The notes below the pieces were generated by a model, which saw only the letters and a program-made list of their open reading frames with translations, was not told the DNA's origin and made no database searches. Below, in pieces: positions 1-64,000 of a stretch of 64,000 bases of DNA. The DNA lies in the NCBI GenBank assembly GCA_001464275.1, contig LNFL01000179.1:1-64000 (forward strand). Direction: 5' to 3'. Each line of letters opens with the position of its first letter. Position 1 is the first letter of the stretch. This DNA is from Actinobacteria bacterium Ga0077560. Lineage in GTDB: Bacteria > Actinomycetota > Thermoleophilia > Miltoncostaeales > Miltoncostaeaceae. A program made the position numbers and the translations under genes.

Positions 1-148
1 CCACCCAGGAGGCCCCGGAGGCGTCGACCCCCGACACCTTGACCGGCGCGCCCGGGACGGCGAACCGGAACCAGCCCAGGAACGGCCCGGCGGCCGTGAC
101 GGCGCCGGCGGCCACCCCCAGGAGCGCGACGGGGCGGGGCGCGCTCAC
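1..148 (-). CDS. N-terminal part of an unidentified small membrane or exported protein (runs off window)
   Basis: Reading leftwards from a GTG whose bases overlap the TGA stop of the DUF2079 gene, the frame stays open to the window edge for 49 codons. The visible part begins MSAPRPVALLGVAAGAV and continues with a second hydrophobic stretch (GPFLGWF), then a polar, glycine-rich segment. It resembles an N-terminal membrane anchor or signal region followed by an extracytoplasmic domain. The GTGA overlap matches the other junctions of this minus-strand operon, which supports the start. The family cannot be named from the fragment. Confidence 0.5.
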   Translation of the reverse strand, partial: MSAPRPVALLGVAAGAVTAAGPFLGWFRFAVPGAPVKVSGVDASGASWV

Positions 149-1659
149 GCGACCGGCCCCACCCGCCGGAACACCAGCACGCCGTCCCGCTCGAACACCA
201 ACTGGAAGCGGGTGTCGAGCCGCATCCCCAGCACCAGCCTCCGGTGCTCCGGCAGGGACAGGCGGTCCGCCAGGAACGGCCGCTTCTCGTCCACCAGGAC
301 CCAGGTGGCGTCGTTCACCACGGGCCAGGTGTAGATGACCCGCCGCGCCGAGAGCCGGCTGCCCATGAGGTTGGAGGCGGAGACCACCACGTCCGGGTCG
401 TCGGGCACCAGCGCCACGGCCTGGGCCTGCACTCGTGCGTGCCAGGTGATCGTGTACTCCTGGGCCCGGTCCGCCGATCCGCCGGGGACGTGCTGCCAGA
501 ACGGCAGCGGCCCCTGCCGGTACCCGCCCATCACGACCACCGCCACCAGCAGCGCCGCCAGGATCCCGGGGGCGTCGGTGAGCGCCCGCAGCCACCCCGG
601 CACCCGCATGGCGCGCAGCCGCGCCAGGCCGAGGATCGACGCGGCGATCAGGAACGGGCTGATCGTGGCGGTGTACTGGTACTGCACCGAGTACTGCGGC
701 CAGTACTGGGCCAGCAGGTTGAGCGCCAGGTCGGGCAGCGCGCCCAGGGCCAGCAGGGGCGCCAGGAACGGCAGGAACAGCAGGGGCAGCAGCAGCGCGA
801 GCAGGTACTCGAAGCGGCCCAGGCTGATCACCACCTCCAGCGCGTCCCAGGGCCGGGTGAGCAGGGTCTTCACCACGTCGCCCTGGCTCTCGCCCAGCTC
901 GGCGTACCGGTTGATGAACGGGCTGCCCCCGGTGGGCGAGTAGTGGGGGATCACGACGGCGACGCAGAAGGCCGTCCAGGCGACCCCGCCCCCGGCGAGC
1001 GCCGCGGCGGTCCACCGGCGGCGGTGGCGCACGAGCGCCCACACCCCGAGCATCGCCAGCGACAGGCCCACCTGCTCCTTGGTGAGCGCCGCCAGCGTGG
1101 CGCACACCGCGAGCCACACCGGCCGGTGCTCCTCCACCGCCCAGACGCAGAACAGCAGCAGCGGGGTGGCCAGCGCGACCGGGTGGAACTCGGTGACCAC
1201 CAGCCACTGCACCGGCGGGTACAGCAGGTAGATCGCCGCGAAGGCGACGGCCAGGCGGTCGTCCCAGAGCCAGCGGCGGGCCAGCCAGAACACCGGCAGG
1301 GCGCCGGTGGCCACCAGCAGCACCTGGGCCACCAGCAGCATCTCGGGCGCGGGCCAGAGCCGCCACAGCGGCGCGAACAGCACCAGGATGGGGTCCACGT
1401 GGGCGCCCAGCCGCAGGAACTGGACGCCGGCCGTGTTGGTGACCTGCAGGGGGTCGCCGTGGGCGGTGGCCCACACCGCCTGCACCATGTTCCCCAGGTC
1501 GAAGCGGCCGGTCCAGAAGGCCTCGTGGCGTCGCAGCGCGAGCCACGTGAACGCCACGCTGAAGGCGGCCATGAGGCCGCACACCGCCAGGAACGCCCGG
1601 TCGCGCGCCGGTGCGGGGGGCCGTTCCGGGGGCACGGGCGGCGCGAGCGAGCCGGTCAC
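145..1659 (-). CDS. DUF2079 family polytopic membrane protein
   Basis: The 504-residue protein has a short proline-rich cytoplasmic N-terminus and then about ten hydrophobic segments. Early conserved features are the FDLGNMVQAVWATAHG region and an aspartate-containing loop after it (HVDPILVLFAPLW). This pattern fits DUF2079, actinobacterial membrane proteins distantly related to GT39/GT-C glycosyltransferases. The substrate is unknown; a lipid-linked sugar donor is inferred from the family and from the neighbouring methyltransferase and LPG-synthase-like genes. The GTG start overlaps the upstream stop (GTGA), so translation is probably coupled. Confidence 0.8.
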   Translation of the reverse strand: MTGSLAPPVPPERPPAPARDRAFLAVCGLMAAFSVAFTWLALRRHEAFWTGRFDLGNMVQAVWATAHGDPLQVTNTAGVQFLRLGAHVDPILVLFAPLWRLWPAPEMLLVAQVLLVATGALPVFWLARRWLWDDRLAVAFAAIYLLYPPVQWLVVTEFHPVALATPLLLFCVWAVEEHRPVWLAVCATLAALTKEQVGLSLAMLGVWALVRHRRRWTAAALAGGGVAWTAFCVAVVIPHYSPTGGSPFINRYAELGESQGDVVKTLLTRPWDALEVVISLGRFEYLLALLLPLLFLPFLAPLLALGALPDLALNLLAQYWPQYSVQYQYTATISPFLIAASILGLARLRAMRVPGWLRALTDAPGILAALLVAVVVMGGYRQGPLPFWQHVPGGSADRAQEYTITWHARVQAQAVALVPDDPDVVVSASNLMGSRLSARRVIYTWPVVNDATWVLVDEKRPFLADRLSLPEHRRLVLGMRLDTRFQLVFERDGVLVFRRVGPVA

Positions 1660-2566
1660 GCGCGCCTCGCGGCCAGCAGGGTCGCGCCCACCACCGCCAC
1701 CTCGACCACCGTGAGCGCCAGCCGGGAGCCCACCGACAGGGTCACCGCGACCCCGCCGGGCACCTGCTGGGCGAGGGCCAGCGCGAACGCCCCGTCACGG
1801 ATGCCGAGGCCCGAGGGCACCACCACGGCGAGCATCGACACCGCGAACGCGAACAGGAAGGCGCCGCCCACGAACGGCACGCCGCCCACCTCCGGACCGC
1901 CCAGGCCGCGCACGAACAACCAGATGCCCACGGCCAGCACCAGGCCGCCAGCGCCAGCACCCGGCCGGCCGGGATGAGGCGCGCCAGCGGCTCCCGTCGC
2001 ACCTTCGCGAGCGCCCACGCGCTCGCGGGGCCCATCACCCGGGGATGCAGCAACGCCAGGCCCAGCGGCAGCGCCACCACCAGCCACTGCGCCCAGGCCG
2101 GTCCCACGTCGCCGTACACCAGCACCCATGCGGCCGCCGCGGCGGCGGCCGTGCCCACCCCGAGCGCCTGCTCGTAGACGATCGCCGTGAGGGTGATGCG
2201 CCGGGCGACGCCCTGGTCGCGGGCGAGCTCCATGCGCCCGGCGACCATCACCACCGAGCCGGGCACGTAGCGGCCCAGCAGGGACACCGCCCAGATGGCC
2301 ATCATGCGCCGCCGGGGCGGGCGGCGGTCGGCGAGCGCCTCCACCACGCCCAGGTATCCGGCGCCGCTGGCCAGGTAGAAGGCACCCAGCACCACCGCCG
2401 AGCCGGCCAGCAGCGCCCAGTCGGGGTCCCAGTCGCGCGCGCGGACCTGCGACCAGCCGTCCACCAGCACGTAGGCCAGGAACGCGACGGCCAGGCCACC
2501 CGCCCCCAGGCCCAGCAGGCGCCGCAACCGCCGGGGCGGCCGCGCCCCGCCGCCACCGTCGGTCAC
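1656..2566 (-). pseudogene. Lysylphosphatidylglycerol-synthase-like (LPG_synthase_TM) membrane protein, frameshifted
   Basis: The N-terminal frame (ATG at 2566, MTDGGGG...) encodes several transmembrane helices typical of LPG_synthase_TM/UPF0104 flippase-like proteins, including the conserved region SLLGRYVPGSVVMVAGRM. Near 1945-1950 the homologous reading jumps frame: after GRVLALA the protein continues in another frame as GGLVLAVGIWLFVRGLGG and on to the C-terminal helices with VVPSGLGIRDGAFALALAQ, ending at 1656. The span is 911 nt, so 1 nt (modulo 3) is missing. The site lies between repeated GTGCTGGC motifs. ATGA and GTGA overlaps with both neighbours imply an originally intact operon member. 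It may be a sequencing artefact rather than true decay. Confidence 0.7.
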
Positions 2567-3311
2567 GGGCGCCGCGCGGTGGCGATGAGGCCGAACCAGC
2601 CGGGGACGCGGCCGGTGAACGGCGTGTCGAGCTCCAGCAGGCCGCGCAGCACCCGGGCGGCGAGCCCGGTGGCGCCGCCCTGCGCCCCGCCGCCGAGTCC
2701 CTCCGCGCCCCGTGCCAGCCGGCGCCCCAGCATGGGCCGGTACACGTGCCGGTGGTACAGCCCGGTGAACGGGAAGCCCCAGCCGCGCACGTCGAGGTCC
2801 ACGAAGCCCGCGTCGCCCAGCAGGGGCGGTGGTGCCCCGCCCAGCGGTCGGTCCAGTCCATGCGGTGCGGGCCCGCCGGGACGGTCACCAGCAGGAGCCC
2901 GCCGGGCCGGGCCGCGCGGTGCAGCTCGCGGGCCGCGGCCGCGTCGTCCTCCAGGTGCTCCAGGACCTCGGCGCAGGTCACCAGGTCGAACGCGGCATCC
3001 GGGACCGGCAAGGCCGACATGTCCCCGCGCAGCGCCCGGTGGGGTCCCCCGGGGGCGGCGGCCAGCCGCTCGCCCAGCCGGGCGGCGAACGCCTCGCTGC
3101 CGTCCACGGCCGTCACCCGGAAGCCGGCGCCGGCGAGCTTGAGCGCAAGGCTCCCCGCGCCCGCGCCGGCGTCCAGCGCCTGCCCGCCGGGCACGGCGAG
3201 GCGCCGCACCCGTCGCATGATCAGCGACTCGCGGTAGTCGTGCCTGGGCCCGTACAGCTCGGGGGCGTCACCCCAGTTGTGGGCCTCGATATGCGCCGGC
3301 GCGCGAGACAC
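2563..3311 (-). pseudogene. Class I SAM-dependent methyltransferase, frameshifted
   Basis: A GTG start at 3311 opens a Rossmann methyltransferase: motif I is ALDAGAGAGSLALKLA, the acidic loop is VTAVDGSE and motif IV is FDLVTCAEVLEHLEDD. The fold continues to RMDWTDRWAGHHRP, then the frame is lost around 2815-2836. The C-terminal part (LGDAGFVDLDVRGWGFPFTG, then YRPMLGRRLARG) is encoded in another frame and ends at 2563, overlapping the next gene as ATGA. The span is 749 nt, so 1 nt modulo 3 is missing. Relatives usually have about ten residues between GHHR and LLxDAGF, so the loss may be nearer 28 nt. Likely a sugar or lipid methyltransferase of the operon. Confidence 0.7.
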
Positions 3312-3367
3312 CCCTGCACCATAGACGCCCGCCCCGCGGACCGGCGCGCCCCTCGTCGCCCACCCGG

Positions 3368-3373
3368 TACCCT
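3368..3373 (+). promoter_or_regulatory. -10 element TACCCT, leaderless-type
   Basis: TACCCT ends at 3373, exactly seven positions before the GTG at 3380, so a transcript starting at the usual distance would begin on the start codon itself. No clear -35 is visible. It lies in the divergent gap between the methyltransferase and the ATP-grasp gene. Confidence 0.5.
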
Positions 3374-3379
3374 GGCGGG

Positions 3380-4273
3380 GTGGACGTCGCGCTTGTCACC
3401 TGCGACGCGGCACGGGACTTCGACGAGGACCTGCCGCTCCTTGCCCGGGCCCTGGAGGAGCGGGGCGCGACCGCGGCGCTGCCCTCATGGGACGACCCGG
3501 CGGTCGACTGGGCCGGCTTCGCCGCGGTGGTCCTGCGCTCGCCGTGGAACTACATGGACCGGCACGAGGCGTTCCTGGCCTGGACCCGCGCGGTCGCGGC
3601 GCGCACGCTGCTGCTGAACCCGCCGGAGCTGGTGGCCTGGGCGCTCGACAAGCGGTACCTGGCGCACCTGGCGTCCCGGGGCGTGCCGACCGTGCCGACC
3701 GCGTTCGCCGCGCCGGGGGAGTCCGTGGAGATCCCGGCCGGGGACGTGGTGGTGAAGCCCAGCATCGGCGCGGGATCGATGGACGCCCTGCGGTTCGACG
3801 ACCCGGAGGCCGCCCGCGCCCATGTGGCGCACCTGCACGCCACCGGGCGCACGGCCATGGTGCAGCCGTACCTGGCGGGCGTGGACGCGCACGGCGAGAC
3901 CGGCCTGGTGCACATCGAGGGCCGCCTCACCCACGGCTTCCGCAAGGGCCCCATGCTCGCCGGGGAGCGCGAGGTGGTGGGCGGGCTGTACCTCGAGGAG
4001 GACATCACCGCCCGGGAGCCCACCGGCGCCGAGCGCGAGCTCGCGCGCGCCGCGCTGGACGCGGTGCCCGGGCCGCCCCCGCTCTACGCCCGGGTGGACG
4101 TGGTGCCGGGCCCCGGCGGGGATCCCGTGGTGCTGGAGCTGGAGCTGGTGGAGCCCTCGCTGTTCGTGGGCCTGTCCCCGGGCGCCGCCGGGATCTTCGC
4201 CGGCGCGGTGATCGACCGGATCGCCTCGGCGAGCCGGCCCGCGACCACCGGCGGCGCACCGAGCTCCAGGTAG
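3380..4273 (+). CDS. ATP-grasp domain protein (RimK/glutathione-synthase-like)
   Basis: The 297-residue protein resembles the stand-alone ATP-grasp proteins found in many actinobacteria. It has an N-terminal pre-ATP-grasp part (VALVTCDAARDFDEDLPLL, then VVLRSPWNYMDR), an ATP-binding lysine strand (VVVKPSIGAGS), a glutamate/lysine lid (MVQPYLAGVDAHGETGLV) and the metal-binding segment YARVDVV followed by LELELVEPSLF. The family ligates a carboxylate to an amine or thiol with ATP; the substrates are unknown. It is the only plus-strand gene among minus-strand neighbours, has its own promoter, and its last 190 bp overlap the 3' end of the convergent glycosyltransferase gene. Confidence 0.8.
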   Translation: MDVALVTCDAARDFDEDLPLLARALEERGATAALPSWDDPAVDWAGFAAVVLRSPWNYMDRHEAFLAWTRAVAARTLLLNPPELVAWALDKRYLAHLASRGVPTVPTAFAAPGESVEIPAGDVVVKPSIGAGSMDALRFDDPEAARAHVAHLHATGRTAMVQPYLAGVDAHGETGLVHIEGRLTHGFRKGPMLAGEREVVGGLYLEEDITAREPTGAERELARAALDAVPGPPPLYARVDVVPGPGGDPVVLELELVEPSLFVGLSPGAAGIFAGAVIDRIASASRPATTGGAPSSR

Positions 4274-5307
4274 CGCGCCCGCGCGGCCGCCCCCAGGCGG
4301 CGCCGCAGGCCCGCGTCGGCGGCCAGGCGGGCCAGCGCGGTCCCCAGCGCCACCGGGTCCCCGGCCGGCACCAGCAGCGCGTCCACCCCGTGGGTGAGGA
4401 CCTCCCGCACGCCCGGGGTGTCCGCGGTCACGACCGGCCGGCCCACGGCCATCGCCTGCCACACCTTGTTGGGCACCACCCGGGCGGCCTTGTCGCTGCC
4501 CCCGAACACGCCCAGGCAGATGTGGGAGGCCGCCAGCTCCGCCCCCAGGTCCGCGTAGGGCACCCAGCGCACGTGCTCCAGGCCGGCCGGGCGGTCGCGC
4601 GCCAGCTCCGCCTCCAGCCAGCCGCCGAGCTGGCCGTCGCCGATGATCCGCACCGGCGGGACGCCCGGCATGCGGGCCGCGGCCAGCACCACGCCCAGGC
4701 CGTGCAACGGGGCCAGCTTGCCCACGAACAGCGCCACCGGCGGGCCGGGCGGCTCGGCGGCCGGCGGGAAGACCTCCGGCTCGGCGCCCACCGGCACCAC
4801 CACCAGCTGTCCGGGGCGGGCGCCGAGCTCCCGCGCGATCCAGGCCGCGTTGCAGGCGGTGTCGGCGATCAGCAGGTCCGAGGCCCGCACCAGCGACCGG
4901 TCCAGGGCGGTCAGCGCCCGGGCGGCGGCGCCGCCGGCCCGCCCGCGGTCACCCGCGAGCGTGTCACCGAAGGCGATCATCATGTCCGACACCAGCGGGA
5001 CGCCCCGGCGGCGGGCCACCAGGCGCGCGGGGAGGGCGTCGGGCTGGGCGGGATAGCCGGCCACCACCGCGTCCACCGGGCCGATCGCCCGCTCCTCGAG
5101 CAGCATGCCCGCCCACCCCGCGGCGAACCGGGCCCCCGAGCCCGCCAGCGAGGGCAGCTTCAGGAACGACCCGGCCTTGTGCGTGGTGCGCTCCCACACC
5201 GGGCGGTGGCACTGCACCACCTCGTGCCCCAGCTCCCGCAGCCCCGCGCGCAGCACCCGGCCGCGCGGGTAGTCGCGCTCGTAGCAGCCGATCCAGAGCA
5301 AGCGCAC
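4084..5307 (-). CDS. Glycosyltransferase, GT4 family
   Basis: The 407-residue GT-B protein opens with MRLLWIGCYERDYPRGRVLR, typical of GT4 enzymes. Its C-terminal donor domain has FVGKLAPLHGLGVVLAAA, DGQLGGWLEAEL and the nucleotide-sugar site region VPNKVWQAMAVGRPVVTADT. It probably transfers a sugar from a nucleotide donor to a surface glycan or lipid-linked acceptor. The conserved fold ends near 4180; the last 30 or so residues are serine/proline-rich, lie antisense to the ATP-grasp gene, and are probably non-conserved tail. It sits 8 bp after the GT2 gene and is likely co-transcribed with it. Confidence 0.8.
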   Translation of the reverse strand: MRLLWIGCYERDYPRGRVLRAGLRELGHEVVQCHRPVWERTTHKAGSFLKLPSLAGSGARFAAGWAGMLLEERAIGPVDAVVAGYPAQPDALPARLVARRRGVPLVSDMMIAFGDTLAGDRGRAGGAAARALTALDRSLVRASDLLIADTACNAAWIARELGARPGQLVVVPVGAEPEVFPPAAEPPGPPVALFVGKLAPLHGLGVVLAAARMPGVPPVRIIGDGQLGGWLEAELARDRPAGLEHVRWVPYADLGAELAASHICLGVFGGSDKAARVVPNKVWQAMAVGRPVVTADTPGVREVLTHGVDALLVPAGDPVALGTALARLAADAGLRRRLGAAARARYLELGAPPVVAGRLAEAIRSITAPAKIPAAPGDRPTNSEGSTSSSSSTTGSPPGPGTTSTRA

Positions 5308-5315
5308 CGGCGCCC

Positions 5316-6275
5316 CTAGCGGACGACGTCGCGCACGCGGGACGCGGAGTCATCCTCGCGCGAGCGCGCATGCTGTCGCTGGATCATCTCGGAGAGCAGG
5401 CCGAACGTGAGGAACTGGATCCCCACCAGGATGAGCAGCACGCCCAGCAGCAGCAGCGGCCGCTGCCCGATGCCCTCACCCAGGAACCGCAGCACCGACA
5501 GGTAGGCCGAGATGAGCAGGCCCACCGTGAGCATCACCAGGCCCAGCCCGCCGAAGAGGTGCATCGGGCGGTGCCGGTACCGGCCCAGGAAGGTGATGGT
5601 GAGCAGGTCCAGGAAGCCGCGGACGTACCGCTCCAGCCCGTACTTGCTCTTCCCGTGCCTGCGCGCCCGGTGGTTGACCGCCAGCTCGCCCACGCGGAAG
5701 CCCTCGTTGGCGGCGAGCACCGGGATGTAGCGGTACTGGTCGCCGGCGAGCGCCAGCGATCGCACCACCTCTGCCCGGTACGCCTTGAACCCGCAGTTGA
5801 GGTCATGGAGCGGGACGCCGCTGACCTTGCGGGTCACCGCGTTGAAGACCTTGGAGGGAAGCCGCTTGCCGATCGGGTCCTGGCGGTCGGCCTTCCAGCC
5901 GCTCACCAGGTCGAGCCCGGTCGCCAGCTCGGCCAGCATGCGCGGGATCTCGGCCGGGTCGTCCTGCAGGTCCCCGTCCATGGTCACCACGATCTCCCCG
6001 CTGGCCACCCCGAACCCGGCCATGAGCGCCTCGGCCTTGCCGAAGTTCCGGCGCAGCCGCACGAGCACGACCTCGGGCTCGCGCGCCGCCAGCTCGGCGA
6101 GCTTCTCGCCGCTGCCGTCCCGCGAGCCGTCGTCCACGAACACCACCTCCACCGCCACGCCCAGCCCGCGCAGGACCGGCAGCAGCTCGCCCGCGAGCGG
6201 CTCGATGGAGTCGACCTCGTCGTACACCGGGATGACCACCGACACCGCGATCGCCGCGGCCTCCGGGCCGGTCAT
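5316..6275 (-). CDS. GT2 polyprenyl-phosphate glycosyltransferase (DPM1/ArnC-like) with C-terminal membrane helices
   Basis: The 319-residue protein begins with the GT-A core VSVVIPVYDEVDSIEPL, the DDG motif FVDDGSRDGS, the metal-binding TMDGDLQDDP and the acceptor region HDLNCGFKAYR. It ends with two transmembrane helices (FGGLGLVMLTVGLLISAYL and LLLLGVLLILVGIQFLTFG), as in enzymes that load a sugar onto undecaprenyl or other polyprenyl phosphates. Such donors feed GT-C glycosyltransferases in the outer membrane leaflet. The ATG at 6275 overlaps the upstream stop (ATGA) and was preferred over the much longer upstream open frame, which is antisense noise. Confidence 0.87.
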   Translation of the reverse strand: MTGPEAAAIAVSVVIPVYDEVDSIEPLAGELLPVLRGLGVAVEVVFVDDGSRDGSGEKLAELAAREPEVVLVRLRRNFGKAEALMAGFGVASGEIVVTMDGDLQDDPAEIPRMLAELATGLDLVSGWKADRQDPIGKRLPSKVFNAVTRKVSGVPLHDLNCGFKAYRAEVVRSLALAGDQYRYIPVLAANEGFRVGELAVNHRARRHGKSKYGLERYVRGFLDLLTITFLGRYRHRPMHLFGGLGLVMLTVGLLISAYLSVLRFLGEGIGQRPLLLLGVLLILVGIQFLTFGLLSEMIQRQHARSREDDSASRVRDVVR

Positions 6276-8071
6276 CGCGCCCTCGCGCCGCGCGGCGCCC
6301 CGGGGGGACGGCGCCGCACCGGCGGACGGGCCGCGACCAGCCCCTTCTTGGCCCGCAGCACCACCAGGGCGGCCATCGACCACATGCAGGCCAGCAGCGC
6401 GATGCCGAACGCCGGGCCCACCACGCCGCGCGCCCCCTCCGCCGTGGTGGCCACCAGGTACCAGGCGCCGAACAGCGGGTCGCGGCCGAGCTGGTCGCCC
6501 ATGACCGCCGCCATGCCCGCCAGCGGCAGCACCGCGACGGCGGCGCAGGCCGCGACCTGCCAGCGGCGCGGCACGGCAGTGGCGACCAGCACGGCGTGGG
6601 CGGCGGGGAGCAGCAGCAGGAGCGCCGACGGCCGCACGGCCCAGGCCAGGGCGCAGGTGGCCGCCAGGGCGATCAGGCCGGCCGCGGCCTCGGCGGCGGG
6701 CGCGGCGCCCACGCGCTTCGCCCGTGCGCGGGTGGCGAGCCAGGTGGCGACCCCCACGACGGCGGTGATGCCCAGGGCCAGCCCGCCGCGCGCGGTGAGC
6801 GGCACGTCGGCGGGCAGCGGCGGCGCACCCGCCGCCGCGCGCGGCACCAGGCCCGCCACGCCCAGCAGGTGCAGGGTCACCACCGCAGCCGCCAGCGGAA
6901 CCGCGCGCCACAGCAGCGCCCGCAGCCCCGGGCGCAGCCGCACGCCGGCGCGGCGCAGGCGGGCCAGCGCGTCGACGGCGGCCACCAGCAGGGGCAGGGC
7001 CAGCAGCAGGATCACGATGCGCAGCACACCCGCAGACAGCTCGCGGTCGGCCAGCACCACGCCCCGGGTGGGCCCGTCGATGACCTCCACCTGGTCGAGC
7101 GTGCCCAGCAGGCCCATCGCGGCCTCGCCCACCAGGGAGATGCGCGTCTCGTCGGGCAACTCGCGGAACCGCGGGGGACCGTCGGGGCGTGCCGCGAGCG
7201 TGATGGCCGGGATCCCGTCCGCCACCGCGGGGGCGTGGTCGCCGAACGAGCTGGGCACCGCCATGCGGGCGAGCTGGGTCCACAGGCCGTCGTGCCGGGC
7301 CGGCTCCATGCCCCCGCGCTCGAGCGCGATGCGTGCGATGGACTCCAGCGCCAGCGCCTGCCGCCCGTCGCGTCCGCGGCTCCAGATGTGGATCTCGCGG
7401 CCGTCGCCGTCGGCCGCCGCGTCCAGCACCACCACCGCGCCGATCCGGAAGTCCGAGAAGCGCGAGAGGAACCACCGGATGCCGGCGTTGCCCACGGTGC
7501 TGCCGTCGGTGGAGACGAACAGCAGCGGGCGCTCGTGGCTGCTGGTGGCCCACAGGCGGGCCATCTCCACCAGGAGGGCCGACGAGGTGGCGCCCGCCCG
7601 GACCTGCGGCGGCGTGTCGCGCGGGGCGACCACCACGATGCCGTCCCGGTCACCCGTGCCCGTGGTGCCCGGCACCACCAGGTAGACGTTGGTGAGCTCC
7701 ACCAGCGAGCGGCCCTGGCGCGCCACGAACTCCTGGCGCCGCACCCGCGGCTCGCCGCCCGGCGTGGTCGCCTGGGCGCCGGGGATCCCGGCGAGCTGCT
7801 CCTCCATCCAGGTGGCGGAGTCGATGTCGTCCTGCGATCCGGGGACCCGCAGCGGCGCCACGCCCTCCAGGCGGCCCGCGGAGTCGCGCACCACGGCGCC
7901 GTCCACGGCGAAGGGCACGTCGGGCTCCGGGGGAGCCTGGCGCGTCTGGAGCGTCAGCAGGGCCACGATGATCGCGACGCCCGCGACGAGCCATGCGGTG
8001 CGGTAGAGCCTGGCGTTCAGCACGTGATGGGCGGGGTCGCTTGGACGGGTGGCCCGCGGGGTGGAAGTCAC
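6272..8071 (-). CDS. M28-like (GAA1-like) membrane protein, apparently catalytically inactive
   Basis: With the GTG at 8071 the product is 599 residues: one N-terminal helix (AWLVAGVAIIVALLTL), an extracytoplasmic M28-aminopeptidase-like domain of about 330 residues, and seven or eight C-terminal helices. This layout recalls GAA1-type proteins. The usual M28 zinc ligands look replaced: the HxD region reads VVVAPRDTPPQVRAG, the GANDNASG region reads GATSSALLVEMARL, and the EE region reads FVSTDGSTVGNAGIRWFL. The start is supported by a TACCCT -10 at 8095-8100 and a weak CAGG upstream; other GTGs at 8128 and 8023 are possible. ATGA overlap with the GT2 gene suggests a shared role in polyprenyl-linked glycosylation. 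Confidence 0.7.
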   Translation of the reverse strand: MTSTPRATRPSDPAHHVLNARLYRTAWLVAGVAIIVALLTLQTRQAPPEPDVPFAVDGAVVRDSAGRLEGVAPLRVPGSQDDIDSATWMEEQLAGIPGAQATTPGGEPRVRRQEFVARQGRSLVELTNVYLVVPGTTGTGDRDGIVVVAPRDTPPQVRAGATSSALLVEMARLWATSSHERPLLFVSTDGSTVGNAGIRWFLSRFSDFRIGAVVVLDAAADGDGREIHIWSRGRDGRQALALESIARIALERGGMEPARHDGLWTQLARMAVPSSFGDHAPAVADGIPAITLAARPDGPPRFRELPDETRISLVGEAAMGLLGTLDQVEVIDGPTRGVVLADRELSAGVLRIVILLLALPLLVAAVDALARLRRAGVRLRPGLRALLWRAVPLAAAVVTLHLLGVAGLVPRAAAGAPPLPADVPLTARGGLALGITAVVGVATWLATRARAKRVGAAPAAEAAAGLIALAATCALAWAVRPSALLLLLPAAHAVLVATAVPRRWQVAACAAVAVLPLAGMAAVMGDQLGRDPLFGAWYLVATTAEGARGVVGPAFGIALLACMWSMAALVVLRAKKGLVAARPPVRRRPPGAPRGARAR

Positions 8072-8094
8072 CGCACCTGGCGCGGCTCGGGCGA

Positions 8095-8100
8095 AGGGTA
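8095..8100 (-). promoter_or_regulatory. -10 element TACCCT for the M28-like gene operon
   Basis: On the minus strand TACCCT would place transcription start near 8088, about 17 nt before the GTG at 8071. It lies back to back with the treT promoter. Confidence 0.4.
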
Positions 8101-8134
8101 ATGCCCCGGGGGCGATCCGTCGCCCCACCGGCGG

Positions 8135-8162
8135 TTGTGGCGACCCGTATCGGGACTAAACT
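8135..8162 (+). promoter_or_regulatory. sigma-70-type promoter for treT
   Basis: TTGTGG (8135-8140) and TAAACT (8157-8162) are separated by 16 bp, predicting a start near 8169 and a 56-nt leader before the GTG at 8225. It is one of only two places in the window where a plausible -35 accompanies the -10. Confidence 0.55.
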
Positions 8163-8224
8163 CGGCGCGTCCGTGCCCGGACGGCACCGGCCCCGCAGGT
8201 CTCCCGCAGCTCGCAGAGGTCCCC

Positions 8225-9463
8225 GTGCTCCGCCAGGTCAACGTCGGTCACAAGTCCCTCGCCGACTACCACTCGATCGTCTCGCGGGAGCTGATGGCCG
8301 AGATCCGCGAGCTCGCCGCGACGGTCCAGGGCGTGCGGGTGTGCCACGTCAACGCCACCAGCTTCGGCGGCGGGGTGGCGGAGATCCTGTACAGCCTCGT
8401 GCCGCTCATGAACGACGCCGGCCTGCGGGCCGACTGGAAGGTCATGTTCGGGCGCGAGGAGTTCTTCGACGTCACCAAGGCGATGCACAACGCGCTGCAG
8501 GGGGACCCGCGCGGCATCACCGAGGACGACCGCCGGATCTTCGAGCGCTACAACGTCCTGAACGCCGGCGGGCTCGACGGCGACTACGACGTGATGATCA
8601 TCCACGACCCCCAGCCGGCCGGCATTCGCCAGTACAGCCCGCGCAACGAGTCGGCCAAGTGGGTGTGGCGCTGTCACATCGACCTCTCGGCGCCGAACCC
8701 CGAGGTCCTGGAGTTCCTGCGGCCCATGATCAACGCCCACGACATGGCGGTGTTCCACATGGCGGGGTACGTCCCCGAGGGCCCCATGCCCGAGACGGTG
8801 GTGATGCCGCCGGCCATCGACCCCCTGGCGCCCAAGAACATGGCCCTCTCGGCCGAGGACGCCGCCTACATCGTGAACCAGTTCGGCCTGGACGCCGAGC
8901 GGCCGCTGATCCTCCAGGTCTCGCGGTTCGACCCGTGGAAGGACCCCCTGGGCGTCATCGACGCCTACCGGGCGGTGAAGCGCCGCCGTCCCGAGGTGCA
9001 GCTCGCCCTGGTGGGCTCCATGGCCACCGACGACCCCGAGGGTTGGGACTACTACAACCGCACCGTGGATTACGCCGACGGCGATCCGGACATCTACATC
9101 CTGTCCAACCTGAACAACGTCGGCGGGGTCGAGGTCAACGCGTTCCAGACGCACGCCGCGGTGGTGCTCCAGAAGTCGGTCCGCGAGGGCTTCGGCCTCA
9201 CGGTGACCGAGAGCCTGTGGAAGGCGCGGCCCACCATCGGCGGCAACGTCGGGGGCATCCCGCTCCAGATCGTGGACGGGCAGACCGGGTGGCTGGTGAA
9301 CAGCCCCGAGGAGTGCGCCGACCGGATCCTGCGGGTGCTGGACCGCCCCGACGAGGCCCGCGCGATGGCGCGGCGCGGCAAGCAGCACGTTCGGCACGAC
9401 TTCCTGACGCCGCGGTACCTGCGTGACTGGCTCGGGATCATCAACCGCCTCACGCGCGGCTGA
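8225..9463 (+). CDS. treT: Trehalose synthase TreT (GT4 trehalose glycosyltransferring synthase)
   Basis: The 412-residue GT-B enzyme contains the TreT hallmark N-terminus (VCHVNATSFGGGVAEIL, then SLVPLMNDAGLRADWKV), IIHDPQPAG, KWVWRCHIDLS, and the donor site SVREGFGLTVTESLWKARP. TreT makes trehalose reversibly from a nucleoside-diphosphate glucose and free glucose in the cytoplasm, for compatible-solute or carbon storage. The GTG at 8225 is preferred because it follows AGAGGT at good spacing and the homologous protein starts there. It is directly followed by a GT20 enzyme, so two trehalose-type glucosyltransferases are adjacent. A trehalose phosphorylase activity is the main alternative. Confidence 0.85.
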   Translation: MLRQVNVGHKSLADYHSIVSRELMAEIRELAATVQGVRVCHVNATSFGGGVAEILYSLVPLMNDAGLRADWKVMFGREEFFDVTKAMHNALQGDPRGITEDDRRIFERYNVLNAGGLDGDYDVMIIHDPQPAGIRQYSPRNESAKWVWRCHIDLSAPNPEVLEFLRPMINAHDMAVFHMAGYVPEGPMPETVVMPPAIDPLAPKNMALSAEDAAYIVNQFGLDAERPLILQVSRFDPWKDPLGVIDAYRAVKRRRPEVQLALVGSMATDDPEGWDYYNRTVDYADGDPDIYILSNLNNVGGVEVNAFQTHAAVVLQKSVREGFGLTVTESLWKARPTIGGNVGGIPLQIVDGQTGWLVNSPEECADRILRVLDRPDEARAMARRGKQHVRHDFLTPRYLRDWLGIINRLTRG

Positions 9464-9477
9464 CCGGGGAGCGGCGC

Positions 9478-10959
9478 ATGGGCGGCGACGACGACACCAA
9501 GCGGGTCATCCTGGTCTCCAACCGGGGCCCCACCACCTTCGCGACCGGTCCCGACGGTGAGCGCATCACCACCCGGGGCGGCGGCGGCCTGGTGACCGCC
9601 CTCTCCGGCCTCACCGAGATCACCCCCACGCTGTGGATCTCGGCGGCCATGACCCCCGAGGACAAGGCGGTGCAGCGCGCGTCCGAGGACGGCTGCTTCC
9701 CCATCCCGGACCTCGGCACCGACACCCTCGGCCGGTTCGTGGTGATGGACGAGGACACCTACGACCGGCACTACAACGTCATCTCGAACCCCATGATGTG
9801 GTTCGTCCAGCACTACCTGTGGGACCTCAGCAACGTGCCGGACATCCGGCGCCAGGAGCTCGAGGCGTGGGAGCTGGGGTACCAGGTGGCGAACCGCCTG
9901 TTCGCGGCCGCCGTGTCGGAGGAGCTGGAGCGGCGCCCCGGAGCGCTGGTGATGCTCCACGACTACCACCTCTACACCGCGCCGGAGATCATCCGGCTGA
10001 CCCACCCGGACGCCTTCCTGCACTTCTTCGTCCACATCCCGTGGACGCAGCCGGACTACTGGCGGGTGCTGCCGCCGCACATCCGCGAGGCGGTGGTGCG
10101 GGGGCTGCTGGCCAACGACATCGTGGCCTTCCACACCGCCCGCTACGCCCGCAACTTCCTGCTGTGCGTTGAGGACCTGCTGGACGTGAGGGTCGACTAC
10201 GACCGGCGGCTGGTGCGCTGGGAGGGCCGGGAGGTGTGGGTGCGCTCGTATCCCATCTCGGTGGACGCCCCGGCGTTCGAGGCGCTGGCGGCCTCCGAGG
10301 AGGTGGCCGAGGAGGAGGGGCCCATCCTGCGCCGCCGGCGCGCCCACCTGGTCGTCCGCATCGACCGGGCCGACCTGTCCAAGAACGCCATCCGCGGCTT
10401 CAAGGCCTTCGACACGATGCTGGACGACCACCCGGAGCTCGCCGAGAGCATCACGTTCTTCGCGATGCTGCAGCCGTCCCGCCAGGACATCCCGGAGTAC
10501 GTCGAGTACCTGGACAAGATCCGGGACACGGTCTCCTGGATCAACACCAAGCACGGGAACACCGACTGGATGCCGATCGACCTGCGGATCGAGGCGAGCA
10601 TGCCCCGGGCCGTGGCGGCCTACAAGCACTTCGACGTGCTGATGGTGAACTCCATCTACGACGGCATGAACCTGGTCGCCAAGGAGGGCCCCCTGGTGAA
10701 CGAGCGCGACGGGGTCCTGCTGCTGTCCGAGAACGTGGGCGCCCACGAGGAGCTGGGCTCGTTCGCCCTGTCGGTGAACCCCTTCGACATCGAGGACCAG
10801 GCCCGGGCGCTGTACCAGGCCCTCACCATGCCCAAGGAGGAGCGCGCCGCCCGCCTCAACCACATCAAGCGGATCGTCCGGGAGAACCACGTCGGCAAGT
10901 GGATGGCGGCCCAGCAGGCCGACGTCGAGGCCAAGCGGGCGGGCGACGCGGATGGGTGA
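9478..10959 (+). CDS. otsA: GT20 trehalose-6-phosphate synthase-family glycosyltransferase
   Basis: The 493-residue GT-B protein has the GT20 signatures TRGGGGLVTALSGL, HDYHL (161-165), FFVHIPW, the donor-binding RIDRADLSKNAIRGF and SIYDGMNLVAKEGPLVNE with D395, then LLSENVGAHEELG. The E. coli-type VDRLDYSKG is replaced by an RxDxSKN version seen in a distinct clade, so the product could be trehalose-6-phosphate or another glucosyl-phosphate such as glucosylglycerol-phosphate. GGGGAG (9466-9471) sits 6 nt before the ATG. No HAD-type OtsB phosphatase is present in the window. It follows treT by 14 bp and overlaps moaC by 8 bp. Confidence 0.8.
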   Translation: MGGDDDTKRVILVSNRGPTTFATGPDGERITTRGGGGLVTALSGLTEITPTLWISAAMTPEDKAVQRASEDGCFPIPDLGTDTLGRFVVMDEDTYDRHYNVISNPMMWFVQHYLWDLSNVPDIRRQELEAWELGYQVANRLFAAAVSEELERRPGALVMLHDYHLYTAPEIIRLTHPDAFLHFFVHIPWTQPDYWRVLPPHIREAVVRGLLANDIVAFHTARYARNFLLCVEDLLDVRVDYDRRLVRWEGREVWVRSYPISVDAPAFEALAASEEVAEEEGPILRRRRAHLVVRIDRADLSKNAIRGFKAFDTMLDDHPELAESITFFAMLQPSRQDIPEYVEYLDKIRDTVSWINTKHGNTDWMPIDLRIEASMPRAVAAYKHFDVLMVNSIYDGMNLVAKEGPLVNERDGVLLLSENVGAHEELGSFALSVNPFDIEDQARALYQALTMPKEERAARLNHIKRIVRENHVGKWMAAQQADVEAKRAGDADG

Positions 10960-11410
10960 GCTCACGCACATCGACGAGCGCGGCCAGGCCCGCATGGTGG
11001 GGGTGGGCCACAAGCCCGCCGTCGTGCGCCGGGCCGTCGCGCGGTCGCGGGTGCGCGTGGCGCCGGAGACGGCGGCGGCGATCACCGAGGGCCGCGTGCC
11101 GAAGGGCGACGTGGGGGCGGTAGCCCGGCTGGCCGGCATCGCCGCCGCCAAGCGCACGCCGGAGCTGGTGTTCCTGTGCCACCCGCTGCCCATCGACGGC
11201 GCCTCCGTGGAGGTGGACATCTCCCCCGAGGGCGTGGTGACCGTGACCGCCACCGTGGAGACCACCGCCCGCACCGGGGTGGAGATGGAGGCGCTCACCG
11301 CCGCGGCCGTGGCCGCCCTCAACGTGTACGACCTGGTGAAGGGCATCGACCCGGACCCGCTGATCGAGCGGGTGGAGCTGGTGTCCAAGGAGAAGGCCGC
11401 GCCCGGCTGA
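10952..11410 (+). CDS. moaC: Cyclic pyranopterin monophosphate synthase MoaC
   Basis: The 152-residue protein is typical MoaC length. It starts ELTHIDERGQARMVGVGHK and contains KGDVGAVARLAGIAAAKRT, the active-site LVFLCHPLPI, and MEALTAAAVAALNVYDLVKG with the catalytic lysine and aspartate. It converts the MoaA product to cyclic pyranopterin monophosphate in molybdenum cofactor synthesis. No other moa or moe gene is nearby, so this is an isolated pathway member riding behind the GT20 gene, with an 8-bp overlap. Confidence 0.95.
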   Translation: MGELTHIDERGQARMVGVGHKPAVVRRAVARSRVRVAPETAAAITEGRVPKGDVGAVARLAGIAAAKRTPELVFLCHPLPIDGASVEVDISPEGVVTVTATVETTARTGVEMEALTAAAVAALNVYDLVKGIDPDPLIERVELVSKEKAAPG

Positions 11411-11435
11411 CTCGTCGCGGCGGCGGGGGCCGGGG

Positions 11436-11441
11436 TAGCCT
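11436..11441 (+). promoter_or_regulatory. -10 element TAGCCT, leaderless-type
   Basis: TAGCCT predicts transcription start at about 11448, one base before the ATG at 11449. No -35 match and no Shine-Dalgarno sequence are visible. Confidence 0.5.
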
Positions 11442-11448
11442 TGCCCGG

Positions 11449-12573
11449 ATGGACCCCCTGCAGATCTCCGCCACCGCCCCGGTGCGGCCGCCCGTCGACA
11501 CCGTCCTGGCCGCGGTCGCCCGCCGGCAGGAGCAGGGCTTCGACGCCGTGTGGTGGGCCGACCACCTGCTCCACTGGTTCCCGCCGTCGATCTGGACGCC
11601 GGACCTGGTGCCCATGTCGGCCGCCCAGCCGAGCCCGCACGTGTGGATGGACCCGTTCGCGATGGTGGCCGCGGCGGCCGGGGCGGCGGACCGGATCCGC
11701 CTGGGGATCGGGGTCACGGACACCGTGCGGCGGCACCCCGCGGCGCTGGCGCAGACCGCGCTCACCCTCGACCACATCACCAGGGGCCGCTTCCTGCTGG
11801 GGGTCGGCACGGGCGAGGCGCTCAACCTGGCCCCCCTGGGCATGCGCAACGACCACCCGCTGGCGCGGCTCGACGAGGCGCTGCAGGTGATCCGCCTCCT
11901 GTTCTCCACCCCCGACGAGGTGGACTTCGAAGGCGAGCACGTGGTGCTGCGCGGCGCCGCGGTGGGCCTGCGGCCGTACGGGGACGCGCCGCCGCCCATC
12001 TGGGTCGCCGCCCACCGCCCCAGGGGCCTGGCCCTCGCGGGGCGCCTGGCCGACGGCTGGCTCCCGCTGGCCACCGACCCCGCCCGCTACGCCGAGATGC
12101 ACGGCGTCGTGACGGCCGCGGCCGTCGCCGCCGGCCGTCCCGGCGCGGTCACCCCCGGGGCCTACACGCGCGTGGTCCTGGCCGAGGACGACGAGACGGC
12201 CCGCACCGCCGCCGCCGAATCCACCCTGCTGCGGTTCATCGCGCTCACCGCGCCGGCGGAGACCTTCGAGGCGCACGGGGTGGACCACCCCGTCGGCGCC
12301 GGCGTGTTCGGGCTCACCACCTTCCGCCCCTCGGGCCTCACCCGTGAGCAGGCCCTCGCCCTGGCGGCCGCCGTGCCCGGCGAGGTGGTGCTCGACAGCG
12401 TCGTGGCCGGCACGCCCGCCACCGTGGCGCGCCGCCTGGCGCAGATCGTGGCCGCCGGAGCCCGTCACCTGCAGGTCGCGAACATGACCCCGCTGGCGGA
12501 TCCGGCGCTGGCCGCCGCCAGCGAGGGACTGCTGGGCGAGGCCCTCTCCGACCTGCGGGCGGTCGCCCCCTGA
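11449..12573 (+). CDS. LLM-class (luciferase-like, probably F420-dependent) oxidoreductase
   Basis: The 374-residue TIM-barrel protein shows bacterial luciferase-like motifs: GFDAVWWADHLLHWFPP, RIRLGIGVTDTVRRHPAALAQ, LTLDHITRGRFLLGVGTGEA, PPPIWVAAHRPRGLALAGRLADGW, and a C-terminal ITAAGARHLQV-like strand (IVAAGARHLQVANM). The VGTGEALN loop and overall pattern resemble F420-dependent methylene-tetrahydromethanopterin-reductase-type and ketoreductase enzymes more than FMN monooxygenases. Substrate unknown. The gene probably starts a leaderless transcript, and its stop overlaps the next ATG (TGATG). Confidence 0.8.
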   Translation: MDPLQISATAPVRPPVDTVLAAVARRQEQGFDAVWWADHLLHWFPPSIWTPDLVPMSAAQPSPHVWMDPFAMVAAAAGAADRIRLGIGVTDTVRRHPAALAQTALTLDHITRGRFLLGVGTGEALNLAPLGMRNDHPLARLDEALQVIRLLFSTPDEVDFEGEHVVLRGAAVGLRPYGDAPPPIWVAAHRPRGLALAGRLADGWLPLATDPARYAEMHGVVTAAAVAAGRPGAVTPGAYTRVVLAEDDETARTAAAESTLLRFIALTAPAETFEAHGVDHPVGAGVFGLTTFRPSGLTREQALALAAAVPGEVVLDSVVAGTPATVARRLAQIVAAGARHLQVANMTPLADPALAAASEGLLGEALSDLRAVAP

Positions 12574-13676
12574 TGCGCCGCGTCGCCCGGGCGGCGCCGG
12601 GCATCGCGATCCTGGCGGCGTTCGCCGCCCCGGCCGCCGCGCAGGCCCCCACCGCGGCGCTGGAGAAGTGGAACGAGATCTCCTCGGCCGCCATCACGGG
12701 CGACACGCTGCTGGCGCTGGACACCGAGACGGTGCAGGTGCGCCGGCGCCTGCCGGGTGACCGCATGGGCCCCGTGGAGTTCACGTACTTCGCGACGGCG
12801 CTGGTGCGCGCGCCGCTGGCCCCCGGGGGCCGCCGGTTCGCCCGCGGCGCGTTCGACACGGTCCTGGCGATCCGCAACAGCGTGGGCAGCCAGTCCGGGG
12901 CGCGCCTCATGGCCGGGGCGGACGGGTCCACCCTCACGCTCCCGGGCGCCGGTGGATTCGCGCCGCCGGTGGTGTGGTGCTGCACGGCCGACGGCGTGGA
13001 GGTGGTGGTGGAGAGCGACGGGCGCGACAGCGCGCCGCGGGCCCTCGCCGCCGGGCTGGACGGCACCCGGGTGCGGATGCTCCTGCGGGCCCCGGACGGG
13101 TCGGTGGCGCTGGTCTCGGCCTCGCCCGGCGCGCTGGGCAGGCCCGACGACGTGGACGCCAGCCGCACCACCGCCCCCTTCCCCGGGGCCCCCGACGGCG
13201 GCCTGGCGGCCATCACCGACGGCGTGGTGGCGTGGACCGAGGATCCGGCCTCCGGGGTCGTGCGGCGCGGCGTGCCGTCGGACACGGGGGTGACCGGCGT
13301 GAGCGACCTGCGCCTGGGCGGGCGCGTGCTGCGGCTGTGGGCCGCGCCGGGCACGTTGGTGGTGCTCACCCGCGCCGGGGCCACGGCCCGCGTGCACCGC
13401 ATCGACACGGCGGGCGGGACACCCAGGCTGGTGTGGCGCGGCACGCGGCTGCCGCGGGTGGCCGTGGGCGGCGGGTCCGTGGCGGTGGCCGACGGGCGCC
13501 GCGTGCTGGCGTCCCGCGCCGGCGCGGTGGCGCGCGTGGCGCAGGCCCGGGGACCGGTGGCGGCGATCGCGGTGGACGGCGACCGCGTGGCCTGGTTCGA
13601 GCGTCTGGTCATCAGCCGCGGCGGCGACCGGCCGGCGCGCTGGACCGTCGCCCGGCTGGGGGCGGTGCCGCGGTGA
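12573..13676 (+). CDS. Secreted protein of unknown function, probable beta-propeller
   Basis: The 367-residue product has a signal peptide (MRRVARAAPGIAILAAFAAPAAAQA) and then no recognisable catalytic motif. The body is built of short beta-rich repeats with alternating VA/G segments such as GGRVLRLWAAPGTLVVLTRAG, GGGSVAVADGRRVLASR and DGDRVAWFE, a pattern typical of beta-propeller or YncE-like proteins. A WCC motif near residue 131 could form a disulfide. It is the first gene of the polysaccharide locus and overlaps the following glycoside hydrolase gene (GTGA), suggesting an extracellular role with that enzyme. Function not recognised. Confidence 0.6.
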   Translation: MRRVARAAPGIAILAAFAAPAAAQAPTAALEKWNEISSAAITGDTLLALDTETVQVRRRLPGDRMGPVEFTYFATALVRAPLAPGGRRFARGAFDTVLAIRNSVGSQSGARLMAGADGSTLTLPGAGGFAPPVVWCCTADGVEVVVESDGRDSAPRALAAGLDGTRVRMLLRAPDGSVALVSASPGALGRPDDVDASRTTAPFPGAPDGGLAAITDGVVAWTEDPASGVVRRGVPSDTGVTGVSDLRLGGRVLRLWAAPGTLVVLTRAGATARVHRIDTAGGTPRLVWRGTRLPRVAVGGGSVAVADGRRVLASRAGAVARVAQARGPVAAIAVDGDRVAWFERLVISRGGDRPARWTVARLGAVPR

Positions 13677-14803
13677 GGCGCCTCCTGCTGGCATGCGGGG
13701 TCGCGCTGGCGGCGCTCGCCGCGCCGTGGACGGCGTCCGGGAGCGTCGTGGCGCTGCAGGACGACCGCCTGCCCAACCTGCGCGGCGCGGCGCTCACCGA
13801 GCGGCTCGACCTGCTGGCGTCCACGGGCGCCCGCGTGACCCGGGTGGACGTGCTGTGGAGCCGCGTGGCGACCCGGAGACCGGCGGACGCCACCAACCCC
13901 GACGATCCGGCGTACGACTGGGCGACCTACGACCAGATCATGCGCGGGCTCGCCCAGCGGGGCATCGGCGTGATCCTCGACTTCTACTCCACGCCGGCGT
14001 GGGCGTCGGCCTCCGGCCTCCCCAACGCCGCCCCGCGCGCCGCCGAGGCCGGGGCGTTCGCGGGCGCCATCGCCCGCCGCTACTCGGGCACGTGGCCCAC
14101 GCCCGCCGGGCCGCTGCCCGAGGTGCGGCGCATCGAGGTGTGGAACGAGCCCAACATCGAGCAGTTCTGGTCGCCCCAGTGCCGACGCGGGCCGCGGGAC
14201 CGCTACGTGCCGGTCGCGGCCCGCGGCTACGCCGCGCTGGTGGACGTCGCGGCGCGCGAGATCCGCCGCGCCAACCCCGACGCCATCGTCGTGGGCGGCG
14301 TGGCCGGCCCGGCCGGGAGCACGACCGACCGTGGCAAGATCTGCCGAACCGGCGCCGAGAGCGTGAGCGCGGGCGCCATCGTCAACGCGCTGCGGGCGAA
14401 CGGCATCCGCATCGACGCCTGGAGCCAGCACCTCTACCCGATCGGCGCCCCCGACCGGGCGTTCTTCTTCCCCAGCTGGCGATCGCTCGACGAGCTGACC
14501 CCGCTGCTGGATAAGCTGCGCCCCGGCATGCCGGTGTACGTCACCGAGACCGGCTACCACACGTCGTACAACCGCTTCCACCGCTACTTCGTCAGCGAAT
14601 CCCAGCAGGCGCGGTGGCTCACGCAGACCTTCGACATCGCGGCGCGCAACCCGCGCGTGGCCGTCACGGTCTGGTTCAACCTCCAGGACAACCCCAGCTG
14701 GACCGGAGGACTCCTGCACGCCGACCTCACACGCAAACCCGCCTGGGACGCCTTCTCCCAGGTCGCCCGCACCTCCACGGTGCCACAGGAGTGGCTGCCA
14801 TGA
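13673..14803 (+). CDS. Secreted clan GH-A glycoside hydrolase (GH5/GH39-like)
   Basis: The 376-residue protein has an N-terminal signal (MRRLLLACGVALAALAAPW) and a (beta/alpha)8 hydrolase domain. The catalytic acid/base lies in IEVWNEPN (Glu159) and the nucleophile in MPVYVTETGYH (Glu292); AWSQHLYPI and the C-terminal VTVWFNLQDNPSWTGGLL are also clan-A features. It probably cleaves, trims or transglycosylates a beta-linked polysaccharide outside the membrane, perhaps the product of the surrounding locus. The GTG start overlaps the upstream TGA. Confidence 0.82.
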   Translation: MRRLLLACGVALAALAAPWTASGSVVALQDDRLPNLRGAALTERLDLLASTGARVTRVDVLWSRVATRRPADATNPDDPAYDWATYDQIMRGLAQRGIGVILDFYSTPAWASASGLPNAAPRAAEAGAFAGAIARRYSGTWPTPAGPLPEVRRIEVWNEPNIEQFWSPQCRRGPRDRYVPVAARGYAALVDVAAREIRRANPDAIVVGGVAGPAGSTTDRGKICRTGAESVSAGAIVNALRANGIRIDAWSQHLYPIGAPDRAFFFPSWRSLDELTPLLDKLRPGMPVYVTETGYHTSYNRFHRYFVSESQQARWLTQTFDIAARNPRVAVTVWFNLQDNPSWTGGLLHADLTRKPAWDAFSQVARTSTVPQEWLP

Positions 14804-15570
14804 GCGACCGCCTTCAGCACGTCCAGGCCTACTACGACCGCATGGCGCCCCGCCTCTACGCGGTCGAGGGCAAGAACTGGCACCTCCAGAGCCGCATGTC
14901 GCTCGTGCTGGGGACCATCGACGCGCACGCGCCGCGCACCGGCCCCGACGGCGGCCCGCCGCGCCTGCTGGACGTGGGCTGCGGCACCGGGTTCCTGCTG
15001 GAGCAGCTCGCCGGCCGGGGCTTCTCCGGCGTCGGGGTGGACCTGTCCCCCGAGTCGGTGGCGATCGCGCAGAAGCGCCTCGAGGAGCTCGGCGCCGCCG
15101 ACCGCCTGCGCGCCGAGGTCGGCAGCGCCTACGAACCGCCGGAGGGGCAGTTCGAGCTCATCACCCTCACGGACGTGCTGGAGCACCTGGAGGACCCCCG
15201 GGCCTGCCTGCGGGCGCTGCGTGATCGCCTGGCGCCCGGCGGCCTGCTGGTGATCTCCACCCCCAACCGCCGGTCCCTGCCCGGCGCCCGGCGCTGGGTG
15301 GCCGAGCGCGTGCCGCAGCTGCGGATCAAGGTCAACCTCGCGCCGGTGGACAACTGGCAGACGTGGGGCGACCTGGAGGCCCACGGGGCATCGGCCGGCC
15401 TGGCCGCGGTGAGCCGCCGCGGGATCTTCTTCCGGCCCGGCGGCCGCGTGGGCTCCCAGCTCGGCCGCCTGTACGCGTTCTCCGCGCCCCGCAAGGCCGA
15501 GGCCGCCCTGTCCACCACGCCGTTGGGCCGTTTCGGGTTCTACGTCTGCGTGGGCTTCCGGCCCGTCTGA
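14800..15570 (+). CDS. Class I SAM-dependent methyltransferase (UbiG/methyltransf_11-like)
   Basis: The 256-residue protein has motif I LLDVGCGTGFLLEQLAGRG, the acidic loop GVDLSPESVAIAQ, motif IV FELITLTDVLEHLEDP and post-motif LAPGGLLVISTPNRRS. Together with NWQTWGDLEAH, this matches methyltransferases of surface-glycan loci that methylate sugars or lipid carriers. ATG overlaps the hydrolase stop (ATGA). It is intact, unlike the methyltransferase at 2563-3311. Confidence 0.85.
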   Translation: MSDRLQHVQAYYDRMAPRLYAVEGKNWHLQSRMSLVLGTIDAHAPRTGPDGGPPRLLDVGCGTGFLLEQLAGRGFSGVGVDLSPESVAIAQKRLEELGAADRLRAEVGSAYEPPEGQFELITLTDVLEHLEDPRACLRALRDRLAPGGLLVISTPNRRSLPGARRWVAERVPQLRIKVNLAPVDNWQTWGDLEAHGASAGLAAVSRRGIFFRPGGRVGSQLGRLYAFSAPRKAEAALSTTPLGRFGFYVCVGFRPV

Positions 15571-15584
15571 GCGCGGCCGCGACC

Positions 15585-16622
15585 ATGGGCACACGCGGGC
15601 GGAGGGTCGTGGGCGGAGGCATGCTCGCCCTGTTCATCTTCGCCCTCGGCGTGTTCCTGCTGCCGTTCGCCTTCCCGACCCCGCCGCCGATCGTCACGCG
15701 GTTCCAGGCGACCCGCCTGTTCAGCCCCAACGAGGACGCCCGCCGGGAGCTCGCCCGCATCTCGGTGCGGATGCGCGAGCCCGGCACCATCAGCCTGGAG
15801 GTGGTGGGCGCCGACGGCACGCCCGTGCGGGTGCTGGAGACCGACCGGGCCGTCCCCCGCGGGTGGTTCCGGGCCGCCTGGGGCGGCGCCGACGACGCCG
15901 GGGTCCCGGCGCCCGACGGCATCTACTCGCTCCGCCTGCGGGCGAAGGCCGGCGCCAAGGTCTTCCGCACCAGCCGCCGCATCGTCATCGACCGCGAGGG
16001 CCCGGCGATCGCCGTGGCCGAAGCCGCGTCGGCGGGGGTCACCGACGTCGCGCCGCCCACGCAGTGCCTGGTCACGGCCGTCCCGGACGGTGACGCGAGC
16101 ATGACCTTCTCGGCGCTCCCGGCCACGACGGCCGGCGACGCCGTGACGCCGCTGGCGTCCTTCGGGCCCCGCCCGGTGCGGGACGGGCGCACGGGCCGCT
16201 GGGCCTGGAACGGACGGGGCCGCGCGGATCGAGCCCTGCCCGCGGGCCTGGTGACCGTCCAGATCAGCGCGTCGGACACCGCGCGCAACACCACCTCCCT
16301 GCGACGCACCTGCTGGATCGGTAACGCCGTGGGCCGCGTCGTGCGCCCGGGCCGTCCCGGCGGGGACATCCGGATCCGCCTGCGCGGCCCGGAGGGCACC
16401 CCGCTGGCGCCCTCCACCCCGGTGACCCTCCGCCTCTACCGGCGCGCCGGAGAGCCCGGCCGCGCCCTTCGCGTGCTGGGGGCGCGCGTGGCCCTGCCGG
16501 TGCGGACCACCGCCGGCGCCGCCGGGATGCGGTTGCCGGAGCGCATCCCGGTGTCCGCGCTCTGGCTCGTCGCCGACGTCCCGGACGGACGGGCGCTCAT
16601 CGATCCCGGAGGGGTCCGCTGA
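15585..16622 (+). CDS. Membrane-anchored protein with FlgD-type Ig-like domain
   Basis: The 345-residue product has an N-terminal helix (MLALFIFALGVFLLPFAF) and then a FlgD_ig-like domain. Its pattern is FSPNEDARRELARISVRM, EPGTISLEVVGADGTPVRVL, then WGGADDAGVPAPDGIYSLRL. A second all-beta region follows, with paired cysteines (QCLVTAV and TCWIGN). It has no catalytic motif and probably serves as an extracytoplasmic scaffold or binding protein of the polysaccharide machinery. It lies 14 bp after the methyltransferase gene, and its stop overlaps the putative CTG start of the next gene. Confidence 0.7.
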   Translation: MGTRGRRVVGGGMLALFIFALGVFLLPFAFPTPPPIVTRFQATRLFSPNEDARRELARISVRMREPGTISLEVVGADGTPVRVLETDRAVPRGWFRAAWGGADDAGVPAPDGIYSLRLRAKAGAKVFRTSRRIVIDREGPAIAVAEAASAGVTDVAPPTQCLVTAVPDGDASMTFSALPATTAGDAVTPLASFGPRPVRDGRTGRWAWNGRGRADRALPAGLVTVQISASDTARNTTSLRRTCWIGNAVGRVVRPGRPGGDIRIRLRGPEGTPLAPSTPVTLRLYRRAGEPGRALRVLGARVALPVRTTAGAAGMRLPERIPVSALWLVADVPDGRALIDPGGVR

Positions 16623-18187
16623 CCGGCACCGAGCTCACCAGGGATGTCGCGGCCGTCGTCGCGGCCGCCGGCGTCGCGCTGTTGCTGCTCGGCATCCCGG
16701 GCGTGCGACCGACACTCCGGCGGGTCGCCGGCCTCGGCCTGGTCGTGGCCGCCTGGATCACGCTGGCGATCACCCTGCTGCCCGACGGCGAGGCCCAGCG
16801 CATCGGCGACCGGCTCAGCGGGCCGGTGGGCGCCGTGGCGGGCCTGGCCGTGCTGGCGGGGGCCGCGGCGCTGCTGGCCGGGGCCGTGCGGCTCACGCTG
16901 CGCTGGCCCACCGCCTGGTTCGCCGCCCTCGGCATCGCCCTGCCGGTGCGCATCCCCGTGCCGATCGGCGGCGACGACCGCAACCTGCTGCTGCCGCTGT
17001 ACCTGGTGATCGCGGTCGGCGTCCTCGCGTTCGTCTGGAGACGGCTGCGCGGGCGGTTCACGGCCGGCGACGAGCCCTCGACGTTCATCGACATCCCCCT
17101 CGCCGCGTTCGTCATCTTCGCGCTCGTGTCCTGCGTGTGGAGCGTGGACGCAGAGGAGGGCGCGGTGAAGCTCGTCTTCTTCTACCTGCCCTTCCTGCTG
17201 CTGTACCTGGCGGTCGTCGCCCTGTGGCGGCACGCCCAGGGCCTGCGCGCCCTGGCCTGGGCCACCGTGGCCCTCGCCGTGCCGGTGGCGGTGCTGGCGG
17301 TGGTCCAGTACGTGACCCGCGACATCTTCCTGAACGTCCGCCTGCAGCAGGCGAACGTCTACAGCCGCTTCTTCCGGTCGAACGGCATCTTCTTCGACCC
17401 GAACATCCTGGGCCGGTTCCTGGTGGTGGCGATCATCGCCATCGTCGCGGTGGCCTGGCTGCGCCCGCACCGCCGGGAGCTGGTGGCCGCCGGGGTGCTG
17501 CTGGTGCCCCTGTGCGCCGGCCTGGCGGTCACGTTCTCGCGGTCGAGCTGCCTCATGCTGATGCTCGCCCTGGCGCTCATGTCCTGGTGGGCGTTCGGCG
17601 CCCGCCGCACGCTGGCGGTGGGCGGCGCCACCCTGGCGGTCCTGGCGCTCACCGCGTTCGCCGTGTCCAACAACGTCCGCAAGGTCGTGACCGACTACGA
17701 CCGGCTGGAGACGGTGAGCGAGGGACGCTTCGACCTCATCCGCGGCGGCGTGCAGATCTGGCAGGAGGCGCCCGTCCACGGGGCCGGGCTCGGCGGGTTC
17801 GAGAACCGCTACCAGGAGACCCTCACCCCGGCCGAGCAGCGCCGGGTGCGCGTGGTGATCAGCCACAACACCCCGGTCACCGTGCTGTCGGAGCTCGGCG
17901 CCATCGGGTTCGGGCTCTTCATCTGGCTGGGCCTGCGCCTGTGGCGCGCGCTCGCCGACGGCGCCCGGCGGGTCGGGGGGACCGACGGCTGGTACGTCTG
18001 GACCCTGCTGGCGCTGGTGTCCGGAATCCTCCTGCACGCCCTGTTCTACGCCGGGTTCTTCGAGGATCCGTTCCTCTGGGTCCTCACCGCGGGCGCCATG
18101 GCCATGGCCGCCGCGGGCGCGACCGCCGCGCGACCGGACCCCGCGGCGCAGGACGCCGAGATCCGGGAGCTCGCCCCGCCCGCGTGA
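16619..18187 (+). CDS. O-antigen ligase/polymerase-like (Wzy/WaaL family) membrane protein, putative CTG start
   Basis: The 522-residue protein has about a dozen transmembrane helices and the Wzy_C features SNGIFFDPNILGRFL, AVTFSRSSCLMLMLALA, and a large loop ending GAGLGGFENRYQETL...SHNTPVTVLSELG. It should polymerise or ligate lipid-linked oligosaccharides on the outer membrane face. No ATG, GTG or TTG is in frame near the expected start except a TTG at 16682 inside the first helix. A CTG at 16619 overlaps the previous TGA (CTGA), has GGAGGGG (16608-16614) four bases upstream, and restores the complete first helix. The CTG start is inference. Confidence 0.75.
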   Translation: MTGTELTRDVAAVVAAAGVALLLLGIPGVRPTLRRVAGLGLVVAAWITLAITLLPDGEAQRIGDRLSGPVGAVAGLAVLAGAAALLAGAVRLTLRWPTAWFAALGIALPVRIPVPIGGDDRNLLLPLYLVIAVGVLAFVWRRLRGRFTAGDEPSTFIDIPLAAFVIFALVSCVWSVDAEEGAVKLVFFYLPFLLLYLAVVALWRHAQGLRALAWATVALAVPVAVLAVVQYVTRDIFLNVRLQQANVYSRFFRSNGIFFDPNILGRFLVVAIIAIVAVAWLRPHRRELVAAGVLLVPLCAGLAVTFSRSSCLMLMLALALMSWWAFGARRTLAVGGATLAVLALTAFAVSNNVRKVVTDYDRLETVSEGRFDLIRGGVQIWQEAPVHGAGLGGFENRYQETLTPAEQRRVRVVISHNTPVTVLSELGAIGFGLFIWLGLRLWRALADGARRVGGTDGWYVWTLLALVSGILLHALFYAGFFEDPFLWVLTAGAMAMAAAGATAARPDPAAQDAEIRELAPPA

Positions 18188-19272
18188 GAATCGTCTGCCT
18201 CAGCAACATGTACCCCTCACCCGGGGCACCCGACTACGGGGCCTTCGTGCGGGACATGTGCGACGCCCTGCAGGCGCGGGGGCACGAGGTCGACCGCGTG
18301 GCGATCGTGACCCGCTCGGCGGGGGCCCTGCGGACACCCGCGAAGTACGGCGGGTTGCTGGCCCGCGCGGTGCGCGCCGTGCGCGGGGCGGACGTCGTCT
18401 ACGCGCACTACCTGTTCCCCACCGGGGCGATCGCGGCGGCCTGCCATCGGGTGACCGGCGTGCCGTGGGTGGTGACCGCCCACGGCGGCGACGTCGCCAA
18501 CCTCACCCGCGCGCCGGTTCGGCGCGCGACCGCCGCGGCCCTCGGATCGTGCGCCGGGGTGATCGCGGTGAGCCGCTACCTGGTGGAGCGCATGCACGAG
18601 GCCGGCCTGCACCCGCCGGACCTGCACGTGGTGAACATGGGCGTCGACATGGACCGGTTCGTGCCGGGCGACCGGGCGGCGGCCCGCCGCCGCCTGGGCA
18701 TCCCGGAGGACGGGCCGATGGTGGTCGCCGTCGGCGGGCTCACCGCGCGGAAGGACCCCCTCACCCTCCTGCAGGCCGTGGCCCGGCTGCGCGCCGGCCA
18801 CCCCACCGCCCGCGTGGCCTTCGTGGGCGACGGCCCGCTGGCCGACGCCGTCCGCCTGGGGGCGCGGCACCTCGGGATCCCGGACGGCGCGCTGCTGATG
18901 CCCGGCGCGCTCCCGCACGAGCGGGTGCCGGACTGGATCGCCGCGGCCGACGTGCTGTCCATGGTGAGCCGCGTGGAACCCCTGGGCGTCGCGGCCCTGG
19001 AGGCCCTCGCGGGTGGCCGCCCCGTGGTGACCACCTCGGTGGGTGGCGCCGCGGAGGTGGTGCCCGCGCGCGGCGCCGGCGCGGTGATCGCCCCCGGCAA
19101 CCCGGTGGCCCTGGCGGACGCCCTGGCCGCCAAGCTCGCCGATCCCCCGTCGCCCGCCGCGTGCCGCGCCGCCGCCTCGGGCCACGCGCTGGCCCGCCAG
19201 GCGGGCCGTGTCGCGGACATCCTGGCCGGCGCGGCCGGCGGGGAGGCCGCTGCTAGCCTCCACCGCCGATGA
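18184..19272 (+). CDS. Glycosyltransferase, GT4 family
   Basis: The 362-residue GT-B enzyme starts MRIVCLSNMYPSPGAPDYG. It has the acceptor-domain VYAHYLFPTGAIAAACHR and WVVTAHGGDVANLTR, and the donor-domain VVAVGGLTARKDPLTLLQAV, FVGDGPLADAV and the E-x7-E type site VSRVEPLGVAALEALAGGRP. It adds a sugar during assembly of the surface glycan at the cytoplasmic face. GTGA overlap with the upstream polymerase and ATGA overlap with the downstream one. Confidence 0.87.
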   Translation: MRIVCLSNMYPSPGAPDYGAFVRDMCDALQARGHEVDRVAIVTRSAGALRTPAKYGGLLARAVRAVRGADVVYAHYLFPTGAIAAACHRVTGVPWVVTAHGGDVANLTRAPVRRATAAALGSCAGVIAVSRYLVERMHEAGLHPPDLHVVNMGVDMDRFVPGDRAAARRRLGIPEDGPMVVAVGGLTARKDPLTLLQAVARLRAGHPTARVAFVGDGPLADAVRLGARHLGIPDGALLMPGALPHERVPDWIAAADVLSMVSRVEPLGVAALEALAGGRPVVTTSVGGAAEVVPARGAGAVIAPGNPVALADALAAKLADPPSPAACRAAASGHALARQAGRVADILAGAAGGEAAASLHRR

Positions 19273-20726
19273 CGGGCCAGGCACCACCAGCAGGCGGGCT
19301 CGCGCCTCCCCGCGGCCCGGTGCTCGGCGCCGGCCTCGCGGCGGCGGCCGGAGCGGCGATCACGGTGCTCTCGCCGGCCGCGGGCATCGCCTTCACGGCA
19401 CTCGCCGCCCTGCTCATCGCGATCCGCCGCATGCCGGTGCCGCGCCTGGCGGTGGGCTTCGTGACCGTCACCGCCCTGGCCGCCATCGCGGGCCCCAACC
19501 TGGCGATCCCACAGGCGCCGTGGCTGTTCCTGTTCCGCATCATGATCGTCACGCTGGCCCTCGGCACGCTGGGGTACCTGCTGATGGGCGGCACGATCTC
19601 CGCCAGCCGCGCCATCTCGGTCCCGGCGGGCCTGCTGGGGCTCATGATCCTGTGGTCGGCGATGTCGGTGGCGTGGGCGCAGGACGACGTGGCCGCCCTG
19701 CGCTGGACGCTGTTCCTGACGATGATGGGCGGGCTGGCGCTGGCCATCCCGGTGGCGTTCGCCACGCGCGACCGCGCGGTGCGCCTGCTGAAGGTCCTGG
19801 GCGTGGCCTTCGCCGTGGTGAGCCTCATCTCCCTGATGGAGATCGTCGCCGGGATCCGGCTGCCCACCTCGCGCCTGGCCGGGCGGTCGCAGGATGTCGC
19901 GTTCGCCGCCACCTCCGTGTTCGGCAACGAGAACAACCTCGCCACGTACCTCACCCTCACCCTGCCGTACCTGCTGGTGCTGCCGCTGGTGTTCCGCGAC
20001 ATCCGCCTGCGCGCGGTGGGGATCGGCGGGGGGGTGGCCGCCATGCTCGCCCTGCTCTACACCGGCAGCAAGGCCAACATCCTGGCCTTCGGGATCATCC
20101 TGATCACCCTGCTGCTGTTCGCCGGGACGGACCACCGCCAGCGCGGCCGGGCCATCTCCGCCGCCGTGATCGCCGCGCTGGCCGTGGCCATGGTGGTGCC
20201 CGCGATGCAGGGGTCCGGCGTCATCTCGCTTCCCGACCGGGCCGTCACCAAGTTCGACTTCTCCCTGTTGCGGGAGCAGGTCGACACCGGCGTGGGCTCC
20301 GGCGCGGTGCGCTCGAGCCTGCTGGAGGACGGCCTGTCGCTGGTGCACGAGACCGGCGGCATCGGCGTGGGCGCCGGGAACGCCGACGTGCGCGTGCGCT
20401 CGCTGCGCGACTTCCCCGGCGTCGCGAACCTGCACAACTGGTGGCTCGAGGTCACGGTGAACCTCGGGCTCATCGGCCTGGCCCTGTACGCCTCCTTCTT
20501 CGGGTTCCTGCTCACCCGGCAGCTGCGGGAGGCCCGTCTGACCCGTGATCCCCTGGTGCGGTACATGGCCCTCGCCGGCGGCACGTCACTGGCCGGGTTC
20601 ACGGTGGGCAGCCTCGGGCCGTCCAGCGTCATCCATTTCGCCCCGATGTGGATCACCTTCGGGCTCGGCATGCTTGCCGTCGCGCTCGCCCAGCGCGCCC
20701 GCGACAACGGAGGCACCCTGCCGTGA
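19269..20726 (+). CDS. Second O-antigen ligase/polymerase-like (Wzy family) membrane protein
   Basis: The 485-residue protein has 11-12 helices and the Wzy_C pattern SVFGNENNLATYLTLTLPYL, LYTGSKANILAFG, then the large loop GIGVGAGNADVRVRSL...NLHNWWLEVTVNLGLIGL. It differs clearly in sequence from the polymerase at 16619, so the locus carries two enzymes of this fold. One may polymerise repeat units and the other ligate the chain to its acceptor; the sequence alone cannot tell which. ATG overlaps the upstream stop, and the gene ends in GTGA overlap with the next glycosyltransferase. Confidence 0.83.
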   Translation: MTGQAPPAGGLAPPRGPVLGAGLAAAAGAAITVLSPAAGIAFTALAALLIAIRRMPVPRLAVGFVTVTALAAIAGPNLAIPQAPWLFLFRIMIVTLALGTLGYLLMGGTISASRAISVPAGLLGLMILWSAMSVAWAQDDVAALRWTLFLTMMGGLALAIPVAFATRDRAVRLLKVLGVAFAVVSLISLMEIVAGIRLPTSRLAGRSQDVAFAATSVFGNENNLATYLTLTLPYLLVLPLVFRDIRLRAVGIGGGVAAMLALLYTGSKANILAFGIILITLLLFAGTDHRQRGRAISAAVIAALAVAMVVPAMQGSGVISLPDRAVTKFDFSLLREQVDTGVGSGAVRSSLLEDGLSLVHETGGIGVGAGNADVRVRSLRDFPGVANLHNWWLEVTVNLGLIGLALYASFFGFLLTRQLREARLTRDPLVRYMALAGGTSLAGFTVGSLGPSSVIHFAPMWITFGLGMLAVALAQRARDNGGTLP

Positions 20727-21919
20727 AGATCCTGATGCTGAGCCACATGTACCCCAGCGCCGTGAACCCCACGGCCGGGATCTTCGTGCACGAGCAGGTG
20801 CGGGCCCTGCGGGACCTGGGCCACGACGTGCGGGTGATGTCGCCCAAGGGCTGGGCGCCTCCGCTGCTGGACCGCTGGAGCGCGTACCACGACGTGCCGG
20901 GCACCGACGTCATCGACGGCGTCCCGGTGATCTACCCGCGCAAGCTCACCCTGCCCGGCGCGCGCCTGGGCGCCCGGAACGCCGACGCCATGCGGTGGGC
21001 CATCCACCGGCCGCTGCGCCGCATCCACGCCCGCTGGCCCTTCGAGGTCATCCACGCCCACATGCTGGTTCCCGACGGCTGGGCCGCCGCGCGCGTGGGC
21101 GCGGAGCTGGGCGTGCCGGTGCTCGCCACCGCCCACCGCGCCGACGTGATCGACCTGCCGGCCCGCAGCGCCGCCCTGCGCGAGCGGGTGCGTCAGGCCG
21201 TGGAGTCCATCGACCAGATCGTGACCGTGAGCCGGGCGATCCAGGGTGAGGCGGAGTCCTGCGGCACGCCGCGCCGCCCCGTGCAGGTGGTGGCCAACGG
21301 CGCCGACACCTCGGTGTTCATGCCGCACGACATGGCCGAGGCCCGCGCCCGCCTGGGCCTGCCGGCCGATGACCGGGTGGTCACCTACGTGGGCAAGCTG
21401 GTGCCGCGCAAGGGCGTGGACGTGCTCATCGAGGCCATGGGCCTGCTGGCGGCCCGCCGTGATGACGGCGCACCGCTGCTGGTGATGGGCGGCATCGGCG
21501 AGCTGCGCGAGCCACTGGAGGCACGGGCCCGGGAGCTGGGCATCGGCGACCGAGTCCGGTTCGTGGGCAAGATCCCCCACGACGACGTGGCCTGGTACAT
21601 GGCCGCGGGGGAGTTCTTCGTGCTGCCGAGCCACTCCGAGGGGCTGCCCACCGTGTGCTGCGAGGCGCTCAACTGCGCCCGGCCGGTGGTGGCCACCGCG
21701 GTGGACGGCACCCCCGAGATCGTGCGGCACGAGGACACCGGCCTGCTGGTGCCGGCCGGCGACGCCGAGGCCCTGGCCCTCGCGCTGGGCCGCATGCTCG
21801 ACGAGCCGGGCCTGCGCGACCGCCTGGCCGAACGCGCCCTGGCGGTGGGCCGCGACGAGTACACCTGGGCGGCCAACGCCCGGCGCAACGCCGAGCTCTA
21901 CGCGGAGCTGGTGGCGTGA
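20723..21919 (+). CDS. Glycosyltransferase, GT4 family
   Basis: The 398-residue enzyme starts MKILMLSHMYPSAVNPTAGI, has VIHAHMLVPDGWAAARVG and LATAHRADVIDLPAR in the acceptor domain, and VTYVGKLVPRKGVDVLIEAM plus VLPSHSEGLPTVCCEALNCA (E-x7-E) in the donor domain. This is a canonical GT4 (WcaL/Pel-type) retaining enzyme. GGAGG lies about 9 bases before the GTG start, which also overlaps the previous stop. It shares the N-terminal YPS motif with the GT4 at 18184, suggesting related acceptors. Confidence 0.88.
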   Translation: MKILMLSHMYPSAVNPTAGIFVHEQVRALRDLGHDVRVMSPKGWAPPLLDRWSAYHDVPGTDVIDGVPVIYPRKLTLPGARLGARNADAMRWAIHRPLRRIHARWPFEVIHAHMLVPDGWAAARVGAELGVPVLATAHRADVIDLPARSAALRERVRQAVESIDQIVTVSRAIQGEAESCGTPRRPVQVVANGADTSVFMPHDMAEARARLGLPADDRVVTYVGKLVPRKGVDVLIEAMGLLAARRDDGAPLLVMGGIGELREPLEARARELGIGDRVRFVGKIPHDDVAWYMAAGEFFVLPSHSEGLPTVCCEALNCARPVVATAVDGTPEIVRHEDTGLLVPAGDAEALALALGRMLDEPGLRDRLAERALAVGRDEYTWAANARRNAELYAELVA

Positions 21920-23085
21920 GCCGCCCCGCCGCGATCGTGCTGCAGGCCTCCGGGCCGAACAGCCTGGGCATCATCCGGGCCCTGGCCGCCGAGGGCGTGC
22001 GGGTGATCGCCGCCGACCACGACCCGCACGCGCTGGGCAAGGCGTCCCGGTACGCCCACCCCGCCCACACCGCGGACCCGCTCACCGAGCCGGACCGCTT
22101 CGTGGAGGACCTGCTGGCCATCGGCCGTCAGCTGGGCGACCGCCCCGTGCTGTTCCCCACCCACGACGAGGCCATCGCCGCAATCGGACCCCGCGAGGCC
22201 GAGGTGGACGCGCTGCTGCGCCGCCCCTGGACGCCGTGGGATCGGATGCAGGTGATCATGGACAAGGGCGGCCAGCACGCCGCCGCCCGGCGCATCGGCT
22301 TCCCGCGCCCCGGCACCACCGACCCCGCCGAGGACGCCGACCCCGTGCTGGCGGTGCGCGACGCCGGCCTGCGCTACCCGGTCATCCTCAAGCCCCGCTA
22401 CGCCCCCGAGTTCCGCCGCAGGTTCCGCGTGCAGGTCATGCGGTGCGAGAACGAGGAGGAGCTGCGCCGGCGGTGGGAGGACGCGGCCCCGTACGGACCG
22501 CAGATCCAGGAGGTCATCCCGGGCGGGGACGAGCAGCTGTGGACCCTCGGCAGCTATCGCGGCGCCGACGGGCAGCGGATCGCCTCCTTCACCGGCCACA
22601 AGCTGCGCCAGTGGCCCCCGGAGTTCGGCACGGCCCGATCGGCGGAGGCCCACTGGGACCCGCTGTTCGCCGACCGCTGCCACGCCCTGCTGGACGAGCT
22701 GGGCTTCCACGGCATCTCCCAGGTGGAGGTCAAGCGGGACCCCCGCGATGGGCGCGACCACCTCATCGAGGTGAACCCGCGTTCCTGGCTGTGGATCTCG
22801 CTGGCCACCGCCTGCGGGGTGAACCTGCCGTACGCCTGCTACCTGGACGCCATCGGCGAGACCCGCCACTGGACCGGCGGCCACCGCTCCAACGTGCGCT
22901 GGGCGCTGCTGCCCAAACACCTCGCCGCCAGCGTGAAGGAGGTCCGGCGCGGGCGCTGGGGCGCCGGCGCGTTCGCCCGGTCGCTGCGGCCGCCGCTGGT
23001 GGACGGGGTGGCGTCGCTTCGCGACCCGCGACCCGCCCGGCAGGTCTACGGCCGCATGCTCCGGCGCGGCGGGGGCGGCGCGTGA
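21916..23085 (+). CDS. ATP-grasp ligase (carboxylate-amine ligase-like)
   Basis: The 389-residue protein has an N-terminal Rossmann-like part (AAIVLQASGPNSLGIIRALA), then ATP-grasp A and B subdomains with YPVILKPRYAPEFRRRF, IQEVIPGGDEQLWTLGSYRG and the metal-binding VEVKRDPRDGRDHLIEVNPR. Such enzymes in polysaccharide loci, related to D-aspartate ligase and carbamoyl-phosphate-synthase-like proteins, attach amino acids or acids to sugars or peptides. The actual substrate cannot be inferred. Overlaps both neighbours by 4 bp. Confidence 0.8.
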   Translation: MSRPAAIVLQASGPNSLGIIRALAAEGVRVIAADHDPHALGKASRYAHPAHTADPLTEPDRFVEDLLAIGRQLGDRPVLFPTHDEAIAAIGPREAEVDALLRRPWTPWDRMQVIMDKGGQHAAARRIGFPRPGTTDPAEDADPVLAVRDAGLRYPVILKPRYAPEFRRRFRVQVMRCENEEELRRRWEDAAPYGPQIQEVIPGGDEQLWTLGSYRGADGQRIASFTGHKLRQWPPEFGTARSAEAHWDPLFADRCHALLDELGFHGISQVEVKRDPRDGRDHLIEVNPRSWLWISLATACGVNLPYACYLDAIGETRHWTGGHRSNVRWALLPKHLAASVKEVRRGRWGAGAFARSLRPPLVDGVASLRDPRPARQVYGRMLRRGGGGA

Positions 23086-25433
23086 GCCTCACCATCCGCA
23101 TCGAGGCCTGCCCCGAGCGCTTCGTGCCGCGCGCGCGCTGGGTGCTGGGCATCCTCGCGGAGGCCATCGGCGAGGAGGCCGTCTTCACCGACGGCCCGGC
23201 CGAGCTGGTCTACTCCCCGCGCCCACCGGACGACGGCGGCGTGTGGATCCCCGCCGACGGCGCGGCGCAGGCGTTCTTCGACGGCCGCGAGGCGTTCCCG
23301 GGTCCCACCGCCCACCGCATCGGGAACCTCGTGTTCCTGTTCCCGCTGCGCGACGCGGCCCTGCCGGTGCCGGGCGACGTCGTGGCCAGCGCCTTCCACC
23401 TGCTCGCCCGCTGGGACGAGTGGTGCGTGCCCGATCGCGACCGCTTCGGCCGCCTGCCGTACGCGCGGACGACGTTCGCCCGGATGGGCATCGACCCCGA
23501 GGAGCCCCCGGTGGAGGGCTACATCGCGCTCCTGCGCGGTGCCCTGGGACGTCCCGAGCCCCGCGGCTGGTCGGTGTTCCTGACCCACGACATCGACCGC
23601 ATCCGGCGACGCGGGCCCAAGCAGCTGGCCGGCATCGCGCGGCGCAGTCCGGCCCGGGCGGTCTCGACCCTGCTGGGCCCCGATCCGTGGGACAACATCC
23701 CGGAGCTGCTGTGGACCACCGGCCGGCGCGGCCTGGCGTCCACGGTGTACTTCATCGGGCGCAACGCCCACCGGCTGGACGGCACCCCGCGGGCGGTCTA
23801 CGAGGCCACCCGCGCCGACATGGCCCGCGCGGTCCGCGCGGCCGGCGGCGAGGTGGGGCTGCACGCCTCGTTCGCCTCCTCGGAGGACGGCCGCGCGCTG
23901 AAGGCCGAGCTGGACGCGTTCCAGGCCGAGATCGGCGGCGGGGTCGTGGGGGTGCGGTACCACTACCTGCGCTTCCGCTACCACGAGACGGTCCGCTGGC
24001 TGGAGGACGCGGGGCTGGCCTACGACTCCAGCCTGGGATGGGCGGAGACCCCCGGCTTCGCGGCCGGCATCGCCCGCCCGTTCCGGCCGTGGATCATGGG
24101 GGAGGAGCGCCCCGCCGACCTGCGCCTGGTGCCCCTCGCCGTGATGGACACCACGCTGCACTCGTACCTCAAGCTCGATGCGGAAGCTGCCCGTGAGCGG
24201 GCGCTTTCGGTGCTGGACCGCGTGCGCCGGGCGGGCGGGGCGGCCTGCCTGCTGTGGCACAACACCTACCTCGCCGACGACCGGGCCCCCGGGTACGGCC
24301 CGCTGTGGGAGCGGCTGCTGGACGACCTCGCCGAGCGGGGCGCGGAGCTGGGGCCGGTGAGCCCGCAGCCGGTCCCCGAGGGCGCGGACCTCTCCGGCCG
24401 CCGGGTGCTGCACCTCACCAGCGTCCACCGGCCCCGCGACGTCCGCATCCTGCACAAGGAGGCCGCCGCCGCGGCCCGCGCCGGGGCCGGTGCCCGGGTG
24501 CTGGCGCTGCGCACGCCCGCGGCCCGCGGCAAGCGCATCGCCGCCGGCTGGCGCATGGCGGCCCGCGCCCGGAAGGCCGGCGCCGACGTGTTCCACGTCC
24601 ACGACCCCGAGCTGCTGCCCGCGGCCGTGTGGCTGGCCCGCCGATCCGGCACGCCGGTGGTCTACGACGTGCACGAATACCTGGGCGAGACGGTGCGCAC
24701 CAAGCGCTGGCTGCCCGCGCCGGTGCGCCTGCCGCTCGCGTGGGCGGCGTCCCGCGCCGAGCGGGCGCTCGCCGCCCGCCTGGACGGCGTCGTGGGCGTG
24801 AACGGCGACCTGGCCGCGCGGTTCGCCGCGGCGGGCGCGCGGACCGCCACCTCGGTCACCAACGCCCCGTGGGGCACCGCCTTCCCGGAGCCCGCCCCGG
24901 CAACCGAGCCCGTGGTGCTCTACGTGGGCGGCCTGGGACCGCTGCGCGGCCTGCCGCTCATGCTCGAGGCCTTCCCGATGGTCACCACGCCGGACGCCCG
25001 CCTGGTGCTGGCGGGACCCGGCGACCCGGGCCCGCTGCCCGACCGGGTGACCCTGCTGGGCATCGTGGACCACAGCGAGGTGGCCGGCCTGCTCGCCGGC
25101 GCCGCCGTGGCGTGGATCCCGCTCACCCGGCACGGCAACTACGCCCGCGCCGTCCCCACCAAGCTGGTGGAGGCCATGGCCGCGGGCCGCCCCGTGGTGG
25201 CCAGCGACATCGGGCGGATGGCCATGATCGTGCGCGACGCCGGGTGCGGCATCCTGGTGCCGCCCGACGACCCCGCGGCGCACGCCGCGGCGATCGACCG
25301 CCTGCTGGGCGACCCGGAGGAGGCCGCCCGCATGGGCCGCGCCGGCCGACAGGCCTTCCTGGACGGCCTGGCCTTCGAGGCCCAGGCCGGGCGCCTCACC
25401 TCCTTCTACGCCGGTCTCCTGGGGGTCCGCTGA
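23082..25433 (+). CDS. Bifunctional polysaccharide deacetylase-like / GT4 glycosyltransferase fusion
   Basis: One uninterrupted frame of 783 residues joins two enzymes. Residues 1-425 resemble DUF7033/NodB-type polysaccharide deacetylases: WSVFLTHDIDRIRRRGPKQL (THDID at 168-172, first metal motif), the HASF motif at 261-264 and the C-terminal WHN at 392-394. After a short linker, residues from about 440 form a GT4 enzyme (RVLHLTSVHRPRDVRILHKE, DVFHVHDPELLPAAVWLA, YDVHEYLGETVR, LYVGGLGPLRGLPLMLEAF, VPTKLVEAMAAGRP). The GT half belongs to the DHDPE-type clade. The fusion may couple sugar addition to N-deacetylation. A lost stop between two ancestral genes is the alternative origin. Confidence 0.82.
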   Translation: MSLTIRIEACPERFVPRARWVLGILAEAIGEEAVFTDGPAELVYSPRPPDDGGVWIPADGAAQAFFDGREAFPGPTAHRIGNLVFLFPLRDAALPVPGDVVASAFHLLARWDEWCVPDRDRFGRLPYARTTFARMGIDPEEPPVEGYIALLRGALGRPEPRGWSVFLTHDIDRIRRRGPKQLAGIARRSPARAVSTLLGPDPWDNIPELLWTTGRRGLASTVYFIGRNAHRLDGTPRAVYEATRADMARAVRAAGGEVGLHASFASSEDGRALKAELDAFQAEIGGGVVGVRYHYLRFRYHETVRWLEDAGLAYDSSLGWAETPGFAAGIARPFRPWIMGEERPADLRLVPLAVMDTTLHSYLKLDAEAARERALSVLDRVRRAGGAACLLWHNTYLADDRAPGYGPLWERLLDDLAERGAELGPVSPQPVPEGADLSGRRVLHLTSVHRPRDVRILHKEAAAAARAGAGARVLALRTPAARGKRIAAGWRMAARARKAGADVFHVHDPELLPAAVWLARRSGTPVVYDVHEYLGETVRTKRWLPAPVRLPLAWAASRAERALAARLDGVVGVNGDLAARFAAAGARTATSVTNAPWGTAFPEPAPATEPVVLYVGGLGPLRGLPLMLEAFPMVTTPDARLVLAGPGDPGPLPDRVTLLGIVDHSEVAGLLAGAAVAWIPLTRHGNYARAVPTKLVEAMAAGRPVVASDIGRMAMIVRDAGCGILVPPDDPAAHAAAIDRLLGDPEEAARMGRAGRQAFLDGLAFEAQAGRLTSFYAGLLGVR

Positions 25434-26644
25434 TGCGCGCGCTGTACGTGTCCCAGTACTTCGTCTCGGCGAACCAGCCGGGGGGCGTCCGCCACTGGCA
25501 GCACACCCGGGCCCTCGCGCAGGCGGGGCACGAGGTGTCGGTGGTGACCTCCTACGTGCAGCACAAGGAGCGCACCATCCCCGAGCGGTACGCGGGGAAG
25601 AAGATCGTGCGCGAGGCCGAGGACGGCCTGGACATGTGGCGCGTCTACAGCACCCCCGGCTACGGCCGGGACCTGCGGTCGCGCCTTGGGAACTACGCCA
25701 GCTTCGCCTGGTGGGCGTCCCTTGCCATGACGCGCGTTCCGAAGCCCGACGTGGTGATCGCCTCCTCGCCGTCGCTGCCGGCAGCCGGGGCCGCGGCCGT
25801 GCTGGCCATGCTGCGCCGCGCCCCGTTCGTGCTGGAGATCCGCGACCTGTGGCCGGATTCCGCGGTGACCATGGGGCTGGTGAACGACCGGGCCACCATC
25901 ACGGCCGCGAGGTGGCTGGAGTCGTTCTGCTACCGGCGCGCCGACCGCATCATCGCCCTCACCGAGGGCATCCGGGACGGGATCATCGCCAAGGGCATCC
26001 CCGAGAAGAAGGTCACGCTCATCACCAACGGCGTGGACCTGGACTACGCCGGGGGCGAGCAGGTGCCCGCCGACATCCCCGGCGTCCCCCCGGACGCCGT
26101 GGTGGCCATGTACGTGGGCGCCCACGGCACCTACAGCAGCCTCGACACGGTGCTGCAGGCCGCCGACCTGCTGCGCGGCCGGCCCGAGATCCGCGTGGTG
26201 CTGGTGGGCGGCGGCGACCAGAAGGCCCGCCTGGTGGAGATGGCCGCCCGCATGGACCTGCCGAACGTGGTGTTCGTGGACTCGGTGCCCAAGCGCGAGG
26301 TGCCGCCGATGATCGCCCGCGCCGACATCTGCCTGCTGCCGTACCAGGACCGCGCCCTGTTCGCGGGGGCCCTGCCGAACAAGGTGTTCGACTACCTGGC
26401 GGCGTCGCGCCCCATCCTGGCGGCCGCGCCCGAAGGGGAGCTCACCGCGCTCATCCGCGACGCGGACTGCGGCGTGTGCGTGCCCCCGGAGGACCCGCGG
26501 GCCATGGCGGATGCCATCATCGCGATCGCCGACGACCCCGCGCGCGCCGAGATGGGCGCCCGCGGCCTGGCGGTCGCGCTGGAGCGGTACGACCGCCGGG
26601 TGCTGGCGGGCCGGTTCGTCGACGTGGTGGAGTCCGCGGCATGA
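25433..26644 (+). CDS. Glycosyltransferase, GT4 family (WbuB/WcaI-like)
   Basis: The 403-residue enzyme begins MRALYVSQYFVSANQPGGVR and has the WbuB-type features PSLPAAGAAAVLAMLRRAPF, VLEIRDLWPDSAVTMGLV, DRIIALTEGIRDGIIAKGIP, TLITNGVDLDYA and the donor region FAGALPNKVFDYLAASRPIL. WbuB-like enzymes often transfer the second sugar of a repeat unit, following the initiating transferase encoded just downstream. TGATG junction upstream, ATGA downstream. Confidence 0.88.
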   Translation: MRALYVSQYFVSANQPGGVRHWQHTRALAQAGHEVSVVTSYVQHKERTIPERYAGKKIVREAEDGLDMWRVYSTPGYGRDLRSRLGNYASFAWWASLAMTRVPKPDVVIASSPSLPAAGAAAVLAMLRRAPFVLEIRDLWPDSAVTMGLVNDRATITAARWLESFCYRRADRIIALTEGIRDGIIAKGIPEKKVTLITNGVDLDYAGGEQVPADIPGVPPDAVVAMYVGAHGTYSSLDTVLQAADLLRGRPEIRVVLVGGGDQKARLVEMAARMDLPNVVFVDSVPKREVPPMIARADICLLPYQDRALFAGALPNKVFDYLAASRPILAAAPEGELTALIRDADCGVCVPPEDPRAMADAIIAIADDPARAEMGARGLAVALERYDRRVLAGRFVDVVESAA

Positions 26645-27297
26645 GCATCGACCTCACCGACCCCGTCGGCGGACGCGCCAAGCGCGCCCTCGACCTGGCG
26701 GTCGCCGTGCCCCTGCTGGTCCTCGCGAGCCCGGTCATGGCGGTCCTGGCCGTCTTGGTGCGCCGCGACTCGCCCGGGCCGGCGCTGTTCAAGCAGACCC
26801 GGATCGGCGAGGGGGGCCGGCCCTTCAAGGTCCTCAAGTTCCGCACCATGGTGCAGGGCGCCCAGCAGATGGGGACCGGCATCCGCGTGGTGTCCAACGA
26901 CAGCCGCATCACCCCCCTCGGGAAGGTCCTGCGCAGGACTTCGCTGGACGAGCTGCCCCAGCTCATCAACGTGGTGCGCGGCGACATGAGCCTGGTGGGT
27001 CCGCGCCCGACGGTCCCGGAGCAGGTGGAGCACTACACCGAGCACCAGCGGCGGCGGCTCCTGGCCCGCCCGGGGGTGACCGGCCTGGCCCAGGTGACCG
27101 GCCGCCAGCTGCTGCCGTGGTCGGAGCGCATCGAGATCGACATCACGTACATCGAGAACTGGAGCATGCGCCGCGACCTGGCGATCATCGCCCGCACGGC
27201 GCTGATGCTCCTGCGGCGCGCCGACAACCAGTACCGGGACGCCGCGCCGGCGTTCGACCTGCCCCGCAAGCCGGACTCCACGCCCGGCGCACCCTGA
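26641..27297 (+). CDS. Initiating sugar transferase (WbaP/EpsL-type polyprenyl-phosphate sugar-1-phosphate transferase)
   Basis: The 218-residue protein is a compact bacterial sugar transferase (PF02397 type): an N-terminal helix (ALDLAVAVPLLVLASPVMAVLA), then RRDSPGPALFKQTRIGEGG, FKVLKFRTM, LRRTSLDELPQLINVVRGDM, LVGPRPTVPEQVEHY and RPGVTGLAQVTGRQLLPW. It moves a sugar-1-phosphate from a nucleotide sugar to undecaprenyl phosphate and so commits material to the surface glycan of this locus. It lacks the N-terminal multi-helix domain of full-length WbaP. It closes the continuous overlap chain that began at 16619. Confidence 0.93.
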   Translation: MSIDLTDPVGGRAKRALDLAVAVPLLVLASPVMAVLAVLVRRDSPGPALFKQTRIGEGGRPFKVLKFRTMVQGAQQMGTGIRVVSNDSRITPLGKVLRRTSLDELPQLINVVRGDMSLVGPRPTVPEQVEHYTEHQRRRLLARPGVTGLAQVTGRQLLPWSERIEIDITYIENWSMRRDLAIIARTALMLLRRADNQYRDAAPAFDLPRKPDSTPGAP

Positions 27298-27324
27298 AAC
27301 CCGCGGTTCGTCCCCCCGCTTCAG

Positions 27325-27330
27325 TAGAGT
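27325..27330 (+). promoter_or_regulatory. -10 element TAGAGT upstream of wzz
   Basis: TAGAGT predicts a transcript start near 27337, two bases before the GTG at 27339. It lies in the 41-bp gap after the sugar transferase, so the export half of the locus may have its own leaderless promoter. Confidence 0.5.
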
Positions 27331-27338
27331 CGCCCACC

Positions 27339-28178
27339 GTGAACGAGGTCACCCTCCGGGACTACCTGCGGGTCGCGTGGAGCGGCCGCTGGCTCATCCT
27401 CATCGCCACCGTCGTCGGCATCGTCGTCGGGATCCTGCTCTCCGTCGCCCGCTCGCCCGAGTACACCGCCACCGCGCGGGTGTACCTGGGGCAGGCCACG
27501 ACGGTCGCCGGGGTGCCCGTCCAGACGCCGTTCACCAACCCCACGGTGGCCCCGCTGGCCCTCGACAGCGACCAGATCGTGCGGCGGGTCGCCGACGCGG
27601 CGGACGTCACCCCCGGACGGGTGCGGTCGGCCGTGACACTCACCGCGCCGCGCGTGACCGGCACGGCGGGCAACCTGCCCACCGTCATCACCATCACCTC
27701 CACGGACGCGAACCGCGCCACCGCGGTGGCCATCGCCAACGCCTATGCGGACAACGTGCTCGCCGACGTCAGCGCCGCGTACCGGGAGACCCGCAAGGTC
27801 TACGAGGGGCAGGTGGCGCGCAGTGGCCGGGAGGTCGAGTCCCTGCTCGCCGAGGCCACCCGCCTGCGCACCCGCCTGGCGAGCGCCTCCCCCGGCCAGG
27901 CCGAGCTGATCCAGCTGGCCCTCAACTCGGCGGTGCAGCAGCTCGAGGACGCGCGGCAGGAGCAGGCCGACCAGGAGGTCCTGCTGCGGAAGGCGGACCA
28001 GGTCGAGGCGCCGCAGGCGCTCACCAAGGCGGAGCGTGCCAGCAGCTCCGGAACCGCTCCGAAACGGGTTCAGTCGATCGTGCTGGCCGCCCTCATCGCC
28101 ATGGCGCTGGGCATTCTGGCCACCTTCGTCTGGCGGGGAAGCCCCGCGGCCCGCGCTGCCGATGCGGGCCGCGCGTAA
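27339..28178 (+). CDS. Wzz/Cap-type polysaccharide chain-length regulator
   Basis: The 279-residue protein has an N-terminal helix (WSGRWLILIATVVGIVVGILL), a periplasm-facing Wzz domain starting EYTATARVYLGQ, a central coiled-coil stretch (EGQVARSGREVESLLAEATR onward) and a C-terminal helix (IVLAALIAMALGILATFVW). It sets glycan chain length together with the polymerases. There is no fused or adjacent tyrosine kinase. It ends with a 17-bp overlap with the next gene. Confidence 0.85.
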   Translation: MNEVTLRDYLRVAWSGRWLILIATVVGIVVGILLSVARSPEYTATARVYLGQATTVAGVPVQTPFTNPTVAPLALDSDQIVRRVADAADVTPGRVRSAVTLTAPRVTGTAGNLPTVITITSTDANRATAVAIANAYADNVLADVSAAYRETRKVYEGQVARSGREVESLLAEATRLRTRLASASPGQAELIQLALNSAVQQLEDARQEQADQEVLLRKADQVEAPQALTKAERASSSGTAPKRVQSIVLAALIAMALGILATFVWRGSPAARAADAGRA

Positions 28179-29568
28179 CCGCCGGGCGGTCCTCGCGGTC
28201 CTCATTGCCGCCGGCCTCGCCGGCTGCGGCGGCGGCGGCGATGACCCCGCTCCTCCCACCCCCACCACCTCCGAGGCGCCCGCCGGCCTGACGGTGCGCG
28301 TGGTGGACGGCGACCTGGGCACCCCGGTGGCCGGCGCCACGGTGGCGCCCGTGGGACCCGCCGGGGTCGGCGAGCGGCTCACGACCGGCGCCGACGGCAC
28401 GGTCACCGTCCCCGAGGGCACCACCCTCGCCCGCGTGCGCCGGGAGGGGTACTCCGCCGGGGCGGAGGACGTGGAGGGCCCAACGACCACCGTGCACATC
28501 CACGACCAGCGCCTGCAGAGCCCCGAGTACGGCGTGGGGCCGGAGCGCACGCGCTTCAACCCGCTGGTGCGCGCCCCCGTGGCCGGGTCCGTGCGCCGGG
28601 CGTGGCGGTTCGACGGCAAGCGTCTGCTGGAGTTCCCCCCGGCCGTGAAGGACGGCGTGCTGGTGGTGGGCAACAACGCCGGCCGCGTGTTCGGCATCGA
28701 CGCGCGCACCGGGCGCCAGCTGTGGACCCAGAAGCGCCGCAGCTACATCGCGTCCTCCCCGGCCATCGGCGGCCGGCGCGCCTACATCACCTCGATGGAC
28801 GGGCTGTTCACCGCATACCGGCTCACCACCGGCACCCGCCTGTGGGAGTACTCCAACGGCGGCAGCCCCATCGAGAGCTCGCCGCTGATCATCGAGGACA
28901 CCGCGTACTTCGGGGCCTGGAACGGCGAGCTGACCGCGCTGAACCTGCGCACCGGCAAACCCCGGTGGACCTACCGCGGGGGCGACGACATCAAGGGCAG
29001 CGCCGCCAAGGCCGGGCCCAACGTGGTGTTCGGGGACTACTCCGGCGTGCTCACCGCGGTGAACGCCCGCACCGGCGCGCGGGTCTGGAGCACCGACGTG
29101 GGGGCGCGCCTCTACGGCGGTCCGGGTGTGAGCGGCAACCGCATCGTCATCGGCGACGTTGGCGGCCAGGTGGTGTGCGTGGACGCCCGCACTGGGTCGG
29201 TGCTGTGGCGCCACTCCACCGGCGGCGCGTACGTGTACGCCAGCCCCGCGATCGCCCGCGGCACGGTGTTCATCGGCGGCTACGACGGGGTCTTCCGGGC
29301 GCTGGACCTGCGGACCGGCGCGGTGCGCTGGACCTTCCAGGTGGGCGGCCGCATCTCCGGGTCGGCCACCGTGGTGGGCGACACGGTCTACACCGCCGTC
29401 CTCGCCGCGCCGGGGCAGCCGAAGCGCACGTGGGGCCTGGCCACCGCGAACGGCGCGGTGCGCTTCCGGGCCGACGACGGGCGCTACTCGCCGGCGGTCG
29501 CCGCCGGCCGGACCGTGTACATCATCGGCGTGCGTCACATCGACGCGTATCGTGCGCCGGCCCGGTAG
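28162..29568 (+). CDS. PQQ-like beta-propeller lipoprotein
   Basis: The 468-residue protein starts at ATG 28162 with a lipoprotein signal ending in the lipobox LAGC, followed by a glycine/proline linker and a carboxypeptidase-regulatory-like domain (TVRVVDGDLGTPVAGATVAP). The rest is an eight-bladed propeller of PQQ/BamB-type repeats, for example GRVFGIDARTGRQLWTQKR, GVLTAVNARTGARVWSTDV and QVVCVDARTGSVLWRHSTGG. Each blade has the AxDxxTGxxxW signature. It lacks residues suggesting a dehydrogenase and is more likely an exported binding or scaffold protein. The gene overlaps its neighbours by 17 bp at both ends. Confidence 0.78.
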   Translation: MRAARNRRAVLAVLIAAGLAGCGGGGDDPAPPTPTTSEAPAGLTVRVVDGDLGTPVAGATVAPVGPAGVGERLTTGADGTVTVPEGTTLARVRREGYSAGAEDVEGPTTTVHIHDQRLQSPEYGVGPERTRFNPLVRAPVAGSVRRAWRFDGKRLLEFPPAVKDGVLVVGNNAGRVFGIDARTGRQLWTQKRRSYIASSPAIGGRRAYITSMDGLFTAYRLTTGTRLWEYSNGGSPIESSPLIIEDTAYFGAWNGELTALNLRTGKPRWTYRGGDDIKGSAAKAGPNVVFGDYSGVLTAVNARTGARVWSTDVGARLYGGPGVSGNRIVIGDVGGQVVCVDARTGSVLWRHSTGGAYVYASPAIARGTVFIGGYDGVFRALDLRTGAVRWTFQVGGRISGSATVVGDTVYTAVLAAPGQPKRTWGLATANGAVRFRADDGRYSPAVAAGRTVYIIGVRHIDAYRAPAR

Positions 29569-30823
29569 GCGCGTCCTCATCGCCGCGGGCGCCGCGGCGG
29601 TCGTGGTGGTGGGCGGCCTGGGGCTGGCCGGCCTCGCGGTGCGCGACGGGTGGTTCGACGAGGGCAGCATCGAGGGCGACACCAGCGGGTTCATCCCCGA
29701 GCAGGCACCGCCGGAGGACCCCGGCACCGGTTCCTGGCCGGAGTTCGGCTTCGACCCGGCGCGGTCCCGCGCGAACGTCCAGCTCGACCTGCGCCCGCCC
29801 TACCGGCGCGTGTGGCGCGTGGACGGCGGCTCGCTGCTGGAGTTCCCGCCGGTGATCGGCGACGGGCGGGTGATCGTCGGCACCAACCGGGGGCTGGGGA
29901 TCGGCGTGGACCTGCGGACCGGGCGCGTGCTGTGGCGCACGCGGCTCGGCGGCACGGTGGCGTCCTCTCCCGCGCTCACCGGGATCACGCCCGGCGCCGC
30001 CGGACCGGCGGCCGGGCCGGCCCTGGCGCTGTTCACCACCATCCGTGGCCAGATGCTGGCGCTGGACCCGGCCACCGGGGCCATCCGCTGGCGCATGCGG
30101 TTCGGCTCGGCGATCGAGAGCTCGCCGCTGGTGCTGGGCGACAGCGTCTACATCGGCACCCTCGACGGCCGGGTGATGCGGGTCTCCCTGCGCACCCGGA
30201 GGGTGGTCTGGACCGCGCGGGCGCCCGGGGACGTCAAGAGCAGCCTGGCCGAGAGCGGGGACACGGTGGTGGTGGGCGACTACGGCGGCACCGTCGCCGC
30301 CTACGCCAAGCGCGACGGGCGCGTGGTGTGGCGCACCACCAGCCCGGGGCCGCGGTTCCGCGGCCCCGGGCGCTTCTACGCCGGTCCCGCGGTCGCCTAC
30401 GGGCGCGTCTACATCGGGAACATCAACGGCAGGATGCTGGCCCTCTCGGCCCGCGACGGGCGCGTGGCGTGGGTGCGCCTGGTGGGCGACTTCATCTACT
30501 CGTCCGCGGCGGTGTCCGATCGCACCGTGTTCGTGGGCAGCTACGACCGGCGGCTCTACGCCCTGGACGCCGTCACCGGCCGGATCCGCTGGACCCATGA
30601 CGCGGGCGAGCGCATCTCCGGGGCGCCGTCGGTGATCGGCGACGTGGTCTGGTACTCCACGATCGCCAGGAACCCGCGCGCCGGGCGCACGCGGGGACTG
30701 GACGTCCGCACCGGCCGACAGCTGTACGAGCACCCCGAGGGCCGCTACTCCCCGGCGGTGGGCGCGCAGGGCATCCTGGTGCTCACCGGCGTCCGCACGC
30801 TGACGGCGCTGCGCCCCCGATGA
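29552..30823 (+). CDS. Second PQQ-like beta-propeller protein, membrane-anchored
   Basis: The 423-residue paralogue of the preceding gene has an uncleaved-looking N-terminal helix (RVLIAAGAAAVVVVGGLGLAG) instead of a lipobox. The propeller repeats include GIGVDLRTGRVLWRTRL, QMLALDPATGAIRWRMRFG, RRLYALDAVTGRIRWTHDAG and GLDVRTGRQLYEHPEGRYSP. Both proteins share LLEFPP, SSP and GRYSPAV motifs at matching places, so tandem duplication is likely. The GTG start lies 17 bp inside the upstream gene, the same overlap length as at the wzz junction. Probably an extracytoplasmic partner of the polymer assembly machinery. Confidence 0.77.
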   Translation: MRRPGRRVLIAAGAAAVVVVGGLGLAGLAVRDGWFDEGSIEGDTSGFIPEQAPPEDPGTGSWPEFGFDPARSRANVQLDLRPPYRRVWRVDGGSLLEFPPVIGDGRVIVGTNRGLGIGVDLRTGRVLWRTRLGGTVASSPALTGITPGAAGPAAGPALALFTTIRGQMLALDPATGAIRWRMRFGSAIESSPLVLGDSVYIGTLDGRVMRVSLRTRRVVWTARAPGDVKSSLAESGDTVVVGDYGGTVAAYAKRDGRVVWRTTSPGPRFRGPGRFYAGPAVAYGRVYIGNINGRMLALSARDGRVAWVRLVGDFIYSSAAVSDRTVFVGSYDRRLYALDAVTGRIRWTHDAGERISGAPSVIGDVVWYSTIARNPRAGRTRGLDVRTGRQLYEHPEGRYSPAVGAQGILVLTGVRTLTALRPR

Positions 30824-32379
30824 CCGCGACACGCCTCGCCCGCGCCGCCCTGGTGGTGGCGCTCTTCGGGCTGCTCTCGCGGTTCCTGGGCCTGGGCCGG
30901 GAGATCGTCCTGGCCGGCTACTACGGCACGTCCGCCGAGTCGGACGCGTTCATGAACGCCCTCCTGCTGGTGAACGTCGTCGCCGCCATCCTGCTGTACG
31001 CGCTGGTGACCGTCGTGATCCCCGTGTTCTCACAGGAGCGGGAACGGGCGGGCAACGCCTCCGCGTGGCGCCTGGTGTGGGCGATCGCCGGCTGGGTGGG
31101 CCTGTTCCTGATCGTGCTGTCCAGCCTCGTCGCCCTGTTCCCCGAGGTCCCCGCGGCGCTGTTCGACGCGGAGGGCGCCCGGGGGGTCCTCACGCGCGAT
31201 CTGGTGCAGATCATGGCGCCGGGCCTCCTGCTGCAGGGGGTCTCCGCCCTGTTCACGGCCCTGCTGCAGATCCACGACCGCTTCGGGATCCCGGCCGCGG
31301 TGGGCGTGGCGTTCAACCTGGGCATCATGGTGGGCGTCATCGTGGGGCAGGGCGAGCTGGGCATCGAGGCCGCCGCCTGGGGCCTGGTGATCGGCGCCGC
31401 GTTCCAGGTGCTGCTGCAGCTGCCGCAGTTCATCCGGCTGGCGCGCAGGGAGCGGGTGCGTCCCGCCCTCACCCATCCCCGCCTGGGCATGGTGGCGCTG
31501 GCGGCGGTGCCGGTGATGGGCGCGTCGCTCATCCAGCAGGTCAACAGCTTCGTTGATCGCTTCCTGGCCAACACCCTCGAGGAGGGGCGGGTCGCGGCCC
31601 TCTCGTACGCGAACAGCCTGGGGGCGGCGCCGCGCGCGGCCCTGCTGGTGCCGTTCCTGACGCCGCTGTTCCCCTTGGTGGCCCGCATGGTGGCCCAGGG
31701 ACGCGAGTCGGAGGCCGTGAAGGGCATCCACCGGATCTGCGGCATCCTCGGGCTGGTGGCCGTGCCGGCCGCGATCCTGCTGGCCGTCTACGCGCGGGAG
31801 ACCACCCAGCTGCTCATCGGCCGCAAGGAGTGCGGCGCCCAATGCGTCCAGTGGACGTCGGAGCCGCTGGTGTTCTACGCGATCGCCATCTACGCGAACT
31901 TCCTGTCGATCTTCCTCAACCGCGCGATGGCCGCCGCGAACATGCAGCGCGCCGTCTTCATCGCCACGACGGTGAGCGTCGCGGTGACCTGCGTGCTCGA
32001 CGTCATCCTGGTGGGCCCCTTCGGCCTGCAGGGCATCGCCGCCGCCACCCTCATCGGCGTGACGGTGAACCTCCTGCACTACTGCTGGTACGTGAACGGG
32101 CGCTTCGCCGACTTCAGCCCCCTGCGCCTCGCCCGGCAGCAGGCCCGGCTGCTCGCCTGCGGGGTCCCGGCCATCGTGGTGGCGCTGGCGGCCAACGAGA
32201 TCCTGCCCACCGGCGACCTGAAGGGCCTGGACCTGCTGTGGCCGCTGGCCGCCAAGGTGGGGCTCGGCATCCTGGCCTACCTCCTGGCCGCACGGGTGCT
32301 GGCACGGCCGGAGCTGCGCGAGTCCGTCGGGGCGGTGACGGCCCTGGTGCGCCGCCGGCGGCCCGCCCCGGCGTCATGA
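30820..32379 (+). CDS. MurJ/MviN-family lipid flippase
   Basis: The 519-residue protein has 13-14 helices of the MOP superfamily, with the MurJ hallmark N-terminus GLLSRFLGLGREIVLAGYYG, then SAESDAFMNALLLVN, LVTVVIPVFSQERER, QQVNSFVDRFLANTLEEG and ALSYANSLGAAPRAALLVPF. In this setting it may flip the undecaprenyl-linked repeat unit of the polysaccharide rather than lipid II. The family alone does not separate the two roles. ATGA overlaps with both neighbours. Confidence 0.87.
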   Translation: MTATRLARAALVVALFGLLSRFLGLGREIVLAGYYGTSAESDAFMNALLLVNVVAAILLYALVTVVIPVFSQERERAGNASAWRLVWAIAGWVGLFLIVLSSLVALFPEVPAALFDAEGARGVLTRDLVQIMAPGLLLQGVSALFTALLQIHDRFGIPAAVGVAFNLGIMVGVIVGQGELGIEAAAWGLVIGAAFQVLLQLPQFIRLARRERVRPALTHPRLGMVALAAVPVMGASLIQQVNSFVDRFLANTLEEGRVAALSYANSLGAAPRAALLVPFLTPLFPLVARMVAQGRESEAVKGIHRICGILGLVAVPAAILLAVYARETTQLLIGRKECGAQCVQWTSEPLVFYAIAIYANFLSIFLNRAMAAANMQRAVFIATTVSVAVTCVLDVILVGPFGLQGIAAATLIGVTVNLLHYCWYVNGRFADFSPLRLARQQARLLACGVPAIVVALAANEILPTGDLKGLDLLWPLAAKVGLGILAYLLAARVLARPELRESVGAVTALVRRRRPAPAS

Positions 32380-33849
32380 CCCGGCGCGCCGGCGCCGTGG
32401 AGGCCGCCGGCCTGGCGGCCATCCTGGCCGGCGCCCTCGCCCTGCGGCTCTGGGCGTTCGGCGGGGTCCAGTTCGCCCACCTGGGCGACGACGGCCGCTA
32501 CGTGGCCGTGGCGCAGAACCTGGCCAACGGCTTCGCCCCGGAGGGCCCCACCGAGTGGTTCGGCGGGCGCATCGCCTTCCTGTGGCCCGTGGCGGCGCTG
32601 TTCGCCCGCTTCGGCGCCGGGGACCTCACGGCCGTCACCTGGCCCCTGGCAGGGTCACTGCTGGCCGTGCTGGCCGCCCACCTGCTGGGACGCCGCCTGG
32701 CCGGGCCGCGGGTGGGCCTCCTGGCCGCCGCCATCGTGGCCGTCACCCCGCTGGAGGCCCTCATGGCCACCCGGCTGCGCCCCGACGCCCTCATGCCCGC
32801 CTTCATCGCCCTGGCGGTCTGGGCGACGCGGCGCCGGCTGGGCCGCCGCGGCCGGGCTGCTGCTGGCGGCGGCGTGGTCCACGCGCGAGATGGCCCTGGT
32901 GATGCTGCCCGTGGTGGTGGCGGCCGGATGGGGTGCCGGACGGCGGGCGCTGGCCTGGGGCGCCGCGGGCCTGGCCGCCGGGCCGGTGCTGGCGGTGGCC
33001 GCCATGGCGGCCGCCGGTGGCGACCCCCTGGCCCCGATCACGGGCACGGCGGGCGCCTCCCGCACCCGGGACCCGCTGGAGGCCTGGGATTGGGGCGCCA
33101 GCTACGCCGCGCGGCTCCTGGAGGGCGCCGGGGCGCCGCGCAGCATGCTGTTCCTGCTGCTCCCCGTGGTTGGGGCGGCGCTCGCCGTCGTGGTCCTGCG
33201 CCGGGACCGGCGCGCCGCGCTCCCGGTGGCCTGGCTCACCTGGGCCGCGCTGTACCTGGAGATCGGGACCCTGCCCAACCTGGCCAAGTCCTCTCGCTTC
33301 CTGCTGCTGGCCGCCATCCCCGCCGCCCTCGTGGTGGCCTTGGCCGCGGAGCGATACGGCCCGGCCATGGGGGGCGCCGTGGCGGGGGCGACGTTGCTGG
33401 CGGCCATCCTCGCCCTGGCGCCGCTGCCGGCCCGCGAGGCCCGGGGCACCGACGTGGTCCTCCTGGACCGCGTGGTGGACCGCCTGCGCGGCCTGCCGCC
33501 CGGCCCGGTGCTGGCCGAGAGCCACACCTGGATGGTGAAGCTGGAGGCCTACCTCGCCCGGGACCGCCTGCGCGTCCCGGCGGCCGACGACCCCGAGTTC
33601 CTCACCGCCGCCGAACGCGCGCGGCGGGACGGGCTGTCCCCGCTCCCGGACCCCGCCGCCTACCGCGGGGGATACGTGGTGGACGCCCCCGTGGCCGTCC
33701 GCGCCGGCTGGCCGTCGAACTGGAGCGTCTTCCGGCGCGCCATGCGCGCCCGGGTGCCGTGGGACCGCCTGCAGCCGGTGGCGCGCGTCGGCACGGCCAC
33801 CATCCTGCGCTGGCCCGCCGAGGTCCCCGCCGTGGGGGCCGCACCGTGA
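32376..33849 (+). pseudogene. GT39/ArnT-like glycosyltransferase (GT-C fold), frameshifted
   Basis: The N-terminal frame (ATG 32376) encodes a GT-C membrane enzyme with the catalytic-type loop QFAHLGDDGRYVAVAQNLAN and helices up to VWATRRRLGR. Around 32843-32856 the reading switches frame to AGLLLAAAWSTREMALVMLP, and the remaining helices and extracytoplasmic domain follow to 33849. The 1474-nt span means 2 nt modulo 3 are missing. The break lies in the self-complementary run GGCCGCCGCGGCC. The enzyme would transfer a sugar from a polyprenyl-phosphate donor outside the membrane. Both ends keep 4-bp overlaps with neighbours, so recent damage or sequence error is likely. Confidence 0.72.
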
Positions 33850-34772
33850 GCGTGGCCGTGCGTGCCGCCGGATTGGTCAAGCGCTACGGCCCCCGGGTGG
33901 CCGTGGACGGCGTGGACTTCGAGGTCCGCACCGGCGAGTGCTTCGGGCTGCTGGGCCCCAACGGGGCCGGGAAGTCCACCACCATGCGGATGTTGTGCTG
34001 TCTGTCGCCGCGCGACGGAGGCGAGCTGGCGGTGCTGGGCATCGACCCGGAGCGCGACCCGCGGGCGCTCAAGCACCGGATCGGCGTGGTGGGCCAGGAG
34101 ATCACGCTCGACCTGGAGCTCACCGTCCGCGAGAACCTGCTGGTCTACGCGCGGTACTTCGCCATCCCCGCCGCGGAGGCCCGCGTCCGCGGCGACGAGC
34201 TGCTGGAGCTGGTGGCCCTCGCCGACCGGGCCGGTGAGGCCGTCGAGCGGCTCTCCGGGGGGATGAAGCGGCGCCTGCAGATCGCGCGGGCGCTGGTGAA
34301 CCGCCCCGAGCTGGTCCTGCTGGACGAACCCACCACCGGGCTGGACCCCCAGGCGCGCCACGTGGTGTGGGAGCGCCTGCGGGAGCTGCGCCGGCGCGGG
34401 GTGACCCTGGTGCTCACCACCCACTACATGGACGAGGCCGAGCAGCTGTGCGACCGCCTGGTGGTGATGGACCACGGCCACGTGGTGCGCGAGGGCCGGC
34501 CCGCCGACCTGGTTCGGGCCGAGGTGGGCCGCGAGGTGCTGGAGCTGCGCATGGGGCCGGACGATCTGGCGCGCCTGCGGGCCCTTCCCGACCTGGCGGG
34601 CGCGGGGATCCAGGTGGAGGGCGACCTCGTGCAGCTCGCCGGGGACGACGCGGAGGGGCTCCACGCCCGGCTGCGGGCCGCCGGGGTGGGCGGCGAGCTG
34701 CAGGCCGCCCGGCGGGCGACCCTGGAGGACGTGTTCCTGCGGCTCACCGGCCGCCGCCTGCGGGAGGACTGA
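33846..34772 (+). CDS. ABC transporter ATP-binding protein (NodI/DrrA-type), no adjacent permease
   Basis: The 308-residue ATPase has Walker A LLGPNGAGKSTTMRML, Q-loop GVVGQEITLDLELTVREN, signature RLSGGMKRRLQIARALV, Walker B LVLLDEPTTGLDP and the switch histidine TTHYMDEAEQLC. A C-terminal DUF4162-like extension follows. This is the DrrA/NodI/CcmA class, which normally works with an ABC-2 permease encoded next door. Here the following genes are convergent tatC and tatA, so the permease must be elsewhere or lost. GTGA overlap with the damaged GT39-like gene suggests a link with glycan or lipid export. Confidence 0.88.
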   Translation: MSVAVRAAGLVKRYGPRVAVDGVDFEVRTGECFGLLGPNGAGKSTTMRMLCCLSPRDGGELAVLGIDPERDPRALKHRIGVVGQEITLDLELTVRENLLVYARYFAIPAAEARVRGDELLELVALADRAGEAVERLSGGMKRRLQIARALVNRPELVLLDEPTTGLDPQARHVVWERLRELRRRGVTLVLTTHYMDEAEQLCDRLVVMDHGHVVREGRPADLVRAEVGREVLELRMGPDDLARLRALPDLAGAGIQVEGDLVQLAGDDAEGLHARLRAAGVGGELQAARRATLEDVFLRLTGRRLRED

Positions 34773-34782
34773 CCGCGGAGGC

Positions 34783-35592
34783 TCAGCCCGCGGGGGGCGG
34801 CGTCTCCGGCGGGGTCTCGTCGGTCCACGTGCTGCGCTCCCACACCGGTGTGCCGCCGAACACCGAGGCGAGCCAGATGCCGAACACGTAGAGCACGAGC
34901 ATGGGGGCCATCAGCAGCAGCATGCTCAGCGGGTCGCCACCGGGCAGCAGCGCCGCCACGGCGGCGATCACCACGATCGCCACCCGCCACTGCTTGCGGT
35001 ACATGTCCGCGGTCACGACGCCCATCCGGGCGAACGCCAGCATCGCGATGGGCACCTCGAAGATGAGCCCCGCGGCCAGCAGCATGGTGGTGGTGAAGCC
35101 GAAGTACTCGCCGGCCCGGATCTGGCTGGTGAACAGGTCGTCGCCGAAGCCCAGGAAGAACTGCAGCGCGACCGGGAGCACCACGAAGTACCCGAAGGCC
35201 ACGCCGGCCAGGAACAGCGACGACACCCCGGCCACCACCGCCAGCATCTTCCGCCGGCTCTGGTCCGCCACCGCGGGGATGACGAACGCGTACAGCTGGT
35301 AGAGCCACACCGGCAGGGCCAGCAGCACGGCGGTCCACAGGCAGACCTTGAGGATCGTGAAGAACGGCTCGGTGGGCGACAGCGTCACCAGGCCCTGCCG
35401 CTCGAACTGCTGGGGCAGCGGCTGCTTGAGCAGGTCGATGATGTGGTCCCGCAGCACGAAGGTGATCGCGAACGCGGCCACCAGCGTGAGCACCGACACC
35501 ACGATGCGCCGGCGCAGCTCCTCCAGGTGGTCCACGACGGACAGCCGCTCGTCGGACTGGACCGTCCGCAGCCCCAGGGGCAGTCGTGCCAT
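34783..35592 (-). CDS. tatC: Sec-independent protein translocase TatC
   Basis: The 269-residue protein has six helices and the TatC motifs VVDHLEELRRRIVVSVLT, LSPTEPFF, PVWLYQLYAFVIPAV and FGYFVVLPVALQFFLGFGDD. It forms the twin-arginine signal receptor in the membrane with TatA. The C-terminal tail is proline/threonine-rich. It lies directly downstream of tatA on the minus strand and converges with the ABC ATPase gene, with only 10 bp between their stops. Confidence 0.95.
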   Translation of the reverse strand: MARLPLGLRTVQSDERLSVVDHLEELRRRIVVSVLTLVAAFAITFVLRDHIIDLLKQPLPQQFERQGLVTLSPTEPFFTILKVCLWTAVLLALPVWLYQLYAFVIPAVADQSRRKMLAVVAGVSSLFLAGVAFGYFVVLPVALQFFLGFGDDLFTSQIRAGEYFGFTTTMLLAAGLIFEVPIAMLAFARMGVVTADMYRKQWRVAIVVIAAVAALLPGGDPLSMLLLMAPMLVLYVFGIWLASVFGGTPVWERSTWTDETPPETPPPAG

Positions 35593-35612
35593 CGGCTATG
35601 GGATCCGGGCGG

Positions 35613-35909
35613 TCAGCGCGCGCCGGGGGGCTGCTCGTCGCCGGGCAGCAGCATGCCGTCCAGGACGTCGTCGGCCGGGCCGTCCGCGGGGTCGCCGGCC
35701 GCCGAGGTCTCGGCCACCACCGGCGCGCCGGCGGTCGCGGTCGCGCGGGGAGCCGGCGCGGGTGGCGGGTTGTCCATCGACACGCTGGCCTTGAACTCCC
35801 GCAGCCCCTTGCCCACGCTCTTCGCCATCTCGGGCAGCTTGCGCGGCCCGAAGACCACCAGCGCGATGGCCAGGACGATCAGGATCTGGATGGGGGAGAA
35901 GTCGAGCAC
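35613..35909 (-). CDS. tatA: Twin-arginine translocase subunit TatA/TatE
   Basis: The 98-residue protein has the TatA architecture: a short N-terminus and helix (SPIQILIVLAIALVVFGPRK), the hinge FGPRKLPE, the amphipathic helix MAKSVGKGLREFKAS and a disordered acidic tail. The GTG at 35909 is chosen because homologues start at this VLDFSP-type sequence; the longer upstream frame is not conserved. It forms the protein-conducting assembly with TatC. A TACGCT -10 lies upstream at 35938-35943. Confidence 0.92.
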   Translation of the reverse strand: MLDFSPIQILIVLAIALVVFGPRKLPEMAKSVGKGLREFKASVSMDNPPPAPAPRATATAGAPVVAETSAAGDPADGPADDVLDGMLLPGDEQPPGAR

Positions 35910-35937
35910 CGTGGCGTCCCGGGTCGGTTGCCGCCCT

Positions 35938-35943
35938 AGCGTA
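35938..35943 (-). promoter_or_regulatory. -10 element TACGCT for tatA-tatC
   Basis: Minus-strand TACGCT predicts transcription from about 35931, giving a 22-nt leader to the tatA GTG. It is arranged back to back with the chorismate-mutase-like gene's promoter. Confidence 0.45.
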
Positions 35944-35983
35944 GCCGCGGCTCCCGGCCCCGGCCAGCCGGAATGTGGCCTGG

Positions 35984-35989
35984 TACCGT
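35984..35989 (+). promoter_or_regulatory. -10 element TACCGT, leaderless-type
   Basis: TACCGT predicts a start at about 35996, one base before the GTG at 35997. Confidence 0.5.
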
Positions 35990-35996
35990 CCGGATC

Positions 35997-36293
35997 GTGC
36001 CGACCGACCCGCACGCCGACTACGTCGTCCGCCAGATGCGGGACGCCATCATCGACGCCGACCTCAAGCTGCTGCAGCTGGTCAACCAGCGGCTCACGCT
36101 GGTGAAGCGGCTCCGCGAGTACAAGACCGCCCAGGGCATGCCCTTCGTGGATCCCGAGCGCGAGCGCTGGATGCACATCTACCTGCAGGGGGCCAACAAG
36201 GGCCCGCTGTCGGCGGAGGGGCTCGACCGCATCTACGACGCGGTGCTGGAGCTCACCAAGCAGGAGACCGGCGGGACGCCCCCCGCCGAGTAG
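35997..36293 (+). CDS. Chorismate mutase type II-like small protein
   Basis: The 98-residue all-helical protein follows the AroQ/CM_2 pattern: MRDAIIDADLKLLQLVNQRL, the basic LVKRLREYKTAQGMPFVDPE, ERERWMHIYL, then GPLSAEGLDRIYDAVLELTK. CM_2 enzymes convert chorismate to prephenate, but several active-site positions vary here, so catalytic activity is uncertain. It stands alone between tatA and a bifunctional nuclease, with no aromatic-pathway neighbours. The GTG at 35997 is supported by the leaderless-type promoter. Confidence 0.75.
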   Translation: MPTDPHADYVVRQMRDAIIDADLKLLQLVNQRLTLVKRLREYKTAQGMPFVDPERERWMHIYLQGANKGPLSAEGLDRIYDAVLELTKQETGGTPPAE

Positions 36294-36295
36294 CG

Positions 36296-36781
36296 CTACC
36301 CGGCGAAGTCGTCCGGGTTCACCTCGTCGAGGAACGCCTTGAAGGCCTCCACGACGTCCTCGGTCTCCCCGAGCTGGCCCTCCGCGATGTTGAGGGCGCT
36401 CTCCTCGATCACGTTGTCGGCGACGAAGATCGGCGCGTTCGCCCGCACCGCGAGCGCGAGGGCGTCCGACGGGCGCGAGTCGATCTCGATCTCGGTGGTC
36501 TGCACGCGCAGCGTGATGAGTGCGAAGAACGTGTTGTCCCGCAGCTCGGTGACCGTGATCCGGGCGATCTCGGCGTCCAGGCCGGCCACCACGTTCGACA
36601 GCAGGTCGTGGGTCATGGGACGAGGGGTCTCGACGCCCTGCAGCTTCATGAGGATCGCCGTGGCCTCGGAGCTGCCGATCCAGATCGGCAGGAACTTGTT
36701 GTCGTTCACGGTCTTGAGCAGGACGATCGGCTGCTTGGCGCCGATGTCGAAGCTCACCCCGTAGATGGACATCTCCTGCAC
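36296..36781 (-). CDS. Bifunctional nuclease (BFN, DUF151) family protein
   Basis: The 161-residue protein has the BFN core: GVSFDIGAKQPIVLLKTVND, FLPIWIGSSEATAILMKLQG, RPMTHDLLSNVV, FFALITLRV, and the signature IDSRPSDALALAVRANAPIF. Family members include plant BFN-like nucleases and many bacterial proteins of undefined role. The GTG at 36781 aligns with the usual VxEM start and has GGGGAG five bases upstream; a GTG two codons earlier is the alternative. It converges with the chorismate-mutase-like gene, with two bases between the stops. Confidence 0.9.
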   Translation of the reverse strand: MQEMSIYGVSFDIGAKQPIVLLKTVNDNKFLPIWIGSSEATAILMKLQGVETPRPMTHDLLSNVVAGLDAEIARITVTELRDNTFFALITLRVQTTEIEIDSRPSDALALAVRANAPIFVADNVIEESALNIAEGQLGETEDVVEAFKAFLDEVNPDDFAG

Positions 36782-36814
36782 GACCACTCCCCGCTGGGCC
36801 GGTGACCTTGGGCC

Positions 36815-36820
36815 ATGATA
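36815..36820 (-). promoter_or_regulatory. -10 element TATCAT for the bifunctional nuclease gene
   Basis: Minus-strand TATCAT predicts transcription from about 36808, leaving a leader of roughly 27 nt that contains the GGGGAG ribosome-binding sequence. Confidence 0.45.
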
Positions 36821-36882
36821 GTCCGGGTCGGTCGGCGGACCACCGAGAGCCGTCGCCCGCGGCCGAAACCCGCGACGGGTCC

Positions 36883-36912
36883 TTGCTGCCCCGTCCCCGG
36901 GATTGCTAACCT
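36883..36912 (+). promoter_or_regulatory. sigma-70-type promoter for tRNA-Ile
   Basis: TTGCTG (36883-36888) and TAACCT (36907-36912) are spaced 18 bp apart. Predicted transcription start is near 36919, about 17 nt before the mature tRNA. Confidence 0.55.
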
Positions 36913-36935
36913 CGTCGGCGCCCCACGGGGCCCCC

Positions 36936-37009
<74 letters not shown>

Positions 37010-37040
37010 CTCGTCCCCGGCCATGTCACCGAGGACCGGA

Positions 37041-37733
37041 ATGGCCGAGACACGGCGTGCTGTTGTTCCCGCAGGAGGCGGACCAACGCGACCCCCTGAA
37101 GAGCATCGGCGCCTCGGTTTGCTCCTGGTCGACGACCACGCGGTGGTCCGCGAGGGCGTGCGCCGGCTCGTGTCGCAGCTCGAGGACATGGTGGTGGTGG
37201 GCGAGGGGTCCAGCGGCGAGGAGGCCCTGGAGCTCGTGACGCGACGCCGCCCGGACATCGTGCTCATGGACGCCCGCATGCCCGGCCTGGGCGGCGTCCA
37301 GGCCACGCAGCGCCTCACCAGCGACCATCCCGACATCCGCGTCGTGATGTTCACCGCGCACTCCGAGCAGGAGCTGCTGTGGGACGCCCTCGACTGCGGG
37401 GCCCAGGGCTTCGTGCTGAAGGACTCCGACAGCGGCACGCTGGTGAACGCCATCCGCCAGGTCGCCGGCGGCGAGCCGTTCGTCGATCCGCGGCTGGCCC
37501 CCGACTTCCTGCGGCAGTTCTCGCGGCCGCGCCAGAACAGCGTGCTCTCCGCGCGCGAGCGGGAGATCCTCCAGATGCTGGCCGACGGCTTCTCGAACCG
37601 CGAGGTCTCCGAACGGCTCGTCGTGAGCGTCGAGACGGTGAAGACGCACGTCAAGCACATCCTCGCCAAGCTCGAGGCCGAGCACCGTACGCAAGCGGTT
37701 GCGATCGGGATTCGACAGTCATTGATCCGCTAG
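37041..37733 (+). CDS. NarL/FixJ-family response regulator
   Basis: The 230-residue protein has a receiver domain (LLLVDDHAVVREGVRRLV; phospho-acceptor in DIVLMDARMPG, Asp77; conserved Lys in GFVLKDSDS). The C-terminal LuxR-type helix-turn-helix is LSAREREILQMLADGFSNRE followed by VSVETVKTHVKHILAKLE. The ATG at 37041 is chosen because GAGGA lies 5 bases upstream; an ATG at 37023 is possible. The partner kinase gene follows immediately. The targets of this regulator are not indicated by the context. Confidence 0.9.
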   Translation: MAETRRAVVPAGGGPTRPPEEHRRLGLLLVDDHAVVREGVRRLVSQLEDMVVVGEGSSGEEALELVTRRRPDIVLMDARMPGLGGVQATQRLTSDHPDIRVVMFTAHSEQELLWDALDCGAQGFVLKDSDSGTLVNAIRQVAGGEPFVDPRLAPDFLRQFSRPRQNSVLSAREREILQMLADGFSNREVSERLVVSVETVKTHVKHILAKLEAEHRTQAVAIGIRQSLIR

Positions 37734-37786
37734 ACGACGCAGGGGCGGGCTCCGCGGGGCACGGGCTGGACGCCGCGCTCGTTGCC

Positions 37787-39211
37787 GTGGCGGCGGTGCG
37801 CCTGGGCGATCCCGCGGGCCTCGAGGACTGTCTGTCCCGGCTGGTCCGGGCCCTCGGGGCCCGCGGCGCCGGGGTGCGTCTGAAGGACGCCACCTCCGGC
37901 GTGCTGCATCCGGGTCCGTCGGTGGGCCTGCGGTCGGCGCGCGAGGACGGCGGCCACGCGGTGCCCCTGCGGGTGGGCGACGAGACCGTCGGCTCGCTGG
38001 ACTTGACCGACCTGCCCCCGGACCGGGCCGCCGACGCCGCCCGCGCCGGCATCGCGCTGGGGCTGGCGATCCGCACGGCGCAGCTCTTCGACGGGCTCCA
38101 GGCGCGGGCCCGCGACCTGGACCGGGAGGTCCGGCAGCTCATGGCGATGCAGGAGATCGCCCGCGCGGTCACCCGCGTGGCCACACAGGAGGAGCTGGCG
38201 CTGGTGGTGGCCCGCCAGGCCCGGCGCCTGCTGCACGGCACCGCGGCCGCCGTCGTGCGGCCGGGCACCGATGGGCCCGTCGTGATGGCCCAGGAGGGCA
38301 CCCCCCGCACCGTGGCGTGGACCGCCGGGCTCGCCGCCGTCGCATCCGGCCGTGTGCAGGTGCTTCCCGGGCCGGAGATCGCCGTTCCGGTGCCCGGCGA
38401 GGACGGCCCCGTGGCCGCCCTGGTCGTCGACGGCGACGGCGGGGCCCCTGCAGACGACGACGTGGACCGCCTGGAGACCCTGGGCCAGCAGGCCGGCATC
38501 GCCCTGGCCAATCTGCGGCTGCTGGAGGACCTCCGGCGCGAGCAGGCCCGTCGGGCGGCGGTGGCGGCGGCCCTGGTGCACGCCCAGGAGGAGGAGCGCA
38601 GCCGCATCGCCGAGGACCTGCACGACGGGCCCGTTCAGGAGCTGGTGGGCCTGGGCCTCATCCTCGACGCCCTCGCGCAGGAGCTGCGGTCGGCCGGCGC
38701 CCCGGGGATCGAGGCGGCCACCCGTGCCTCCGCGGCGGCCCGGGGTGCGGTGGGCGCGCTGCGGGAGGCGATCTTCGACCTGCACCCGATGTCCCTGCAG
38801 GAGCTGGGTTTCGCGGCCGCCGTGCGGGTCGTACTGCAGCGCGCCGAGGGCCGGGGACTGCGGACGTCGATGGACGGGCTCGACGCCGCCGACGCCCTCT
38901 CGGTGCCCGCGCGCACCGTCGCGTTCCGGATCGTCCAGGAGGCGGTGGCCAACGCGGTGCGCCACTCCGGGGCGGGCCGGCTCACGGTGTCGGCCGGCGG
39001 AGACGACGAGGGCCTGTGGGTGGAGGTGGCCGACGACGGACGCGGGTTCCGCCCGGACGAGACGCCGACCCGCGTGGAGGAGGGCCACCTGGGGCTGGCC
39101 GCCATGCGGGCCCGCGCGCGGCTCGCCGGCGCGGACGTCGGGGTCACCAGCGAGCCGGGCCGCGGAACCGCGGTGCGGTTGCGCTTCCCTCCGGGGTCAG
39201 GCGCCGCGTAG
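37787..39211 (+). CDS. GAF-domain sensor histidine kinase (NarX/DesK-type HisKA_3)
   Basis: About 474 residues: an N-terminal region, a GAF domain around residues 125-260 (from MAMQEIARAVTRVATQEELA to QQAGIALANLRLLEDL), and a HisKA_3 dimerisation helix with phospho-acceptor His in EEERSRIAEDLHDGPVQELV. The ATPase domain carries N-box AVANAVRHSGA, G1 VADDGRGF and G2 GHLGLAAMRARARLAG. There are no transmembrane helices, so it senses a cytoplasmic signal. The start is uncertain: GTG 37787 and 37796 are the first standard codons after the regulator stop, but coding-like sequence extends further upstream. Its 3' end overlaps parB convergently by 15 bp. Confidence 0.85.
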   Translation: MAAVRLGDPAGLEDCLSRLVRALGARGAGVRLKDATSGVLHPGPSVGLRSAREDGGHAVPLRVGDETVGSLDLTDLPPDRAADAARAGIALGLAIRTAQLFDGLQARARDLDREVRQLMAMQEIARAVTRVATQEELALVVARQARRLLHGTAAAVVRPGTDGPVVMAQEGTPRTVAWTAGLAAVASGRVQVLPGPEIAVPVPGEDGPVAALVVDGDGGAPADDDVDRLETLGQQAGIALANLRLLEDLRREQARRAAVAAALVHAQEEERSRIAEDLHDGPVQELVGLGLILDALAQELRSAGAPGIEAATRASAAARGAVGALREAIFDLHPMSLQELGFAAAVRVVLQRAEGRGLRTSMDGLDAADALSVPARTVAFRIVQEAVANAVRHSGAGRLTVSAGGDDEGLWVEVADDGRGFRPDETPTRVEEGHLGLAAMRARARLAGADVGVTSEPGRGTAVRLRFPPGSGAA

Positions 39212-40066
39212 GCGGGCGACGGCGTCCCGGAGGGCGTCCTCGTCCGGGAACCGCAGCTCCACCACCAGATCGCCCTTCGCCCGCGCGCGCACGCGCACGG
39301 CCGTGTCGAACGCGGCGGTGAAGGCGTCCAGGGCGTCGTCGGCGGCGGCCGGAAGCTCGGGGCGCGTGGCCGGGCGGCGCTGATCGGCGTTCCGCCGGGC
39401 CAGCCGCTCCGCCTCGCGCACCGAGAGGCCGCCGGCGATGATCCGCTCGGCCAGCAGGCGGCGCTCCCGCGCCCCGTCGGCCATGAGCACCGCGCGGGCG
39501 TGCCCCTCGCTGAGCTCGCCGCGGTCGACCATGCCCTGCACGTCGTCCGGCAGCTCCAGCAGGCGCAGCAGGTTCGAGACGGTGGGACGGGCGCGGCCGA
39601 GGCGGTCGGCCACCTGCTGGTGGCTCTGGCCGAAGTCCTCGGTCAGGACGGCGCACGCGCGGGCGACCTCCATCGGGGAAAGGTCCTCGCGCACCAGGTT
39701 CTCCACCAGCGCCAGCTCCAGGCGGCCGCGCTCGTCGGCCTCGCGCACGAGCGCCGGCACCCGCTCCAGACCGGCCTCGCGGGCGGCGCGCCACCGGCGC
39801 TCCCCGGCGATGAGGACGTAGCCCTCGGCGTCGGGGCGCACCACGACCGGCTGCACGAGGCCGTGCTGGCGCACCGACTCGACCAGCACCGCGAGGGCGG
39901 CGGGATCGATGCGACGGCGCGGCTGATCGGGGTTCGGGTGGATGTCGGCGAGCGCCAGCTCCACGAGGCCCTCGGCCGCCGCCGCGCCGTGCCCCGGCGC
40001 CAGCGGATCGCCCAGCAGCGCGGAGAGTCCCCTGCCCAGGCGGCGATTCTGCGTGGGCTCAGGCAC
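39197..40066 (-). CDS. parB: Chromosome-partitioning protein ParB
   Basis: The 289-residue protein starts NRRLGRGLSALLGD and contains the ParB/Srx CTPase domain (LALADIHPNPDQPRRRID, then PVVVRPDAEGYVLIAGERRW). The arginine-rich ENLVREDLSPMEVARA follows, then the helix-turn-helix FGQSHQQVADRLGRARPTVS and a C-terminal dimerisation region. It binds parS, loads as a CTP-dependent clamp and spreads, recruiting SMC and ParA. The GTG at 40066 lies within the end of parA (8-bp overlap) and matches the conserved N-terminus. A parS site lies 1.5 kb away in rsmG. Confidence 0.96.
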   Translation of the reverse strand: MPEPTQNRRLGRGLSALLGDPLAPGHGAAAAEGLVELALADIHPNPDQPRRRIDPAALAVLVESVRQHGLVQPVVVRPDAEGYVLIAGERRWRAAREAGLERVPALVREADERGRLELALVENLVREDLSPMEVARACAVLTEDFGQSHQQVADRLGRARPTVSNLLRLLELPDDVQGMVDRGELSEGHARAVLMADGARERRLLAERIIAGGLSVREAERLARRNADQRRPATRPELPAAADDALDAFTAAFDTAVRVRARAKGDLVVELRFPDEDALRDAVARLRGA

Positions 40067-40823
40067 GGGCCGCCAGCTCCTTCGCCGCCTCGAAGTAGGC
40101 GTCCGCGCCCGCGCAGTGCGGGTCGTAGCGGATGACCGGCTCACCGTAGGAGGGCGCCTCCGCCAGCCGCACGTTGCGCGGCACCACCGTCCGGAACGCG
40201 AGCTCCGGGAAGTGCTTGCGCACCTCCGCCACCACGTCGCCGCTCACCCGCGTGCGCGCGTCGTGCATGGTGAGGAGCATCCCCGACACCTTCAGCCCCG
40301 GGTTCAGGTGCGTCTGGACGCCCGCGACGGTCTCCATGAGCCGCGACAGGCCCTCCAGGGCGTAGTACTCGCACTGGACGGGGACGATGAGCCGGTCGGC
40401 CGCCGTGAGCGCGTTCACCGTGAGCAGGTCCAGCGACGGCGGGCAGTCCAGGAAGATGTAGGCGTAGCGCTCGGTGAGCGGGGCGAGCGCGTGCTCGAGG
40501 ATGCGTTCGCGCTCGTGCCGGCCCGGCAGCTCCACCGCGGCGCCCGCCAGGTCCTGGGTTCCCGGGATGATGTCCAGGTTGGGGATCTCGGTGGGCCGGA
40601 CGACGTCCTCCGCCGGGAGGCCGTCGAGGATGATGTCGGCGATCGACGGCCCGTCGCCCGCGCGCACGCCGAGCCCGCTGGAAGCGTTGGCCTGCGGGTC
40701 GATATCCACGAGCAGGACCCGCGCCCCCGCCTCGGCGAGGCAGGCCGCGAGGTTGACGGCGGTCGTGGTCTTCCCGACCCCGCCCTTCTGGTTGGCAACG
40801 GCGTAGATCACCTTGTCGTTCAT
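40059..40823 (-). CDS. parA: Chromosome-partitioning ATPase ParA (Soj)
   Basis: The 254-residue P-loop ATPase has the deviant Walker A ANQKGGVGKTTTAVNLA, A' VLLVDIDPQANASSGLG, Walker B YIFLDCPPSL and the adenine-contact region near VVPRNVRLAEAPSYG. It segregates origin regions by ParB-stimulated ATP hydrolysis on the nucleoid. The ATG at 40823 follows GCGGAG and matches the family N-terminus, so the longer upstream frame into the rsmG gap is excluded. It is followed by parB with an 8-bp overlap. Confidence 0.96.
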   Translation of the reverse strand: MNDKVIYAVANQKGGVGKTTTAVNLAACLAEAGARVLLVDIDPQANASSGLGVRAGDGPSIADIILDGLPAEDVVRPTEIPNLDIIPGTQDLAGAAVELPGRHERERILEHALAPLTERYAYIFLDCPPSLDLLTVNALTAADRLIVPVQCEYYALEGLSRLMETVAGVQTHLNPGLKVSGMLLTMHDARTRVSGDVVAEVRKHFPELAFRTVVPRNVRLAEAPSYGEPVIRYDPHCAGADAYFEAAKELAARA

Positions 40824-40833
40824 GCTCCGCTCG

Positions 40834-41541
40834 CTATGCGATGGGCCGGGCGGCGGCCCGTCCGGGCCGCCGAGGGTACTTGGAGGGCGTCGGCGCGATA
40901 CGCCGGAACACCCGCAGAACCCGCTCCGCATCAGGGAATGGGCGGACCGGACGCGCCGGGAGGGGCTCCAGGCCCAGGATGGCCGCCGCCCGGGCGGCGC
41001 GGTCCTCGTCCTGCGCGTCCACGGGGGTCGACCACAGCACCGCGTGGCCCCCGGGGGCCACGAACGGGGCGGCCAGCTCCAGCACCGGCACCAGCGGGGC
41101 CACCGCCCGGGCCGTCACGGTCGCGTATGCCTCGCGCTCGTGCTTCGCGAGGTGCTCGGAGCGGTCGGCCACCACGCGTACGTTAGGGAGTCCCGCGGAC
41201 GCCGCGACGAGCCATTCGGCCTTCCGGCGCTCGCTTTCCACGAGCGTGACGGACATCTCCGGTCGCAGCATCGCCAGCACCAGGCCGGGGAATCCGCCCC
41301 CGCTGCCCAGATCGACGAGCGGCCCCTCCACCTCGGGGACCACCAGCCCGGCCAGGCTGTCGGCGAGGTGACGGTCGACCGCATCGTCCACATCCTCGAT
41401 GGCGGTGAGGTTCTGGGGCTCCAGCGCCATGCGGTCGAACAGCGCGACCAGCGCGCCGGCCATCGCCGGCTCCAGCGGCACGCCCAGCGTGCCGGCCGCC
41501 GCGAGCAGACGGGCGGCGGGTCCATGTTTCACGTGAAACAC
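40834..41541 (-). CDS. rsmG: 16S rRNA (guanine527-N7)-methyltransferase RsmG
   Basis: The 235-residue SAM methyltransferase has the RsmG features NLTAIEDVDDAVDRHLADSL, motif I LVDLGSGGGFPGLVLAM, VTLVESERRKAEWL and VTARAVAPLVPVLELAAPF. It methylates G527 of 16S rRNA, and its loss is known to give low-level streptomycin resistance. The GTG at 41541 begins VFHVKH, the peptide encoded by an embedded parS site, exactly as in many actinobacterial gidB genes. It ends 10 bp before parA. Confidence 0.95.
   Translation of the reverse strand: MFHVKHGPAARLLAAAGTLGVPLEPAMAGALVALFDRMALEPQNLTAIEDVDDAVDRHLADSLAGLVVPEVEGPLVDLGSGGGFPGLVLAMLRPEMSVTLVESERRKAEWLVAASAGLPNVRVVADRSEHLAKHEREAYATVTARAVAPLVPVLELAAPFVAPGGHAVLWSTPVDAQDEDRAARAAAILGLEPLPARPVRPFPDAERVLRVFRRIAPTPSKYPRRPGRAAARPIA
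41525..41540. promoter_or_regulatory. parS centromere site TGTTTCACGTGAAACA
   Basis: The 16-bp sequence is a perfect palindrome identical to the consensus bacterial parS recognised by ParB. It occupies the first codons of rsmG, so the protein N-terminus is dictated by the site. I found no second copy in the window. Confidence 0.95.
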
Positions 41542-41551
41542 CGCGGGTCGA

Positions 41552-42178
41552 TCAGGAGACGGGCTCCGCCGCCGTCCAGGCCGGCCGCGACAGCAGGCTC
41601 TCGCGCAGCGCGGCCAGCCGATCGTAGGGCGAGAAGTCGACACCGGTCCGGCCATGCCGGAACAGCACGGGCGCGAGCGCGCAGTCGGCGATGGTGAAAC
41701 GGTCCAGCACCGCGCCGCGGTCGGACACCATCCCCTCCAGCAGCTCCAGCACGGGCGTCAGCTCCGCGATCGCCGCGGCGGTGCGCTCCGCATCCGGCGG
41801 CGCGGCGCCGAACCCCACTCCCGGCACGTATCCCAGCGCGGGCATCTCGACACGGAAGAACGCGGGCCGGATGGTGGTCGCGTACCGGTCCAGGAACTCG
41901 TCGACCCGGATCCGGTCGCGCACCGCGGCCGGATAGAGGTCGTCGCGGCCGGCCTTCAACGCCACGTACCGCAGGATCGTGTGCGACTCCGTCACCACGA
42001 AGCCGTCGTCGTCCAGCGCGGGAATGAGCCCCAGCGGGTTCACGGCCAGGTACGACGCCGGTCGTGGTCGGGCCAGCGGCACCTCGCGGCGCTCGTGGGC
42101 CAACCCGGTCTCGGCGAGGCAGAACCGGACCTTCAGGCCGTTGGACGACGCCGGGTTGTCATGGAGCACCAGGCCCAT
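41552..42178 (-). CDS. Glutathione S-transferase family protein
   Basis: The 208-residue protein has a thioredoxin-like N-terminal domain (LVLHDNPASSNGLKVRFCLA, the cis-Pro region NPLGLIPALDDDGF, then VVTESHTILRYVA) and an all-helical C-terminal domain ending FTIADCALAPVLFRHG. This is a GST fold; actinobacteria often lack glutathione, so the thiol substrate is uncertain (mycothiol or none). It sits inside the rsmG-khpB segment of the origin operon, 10 bp upstream of rsmG, where no gene is normally found. Confidence 0.85.
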   Translation of the reverse strand: MGLVLHDNPASSNGLKVRFCLAETGLAHERREVPLARPRPASYLAVNPLGLIPALDDDGFVVTESHTILRYVALKAGRDDLYPAAVRDRIRVDEFLDRYATTIRPAFFRVEMPALGYVPGVGFGAAPPDAERTAAAIAELTPVLELLEGMVSDRGAVLDRFTIADCALAPVLFRHGRTGVDFSPYDRLAALRESLLSRPAWTAAEPVS

Positions 42179-42197
42179 CGCGCGTGCGCGCCCCGTC

Positions 42198-42671
42198 TCA
42201 GTCGGCGGGCTCGACGATGATCCGGCGGCGGGGCTCCTCGCCCTCGCTGCGCGTGACCACGTCGGTGCGCTCCTTCAGGGCCATGTGCACGATGCGCCGG
42301 TCGTGCGGGGTCATCGCGTCCAGCTCGATCTCCTCACCGAACTCCAGCGCCTCGTCCGCCGCGCGGTTGGCGAGCTCCACGAGCGCCGCCTCACGGCGCG
42401 CCCGGTACCCGTCGGCATCGATGTTCACGCGCCGGCGACCGCCGCCCTCCGCCCGGGACACCACCTGCGACGCCAGGTACTGCAGCGCGTCGATCACCTC
42501 GCCGCCGCGCCCGATGATGGCGTCCGAGCCCGCACCGGTGATCGCACCGACCAGCCCGCCCTCGTCATCCTCCGACACCGAGACCACGGGGTCCGTGACG
42601 CCGAAGGCCCCGGCGACCGCCGTGAGCAGGTCCTGCAGCGCGGTGGCACCCGCGGTGGATTCGGGACTCAT
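42198..42671 (-). CDS. khpB: KhpB/Jag-type RNA-binding protein (KH + R3H)
   Basis: The 157-residue protein has a type II KH domain (GAITGAGSDAIIGRGGEVIDAL, then QYLASQVV) and a C-terminal R3H domain (ELDAMTPHDRRIVHMALKER). The N-terminal Jag domain is absent, as in most actinobacterial members. Family members bind RNA with KhpA and affect cell elongation and division. The ATG at 42671 lies one base after the yidC stop, consistent with co-translation. Confidence 0.92.
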   Translation of the reverse strand: MSPESTAGATALQDLLTAVAGAFGVTDPVVSVSEDDEGGLVGAITGAGSDAIIGRGGEVIDALQYLASQVVSRAEGGGRRRVNIDADGYRARREAALVELANRAADEALEFGEEIELDAMTPHDRRIVHMALKERTDVVTRSEGEEPRRRIIVEPAD

Positions 42672-42672
42672 C

Positions 42673-43599
42673 TCACTTCCGCTTCTTCGGGGGCCGACGG
42701 TTGCCCGGCTTCGCGCCGCCGCCACCGCCCTGGCCGCGCGGGCGCGGCTTGCGGCGGTTGCCGTCCCCGCCGTTGGACGACGGGCTGCGACGGGCCTCGC
42801 CGGCCGCGCGGGCCGGGGGCGCCTCCGGGGCGTCGGACGTCTCCGCCTCGGTGGCGACGGCCGTGGCGGCGCTCTTCGCGGGCGTCCGGGAGCTCTTGGG
42901 ACCGCCCGGCACCTGGTCGGGGTTGTGGGCGATGTGCAGGCCGATGATGTGCTTGATGATCAGCATCTGGCCGGCCGTCCACAGGTTCGTGGTGACCCAG
43001 TAGATGCCGAGCCCGGCGGGGAAGGGGAACTGCAGCGCCGTCAGCACGATCGGGATCGGCAGCAGCCGCATGATCCTGCGCTGCGTCGCCGGCGTGTGCG
43101 GCTCGAACGAGAGCTCGGTGGACAGCAGCTGGGACAGGCCATAGATGCCGAGGCCGATCACCAGGGCCATCACGCCCAGGTCGCTCAGGTTCTTGGTGAT
43201 GTCGTCGACGATCCACAGGAACCCGAGGTCCGTGCCGTCGGCCGCGTCGCGGGAGAAGTTCCGCAGCACGTAGTACAGCGCGAAGAACACCGGCAGCTGG
43301 GCCAGCATCGGGAGACACGACGCGAACGGGTTCGCGTTGTTCTCCTGGTACAGCTTCATGACCTCTTCCTGCTGCTTGCGCCGGTCATCCTTGTACTTGC
43401 GCTGCACCTCCTTGAGCTGCGGCGCGATGATCTGCATCTGGCGCAGGGAGCGGTACTGCTTGATCACCAGCGGCAGCAGGGCAGCGCGAACCACGAGCGT
43501 GAGCACGATGATCGACCACCCGTAGGTGAGGCCGACGTTCTCGTGCAGACGGTCCAGCACCCATCGCAGGCCGTCCTCGAGGGGAGTGAGCGGGTTCAA
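42673..43599 (-). CDS. yidC: Membrane protein insertase YidC
   Basis: The 308-residue Oxa1/YidC protein starts at TTG 43599, overlapping the yidD stop. It has the N-terminal helix LTYGWSIIVLTLVVRAALLP, the cytoplasmic hairpin MQIIAPQLKEVQRKYKDDRR, then PFASCLPMLAQLPVFFALYY and LGIYWVTTNLWTAGQMLII. A glycine, arginine and lysine-rich tail of about 60 residues follows. It inserts and folds membrane proteins with or without SecYEG. The strongly basic tail probably binds ribosomes, as in other Gram-positive YidC proteins. Confidence 0.94.
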   Translation of the reverse strand: MNPLTPLEDGLRWVLDRLHENVGLTYGWSIIVLTLVVRAALLPLVIKQYRSLRQMQIIAPQLKEVQRKYKDDRRKQQEEVMKLYQENNANPFASCLPMLAQLPVFFALYYVLRNFSRDAADGTDLGFLWIVDDITKNLSDLGVMALVIGLGIYGLSQLLSTELSFEPHTPATQRRIMRLLPIPIVLTALQFPFPAGLGIYWVTTNLWTAGQMLIIKHIIGLHIAHNPDQVPGGPKSSRTPAKSAATAVATEAETSDAPEAPPARAAGEARRSPSSNGGDGNRRKPRPRGQGGGGGAKPGNRRPPKKRK

Positions 43600-43835
43600 C
43601 GCGCGCGGAAGAGTCGTTGGTCGGCGGGGTGGTCCACGCCGCCGGGGGTGAGCGGGTTGCAGCGCAGCAGGCGCCACCCGGCCAGAACGGTGCCGCGCGC
43701 CACCCCGAACTCGCGCACGGCGGTGACCGCGTACTCCGAGCAGGTCGGGTAGTACCGGCACCGGCGGGCGAACATGGGCGAGATGACCCGCTGGTAGGCC
43801 CGGATGGGCGCCGTGGCGACGTCGCGCCCGGTCAT
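43596..43835 (-). CDS. yidD: Membrane protein insertion efficiency factor YidD
   Basis: The 79-residue protein has the complete YidD pattern: IRAYQRVISPMFARRCRYYP, TCSEYAVTAVREFG and GWRLLRCNPLTPGGVDHP. It is a small, probably amphipathic, membrane-associated helper of YidC-dependent insertion. It overlaps rnpA upstream (ATGA) and yidC downstream (TTGA). Confidence 0.95.
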   Translation of the reverse strand: MTGRDVATAPIRAYQRVISPMFARRCRYYPTCSEYAVTAVREFGVARGTVLAGWRLLRCNPLTPGGVDHPADQRLFRAR

Positions 43836-44254
43836 GCGGCGGCCCCGTCGGCCGTGGCGGCCCCGTCGGCCACCGCGCGCTCGCCCAGGCCCCGCTCCAG
43901 CAGCTCGCGCAGCCGCTCGCCGAGGGCGGCGGAGCCGCGCTCGTCGATGTACTCGGTCACGCCCGGGCGGGCGATGACCACCACGTCGGTGTCACCGGGG
44001 ACCATCCCCTGGATGGCGGCGAACTGCTCGCGCAGGACGCGCTTCACACGGTTGCGCTCCACCGCGCCGCCCACCTTGCGCGAGACCGACAGGCCGAGCC
44101 GCGGGTCCGCGCCCGATTCCCCCTCGCGCGGGAACAGGTAGACCACCAGGTGCCGGCCGGCCGTGGACCGGCCGCGCCGGTACACGGCGTCGAAGTCACG
44201 CGACCGCGAGATCCGGGCCCGGCGGCCACGCCCCGCGTCGTCGGGGGCGGTCAT
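43832..44254 (-). CDS. rnpA: Ribonuclease P protein component RnpA
   Basis: The 140-residue basic protein has the RnpA core ISRSRDFDAVYRRGRSTAG, LGLSVSRKVGGAVERNRVKR and VLREQFAA. The RNR motif contacts RNase P RNA in pre-tRNA 5' maturation. A low-complexity alanine-rich C-terminal tail extends it beyond the usual 110-120 residues. It follows rpmH by 8 bp, the near-universal arrangement. Confidence 0.95.
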   Translation of the reverse strand: MTAPDDAGRGRRARISRSRDFDAVYRRGRSTAGRHLVVYLFPREGESGADPRLGLSVSRKVGGAVERNRVKRVLREQFAAIQGMVPGDTDVVVIARPGVTEYIDERGSAALGERLRELLERGLGERAVADGAATADGAAA

Positions 44255-44262
44255 TCCAGTGC

Positions 44263-44397
44263 TCAGGCCGACAGCCGAGCGCGGCCCTTGGCGCGCCGGC
44301 GCTTGAGCACCGCACGGCCGGCGCGCGTGCTCATGCGCTTCCTGAAACCGTGGGTCTTCTGTCGCTTGCGTCGATTCGGCTGATAGGTCCGCTTCAC
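44263..44397 (-). CDS. rpmH: 50S ribosomal protein L34
   Basis: The 44-residue protein reads [18 protein letters not shown], then [20 protein letters not shown], ending RARLSA: a textbook L34 sequence. It starts at GTG 44397. As the first gene of the minus-strand origin operon it is probably expressed from the -10 at 44481-44486, with a leader of about 77 nt. Confidence 0.98.
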
Positions 44398-44480
44398 GGG
44401 CCGGTTGCTCCTTCGTGCATTGGGCCGTGGACGTGCTCGGGCGAGCGACCGGGTCCGGGCCGGGTCACACGGGGTGACGG

Positions 44481-44486
44481 ACGATA
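44481..44486 (-). promoter_or_regulatory. -10 element TATCGT for the rpmH operon
   Basis: Minus-strand TATCGT predicts transcription from about 44474. The DnaA box at 44542-44550 lies about 60 bp upstream of it, close enough for DnaA to influence expression. Confidence 0.4.
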
Positions 44487-44692
44487 CCAGAGGGTCTCAG
44501 CCCCGGGGAGGCCCCGGATCCTCCACAGGCTGGGAAAACCCTGTGGACAACCCGCTGACGCCCATTGTCATGGGGTTTTCGGATGTCGTCCGACGGCATC
44601 GCTAGGGCCTCCACGACGAAAATTCCCGCATGCACCCATGATCGGATTTCCACAGGCCCTTCCGGCTCTTCCTCCGGGCGTGTCGCCCCGGT

Positions 44693-44698
44693 TACAGT
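44693..44698 (+). promoter_or_regulatory. -10 element TACAGT for the GHKL gene and dnaA
   Basis: TACAGT predicts transcription from about 44705. No other promoter-like sequence is evident before dnaA, so this may drive both genes. Confidence 0.4.
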
Positions 44699-44744
44699 CG
44701 CTGCCCGACCAACCCCGAGCATCCGACGAGCCCGCCCAGCCGCT

Positions 44745-45467
44745 GTGATCTCCCAGCAACTCCCCGCACCCCCGCGTCGTGTCTCCAGCGCCCTGTCCGC
44801 CAGGGTCGCGGTGTACTCGAGCAGGAACGAACCCCCCGAGCTCTCCGAGCTCTCGGAGGCCGACCCCGGCGTGCTCGTCGAGCGCCTGTTCGAGGTCGTC
44901 GCCCGGTGGGCGCGCCTGCCCGTGGTCGCCGTCCGCGAGATCATCGAGAACCTGGTCCACGCGGGCTTCCGCGACGCCCTGGTGAGCGTGCTCTGCGACG
45001 GCCGCGTCGTGCGTGTGTCCGACTCGGGCCCCGGAATCGAGGACCCCGTGCTCGCCCTGCAGCCCGGGTTCTCCACCGCGGGTCCGCAGGAGCGGATGGT
45101 CGTGCGGGGTGCCGGCTGTGGACTGCCGCTGGCCGCCTCCCTCATGGACGCCGAGGGCGGCGCCCTGGAGCTGGTCCACAACATCGGCGGGGGCACCGTG
45201 GTCACGCTGTCCGCGCCGTCGCTGCCGGGGGAGGAGGGCGACCCCGCCGCCACCGCGCCGCACGACGACGCGCGGGTGCTCATGGCGCTGCTGCTGGAGC
45301 TCGGGCCCTCACGCCCGGACCGGCTGGCCGCCGAGCTGGGATGGCCCGTTTCGCGCTGCGGGCGCGAGCTCGTGGTGCTGGAGGCCCGGGGGTACGTGAG
45401 CCGGTCGGAGGAGGGCGTCCGGGCGCTCACCCCGGTCGGCTCCGGCCTCCTGGCCACCCTCTTCTAG
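44745..45467 (+). CDS. GHKL ATPase-domain protein with C-terminal winged helix, directly upstream of dnaA
   Basis: With GTG 44745 the product is 240 residues. It has a histidine-kinase-like ATPase domain: N-box VREIIENLVHAGF, G1 VRVSDSGPGIEDP, G2 VVRGAGCGLPLAASLMDAEG and the final strand GGGTVVTLSAP. There is no HisKA helix, sensor domain or phosphorylatable histidine module. The last 65 residues (VLMALLLELGPSRPDRLAAE to GSGLLATLF) look like a winged-helix DNA-binding domain. The pairing suggests an ATP-responsive transcription or replication regulator, with anti-sigma-like kinases as an alternative. A later GTG at 44811 has a better ribosome-binding sequence. It ends 27 bp before dnaA and is probably co-transcribed. 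I cannot name the family. Confidence 0.7.
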   Translation: MISQQLPAPPRRVSSALSARVAVYSSRNEPPELSELSEADPGVLVERLFEVVARWARLPVVAVREIIENLVHAGFRDALVSVLCDGRVVRVSDSGPGIEDPVLALQPGFSTAGPQERMVVRGAGCGLPLAASLMDAEGGALELVHNIGGGTVVTLSAPSLPGEEGDPAATAPHDDARVLMALLLELGPSRPDRLAAELGWPVSRCGRELVVLEARGYVSRSEEGVRALTPVGSGLLATLF

Positions 45468-45494
45468 TCCCGAACGCTTGACGAAGGGTCCGCA

Positions 45495-46842
45495 GTGTCG
45501 CCCGAAGACGAAGTCCCGCAACCTTCCACGGCCGCAGACGCGGTGTGGACCGAGGTCTGCGACAAGCTCCGCTCCACGCTGAACGCGGCGACCTACGGGT
45601 TCGCCTTCGACCGCGCGCGTCCCATCGAGCTCACCGACGACCGTCTCACGGTGGGCGTCGACACCGAGTTCGCCCGGAACTGGGTCCAGCAGCGGTACAT
45701 GACCCTGCTCAAGGACGCGCTGTTCGAGGTCACCGGCAGCGACCTGGACGTCACGGTGCTCGTGGCGCCGGCGGAGCAGAACGGTGACAACGGGATGGTG
45801 CTGCCGCCCGCGCCGGCCGAGCTGCCGCGGCGCTCCCAGGGCCGGCTGCAACCGCGGTTCACCTTCGACTCGTTCGTCACCGGACCGAGCAACCGGTTCG
45901 CCCAGGTCGCCGCCCTCGCCGTCGCTGAATCACCTGCAAAGGCGTACAATCCGCTGTTCATCTACGGCGGGGTGGGGCTGGGGAAGACGCACCTGCTGCA
46001 CGCCATCGGGCACTTCGTCGACACGAACTACCCGGAGCTATCCTACCTCTACGTGTCGGTGGAGACCTTCACCAACGAGTTCATCAACGCGCTGCGTGAC
46101 GGGAACATCCGGTCGTTCAAGGACCGGTACCGGAACATGGACATCCTCCTCATCGACGACATCCAGTCGCTCCAGGGCCGCGAGCAGACCCAGGAGGAGT
46201 TCTTCCACACGTTCAACGCGCTCCACGACGCCGGCAAGCAGATCGTCATCGACGCTCGAGGACCGACTGCGGTCACGGTTCGAGATGGGCCTCATCACCG
46301 ACATCCAGCCGCCGGACCTGGAGACGCGCATCGCGATCCTCCGCAAGCGCGTCCTGCACGACGGTTACGAGGTGCACGACTCCGAGGTGCTCTCGCTGAT
46401 CGCCGCCCGGGTCGCCACGAACGTGCGCGCGCTGGAGGGCGCCCTCACCCGGGTCGTCGCCCACGCGTCCATCGCCGCCCGGCCGGTGTCGGTGGAGCTG
46501 GCCAGCGAGGTCCTCCAGGACCTGTACCCGCCCGGCGAGGGCGCGGTCACGATCGACGGCATCCAGCGCGAGGTGGCGCACTACTTCAAGGTCGGGATCG
46601 ACGAGATCCAGAGCCACAAGCGCACCCGCCACATCGTCACGCCGCGGCAGGTCGCCATGTACCTGAGCCGTGAGCTCACCGAGAGCTCGCTGCCGGTCAT
46701 CGGCCGGGCGTTCGGCGGCCGGGACCACACCACGGTGATGTACGCCTGCCAGAAGGTGGCCAAGCAGATGGCCGACGAGGGCGAGATCTACGCGGCGGTG
46801 CAGGTCCTCACCAGCCGGCTCACCGGCTCGGCGGCCCGGTGA
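45495..46842 (+). pseudogene. dnaA: Chromosomal replication initiator DnaA, frameshifted in the AAA+ domain (probable sequence error)
   Basis: The first frame (GTG 45495, preceded by AAGGG) encodes domain I, a linker and the AAA+ core: Walker A YGGVGLGKTHLLHAIG, Walker B MDILLIDDIQSLQGREQTQE, up to HDAGKQIVI. Near 46246-46252 the reading shifts to STLEDRLRSRFEMGLITDIQ, then box VII and domain IV with RTRHIVTPRQVAMYLSRELT and the DnaA signature GRAFGGRDHTTVMYA. The conserved sensor I stretch SSDRPPxxI is absent, so about 29 nt appear deleted; the 1348-nt span is 2 short of a codon multiple. DnaA is essential, so a collapsed or mis-assembled sequence is much more likely than a true pseudogene. 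Confidence 0.9.
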
Positions 46843-47135
46843 CCGTGGCCCTCCGCGCCTGTGCGCATCCGGTGGAGCGGCGGGGGATGGACCCCGGGTT
46901 CTCCCCAGCCCGTGACGCCCCGTCGGGGGTCCTCCCGGGCCCGGTGGACGGATGTGGAGGGCGGCACCCCGTCGCCCACATCCGACGGCACCGTCACAAT
47001 GGCTTGGCCCGGGCGTTCCGCGTGGGTTATCCCCTTCTCCACAGGGCCTATTATCACCACGAGAGATATGTCTTTTCTTTTCTTTGAACTGCTCATGGAG
47101 TCTCGGTTCTCCACCGTGACGGGTAGGGTCTGCTC
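46843..47135. other. dnaA-dnaN intergenic region, probable oriC
   Basis: No gene lies in these 293 bp. DnaA-box-like sequences TTATCCCCT (47027-47035) and TTCTCCACA (47035-47043) abut, followed by TTATCACCA (47051-47059). They lead directly into the most AT-rich stretch seen in the window (47049-47098, including TCTTTTCTTTTCTTTGAA), a good candidate for the unwinding element. The left half is ordinary GC-rich sequence. The position between dnaA and dnaN is the usual actinobacterial oriC location. Confidence 0.75.
47124..47129 (+). promoter_or_regulatory. -10 element TAGGGT, leaderless-type, for dnaN
   Basis: TAGGGT ends at 47129, so the predicted transcript begins exactly on the GTG at 47136. 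There is no Shine-Dalgarno sequence. It lies at the edge of the AT-rich oriC segment. Confidence 0.5.
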
Positions 47136-48236
47136 GTGAGGCTCATCTGCCCCCGTGACGAGCTGTCGGCCACGCTTGCCGCCGTCGGACGCGCCGCCTC
47201 GTCCAAGACGACCGTGCCCGTGCTGGGCAACGTCCTGGTCCGGGCCGAGGACGGCCGGGTCGAGCTGTCGGCCACCGACATGGAGGTCTCGCTCCGCTCG
47301 CCGCTCGCGGCGACCGTCGAGGAGCCCGGATCCATCGTGCTGCCCCGGCTGGCCGCGGACATCGTGCGGTCCATGTCGCCGGGCGACGTCATCGTCGACC
47401 ACCGGCCGGGTGAGGGCGTGGTGTCCGTGTCCAGCGGCGCCTCGTCGTTCACGCTCAACTGCCACCAGGCCAGCGAGTTTCCCGAGCTGCCGCCGGACAC
47501 GGGCGAGGGCATCCGCCTGCCCGCCGCCGCGGTGGTCGCCGCCGCCGAGCGCGTCGGCCGGGCCGCGTCCCGGGACGACACCCGTCCGGTGCTCACCGGC
47601 GTGCTGGTGCGCGTCGAGCACGACGCGCTCACCATGGTCGCCACCGACTCGTACCGGCTGGCGGTGCGCCGCACGCCGATCGAGGGCGGCCCGGCCGAGG
47701 CCGTGCAGGCGCTCATCCCGGCGCGGGCACTGGCAGAGGTCCAGCGGGTCGTCGGCCTCTCCGGCGCGCAGGAGGTGGAGCTCGTCCTCACCGAGACCCA
47801 GGGGATCGTCCGGGCCGGCGAGGTGCGCCTCACCACCCGGCTCATCGACGGGCAGTTCCCCGACTACCGGCAGCTCATCCCGGAGACCTTCGAGCACGAC
47901 CTCCTGCTCGATCGCAACGAGCTGTTCGGTGTGGTGAGCCGTATCGCGGTGCTGGCCCAGCGGAACACCCCGGTGCGGATGGCGTTCTCGGAGGGTCAGC
48001 TCACGGTCTCGGCCAGCAGCGAGCAGCTCGGTGAGGGCCGCGAGTCCGTGCCGGTGGCCTTCCACGGGGACCCGCTCGAGATCGGCTTCAACGTCGAGTT
48101 CCTGCGCGCGGGAATCGAGGCCGTGGAGGGCGACGAGCTGCGGCTGGGCGTGTCCAGCCCGCTCCGGCCCGGCCTGCTGCGCGGCGCGGACGAGGAGTTC
48201 CGGTACCTGCTCATGCCGATCCGGCTCAGCGGCTGA
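47136..48236 (+). CDS. dnaN: DNA polymerase III beta subunit (sliding clamp)
   Basis: The 366-residue clamp has three similar domains. Characteristic segments are KTTVPVLGNVLVRAEDGRVE, LSATDMEVSLRS, DDTRPVLTGVLVRVEHDALT, MVATDSYRLAVRR, LIDGQFPDYRQLIPETF and the C-terminal hydrophobic groove with YLLMPIRLSG. It rings DNA and tethers the replicative polymerase. Its stop overlaps the putative CTG start of recF. Confidence 0.97.
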   Translation: MRLICPRDELSATLAAVGRAASSKTTVPVLGNVLVRAEDGRVELSATDMEVSLRSPLAATVEEPGSIVLPRLAADIVRSMSPGDVIVDHRPGEGVVSVSSGASSFTLNCHQASEFPELPPDTGEGIRLPAAAVVAAAERVGRAASRDDTRPVLTGVLVRVEHDALTMVATDSYRLAVRRTPIEGGPAEAVQALIPARALAEVQRVVGLSGAQEVELVLTETQGIVRAGEVRLTTRLIDGQFPDYRQLIPETFEHDLLLDRNELFGVVSRIAVLAQRNTPVRMAFSEGQLTVSASSEQLGEGRESVPVAFHGDPLEIGFNVEFLRAGIEAVEGDELRLGVSSPLRPGLLRGADEEFRYLLMPIRLSG

Positions 48237-49378
48237 CCGATGCGCCGCCCTCCGGGGCGGCGTGGCGCGTCGCCCGGCTGGAGGTCACCGACCTCCGGTG
48301 CTGGCGGCGCGCCGAGCTCGAGCTGCCGTCGGGGCTCGTGGTGGTGTGCGGACCCAACGGCGCCGGCAAGACCTCCCTGGTGGAGGCGATCGTGCTGGCC
48401 ACCCTCGGGGTGAGCCCCCGGACCGCCCAGCTCTCGGAGCTGGTGCGGCACGACTGCCCCGCGCTGCGCGTGGCGGCCGAGTTGGAGGGCCCGCCGCCCG
48501 CCGCACCCCGCACGCGCCGTGAGATCGGCTACGCGGCGGGGATCGGTCGACGGCTGGTCGCGGACGGGGCGGCCGTGCGGCAACTCGCCGCCTGGCGCAT
48601 CCCGGGATCCGTCCTGGTGTTCGTCCCGGAGGAGCTGCGGGCGGTGAAGGGCCCCCCGGCGGCGCGCCGCCGGTCGCTCGACCGCCTGCTGGAGGCCGTG
48701 GTTCCCGGGTTCGCGGAGGACAGCGCGGCGTACCAGGAGGCGCTGGCCCAGCGGAACGCACTGCTGCGCCGCGCGCGGGCCGGTGAGACCGACGTCCGGG
48801 CGGCGTTCCCCTGGGAGGCCCGCATGGCCACGCACGGCGCCCGCATCGCCGCCGCCCGGCGGCGGGAGCTGGCCGCGCTGGTCGAGCCCTACGCGCGATG
48901 GCTGGAGGCCCTGGGCGGCGGTCCGGGCGGGCGCCTGGCGCTGGAATCCTCGCCCTCCGGCCTGCAGGGCGACCACGAGGAGGCCCTGGAGGCCTCCCTG
49001 CGGGCCCATCTGGAGCGCATGCGACCGCGGGAGCTGGCGGCCGGGATGACGATCAGCGGGCCGCACAGGGACGACGTGTGGATCGGCTCGGGCGACCACG
49101 ACCTGCGGCGGCTGGGAAGCCAGGGGGAGCAGCGCACGGCGGCCCTTGCGCTCCTGCTGGCCCACCGGGAGCGCCTCATCGCCTCCGGCACCTGGCCGGT
49201 GCTGCTGCTGGACGACGTCCTGTCGGAGCTGGACCCCGGGCGGCGGGCGGCGCTGCTGGGGGCGGTGGAGGGCACGGGGCAGGTCATCCTCACCGCGGCC
49301 GACCCCGAGGCCCACGCAACGGCCGGGGCGCGCGACGCGACCGTGGTGCGCGTGAGCGGGGGAACCATTGCCACCTGA
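48233..49378 (+). CDS. recF: DNA replication and repair protein RecF, putative CTG start
   Basis: From CTG 48233 the product is 381 residues. It begins LTDAPPSGAAWRVARLEVTD, and LEVTDLRCWRRAELELPSG is the expected first RecF strands. Walker A is VVVCGPNGAGKTSLVEAI, the signature region LRRLGSQGEQRTAALALLLA, and Walker B LLLDDVLSELDPGRRAALL. RecF loads RecA at gaps with RecO and RecR. No ATG, GTG or TTG occurs in frame before the first conserved strand. The CTG overlaps the dnaN stop as CTGA, like two other genes in the window. Without it the protein would start after the first strands at GTG 48332 or 48338. Confidence 0.88.
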   Translation: MTDAPPSGAAWRVARLEVTDLRCWRRAELELPSGLVVVCGPNGAGKTSLVEAIVLATLGVSPRTAQLSELVRHDCPALRVAAELEGPPPAAPRTRREIGYAAGIGRRLVADGAAVRQLAAWRIPGSVLVFVPEELRAVKGPPAARRRSLDRLLEAVVPGFAEDSAAYQEALAQRNALLRRARAGETDVRAAFPWEARMATHGARIAAARRRELAALVEPYARWLEALGGGPGGRLALESSPSGLQGDHEEALEASLRAHLERMRPRELAAGMTISGPHRDDVWIGSGDHDLRRLGSQGEQRTAALALLLAHRERLIASGTWPVLLLDDVLSELDPGRRAALLGAVEGTGQVILTAADPEAHATAGARDATVVRVSGGTIAT

Positions 49379-49841
49379 GCGCCCGCGATGGAAGCGCCGC
49401 CGGCGGGACGCGTTCGCGGCCACCGACCTGCTGGCCAAGTACCTCGACCGTGCGCCCCAGCAGGGGGACCTCGCCTCCGCCTGGCAGCGCGCGGTCGGCC
49501 GGTATGCCGATGAATCACTGCCGATCCGCGCCTCGAAGGCCGGTGTGGTGACGATCGCCTGCGCGGACGCATCGGTGGCGCAGGACATCGCCGCGCGCGC
49601 CGACCGGCTGGCCGAGGCCCTGGGCCGCGAGGCCGGGGTGCAGGTGCGCGGCATCCGCGCGGTGATCGCCGACCATGTGCTGCCGGCCAAGGAGGCGCCG
49701 GCCCCCCGCCCGCCCGAGCCGCCCGGGGAGGCGGCCCGGGCCGCCGCCGCGGGCATCGCCGCCCAGGTGGAGGACGAGCAGGTGCGCGCCGCGATCGAGC
49801 GCGCCGCCGCGGCCGCCCTGCAGCGCCGCTGGACCCCGTGA
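49368..49841 (+). CDS. dciA: DciA-like (DUF721) protein, probable replicative helicase operator
   Basis: The 157-residue protein starts at TTG 49368 behind a GGGGGA ribosome-binding sequence and overlaps recF by 11 bp. Its N-terminal half shows the DUF721 pattern: ATDLLAKYLDRAPQQGDLAS, then WQRAVGRYADESLPIRASK, GVVTIACADASVAQDIAARA and LGREAGVQVRGIRAVI. DUF721/DciA proteins act in loading the DnaB helicase in bacteria lacking DnaC, and the recF-dciA order is common in actinobacteria. The C-terminal alanine- and proline-rich tail is less conserved. Confidence 0.8.
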   Translation: MPPERPRWKRRRRDAFAATDLLAKYLDRAPQQGDLASAWQRAVGRYADESLPIRASKAGVVTIACADASVAQDIAARADRLAEALGREAGVQVRGIRAVIADHVLPAKEAPAPRPPEPPGEAARAAAAGIAAQVEDEQVRAAIERAAAAALQRRWTP

Positions 49842-49848
49842 GGCCGCC

Positions 49849-49875
49849 GGGGCCCGGGACGCCGCCCCGGACCCC
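49849..49875. terminator. GC-rich hairpin between convergent dciA and gyrA
   Basis: GGGG-CC-CGGG pairs with CCCG-GA-CCCC around a 7-nt loop (ACGCCGC), with one internal 2x2 mismatch. It sits in the 46-bp gap between the two stop codons. There is no T-run, so it may work as a bidirectional or Rho-assisted terminator. Confidence 0.4.
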
Positions 49876-49887
49876 GCGGCCGTCCCG

Positions 49888-52371
49888 CTAGTCCTCGTCG
49901 GTGGCCAGGATGGGAGCCACGGACGCGACCGTGTCGCCCTTGTCCAGGTTCATCACCCGCACGCCGGTGGCGTCCCGGCCCTGCGATGAGATGTCCCGGA
50001 CCGCCATGCGGATCGTGACGCCGCTGGCCGAGACCGCGACGATCTCGTCCTCCAGGCCCACCATGAAGGCGGCCACCACGTGGCCCCGCTTGCCGGTGAG
50101 GCGCGTGCCGATGACGCCCAGGCCGCCGCGGCCCTGGACGTTGAAGCGGTCCAGCTGGGTCCGCTTGCCGTAGCCGGCGTCGGTGACGATGAGGATGGCC
50201 GTGTCGTCGCGGGCGACGTCGCAGCTCACCACCTCGTCGGTGGCCTTCAGCTTCATGCCCCGCACGCCGGCCGCCGCGCGGCCCATGGCCCGCACGTCGG
50301 TCTCCTTGAAGCGGATCGTGAGGCCGCTGCGGCTGACCATGAAGATCTCGTCGGAGCCGGTGGTCTCGATGACGCGCACCAGCTCGTCGCCCTCGCGCAG
50401 GTTGAGCGCGATGAGGCCGTCGCGACGGCCGTTGTCGTACTCGTTGAAGGGCGTCTTCTTCACGACGCCCTTGCGGGTCGCGAAGAACAGGTAGCGCTCG
50501 GCCGCGAAGTCACGCGTGTCGATGATCGCCTGGATGTGCTCCCCGGCCTGCAGGGGCAGGAGGTTCACGATCGGCATGCCCTTCGCCGTGCGCTCGCGCT
50601 CAGGGATCTCGTGGGCCCGGAGGCGGTAGACCCGCCCGCGGTTCGAGAAGAAGAGCAGGTAGGCGTGCGCGGTGGTGAAGATGATGTGCCGGACGATGTC
50701 GTCGGTCTTCAGCTTCGCCCCGGCGACGCCGCGGCCACCGCGGCCCTGGGTCTTGAACGACGCGGCCGAGACGGCCTTGATGTACTGCGCGTCGGTCATG
50801 ACGACGACGAGTTCCTTGTCGTCGGTCAGGTCCTCGATGCTCATCTCGCCGACGTCGAAGGTGATGGGGCACCTCCGGGGCGTCGCGAACTCCTTCTTGA
50901 TGCGGGTGAGCTCGTCGGTGATGACGGTGCGCAGCGCCACCGGGTCGCCCAGGATGCGCTCCAGCTCGATGATCTGGGCCTTCACGTCCGAGATCTCCGA
51001 CTCGATGTCCAGGCGGCTGAGCCGCGTGAGCTGGCCGAGGCGCATCTCGAGGATGTCGTCGGCCTGCAGCTCGCTGAAGCCGAACGGCTCGGTCATGAGG
51101 CCCGCCCGCGCGGCGCTGCGGTCGTCGCTGGACCGGATGAGCGCGATGATCTCGTCGATCACGTTGAGGGCCTTCAGGCGGCCCTCGAGGATGTGCTCGC
51201 GGTCCTGGGCCTTCTTCAGCCGGAACTGCGACCGCCGGGTGATGACCTCGATCTGGTGGCGCACGTACCCGTTCAGGGCGTCCGCCAGGTTCACGGTGCG
51301 CGGGACGCCGTCCACCAGCGCAACCATGTTCACCGGGAAGCTGGTCTGCAGCTGGGTGAGCTTGAACAGGTTGTTCAGGACCACGTTGGCGTTCGCGTCG
51401 CGCTTGAGCGTGATGACCAGGCTGGTCTCGCCGCCGGCCGACGCGTCGTTGGCGTCGGCGATCCCCTCGAGGTCGCCCGCGGTGACCAGCTCCTCGATGC
51501 GGCCCAGCACCGCGGCGCCGCTGGTCTGGTACGGCAGCTCGCTCACGATGATCTGCATGCCGCCGCGCCGCGTCTCCTCGATGGTCGCGGTGGCGCGCAT
51601 CTTCACGCTGCCGCGGCCGGTGCGGTACGCCTCGATGATCGGCGCGCGGCCCAGGATGCTGCCGCCCGTCGGGAAGTCCGGGCCCTTGACGAACTCCATC
51701 AGGTCGTCGGGCGTGGCCTCGGGGTTCCAGATGAGGTGGATCGTCGCGTCGATGACCTCGCCCAGGTTGTGCGGCGGGATGCTGGTGGCCATGCCCACCG
51801 CGATGCCCTGGCTGCCGTTGACCAGCAGGTTGGGGAATCGCGCCGGCAGCACCGCGGGCTCGACCGTGGTGTTGTCGTAGTTCGGGACCATGTCGACGGT
51901 GTCTTCGTCGATGTCCGACAGCAGCTGCATGGCCAGCGGGTGCAGGCGGCACTCGGTGTACCGCTCGGCGGCCGGCCCGAAGTCCACCGAGCCGTAGTTC
52001 CCGTGGAAGTCGATGAGCGGGTGGCGCAGCGAGAACGGCTGGGCCATGCGCACGAGGGCGGCGTAGATGGCCTGGTTCCCGTGGGGGTGGTACCGGGCCA
52101 TGGTGTCGCCGGTGACGCGCGCGGACTTGACGTGCGCGCGGTTCGGGCGGAAGCCCTGCTCGTCCATGTCCCAGATGATCCGGCGGTGCACGGGCTTGAG
52201 CCCGTCGCGCACGTCCGGGAGGGCCCGCGCCATGATCACCGACATGGCGTAGTCGAGGAAGCTGCGCTCCATCTCGTCCTGGAGCTCGATCGGCTCCACG
52301 CCGCCGGTGCCGCCGTCGTTGATGCCGTCGCCCGGGATCTCGGGCGGGAGGTCGTTGCCCGCGTCGCTCAC
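49888..52371 (-). CDS. gyrA: DNA gyrase subunit A
   Basis: The 827-residue subunit has the breakage-reunion domain MERSFLDYAMSVIMARALPD, VHRRIIWDMDEQGFRPN, active-site Tyr138 in AAERYTECRL, and PHNLGEVIDATIHLIWNPEA. The C-terminal pinwheel includes a GyrA-box-like QGRGGRG. It introduces negative supercoils with GyrB. In the quinolone-determining region HPHGNQAIYA (95-104), the positions equivalent to E. coli Ser83 and Asp87 are Gln100 and Ala104. It lies 11 bp after gyrB and converges with the dnaA-dciA group. Confidence 0.97.
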   Translation of the reverse strand: MSDAGNDLPPEIPGDGINDGGTGGVEPIELQDEMERSFLDYAMSVIMARALPDVRDGLKPVHRRIIWDMDEQGFRPNRAHVKSARVTGDTMARYHPHGNQAIYAALVRMAQPFSLRHPLIDFHGNYGSVDFGPAAERYTECRLHPLAMQLLSDIDEDTVDMVPNYDNTTVEPAVLPARFPNLLVNGSQGIAVGMATSIPPHNLGEVIDATIHLIWNPEATPDDLMEFVKGPDFPTGGSILGRAPIIEAYRTGRGSVKMRATATIEETRRGGMQIIVSELPYQTSGAAVLGRIEELVTAGDLEGIADANDASAGGETSLVITLKRDANANVVLNNLFKLTQLQTSFPVNMVALVDGVPRTVNLADALNGYVRHQIEVITRRSQFRLKKAQDREHILEGRLKALNVIDEIIALIRSSDDRSAARAGLMTEPFGFSELQADDILEMRLGQLTRLSRLDIESEISDVKAQIIELERILGDPVALRTVITDELTRIKKEFATPRRCPITFDVGEMSIEDLTDDKELVVVMTDAQYIKAVSAASFKTQGRGGRGVAGAKLKTDDIVRHIIFTTAHAYLLFFSNRGRVYRLRAHEIPERERTAKGMPIVNLLPLQAGEHIQAIIDTRDFAAERYLFFATRKGVVKKTPFNEYDNGRRDGLIALNLREGDELVRVIETTGSDEIFMVSRSGLTIRFKETDVRAMGRAAAGVRGMKLKATDEVVSCDVARDDTAILIVTDAGYGKRTQLDRFNVQGRGGLGVIGTRLTGKRGHVVAAFMVGLEDEIVAVSASGVTIRMAVRDISSQGRDATGVRVMNLDKGDTVASVAPILATDED

Positions 52372-52382
52372 TGAATCACCGG

Positions 52383-54503
<2,121 letters not shown>

Positions 54504-54505
54504 TC

Positions 54506-54511
54506 AGTCTA
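54506..54511 (-). promoter_or_regulatory. -10 element TAGACT for gyrB-gyrA
   Basis: Minus-strand TAGACT predicts transcription from about 54499. The resulting 134-nt leader is the longest inferred in the window. I see no recognisable riboswitch or attenuator in it. Confidence 0.4.
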
Positions 54512-54658
54512 CCAGCCCTCCCGGTCGGCACCGAACGCGGATCGCGCCCAATTGCAGGGAGTTCGCATCGAGCGCGCCGGCTCGGCGCGGATTCCCCGCC
54601 GCCCTGATCGCGCGGTGGTCACGCGGTGGCCGGATCGCGCCCCGGCCACCGCCCGGTC

Positions 54659-55609
54659 TCACCGCCGGCGGACGGTCTCACAGCCGCTCACCACGTCCAG
54701 CCGGTCGGCCGCCACCACGTCCCGTCCCGGTCCGCAGTCCACCCGGTCGGGGGTGCCGTCGCGGGCCGCCACGCGGTCGTCGCCGGCCCCGGCGCGCACG
54801 TCGTCCGGGCCGCGTCCGCCCGAGAGCCGGTCGGCCCCCGGCCCGCCCAGCACCCGGTCGGCCCCGGTGCCGGCGTCGATCACGTCGTTCCCGCCGCCGC
54901 CGTCCGCGATGTCGCTGCCCACGCCGCCCGCGATGCGGTCGGCCCCGGCCGCGCCGAGCATGCGGTCGCTGCCGGCTCCGCCCCGGATCACGTCGTTCCC
55001 GGCGCCGCCCGCCAGCAGGTCGTCGCCGGTCTCGCCGTCCAGCGTGTCCGTGCCGGAGCCGCCGAACACCCGGTCGTTGCCGGGCCCGGCGATCGCGCAG
55101 TCGTCGCCCTCGCCCGCCCGCACGGTGTCGTCGCCCTCCAGCGCCGTGATGCGGTCGCCCGCGGGGCCGCCGTCGATCGTGTCCACCCCGGAGGTCCCGG
55201 TGCGCGGGTTGGCGCAGGCGCCGGGCAGGAAGTCGTCGTCGCGGATGGTGACGTTCGCGATGGTCGGCGCCTGCACGCCGTCATCGCTGACCTCGACGAT
55301 GGCGACGCCGAAGACCTCGTCGCCCTCCACCAGGCCGTCCTGCACCACGGGGATGTTCAGGACCACCTGGGTCTGTCCCGCGCCGAACGTGGTGGTGGCG
55401 GTCGCCGGCGAGTAGTCGCCCCCCGCCGTCGCCGTGCCGTCGACGGTCGTCCACCGCACCGCCGCGCCGGGCGCCGCCCGCAGGACCACCTGCGCGGTCC
55501 CGGCCTGCTCTCCCACCGTCACGTCGCCACCGGTCTGCGCGGCCTGCACGCCCAGCGGCACCAGGCCGCCCAGCGCGACCGCGGTGAGGCACACCGCCCG
55601 ACGAAGCAT
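54659..55609 (-). CDS. Exported Calx-beta / RTX (hemolysin-type calcium-binding repeat) protein
   Basis: The 316-residue product has a signal peptide (MLRRAVCLTAVALGGLVPLG, then VQA), a Calx-beta domain around residues 27-130 (VRWTTVDGTATAGGDYSPAT, GDEVFGVAIVEVSDD, VTIRDDD) and about 13 tandem RTX nonapeptides of the GGxGxDxx type. Examples are GDDLLAGGAGNDVIRGGAG and GGNDVIDAGTGADRV. It should bind calcium outside the cell. There is no toxin domain and no type I secretion gene nearby, so Sec export is likely. ATG 55609 has a ribosome-binding GGAG; a GTG three codons earlier is the alternative. Confidence 0.85.
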   Translation of the reverse strand: MLRRAVCLTAVALGGLVPLGVQAAQTGGDVTVGEQAGTAQVVLRAAPGAAVRWTTVDGTATAGGDYSPATATTTFGAGQTQVVLNIPVVQDGLVEGDEVFGVAIVEVSDDGVQAPTIANVTIRDDDFLPGACANPRTGTSGVDTIDGGPAGDRITALEGDDTVRAGEGDDCAIAGPGNDRVFGGSGTDTLDGETGDDLLAGGAGNDVIRGGAGSDRMLGAAGADRIAGGVGSDIADGGGGNDVIDAGTGADRVLGGPGADRLSGGRGPDDVRAGAGDDRVAARDGTPDRVDCGPGRDVVAADRLDVVSGCETVRRR

Positions 55610-55658
55610 CGGCTCCACCTCCCGTCCGTTTGGGCGACCCTACGGCCGGGTCCCGGGA

Positions 55659-56606
55659 TCAGGCGCGCGCGGCGGTTCCGCCGATGGCGGCCCGCAACCG
55701 GGCGGCGTACGCGGTGGGGTCCAGCACCAGGCCGTAGACGCCCGCGCCCAGCTCCAGTCCGGCCAGGGTCCCGATGCGGGGGATGGCCTCCATGTGCCAG
55801 TGCACCGCGTCCGGTCCCCCGGCGCGGCCCTGGTGCAGCCACAGGTTCGCGGCGTCCGTCCCCACCACCTGGGCGGCGGCGCGCGTCACACGGCGGATCA
55901 GCCGGCCGAGCGCCTCGGCGCCGGCCCGGTCCCAGCGCGGGGCGTGCGTGCGCGGGGCGATGCGCACCACCGCCGTGAGCGGCGGGATCTCGGGGCACCA
56001 CGCCACCAGCCCGTCCTCCTCGGCCACCACCCTGGCGTCGTCCCCGGCCAGGTCGGCGCACAGCGGGCAGGGTCCCGCGGTGAACGCGGCCTCGCGGGCG
56101 GCCAGCCGCGGCGGGTCCACCGGCAGCCCCACCAGCTGGGTGTGGGTGTGCTGCAGCGACGCGCCCGCCTGCGCGCCCTGGTTCAGGAACAGGAACGTGC
56201 GGTGCGTCTGCTCCGCCACGGCGCGCTCGCGCTCCCACCAGCCCCGCGCCGCCCACGAGGCCTCCTCGTGGGTGAGGTCCCAGAACGCCGCGACGTGCCG
56301 GTCGCAGTTGATCACCACCTCGTGCGCGCCCTCGGGCGGCACGATGACCGGGTAGCGGTTGGGCACGGCCCGCACGCGCCAGCCCGGCCCGTCGGCCGGA
56401 CCCGCGTCCCGCAGGGCCCACCGCTCGGGCGGGGTCTGGTCCTCCGCGCCCGGGCAGAACGGGCAGCCGGGCACGGGCCCGTCGGCCGGGGGCGGCAGGC
56501 CGGCCGTGCGCGGCCGGGTGTCCGGGACGTCGTGGGGGCGGTCCATCCGCCCGGGGGCGAACAGCAGGACCTCCCCCGTGAGGGGGTCGCGCAGGACCCG
56601 GGTCAG
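55659..56606 (-). CDS. galT: Galactose-1-phosphate uridylyltransferase (GalT)-like, putative CTG start
   Basis: About 315 residues with the GalT features RDPLTGEVLLFAPGRMDRP, zinc-type CPFCPG and CPLCADLAG, VRAVPNRYPVIVPPEGAHEV, LFLNQGAQAGASLQHTHTQL (catalytic HxH) and DAVHWHMEAIPRI. It exchanges UMP between UDP-sugar and sugar-1-phosphate and could supply precursors to the polysaccharide locus. The conserved N-terminal RDPLTGE lies upstream of any ATG or GTG. A CTG at 56606 overlaps the ku TGA (CTGA) and has GGAAGG four bases upstream, making it the likely start. Confidence 0.85.
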   Translation of the reverse strand: MTRVLRDPLTGEVLLFAPGRMDRPHDVPDTRPRTAGLPPPADGPVPGCPFCPGAEDQTPPERWALRDAGPADGPGWRVRAVPNRYPVIVPPEGAHEVVINCDRHVAAFWDLTHEEASWAARGWWERERAVAEQTHRTFLFLNQGAQAGASLQHTHTQLVGLPVDPPRLAAREAAFTAGPCPLCADLAGDDARVVAEEDGLVAWCPEIPPLTAVVRIAPRTHAPRWDRAGAEALGRLIRRVTRAAAQVVGTDAANLWLHQGRAGGPDAVHWHMEAIPRIGTLAGLELGAGVYGLVLDPTAYAARLRAAIGGTAARA

Positions 56607-57415
56607 GAGGCCTTCCGCTCCTGCTCCGCGCCCTCGGACGCCTGCGCTGCGGCGAGCGACGCCTTCAGGGCCGCCATGAGGTCCACGACCGGGGCGGGCT
56701 CGGCCTGGGCCTCCGGCGCCACGACGTCCTGGCCCTCGGCCTTCGCCTCCAGCATCTCCAGCAGCGCCCTGCGGGTCTCGTTCACGTACTCGGAGGCGTC
56801 GAACGCGCGGGTCATCCCCGTGACCAGCTGCTCGGCGATGTCCAGCTCCGCCTGCGCCACCTCGACGCCCTCGATGCGGCCGCGGATCTCGGCCTGCACG
56901 TCCGTGCGCACGTCCTCGGGGTAGTACAGCGTCTGCAGCGTCAGCACCCCGTCCACCGCCCGCAGGAGCACCAGGTGCTCCTTCGTGGACAGCACGAACC
57001 GCCCGATCGCGGCGCGGCCGGTGCGCTCCAGCGCGGCCACCAGCAGGGCGTACGGACGCTCCGCGCGGTCCTGCGGCTCCAGCCAGTAGGCCTTCTCGAA
57101 GAACACCGGGTCCACCTCCGGCAGCTCCACGAACTGCAGGATCTGCACGGTCTTCTCCTGCCGGGGCGCGAAGCGCGCCAGCTCCTCCTCCTCCACCAGC
57201 ACGTACCGGCCCTTCCCGGCCTCCCAGCCCTTCACGGTGTCCTCGGGCTGCACCTCGACGTCGCGGTCGGGGTCCCACCGCTTCTGCTTGACCGGGCGGT
57301 TGGTCTCACGGACCAGGGTGCGGAAGCTGGGGTCCTTGCGGTCCTGGGCGATGCCCACGTTGACCGGGATGGTGACCAGGCCGAAGCTGACGAAGCCCTT
57401 CCAGATGGCGCGCAC
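56603..57415 (-). CDS. ku: Ku protein, non-homologous end joining
   Basis: The 270-residue protein has the bacterial Ku core: MRAIWKGFVSFGLVTIPVNV, QKRWDPDRDVEVQPEDTVKG, WEAGKGRYVLVEEEELAR, ILQFVELPEVDPVFFEKAYW, LEPQDRAERPYALL and STKEHLVLLRAVDGVLTLQT. It forms a ring dimer at DNA double-strand breaks and recruits LigD. The C-terminal tail is alanine/glutamate-rich rather than lysine-rich. No ligD gene is in the window. Its stop overlaps galT. Confidence 0.95.
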   Translation of the reverse strand: MRAIWKGFVSFGLVTIPVNVGIAQDRKDPSFRTLVRETNRPVKQKRWDPDRDVEVQPEDTVKGWEAGKGRYVLVEEEELARFAPRQEKTVQILQFVELPEVDPVFFEKAYWLEPQDRAERPYALLVAALERTGRAAIGRFVLSTKEHLVLLRAVDGVLTLQTLYYPEDVRTDVQAEIRGRIEGVEVAQAELDIAEQLVTGMTRAFDASEYVNETRRALLEMLEAKAEGQDVVAPEAQAEPAPVVDLMAALKASLAAAQASEGAEQERKAS

Positions 57416-57427
57416 GGGATCCTCTTC

Positions 57428-58237
57428 CTAGGGGGTTGCGGGCGGGCCGCCGTTGCCGTTGCCGGCCGGGGCCGGCGCCGGCGTGCGGCCGCCGACGGCG
57501 CCGAAGAACTCCAGCATCTCGACGGGGAGCGGGATGATCAGCGTGTTGGTCCCGTCCGAGGCGCCGACCTCCGAGATGGTCTGCAGGTAGCGCAGCTGCA
57601 GCGCGCCGGGCTGGGCGGTGATGACGCTCGCCGCCTGGGAGATCATCTGCGAGGCCTGCGCCTCACCCTCGGCGGCGATGATCTTCGCGCGCCGCTCCCG
57701 CTCGGCCTCGGCCTGGCGGGCGATGGCCCGCTGCATCGTCTGCGGGAGCTCCACGTCCTTCAGCTCCACCAGCGACACCTGGACGCCCCAGGCCGTGGTC
57801 TGGTCGGCGATCAGCGACGCCAGCCGGGTGTTGATCTCGTCCCGCTGCGAGAGCAGCTGGTCGAGGTCGGCCTCACCGGCGACCGACCGGAGCGTGGTCT
57901 GGGCGATCTGGGAGGTCGCCACCAGGTAGTTCTCGACCTGGACGATCGCGCGTGTGGGCTCCACCACGCGGAAGTAGGCAACCGCGTTCACGGTCACCGT
58001 CACGTTGTCCCGCGTGATGATCTCCTGCGGCGGGACGTTGAGGGTCACCGTCCGCAGGTCGACGCGCAGGGCGCGGTCGATGAAGGGGATGAGCAGGAAC
58101 AGCCCGGGGCCCTTCACACCGAGGAGGCGCCCCAGGCGGAAGACGACCCCCCGTTCGTACTCGTTGGCGATCTTGACGGCGCTGAAGACGAACAGCGCGA
58201 CCAGGGCCAGGACGATGAGGACCACCACCAGGGCCAT
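57428..58237 (-). CDS. Slipin/stomatin-like SPFH-domain membrane protein
   Basis: The 269-residue protein has an N-terminal helix (VVVLIVLALVALFVFSAVKI) and then an SPFH/band 7 domain. Conserved segments are EYERGVVFRLGRLLGVKGPG, LFLLIPFIDRALRVDLRTVT, PPQEIITRDNVTVTVNAVAY, LDQLLSQRDEINTRLASLIA and GVQVSLVELKDVELP. A coiled-coil AEAERERRAKIIAAEGEAQA and a glycine/proline tail follow. Such proteins form membrane microdomain assemblies. Slipins are often paired with NfeD proteases, but none is adjacent here. ATG 58237 follows an AAGGAAG ribosome-binding sequence. Confidence 0.92.
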   Translation of the reverse strand: MALVVVLIVLALVALFVFSAVKIANEYERGVVFRLGRLLGVKGPGLFLLIPFIDRALRVDLRTVTLNVPPQEIITRDNVTVTVNAVAYFRVVEPTRAIVQVENYLVATSQIAQTTLRSVAGEADLDQLLSQRDEINTRLASLIADQTTAWGVQVSLVELKDVELPQTMQRAIARQAEAERERRAKIIAAEGEAQASQMISQAASVITAQPGALQLRYLQTISEVGASDGTNTLIIPLPVEMLEFFGAVGGRTPAPAPAGNGNGGPPATP

Positions 58238-58330
58238 GCCGCTTCCTTTCCCGCCCGCCGTTCGAGCGTCGTCGTGTGAGCCTGTCCTACCATGCGCCGC
58301 GGCGGCCCGGCACATCGGGGTCCGCCCGGA

Positions 58331-58336
58331 TACCAT
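58331..58336 (+). promoter_or_regulatory. -10 element TACCAT upstream of the fab operon
   Basis: TACCAT predicts transcription from about 58343. That is 22 nt before an in-frame ATG (58365) and 55 nt before the GTG (58398) that best matches the FabZ N-terminus. Confidence 0.4.
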
Positions 58337-58397
58337 TGCAGTCCCGCCGACCCGCGCCCACCGGATGGGTGTGCGTGCGCCGCGCGGTCCGCGCCAC

Positions 58398-58841
58398 GTG
58401 AGCCTTCCCGATCCCAAAGACCTGCTCCCGCACCGGGAGCCGTTCCTCCTCATCGACGAGATCGTCTCGCTGGAGCCGGGCGTCGGCGCCCGGGCCCGCT
58501 GGACGCTCCGCGAGGAGATGTGGTTCTTCGCGGGCCACTTCCCGGGGAACCCCATCACGCCCGGCGTGCTCATCGTCGAGGCCCTGGCCCAGACCGGCGC
58601 CCTCGCCGCGATGAGCCTGGAGGAGAACCGCGGGAAGCTGGCGATGTTCGCCGGCATCGAGAAGGTCCGGTTCCGCCGCCCGGTCCGCCCGGGCGAGACG
58701 ATCGACCTGGAGACCCGGCTGGTGCGTCAGCGGGGCCCGCTCGGCTTCGGCGAGGGCACGGCCCACGTGGACGGCCAGCTGGCCTGCTCGGCCGGCCTCT
58801 CGTTCGCCCTGGTCGACCAGTCCGTGGCGGAGGGCGGGTGA
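58398..58841 (+). CDS. fabZ: 3-hydroxyacyl-ACP dehydratase FabZ
   Basis: The 147-residue hot-dog protein has DLLPHREPFLLIDEIVSLEP, the catalytic segment WFFAGHFPGNPITPGVLIVE (His, with Glu in the following helix) and FAGIEKVRFRRPVRPGETID. It removes water from 3-hydroxyacyl-ACP in type II fatty-acid elongation. GTG 58398 matches the family start; ATG 58365 would add eleven residues. It heads the fab operon, and its stop overlaps the fabH GTG. Confidence 0.92.
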   Translation: MSLPDPKDLLPHREPFLLIDEIVSLEPGVGARARWTLREEMWFFAGHFPGNPITPGVLIVEALAQTGALAAMSLEENRGKLAMFAGIEKVRFRRPVRPGETIDLETRLVRQRGPLGFGEGTAHVDGQLACSAGLSFALVDQSVAEGG

Positions 58842-59854
58842 TCGCCGCTCGCAACGGCCGCCCGGGCCGCGCCCGGCTGGCCGCCCTCGGCGCGTACGTC
58901 CCGGAGCGGGTCGTCACGAACGCCGACATGGAGCGCCATGTCGACACCAGCGACGAGTGGATCGTCACGCGCACCGGCATCCGCGAGCGCCGCTACGCCG
59001 CGCCCGAGCAGGCGACCAGCGACCTGGCGGTCCTCGCCGCCGAGGACGTCCTGCGCAACGCCGGCATCGACGCGGCGGAGATCGACGTGGTGATCGTCCC
59101 CACCTGCACCCCCGACCACCTCTTCCCGTCGGTGTCGGCCACCACCGCGCACCGCGTCGGCGCGCGCAACGCCGCCGCCTTCGACCTGCAGGCAGCGTGC
59201 TCCGGCTTCATCTACGGGCTCGCCCAGGCCACGGCCCTGGTGGAGTCGGGCATCGCCCGCAACGTGCTGGTGGTGGGCGCCGAGGTGTTCTCGAAGATCC
59301 TGGACATGAGCGATCGCGGCACCTGCATCCTGTTCGGGGACGCCGCGGCCGGCGCGCTGGTCACCAGCGGCGACCCGGAGGCGACCGCCGGCTTCCTGGG
59401 ATTCGAGCTCGGGGCCGACGGCAGCCAGGCCATGGACATCTGCATCCCGGTGGGCGGCACGCGCATCCCGGCGTCGCAGCCCTTCGCGCCCGATCAGGCC
59501 TTCCTGAAGATGAACGGCCGCGAGGTCTACAAGTTCGCGACGCGGGTGATGGAGGAGTCGATCGTGCGGCTCCTGGATCGCCTGGAGCTGAGCATTGCGG
59601 ACGTGGACCTGCTGGTGGCCCACCAGGCCAACCAGCGCATCATCGACCACGCCGTGAAGCGGCTGGGCATCGACGAGTCCCGCGTCTTCAACAACCTCGA
59701 GCGGTACGGCAACACCTCGGCCGCCTCGATCCCGCTCGCGCTCACCGAGGCCCGCGACGCGGGCGCGCTGCGCCCCGGCGCGCTGGTGCTGCTGGTCGGC
59801 TTCGGCGCCGGGCTCACCTGGGCCTCCTGCATCGTGAGGTACGAACCCGAATGA
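58838..59854 (+). CDS. fabH: 3-oxoacyl-ACP synthase III FabH
   Basis: The 338-residue thiolase-fold enzyme has LAALGAYVPERVVTNADMER, DTSDEWIVTRTGIRERRYA, the catalytic Cys in FDLQAACSGFIYGLAQA, the His in VDLLVAHQANQRIIDHA and the Asn in LERYGNTSAASIPLAL. It primes fatty-acid synthesis by condensing an acyl-CoA with malonyl-ACP, and so sets straight versus branched chain starters. GTGA overlap with fabZ; ATGA overlap with fabD. Confidence 0.96.
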   Translation: MIAARNGRPGRARLAALGAYVPERVVTNADMERHVDTSDEWIVTRTGIRERRYAAPEQATSDLAVLAAEDVLRNAGIDAAEIDVVIVPTCTPDHLFPSVSATTAHRVGARNAAAFDLQAACSGFIYGLAQATALVESGIARNVLVVGAEVFSKILDMSDRGTCILFGDAAAGALVTSGDPEATAGFLGFELGADGSQAMDICIPVGGTRIPASQPFAPDQAFLKMNGREVYKFATRVMEESIVRLLDRLELSIADVDLLVAHQANQRIIDHAVKRLGIDESRVFNNLERYGNTSAASIPLALTEARDAGALRPGALVLLVGFGAGLTWASCIVRYEPE

Positions 59855-60765
59855 TCGTGCTCATGTTCCCCGGGCAGGGCGCCCAGGCCGTCGGCATGGG
59901 CAAGGAGCTCGCCGACGCGTTCCCGAGCGCCCGCGCCGCCTTCGAGGAGGCCGACGACGCCCTGGGCTACCCCCTCTCGACGATCATCTTCGAGGGCCCC
60001 GCGGAGCGCCTGACGCAGACCGACGTGTGCCAGCCTGCCCTCGTGGCGACCTCGGTCGCGGCATGGCGGGTGGCCACCGAGCACGGGCTCATCGGCGACC
60101 TGGTGATCGGCCACTCCCTGGGCGAGTACTCCGCGCTGGTCGCGGCCGGGTCGATGCCCTACGCCGACGCCCTGCAGGTCGTCGCCGAGCGCGGCGCCGC
60201 GATGCAGGCCGCCGCCGATGCCAGCCCCGGGGCCATGGCGGCCATCCTGGGGTCCGACGACGCGGCGGTCGAGGCGATGTGCGCGGCGGCCGGCGAGGTG
60301 TGGCCGGCCAACTTCAACTGCCCTGGCCAGGTGGTGGTGAGCGGCACGGTGGACGGCGTCGACCGCCTGCTGCGCGCCGCCGTGGACGCGGGGGTGAAGG
60401 CGGCGCGCCTGCAGGTCTCCGGCGCCTTCCACAGCCCGCTGATGGTGCCGGCCGCCGAGCGGCTGGAGCCGGCGCTCGCCCGGTGGGAGCCACTGTCGCC
60501 CGCGGTGCCCTTCCTCTCCACCACCACCTGCGTCCAGGAGCCCCCGGAGCGCATGCGCGAGGTGCTGCTGTCGCAGCTCACCGCGCCGGTGCGGTTCGGC
60601 GGGGCGGTGGAGGCCGCCCTGGCGGCCGGCGCCGACACCTTCGTGGAGCTCGGCGTGGGCCGGGTGCTGTCCGGTCTGGTCAAGCGCGTCCGCCGTGACG
60701 CCCGGGTGCTGCAGGTGAGCACCCCGGCTGACCTGGTGGGCCTGGCGGAGGTGGTCGGCTCGTGA
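59851..60765 (+). CDS. fabD: Malonyl-CoA:ACP transacylase FabD
   Basis: The 304-residue enzyme has the N-terminal oxyanion region MFPGQGAQAVGMGKELADAF, the nucleophile Ser in LVIGHSLGEYSALVAAG, the catalytic His in VSGAFHSPLM and the C-terminal FVELGVGRVLSGLVKRV. It loads malonyl onto acyl carrier protein. 4-bp overlaps at both ends place it in the fab operon. Confidence 0.96.
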   Translation: MIVLMFPGQGAQAVGMGKELADAFPSARAAFEEADDALGYPLSTIIFEGPAERLTQTDVCQPALVATSVAAWRVATEHGLIGDLVIGHSLGEYSALVAAGSMPYADALQVVAERGAAMQAAADASPGAMAAILGSDDAAVEAMCAAAGEVWPANFNCPGQVVVSGTVDGVDRLLRAAVDAGVKAARLQVSGAFHSPLMVPAAERLEPALARWEPLSPAVPFLSTTTCVQEPPERMREVLLSQLTAPVRFGGAVEAALAAGADTFVELGVGRVLSGLVKRVRRDARVLQVSTPADLVGLAEVVGS

Positions 60766-61493
60766 GCGTTGCGCTGGTGACCGGTGGTTCCCGCGGGATC
60801 GGCGCGGCCGTGTGCCGTGCCCTCGCGGCCGACGGGTACGACGTGGCGGTGGGATACGTGGGCGGCGAGGCGGCCGCCGCGGAGACCGTCGCCGCGGTCG
60901 AGGCGCTGGGCCGGAGGGCCGTCGCCGTGCGCGGCGATGTGTCGGTGGAGGCCGAGGCGATGGCGCTGGTCGAGCGGGCCGAGGAGGCCCTCGGCCCGCT
61001 GGACGCCGTGGTGCTGAACGCGGGGATCACCCGCGACGGCCTGTTCATGCGCATGTCGGCCGAGGACTGGCACGCGGTGGTGGAGACCAACCTCACCGGC
61101 GCGTTCTTCGTGGCCCGCACCGCGCTGCGCGGGATGCTGCGCCGCAAGGCGGGCACCATCGTCGCGGTGTCGTCGGTGGTGGGGCTCATGGGCAACGCCG
61201 GCCAGGCGAACTACGCCGCGGCGAAGGCCGGGATGATCGGCATGGTCAAGTCCCTGGCCCGCGAGGCCGGCGGTCGCGGGATCCGCGTGAACGCCGTCGC
61301 GCCCGGGTACATCGTCACCGACATGACCTCCGAGCTCACGGACGCGCAGCGCGACGCGGTGCTGTCCTCCACCCCGCTCGGGCGGCTCGGCACCCCGGAG
61401 GACGTGGCGTCCGCGGTCGCGTTCCTGTGCTCGCCCGGCGCCGGCTTCATCACCGGCACGGTCCTGACGGTGGACGGAGGCCTCGCCACGTGA
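60762..61493 (+). CDS. fabG: 3-oxoacyl-ACP reductase FabG
   Basis: The 243-residue short-chain dehydrogenase has the cofactor motif LVTGGSRGIGAAVCRALA, NAGITRDGLFMRMSAEDWHA, the catalytic Ser/Tyr/Lys in VSSVVGLMGNAGQANYAAAK, and VNAVAPGYIVTDMTSELTD. It reduces 3-ketoacyl-ACP with NADPH. Its TGA overlaps the fabF GTG, so there is no room for the acpP gene that usually lies between fabG and fabF. Confidence 0.95.
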   Translation: MSVALVTGGSRGIGAAVCRALAADGYDVAVGYVGGEAAAAETVAAVEALGRRAVAVRGDVSVEAEAMALVERAEEALGPLDAVVLNAGITRDGLFMRMSAEDWHAVVETNLTGAFFVARTALRGMLRRKAGTIVAVSSVVGLMGNAGQANYAAAKAGMIGMVKSLAREAGGRGIRVNAVAPGYIVTDMTSELTDAQRDAVLSSTPLGRLGTPEDVASAVAFLCSPGAGFITGTVLTVDGGLAT

Positions 61494-62737
61494 GGGAGGT
61501 GCGCCGCGTCGTCATCACCGGCGTCGGGCTGGTGACCTCCATCGGCATCGGCGCCGAGGACGTGTGGCGCAATGCGCTCGCGGGCACCAGCGGCGCCCGC
61601 CCGATCACGGCGTTCGACACCTCCCGCATCCCCACGCGGGTCGCGTGCGACGTCCCGGACTTCCAGCCGGGCGACTTCATGGACCGGCGGGCCGCCCGCC
61701 GCATGGACCGGTTCGCGCAGATGGCCGTCGCCGCCGGCGGCATGGCCCTGGGCGACGCGGGCCTGGACCCCGCCGACGTGCCCGACGCCGGCGTCTACAT
61801 CGGGTCCGGCATCGGCGGGCTGAGCACCTTCGTCGAGCAGACCACGGTCATGATCGAGCGCGGCCCCGACCGGCTGTCGCCGTTCTTCATCCCCATGATC
61901 ATCCCGAACATGGGCGCCGCCCAGGTGTCGATGACCTACGGGCTGCGCGGGCCGCTGCTGGTGACCGTGAGCGCGTGCGCCACGTCCAACCATGCGCTGG
62001 GCGAGGCCCTCGACGCGATCCGCCTGGGCCGCGCCGACGTGATCCTGGCCGGCGGGTCGGAGTGCTCGATCAACGAGATCGGCCTGGCGGCCTTCAACGC
62101 GATGCGGGCGCTGTCCACCCGCAACGACGAGCCCAACACGGCCAGCCGCCCGTTCGACAGCGGCCGCGACGGCTTCGTGATGGGTGAGGCGGGCGCGGTG
62201 CTGGTGCTGGAGGAGCTGGGCCACGCGGTGGCCCGCGGCGCGCGCATCTACGCCGAGCTGGCGGGCTACGGCCTCTCGGGCGACGCCCACCACCTCACCG
62301 AGCCCGACCCCACCGGCGAGGCCCCCGCCTCGGCCATCCGGATGGCGCTGCGCGACGCCGGCGCGGAGCCGGAGGACGTCGACTACATCAACGCGCACGC
62401 CACCTCCACGCCGGTGGGCGACCCCAGCGAGGTGCGCGTCATCAAGATGGCCCTTGGTGAGGCGCACGCGGCGAAGACCCTGGTGAGCTCCACCAAGTCC
62501 ATGCACGGCCACTGCCTCGGCGCCGCCGGGGGCGTGGAGGCCGCCCTGACGGCCATGGCGCTGCGCGACGGGGTCGTGCCGCCCACGATCAACCTCACCG
62601 ACCTGGACCCGGAGTGCGTCGGCGTGGACCACGTCGCCAACGCCAAGCGCACCGCCGACATCCGCACCGCGGTCTCGAACGCCTTCGGCTTCGGCGGGCA
62701 CAACGCGGCGCTGGTCATGCGCCGCTTCGAGGGGTGA
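61490..62737 (+). CDS. fabF: 3-oxoacyl-ACP synthase II FabF
   Basis: The 415-residue condensing enzyme has VVITGVGLVTSIGIGAEDVW, the nucleophile Cys in LVTVSACATSNHALGEALDA, HisI in YINAHATSTPVGDPSE and HisII in STKSMHGHCLGAAGGVEA, ending NAFGFGGHNAALVM. It elongates acyl-ACP. GTG 61490 overlaps the fabG stop; a GTG three codons later, at 61499, sits too close to the GGGAGG sequence to be favoured. The active-site SACATSN differs slightly from the usual TACATGT. Confidence 0.95.
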   Translation: MREVRRVVITGVGLVTSIGIGAEDVWRNALAGTSGARPITAFDTSRIPTRVACDVPDFQPGDFMDRRAARRMDRFAQMAVAAGGMALGDAGLDPADVPDAGVYIGSGIGGLSTFVEQTTVMIERGPDRLSPFFIPMIIPNMGAAQVSMTYGLRGPLLVTVSACATSNHALGEALDAIRLGRADVILAGGSECSINEIGLAAFNAMRALSTRNDEPNTASRPFDSGRDGFVMGEAGAVLVLEELGHAVARGARIYAELAGYGLSGDAHHLTEPDPTGEAPASAIRMALRDAGAEPEDVDYINAHATSTPVGDPSEVRVIKMALGEAHAAKTLVSSTKSMHGHCLGAAGGVEAALTAMALRDGVVPPTINLTDLDPECVGVDHVANAKRTADIRTAVSNAFGFGGHNAALVMRRFEG

Positions 62738-63330
62738 TCGCCGTGGCGGAGGGCTACCGCGGGCCTCGGGCCGCGTGGCACGGGCTCAGCACGCGCGTCT
62801 ACGGGCCCCGCGGCGGGTGCGGCGGGTTCTCGTGGGTGCCGGGCGAGCGGGTGGCGATCGGCGGAATCCCCGTGTCGCGCGAGATCACGGCGCTGCCGGA
62901 CGCGGGCATCACGCACCTGGTCGTGTGCCGCGCGCTGCCGCAGGTGCGCCTGAGCCAGGACCTGTGGGCGGCCCGGCGCGTGCTGGGCGCCGGGAATGTG
63001 GCCCACGCGGCCATGTGGGACGACGGCAAGCCGAAGGATCCGGTGCTGTGGGCGCCGGCCGCGCAGTTCGCCGCCCGGGCGCTGCGGGAGGACCCCGACG
63101 CGCGCGTGCTGATCCACTGCCAGCAGGGCCGCAGGCGGTCGGTCTTCGTCGCGTACGCCACCCTGCGGCTGCTCGGACACTCGGAGGACGACGCCGCCCG
63201 GCTGGTGCTGGAGGCCCGTCCGATGGGCAAGTTGGTGCCCGCATACCGGGAGAGCGTGGAGCGCTGGCTGGCCGATCGGGACGTCGAAGGACTGCCGACG
63301 GCCCACCCCGACCCTCCGCCGGTGCGATAA
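62734..63330 (+). CDS. Cysteine-dependent protein/dual-specificity phosphatase-like protein
   Basis: The 198-residue protein has an N-terminal YRGPRAAWHGLSTRVYGPRG segment and a phosphatase-like core with VAIGGIPVSREITALPDAGI and THLVVCR. The signature loop is VLIHCQQGRRRSVFVAY: HCx5RS with catalytic Cys129. The candidate general-acid loop is AMWDDGKPKDP. The family (DSP/PTP superfamily) dephosphorylates proteins, nucleotides or lipids; the substrate is unknown. It is translationally coupled to fabF (GTGA) and directly precedes accD, which hints at a link with lipid synthesis. Confidence 0.78.
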   Translation: MIAVAEGYRGPRAAWHGLSTRVYGPRGGCGGFSWVPGERVAIGGIPVSREITALPDAGITHLVVCRALPQVRLSQDLWAARRVLGAGNVAHAAMWDDGKPKDPVLWAPAAQFAARALREDPDARVLIHCQQGRRRSVFVAYATLRLLGHSEDDAARLVLEARPMGKLVPAYRESVERWLADRDVEGLPTAHPDPPPVR

Positions 63331-63331
63331 T
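63326..63331 (+). promoter_or_regulatory. -10 element GATAAT upstream of accD
   Basis: GATAAT, overlapping the phosphatase stop, predicts a transcript start near 63338, four bases before the GTG at 63342. It is close to the consensus TATAAT and would allow accD expression independent of the fab operon. Confidence 0.5.
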
Positions 63332-63341
63332 CCCCGCCTCA

Positions 63342-64000
63342 GTGTCACGCCGACCCATCTCCGTCTCGATCGATCGCCTCCGTGGCCGCCGGCCCGTGCC
63401 CCGTCCGGCGCGCCTGCCCGGCGACGACCGGCAGTGCCCGCGCTGCAAGAGCCACTTCCGGGCCGAGGAGATCCGCCGCAACCAGTTCGTGTGCGCGGCG
63501 TGCGACCACCACTTCCCGATCGGCGCCCGCGAGCGGCTCGACAACATGGCCGACGGCGGCGTGTGGACCGAGATCGGCGGGGAGCTGCGTGCGACCGACC
63601 CGCTGCGCTTCGTCGACCTCCAGCCGTACCCCGACCGCCTCCGGTCCGCCGAGGCCAAGGGCAACACCGAGGCCATCGTCTGCGCCGAGCTCGCGCTGGA
63701 CGGCCAGCGGTGCGTGGCCGCGGTCATGGACTTCGGGTTCCTCGGCGGCTCCATGGGCTCGGTCGTGGGCGAGCGGTTCGCCAAGGCGGCCGACCACGCC
63801 GTGGCCCGCGGCATCCCGCTCATCAGCATCACCTCCTCCGGGGGCGCGCGGATGCAGGAGGGCGTGCTGGCCCTCATGCAGATGGCCAAGACGATCGTCT
63901 CGCTCGACGAGCTGCACGACGCCGGCCTGCCGTTCATCGTGGTGCTCACGCACCCCACCACCGGCGGCGTCTGGGCGTCGTTCGCCTCACTCGGGGACGT
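63342..64000 (+). CDS. accD: Acetyl-CoA carboxylase carboxyltransferase subunit beta (5' part, runs off window)
   Basis: The open frame from GTG 63342 continues to the window edge (about 219 residues visible). It has the N-terminal AccD zinc ribbon CPRCKSHF...CAACDHHFP (two CxxC pairs), then the crotonase-like carboxyltransferase core AEAKGNTEAIVCAELALDGQ, MDFGFLGGSMGSVVGERFAK, ISITSSGGARMQEGVLALMQ and THPTTGGVWASFASLGD. It transfers CO2 from carboxybiotin to acetyl-CoA to make malonyl-CoA, the substrate of FabD. It is the last gene of the fatty-acid block. Confidence 0.95.
   Translation, partial: MSRRPISVSIDRLRGRRPVPRPARLPGDDRQCPRCKSHFRAEEIRRNQFVCAACDHHFPIGARERLDNMADGGVWTEIGGELRATDPLRFVDLQPYPDRLRSAEAKGNTEAIVCAELALDGQRCVAAVMDFGFLGGSMGSVVGERFAKAADHAVARGIPLISITSSGGARMQEGVLALMQMAKTIVSLDELHDAGLPFIVVLTHPTTGGVWASFASLGD

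Follow-up and report, generated by a model that had tools for sequence, protein, structure and literature searches.

Within the window, i.e., the whole 64,000-nucleotide stretch of DNA analysed here, an open reading frame (ORF) encoding a GHKL-type ATPase domain followed by a winged helix (GHKL-wHTH) lies directly before dnaA, and this observation was confirmed as real (Table 1). The stop codon of the ORF ends at 45467 and the GTG of dnaA lies at 45495, giving a gap of 27 bp. This spacing, as well as the location of the gene between DNA containing DnaA-box-like sites (at 44519, 44542, and 44646) and dnaA, agrees with the preliminary description of the locus. GTG is likewise the sole start candidate in the open frame of the closest relative (G001, 87% identity). 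Start codons of homologs were assigned by rule. Comparison with the same relative yielded a dN/dS of ~0.17 for the gene, and therefore purifying selection on the GHKL-wHTH protein; a chance ORF or misannotation was ruled out by the homologs, the dN/dS, and the fold.

Table 1 Features of the GHKL-wHTH and dnaA locus (coordinates refer to the window)
Feature	Position	Strand	Basis
rpmH (L34), divergent upstream neighbour	44264..44398	-	Neighbourhood comparison
DnaA-box-like sites 44519 (+) and 44542 (-)	44519..44550	.	Corresponds to a three-box module in relatives, with the middle box degenerate
ATTCCCGC element	44622..44629	+	Motif 15-17 bp before DnaA box, 31/32 f1 loci
Promoter-proximal DnaA-box-like site ATTTCCACA	44646..44654	+	Box scan
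Possible -10 element TACAGT	44693..44698	+	Read directly; TAGAGT/TACAGT-like in many relatives
GHKL-wHTH gene	44745..45467	+	GTG start, 240 aa; conserved in 90 loci
N-terminal beta-beta-helix segment, residues 17-55, before N box	44793..44909	+	DSSP of AlphaFold2 model
GHKL/HATPase_c core, residues ~60-158	44922..45218	+	PF02518 match 62-158; model
N box E65-x3-N69-x2-H72-A73	44937..44963	+	E65, N69, H72 in 90/90 homologs; A73 in 88
G1 box D93-S-G95-P-G97	45021..45035	+	D and both G in 90/90 homologs
G2 box R121-G122-A-G124-C-G126	45105..45122	+	Three glycines in 90/90 homologs
C-terminal winged helix, residues ~167-240	45243..45464	+	DprA_WH/TrmB/MarR-like; model
dnaA, second gene of unit	45495..46842	+	Bac_DnaA 2.7e-58 and Bac_DnaA_C 2.9e-31, in different frames

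The dnaA gene starts chromosome copying and is normally essential. Alignment with G001 revealed that dnaA lacks 29 bases at window 46249-46250, which shifts its frame, and no second dnaA copy was found in the genome. Because dnaA is normally essential, the gap is likely an assembly or consensus artefact, with a real lesion being possible. Further downstream, a small ORF after recF (window 49368-49841) presumably encodes a DUF721/DciA-like replication protein.

Pfam searches and an AlphaFold2 model upheld the initial assignment of the product as a GHKL ATPase fused to a putative DNA-binding winged helix. The window protein matched HATPase_c (PF02518) over the cutoff with an E value of 2.5e-8, and its fold, its N, G1, and G2 boxes, the N-box Glu and Asn, and the G1 Asp place it in the GHKL ATPase superfamily. 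Winged-helix models matched residues 167-224, with DprA_WH over and TrmB slightly under the cutoff, and homologs exceeded the cutoff for TrmB or HTH_IclR (clearly) or for MarR; these curated models and the fold mark the domain as a MarR/TrmB/IclR-like winged helix. The AlphaFold2 model, built with 42 aligned homologs, reached a mean pLDDT of 90.1 and comprised an alpha/beta domain of GHKL type that a flexible low-confidence linker at about residues 162-165 joins to a compact winged helix (helices at residues 174-186, 191-198, and 202-214, and a hairpin at 218-228), and the model's pTM of 0.65 means that the relative placement of the two domains is uncertain. Just ~60 residues precede the N box, and the order is GHKL domain and then winged helix. 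As originally claimed, Pfam domains and the model gave no HisKA, receiver, or sensor part in the window protein, which, having no HisKA/DHp domain with a phospho-acceptor His, does not qualify as a sensor histidine kinase. Among 90 homologs drawn from many families, E65, N69, H72, D93, G95, G97, G108, G122, G124, G126, G139, and G150 were invariant, and R207 and R226 of the winged helix were kept in 85/90. As judged from this alignment, the putative ATP pocket is kept phylum-wide and is under stricter constraint than the winged helix.

No NCBIfam model reached its cutoff for the window protein or five homologs, and Pfam assigned generic domains only. Neither a description of the GHKL-wHTH protein nor biochemical or genetic data on any family member were found in open-access full text, in which subscription journals are largely absent. 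The preliminary view that this is not a described system is in line with the curated libraries and with an open-access literature that omits most subscription journals. A known anti-sigma or kinase family, assignment to which the preliminary description had named as one of two refuting outcomes, was ruled out by model cutoffs, the scores lying far under them. In addition, a defence gene was rejected as a candidate, given that the window protein had no PADLOC match; homologs matched PADLOC only via the winged helix of CARF/Csa3-type regulators.

In total, 90 loci carry the gene, of which 10 had insufficient flank, leaving 80 assessable; a few loci from one genome are counted twice (e.g., L104 and L112). 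A codirectional dnaA was present immediately 3' of GHKL-wHTH in 80/80 assessable loci, 79 being found by script and the remaining one (L052) having its dnaA start cut by the contig end, and an unlinked GHKL-wHTH gene was seen in none of them. Between the GHKL stop and the position where dnaA is expected to start, the median distance was 12 bp (n = 71, with values from -25 to 195). Moreover, in six further chromosome-scale contigs the gene stops no more than ~110 bp before the contig ends, which is where circular sequences cut at dnaA would place it, and dnaA was confirmed at the first bases of two of the six. Gene order is fixed, with an oriC-like module followed by GHKL-wHTH and then dnaA across short gaps, and a divergent rnpA, often together with rpmH, lies upstream in most loci. 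The dnaA linkage, whose absence in relatives had been put forward as an argument against the initial interpretation, was kept in every assessable gene-bearing locus and is phylum-deep within Actinomycetota.

DnaA-box-like sites were abundant upstream of the gene in family f1 of the class Thermoleophilia, numbering 109 versus 4.0 expected from shuffles (~27-fold, 30 relatives), and were laid out as a module of up to three boxes with one more beside the promoter. The spaced DnaA-box triad was detected in 54/90 loci with the gene, 12/47 loci without it, and 0/2740 shuffles; its occurrence in both kinds of loci indicates an origin feature that is not tied to the GHKL-wHTH gene. In loci without the gene, the oriC-like DnaA-box DNA abuts dnaA. 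A promoter consensus scan that also demands a -35 element gave no match in the window upstream DNA. A TATACT-type sequence is situated ~10-14 bp upstream of the start codon in family f2, and family f4 has a DnaA box ~20 bp upstream of a TAGAAT-type sequence. The upstream sequences suggest that the promoter of the unit precedes the GHKL gene, near a DnaA site through which DnaA may autoregulate the unit. GC skew within the window gave no clear origin placement.

A composite TTTTCCCGC-N15-17-DnaA-box element was also identified beside the promoter in 31/32 f1 loci (window 44622-44654), with no occurrence in the 58 other loci bearing the gene or in the 47 loci lacking it, and each of 7 genomes contains a single copy of its strict form, in every case at the dnaA-operon promoter. 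This composite is a candidate family-specific origin or operator element. It looked promising as a GHKL-wHTH operator in f1 but is not claimed as such because it is absent from the other families with the gene, and the DnaA-box triad and the CTGCAAA element are not put forward in that role since they also occur in genomes without it; across the 90 gene-bearing and 47 gene-lacking upstream regions, no operator specific to GHKL-wHTH could be assigned. In several classes, the final DnaA box of the cluster is followed at ~10-25 bp by the CCTGCAAA/CTGCAAA-like sequence (L042-L061 and L109-L111, and L062, L064, L066, and L070, which lack the gene), and this sequence is possibly part of an origin unwinding module.

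Named relatives identified by sequence are MAGs of Thermoleophilia or Actinomycetota, which places the window in a Thermoleophilia MAG. GHKL-wHTH was present in 65/249 genomes of Thermoleophilia, where it was confined to families f1 (at a guess, Miltoncostaeaceae), f2, and f4 among the matches listed. Genomes of f3 and f5-f8 had no profile match among the matches listed, and no trace of the gene was found at the dnaA locus of their representatives. A search covering Actinomycetota at a threshold of E <= 1e-12 returned profile matches in 162/396 genomes, many of them MAGs, including part of Thermoleophilia and Coriobacteriia; a few of these, with E values around 1e-13, may come from ordinary kinases, which leaves a true count a little under 162. 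Cultured carriers include Eggerthella lenta, Atopobium (Lancefieldella) parvulum, and Cryptobacterium curtum, and one gene-bearing genome is presumably that of Rubrobacter xylanophilus. The E. lenta homolog (L115:34-1182) has 382 residues with both domains retained, set apart by a proline/glutamine-rich linker of ~110 residues, the length of which differs strongly between related genomes. The public record behind L037 bears the title Bifidobacterium breve MAG, yet its dnaA locus places it with Thermoleophilia-type contigs, and it is probably mislabelled. On a midpoint-rooted DnaA tree of 101 rows, which has weakly supported deep forks and some long branches, presence and absence of the gene required 5 changes (3 forced by well-supported branches) versus 32 for shuffled labels. 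The pattern fits early presence with later losses, a direction made tentative by the weak deep forks, the long branches, and the midpoint root.

Taken together, GHKL-wHTH probably controls the initiation of DNA replication and, as such, would be undescribed. An invariant ATP pocket that is not accompanied by kinase parts, the DNA-binding fold, and co-encoding with dnaA point to a nucleotide-responsive regulator, and from its sequence context it is most likely a nucleotide-sensing protein made together with DnaA, with three candidate targets, namely the promoter, oriC, and DnaA itself. In the mechanism proposed here, GHKL-wHTH and DnaA would be produced from the same transcript, the GHKL pocket would bind ATP or ADP, and the bound nucleotide would set how the winged helix is positioned or whether it dimerises; the protein would bind the rpmH-oriC-promoter DNA immediately upstream and thereby tune how strongly dnaA is expressed, how readily DnaA reaches the origin boxes, or both, according to energy state. 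Besides the domain evidence and the dnaA linkage, this mechanism draws on the purifying selection, on the oriC-like modules upstream of the gene and the f1 composite element, and on two precedents, the non-kinase, ADP-binding GHKL domain of NifL and the ATP-dependent competition of AdpA with DnaA at oriC. We give this reading, a nucleotide-binding GHKL and winged-helix DNA-binding protein that adjusts dnaA expression or origin access, a little less than an even chance. The wider proposal of an ancestral actinomycetotan initiation regulator, whose nucleotide-driven winged helix at oriC and the dnaA promoter would make DnaA supply or origin firing responsive to adenylate charge, is credible, with the balance tilted somewhat against it. 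Counting against regulation of replication are that gene order near oriC can stay conserved without functional coupling, that many bacteria within Actinomycetota live without the gene, and that the upstream elements gave no operator assignable to this protein.

Conserved gene order is the core of one alternative, in which GHKL-wHTH would be a housekeeping transcription factor with distant targets, placed beside dnaA only through rigidity of the oriC neighbourhood. The rnpA-rpmH-dnaA-dnaN neighbourhood is indeed strongly conserved, even in loci without the GHKL-wHTH gene; however, in assessable loci the gene always lies between DnaA-box DNA and dnaA with short gaps and is never unlinked, and such a role seems rather unlikely. 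A SpoIIAB/RsbW-type protein kinase that phosphorylates another protein in trans, and so ties replication to stress or sigma-factor control, would suit the N-terminal topology, the similarity to HATPase_c_2, and the N-box Glu that is invariant in the 90 homologs. Nevertheless, TIGR01925 requires 135 bits and scored 20.4, neither a STAS nor a sigma-factor gene was among the neighbours examined (rnpA, rpmH, dnaA, and dnaN), and a winged helix is absent from SpoIIAB-type proteins, which together render a kinase improbable.

Alternatively, GHKL-wHTH could regulate DnaA at the protein level, through nucleotide-dependent direct contact with this AAA+ protein, with the winged helix mainly anchoring it at oriC or making protein contacts. 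The occurrence of dnaA beside the gene in each of the 80 assessable loci is consistent with such contact, as are the closest PDB folds in Foldseek, which are histidine kinase catalytic (GHKL) domains and include the NifL-NifA complex at rank 50. NifL also offers a precedent, in that its GHKL domain, which shows no kinase activity, binds ADP and acts as a control on NifA, an AAA+ protein (PMC9866876). Yet the winged helix retains canonical features across classes, which favours DNA binding, and direct contact with DnaA as the main mode of action is considered unlikely.

A position before dnaA that is kept in all assessable loci across the phylum, invariant ATP-binding residues, and a predicted DNA-binding domain make GHKL-wHTH a strong and directly testable candidate for linking energy state to chromosome replication in Actinomycetota. 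To our knowledge, DnaA regulators have been described in a few model bacteria, and for the most part they do not extend to this phylum. The lineages of Streptomyces and Mycobacterium presumably lack the gene, and its absence from the lineages of these model genera would explain why it was missed. Its presence in cultured organisms, including E. lenta, means that it can be tested.

Among known systems, sensor histidine kinases provide the best sequence and fold matches through their HATPase_c domains. Examples such as sporulation kinase B (PDB 3d36), HK853, and ZraS share the ATP-binding fold and the N, G1, and G2 boxes with GHKL-wHTH, which differs in having a winged helix instead of a HisKA/DHp domain, a phospho-acceptor histidine domain, and a sensor. 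SpoIIAB/RsbW anti-sigma factors are similar as stand-alone GHKL proteins without a DHp domain, whereas GHKL-wHTH falls far under the family cutoff (TIGR01925), shows no STAS or sigma-factor pairing, and bears an extra winged helix. The Corynebacterium diphtheriae protein DIP2311 (PDB 3lmm) was at Foldseek rank 2, aligned over 258 columns with the 240-residue model, and the match suggests that the similarity spans both the GHKL-like domain and the winged helix. It differs in its length (556 versus 240 residues), in domain orientation (rmsd 15), and in a large extra N-terminal domain before the GHKL-like part, which is absent from the window protein and which we take to be AlbA_2-type; we know of no link of DIP2311 to dnaA. 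NifL likewise uses its GHKL domain as a nucleotide sensor and has an AAA+ partner, such a partner being proposed for GHKL-wHTH, but it contains PAS domains, has no winged helix, and acts in another pathway. Finally, although Streptomyces AdpA has no recognisable ATP-binding motif, belongs to an unrelated family, and is encoded outside the dnaA operon, it resembles the role proposed for GHKL-wHTH in being a DNA-binding regulator of actinobacteria whose competition with DnaA at oriC depends on ATP (PMC3411110).
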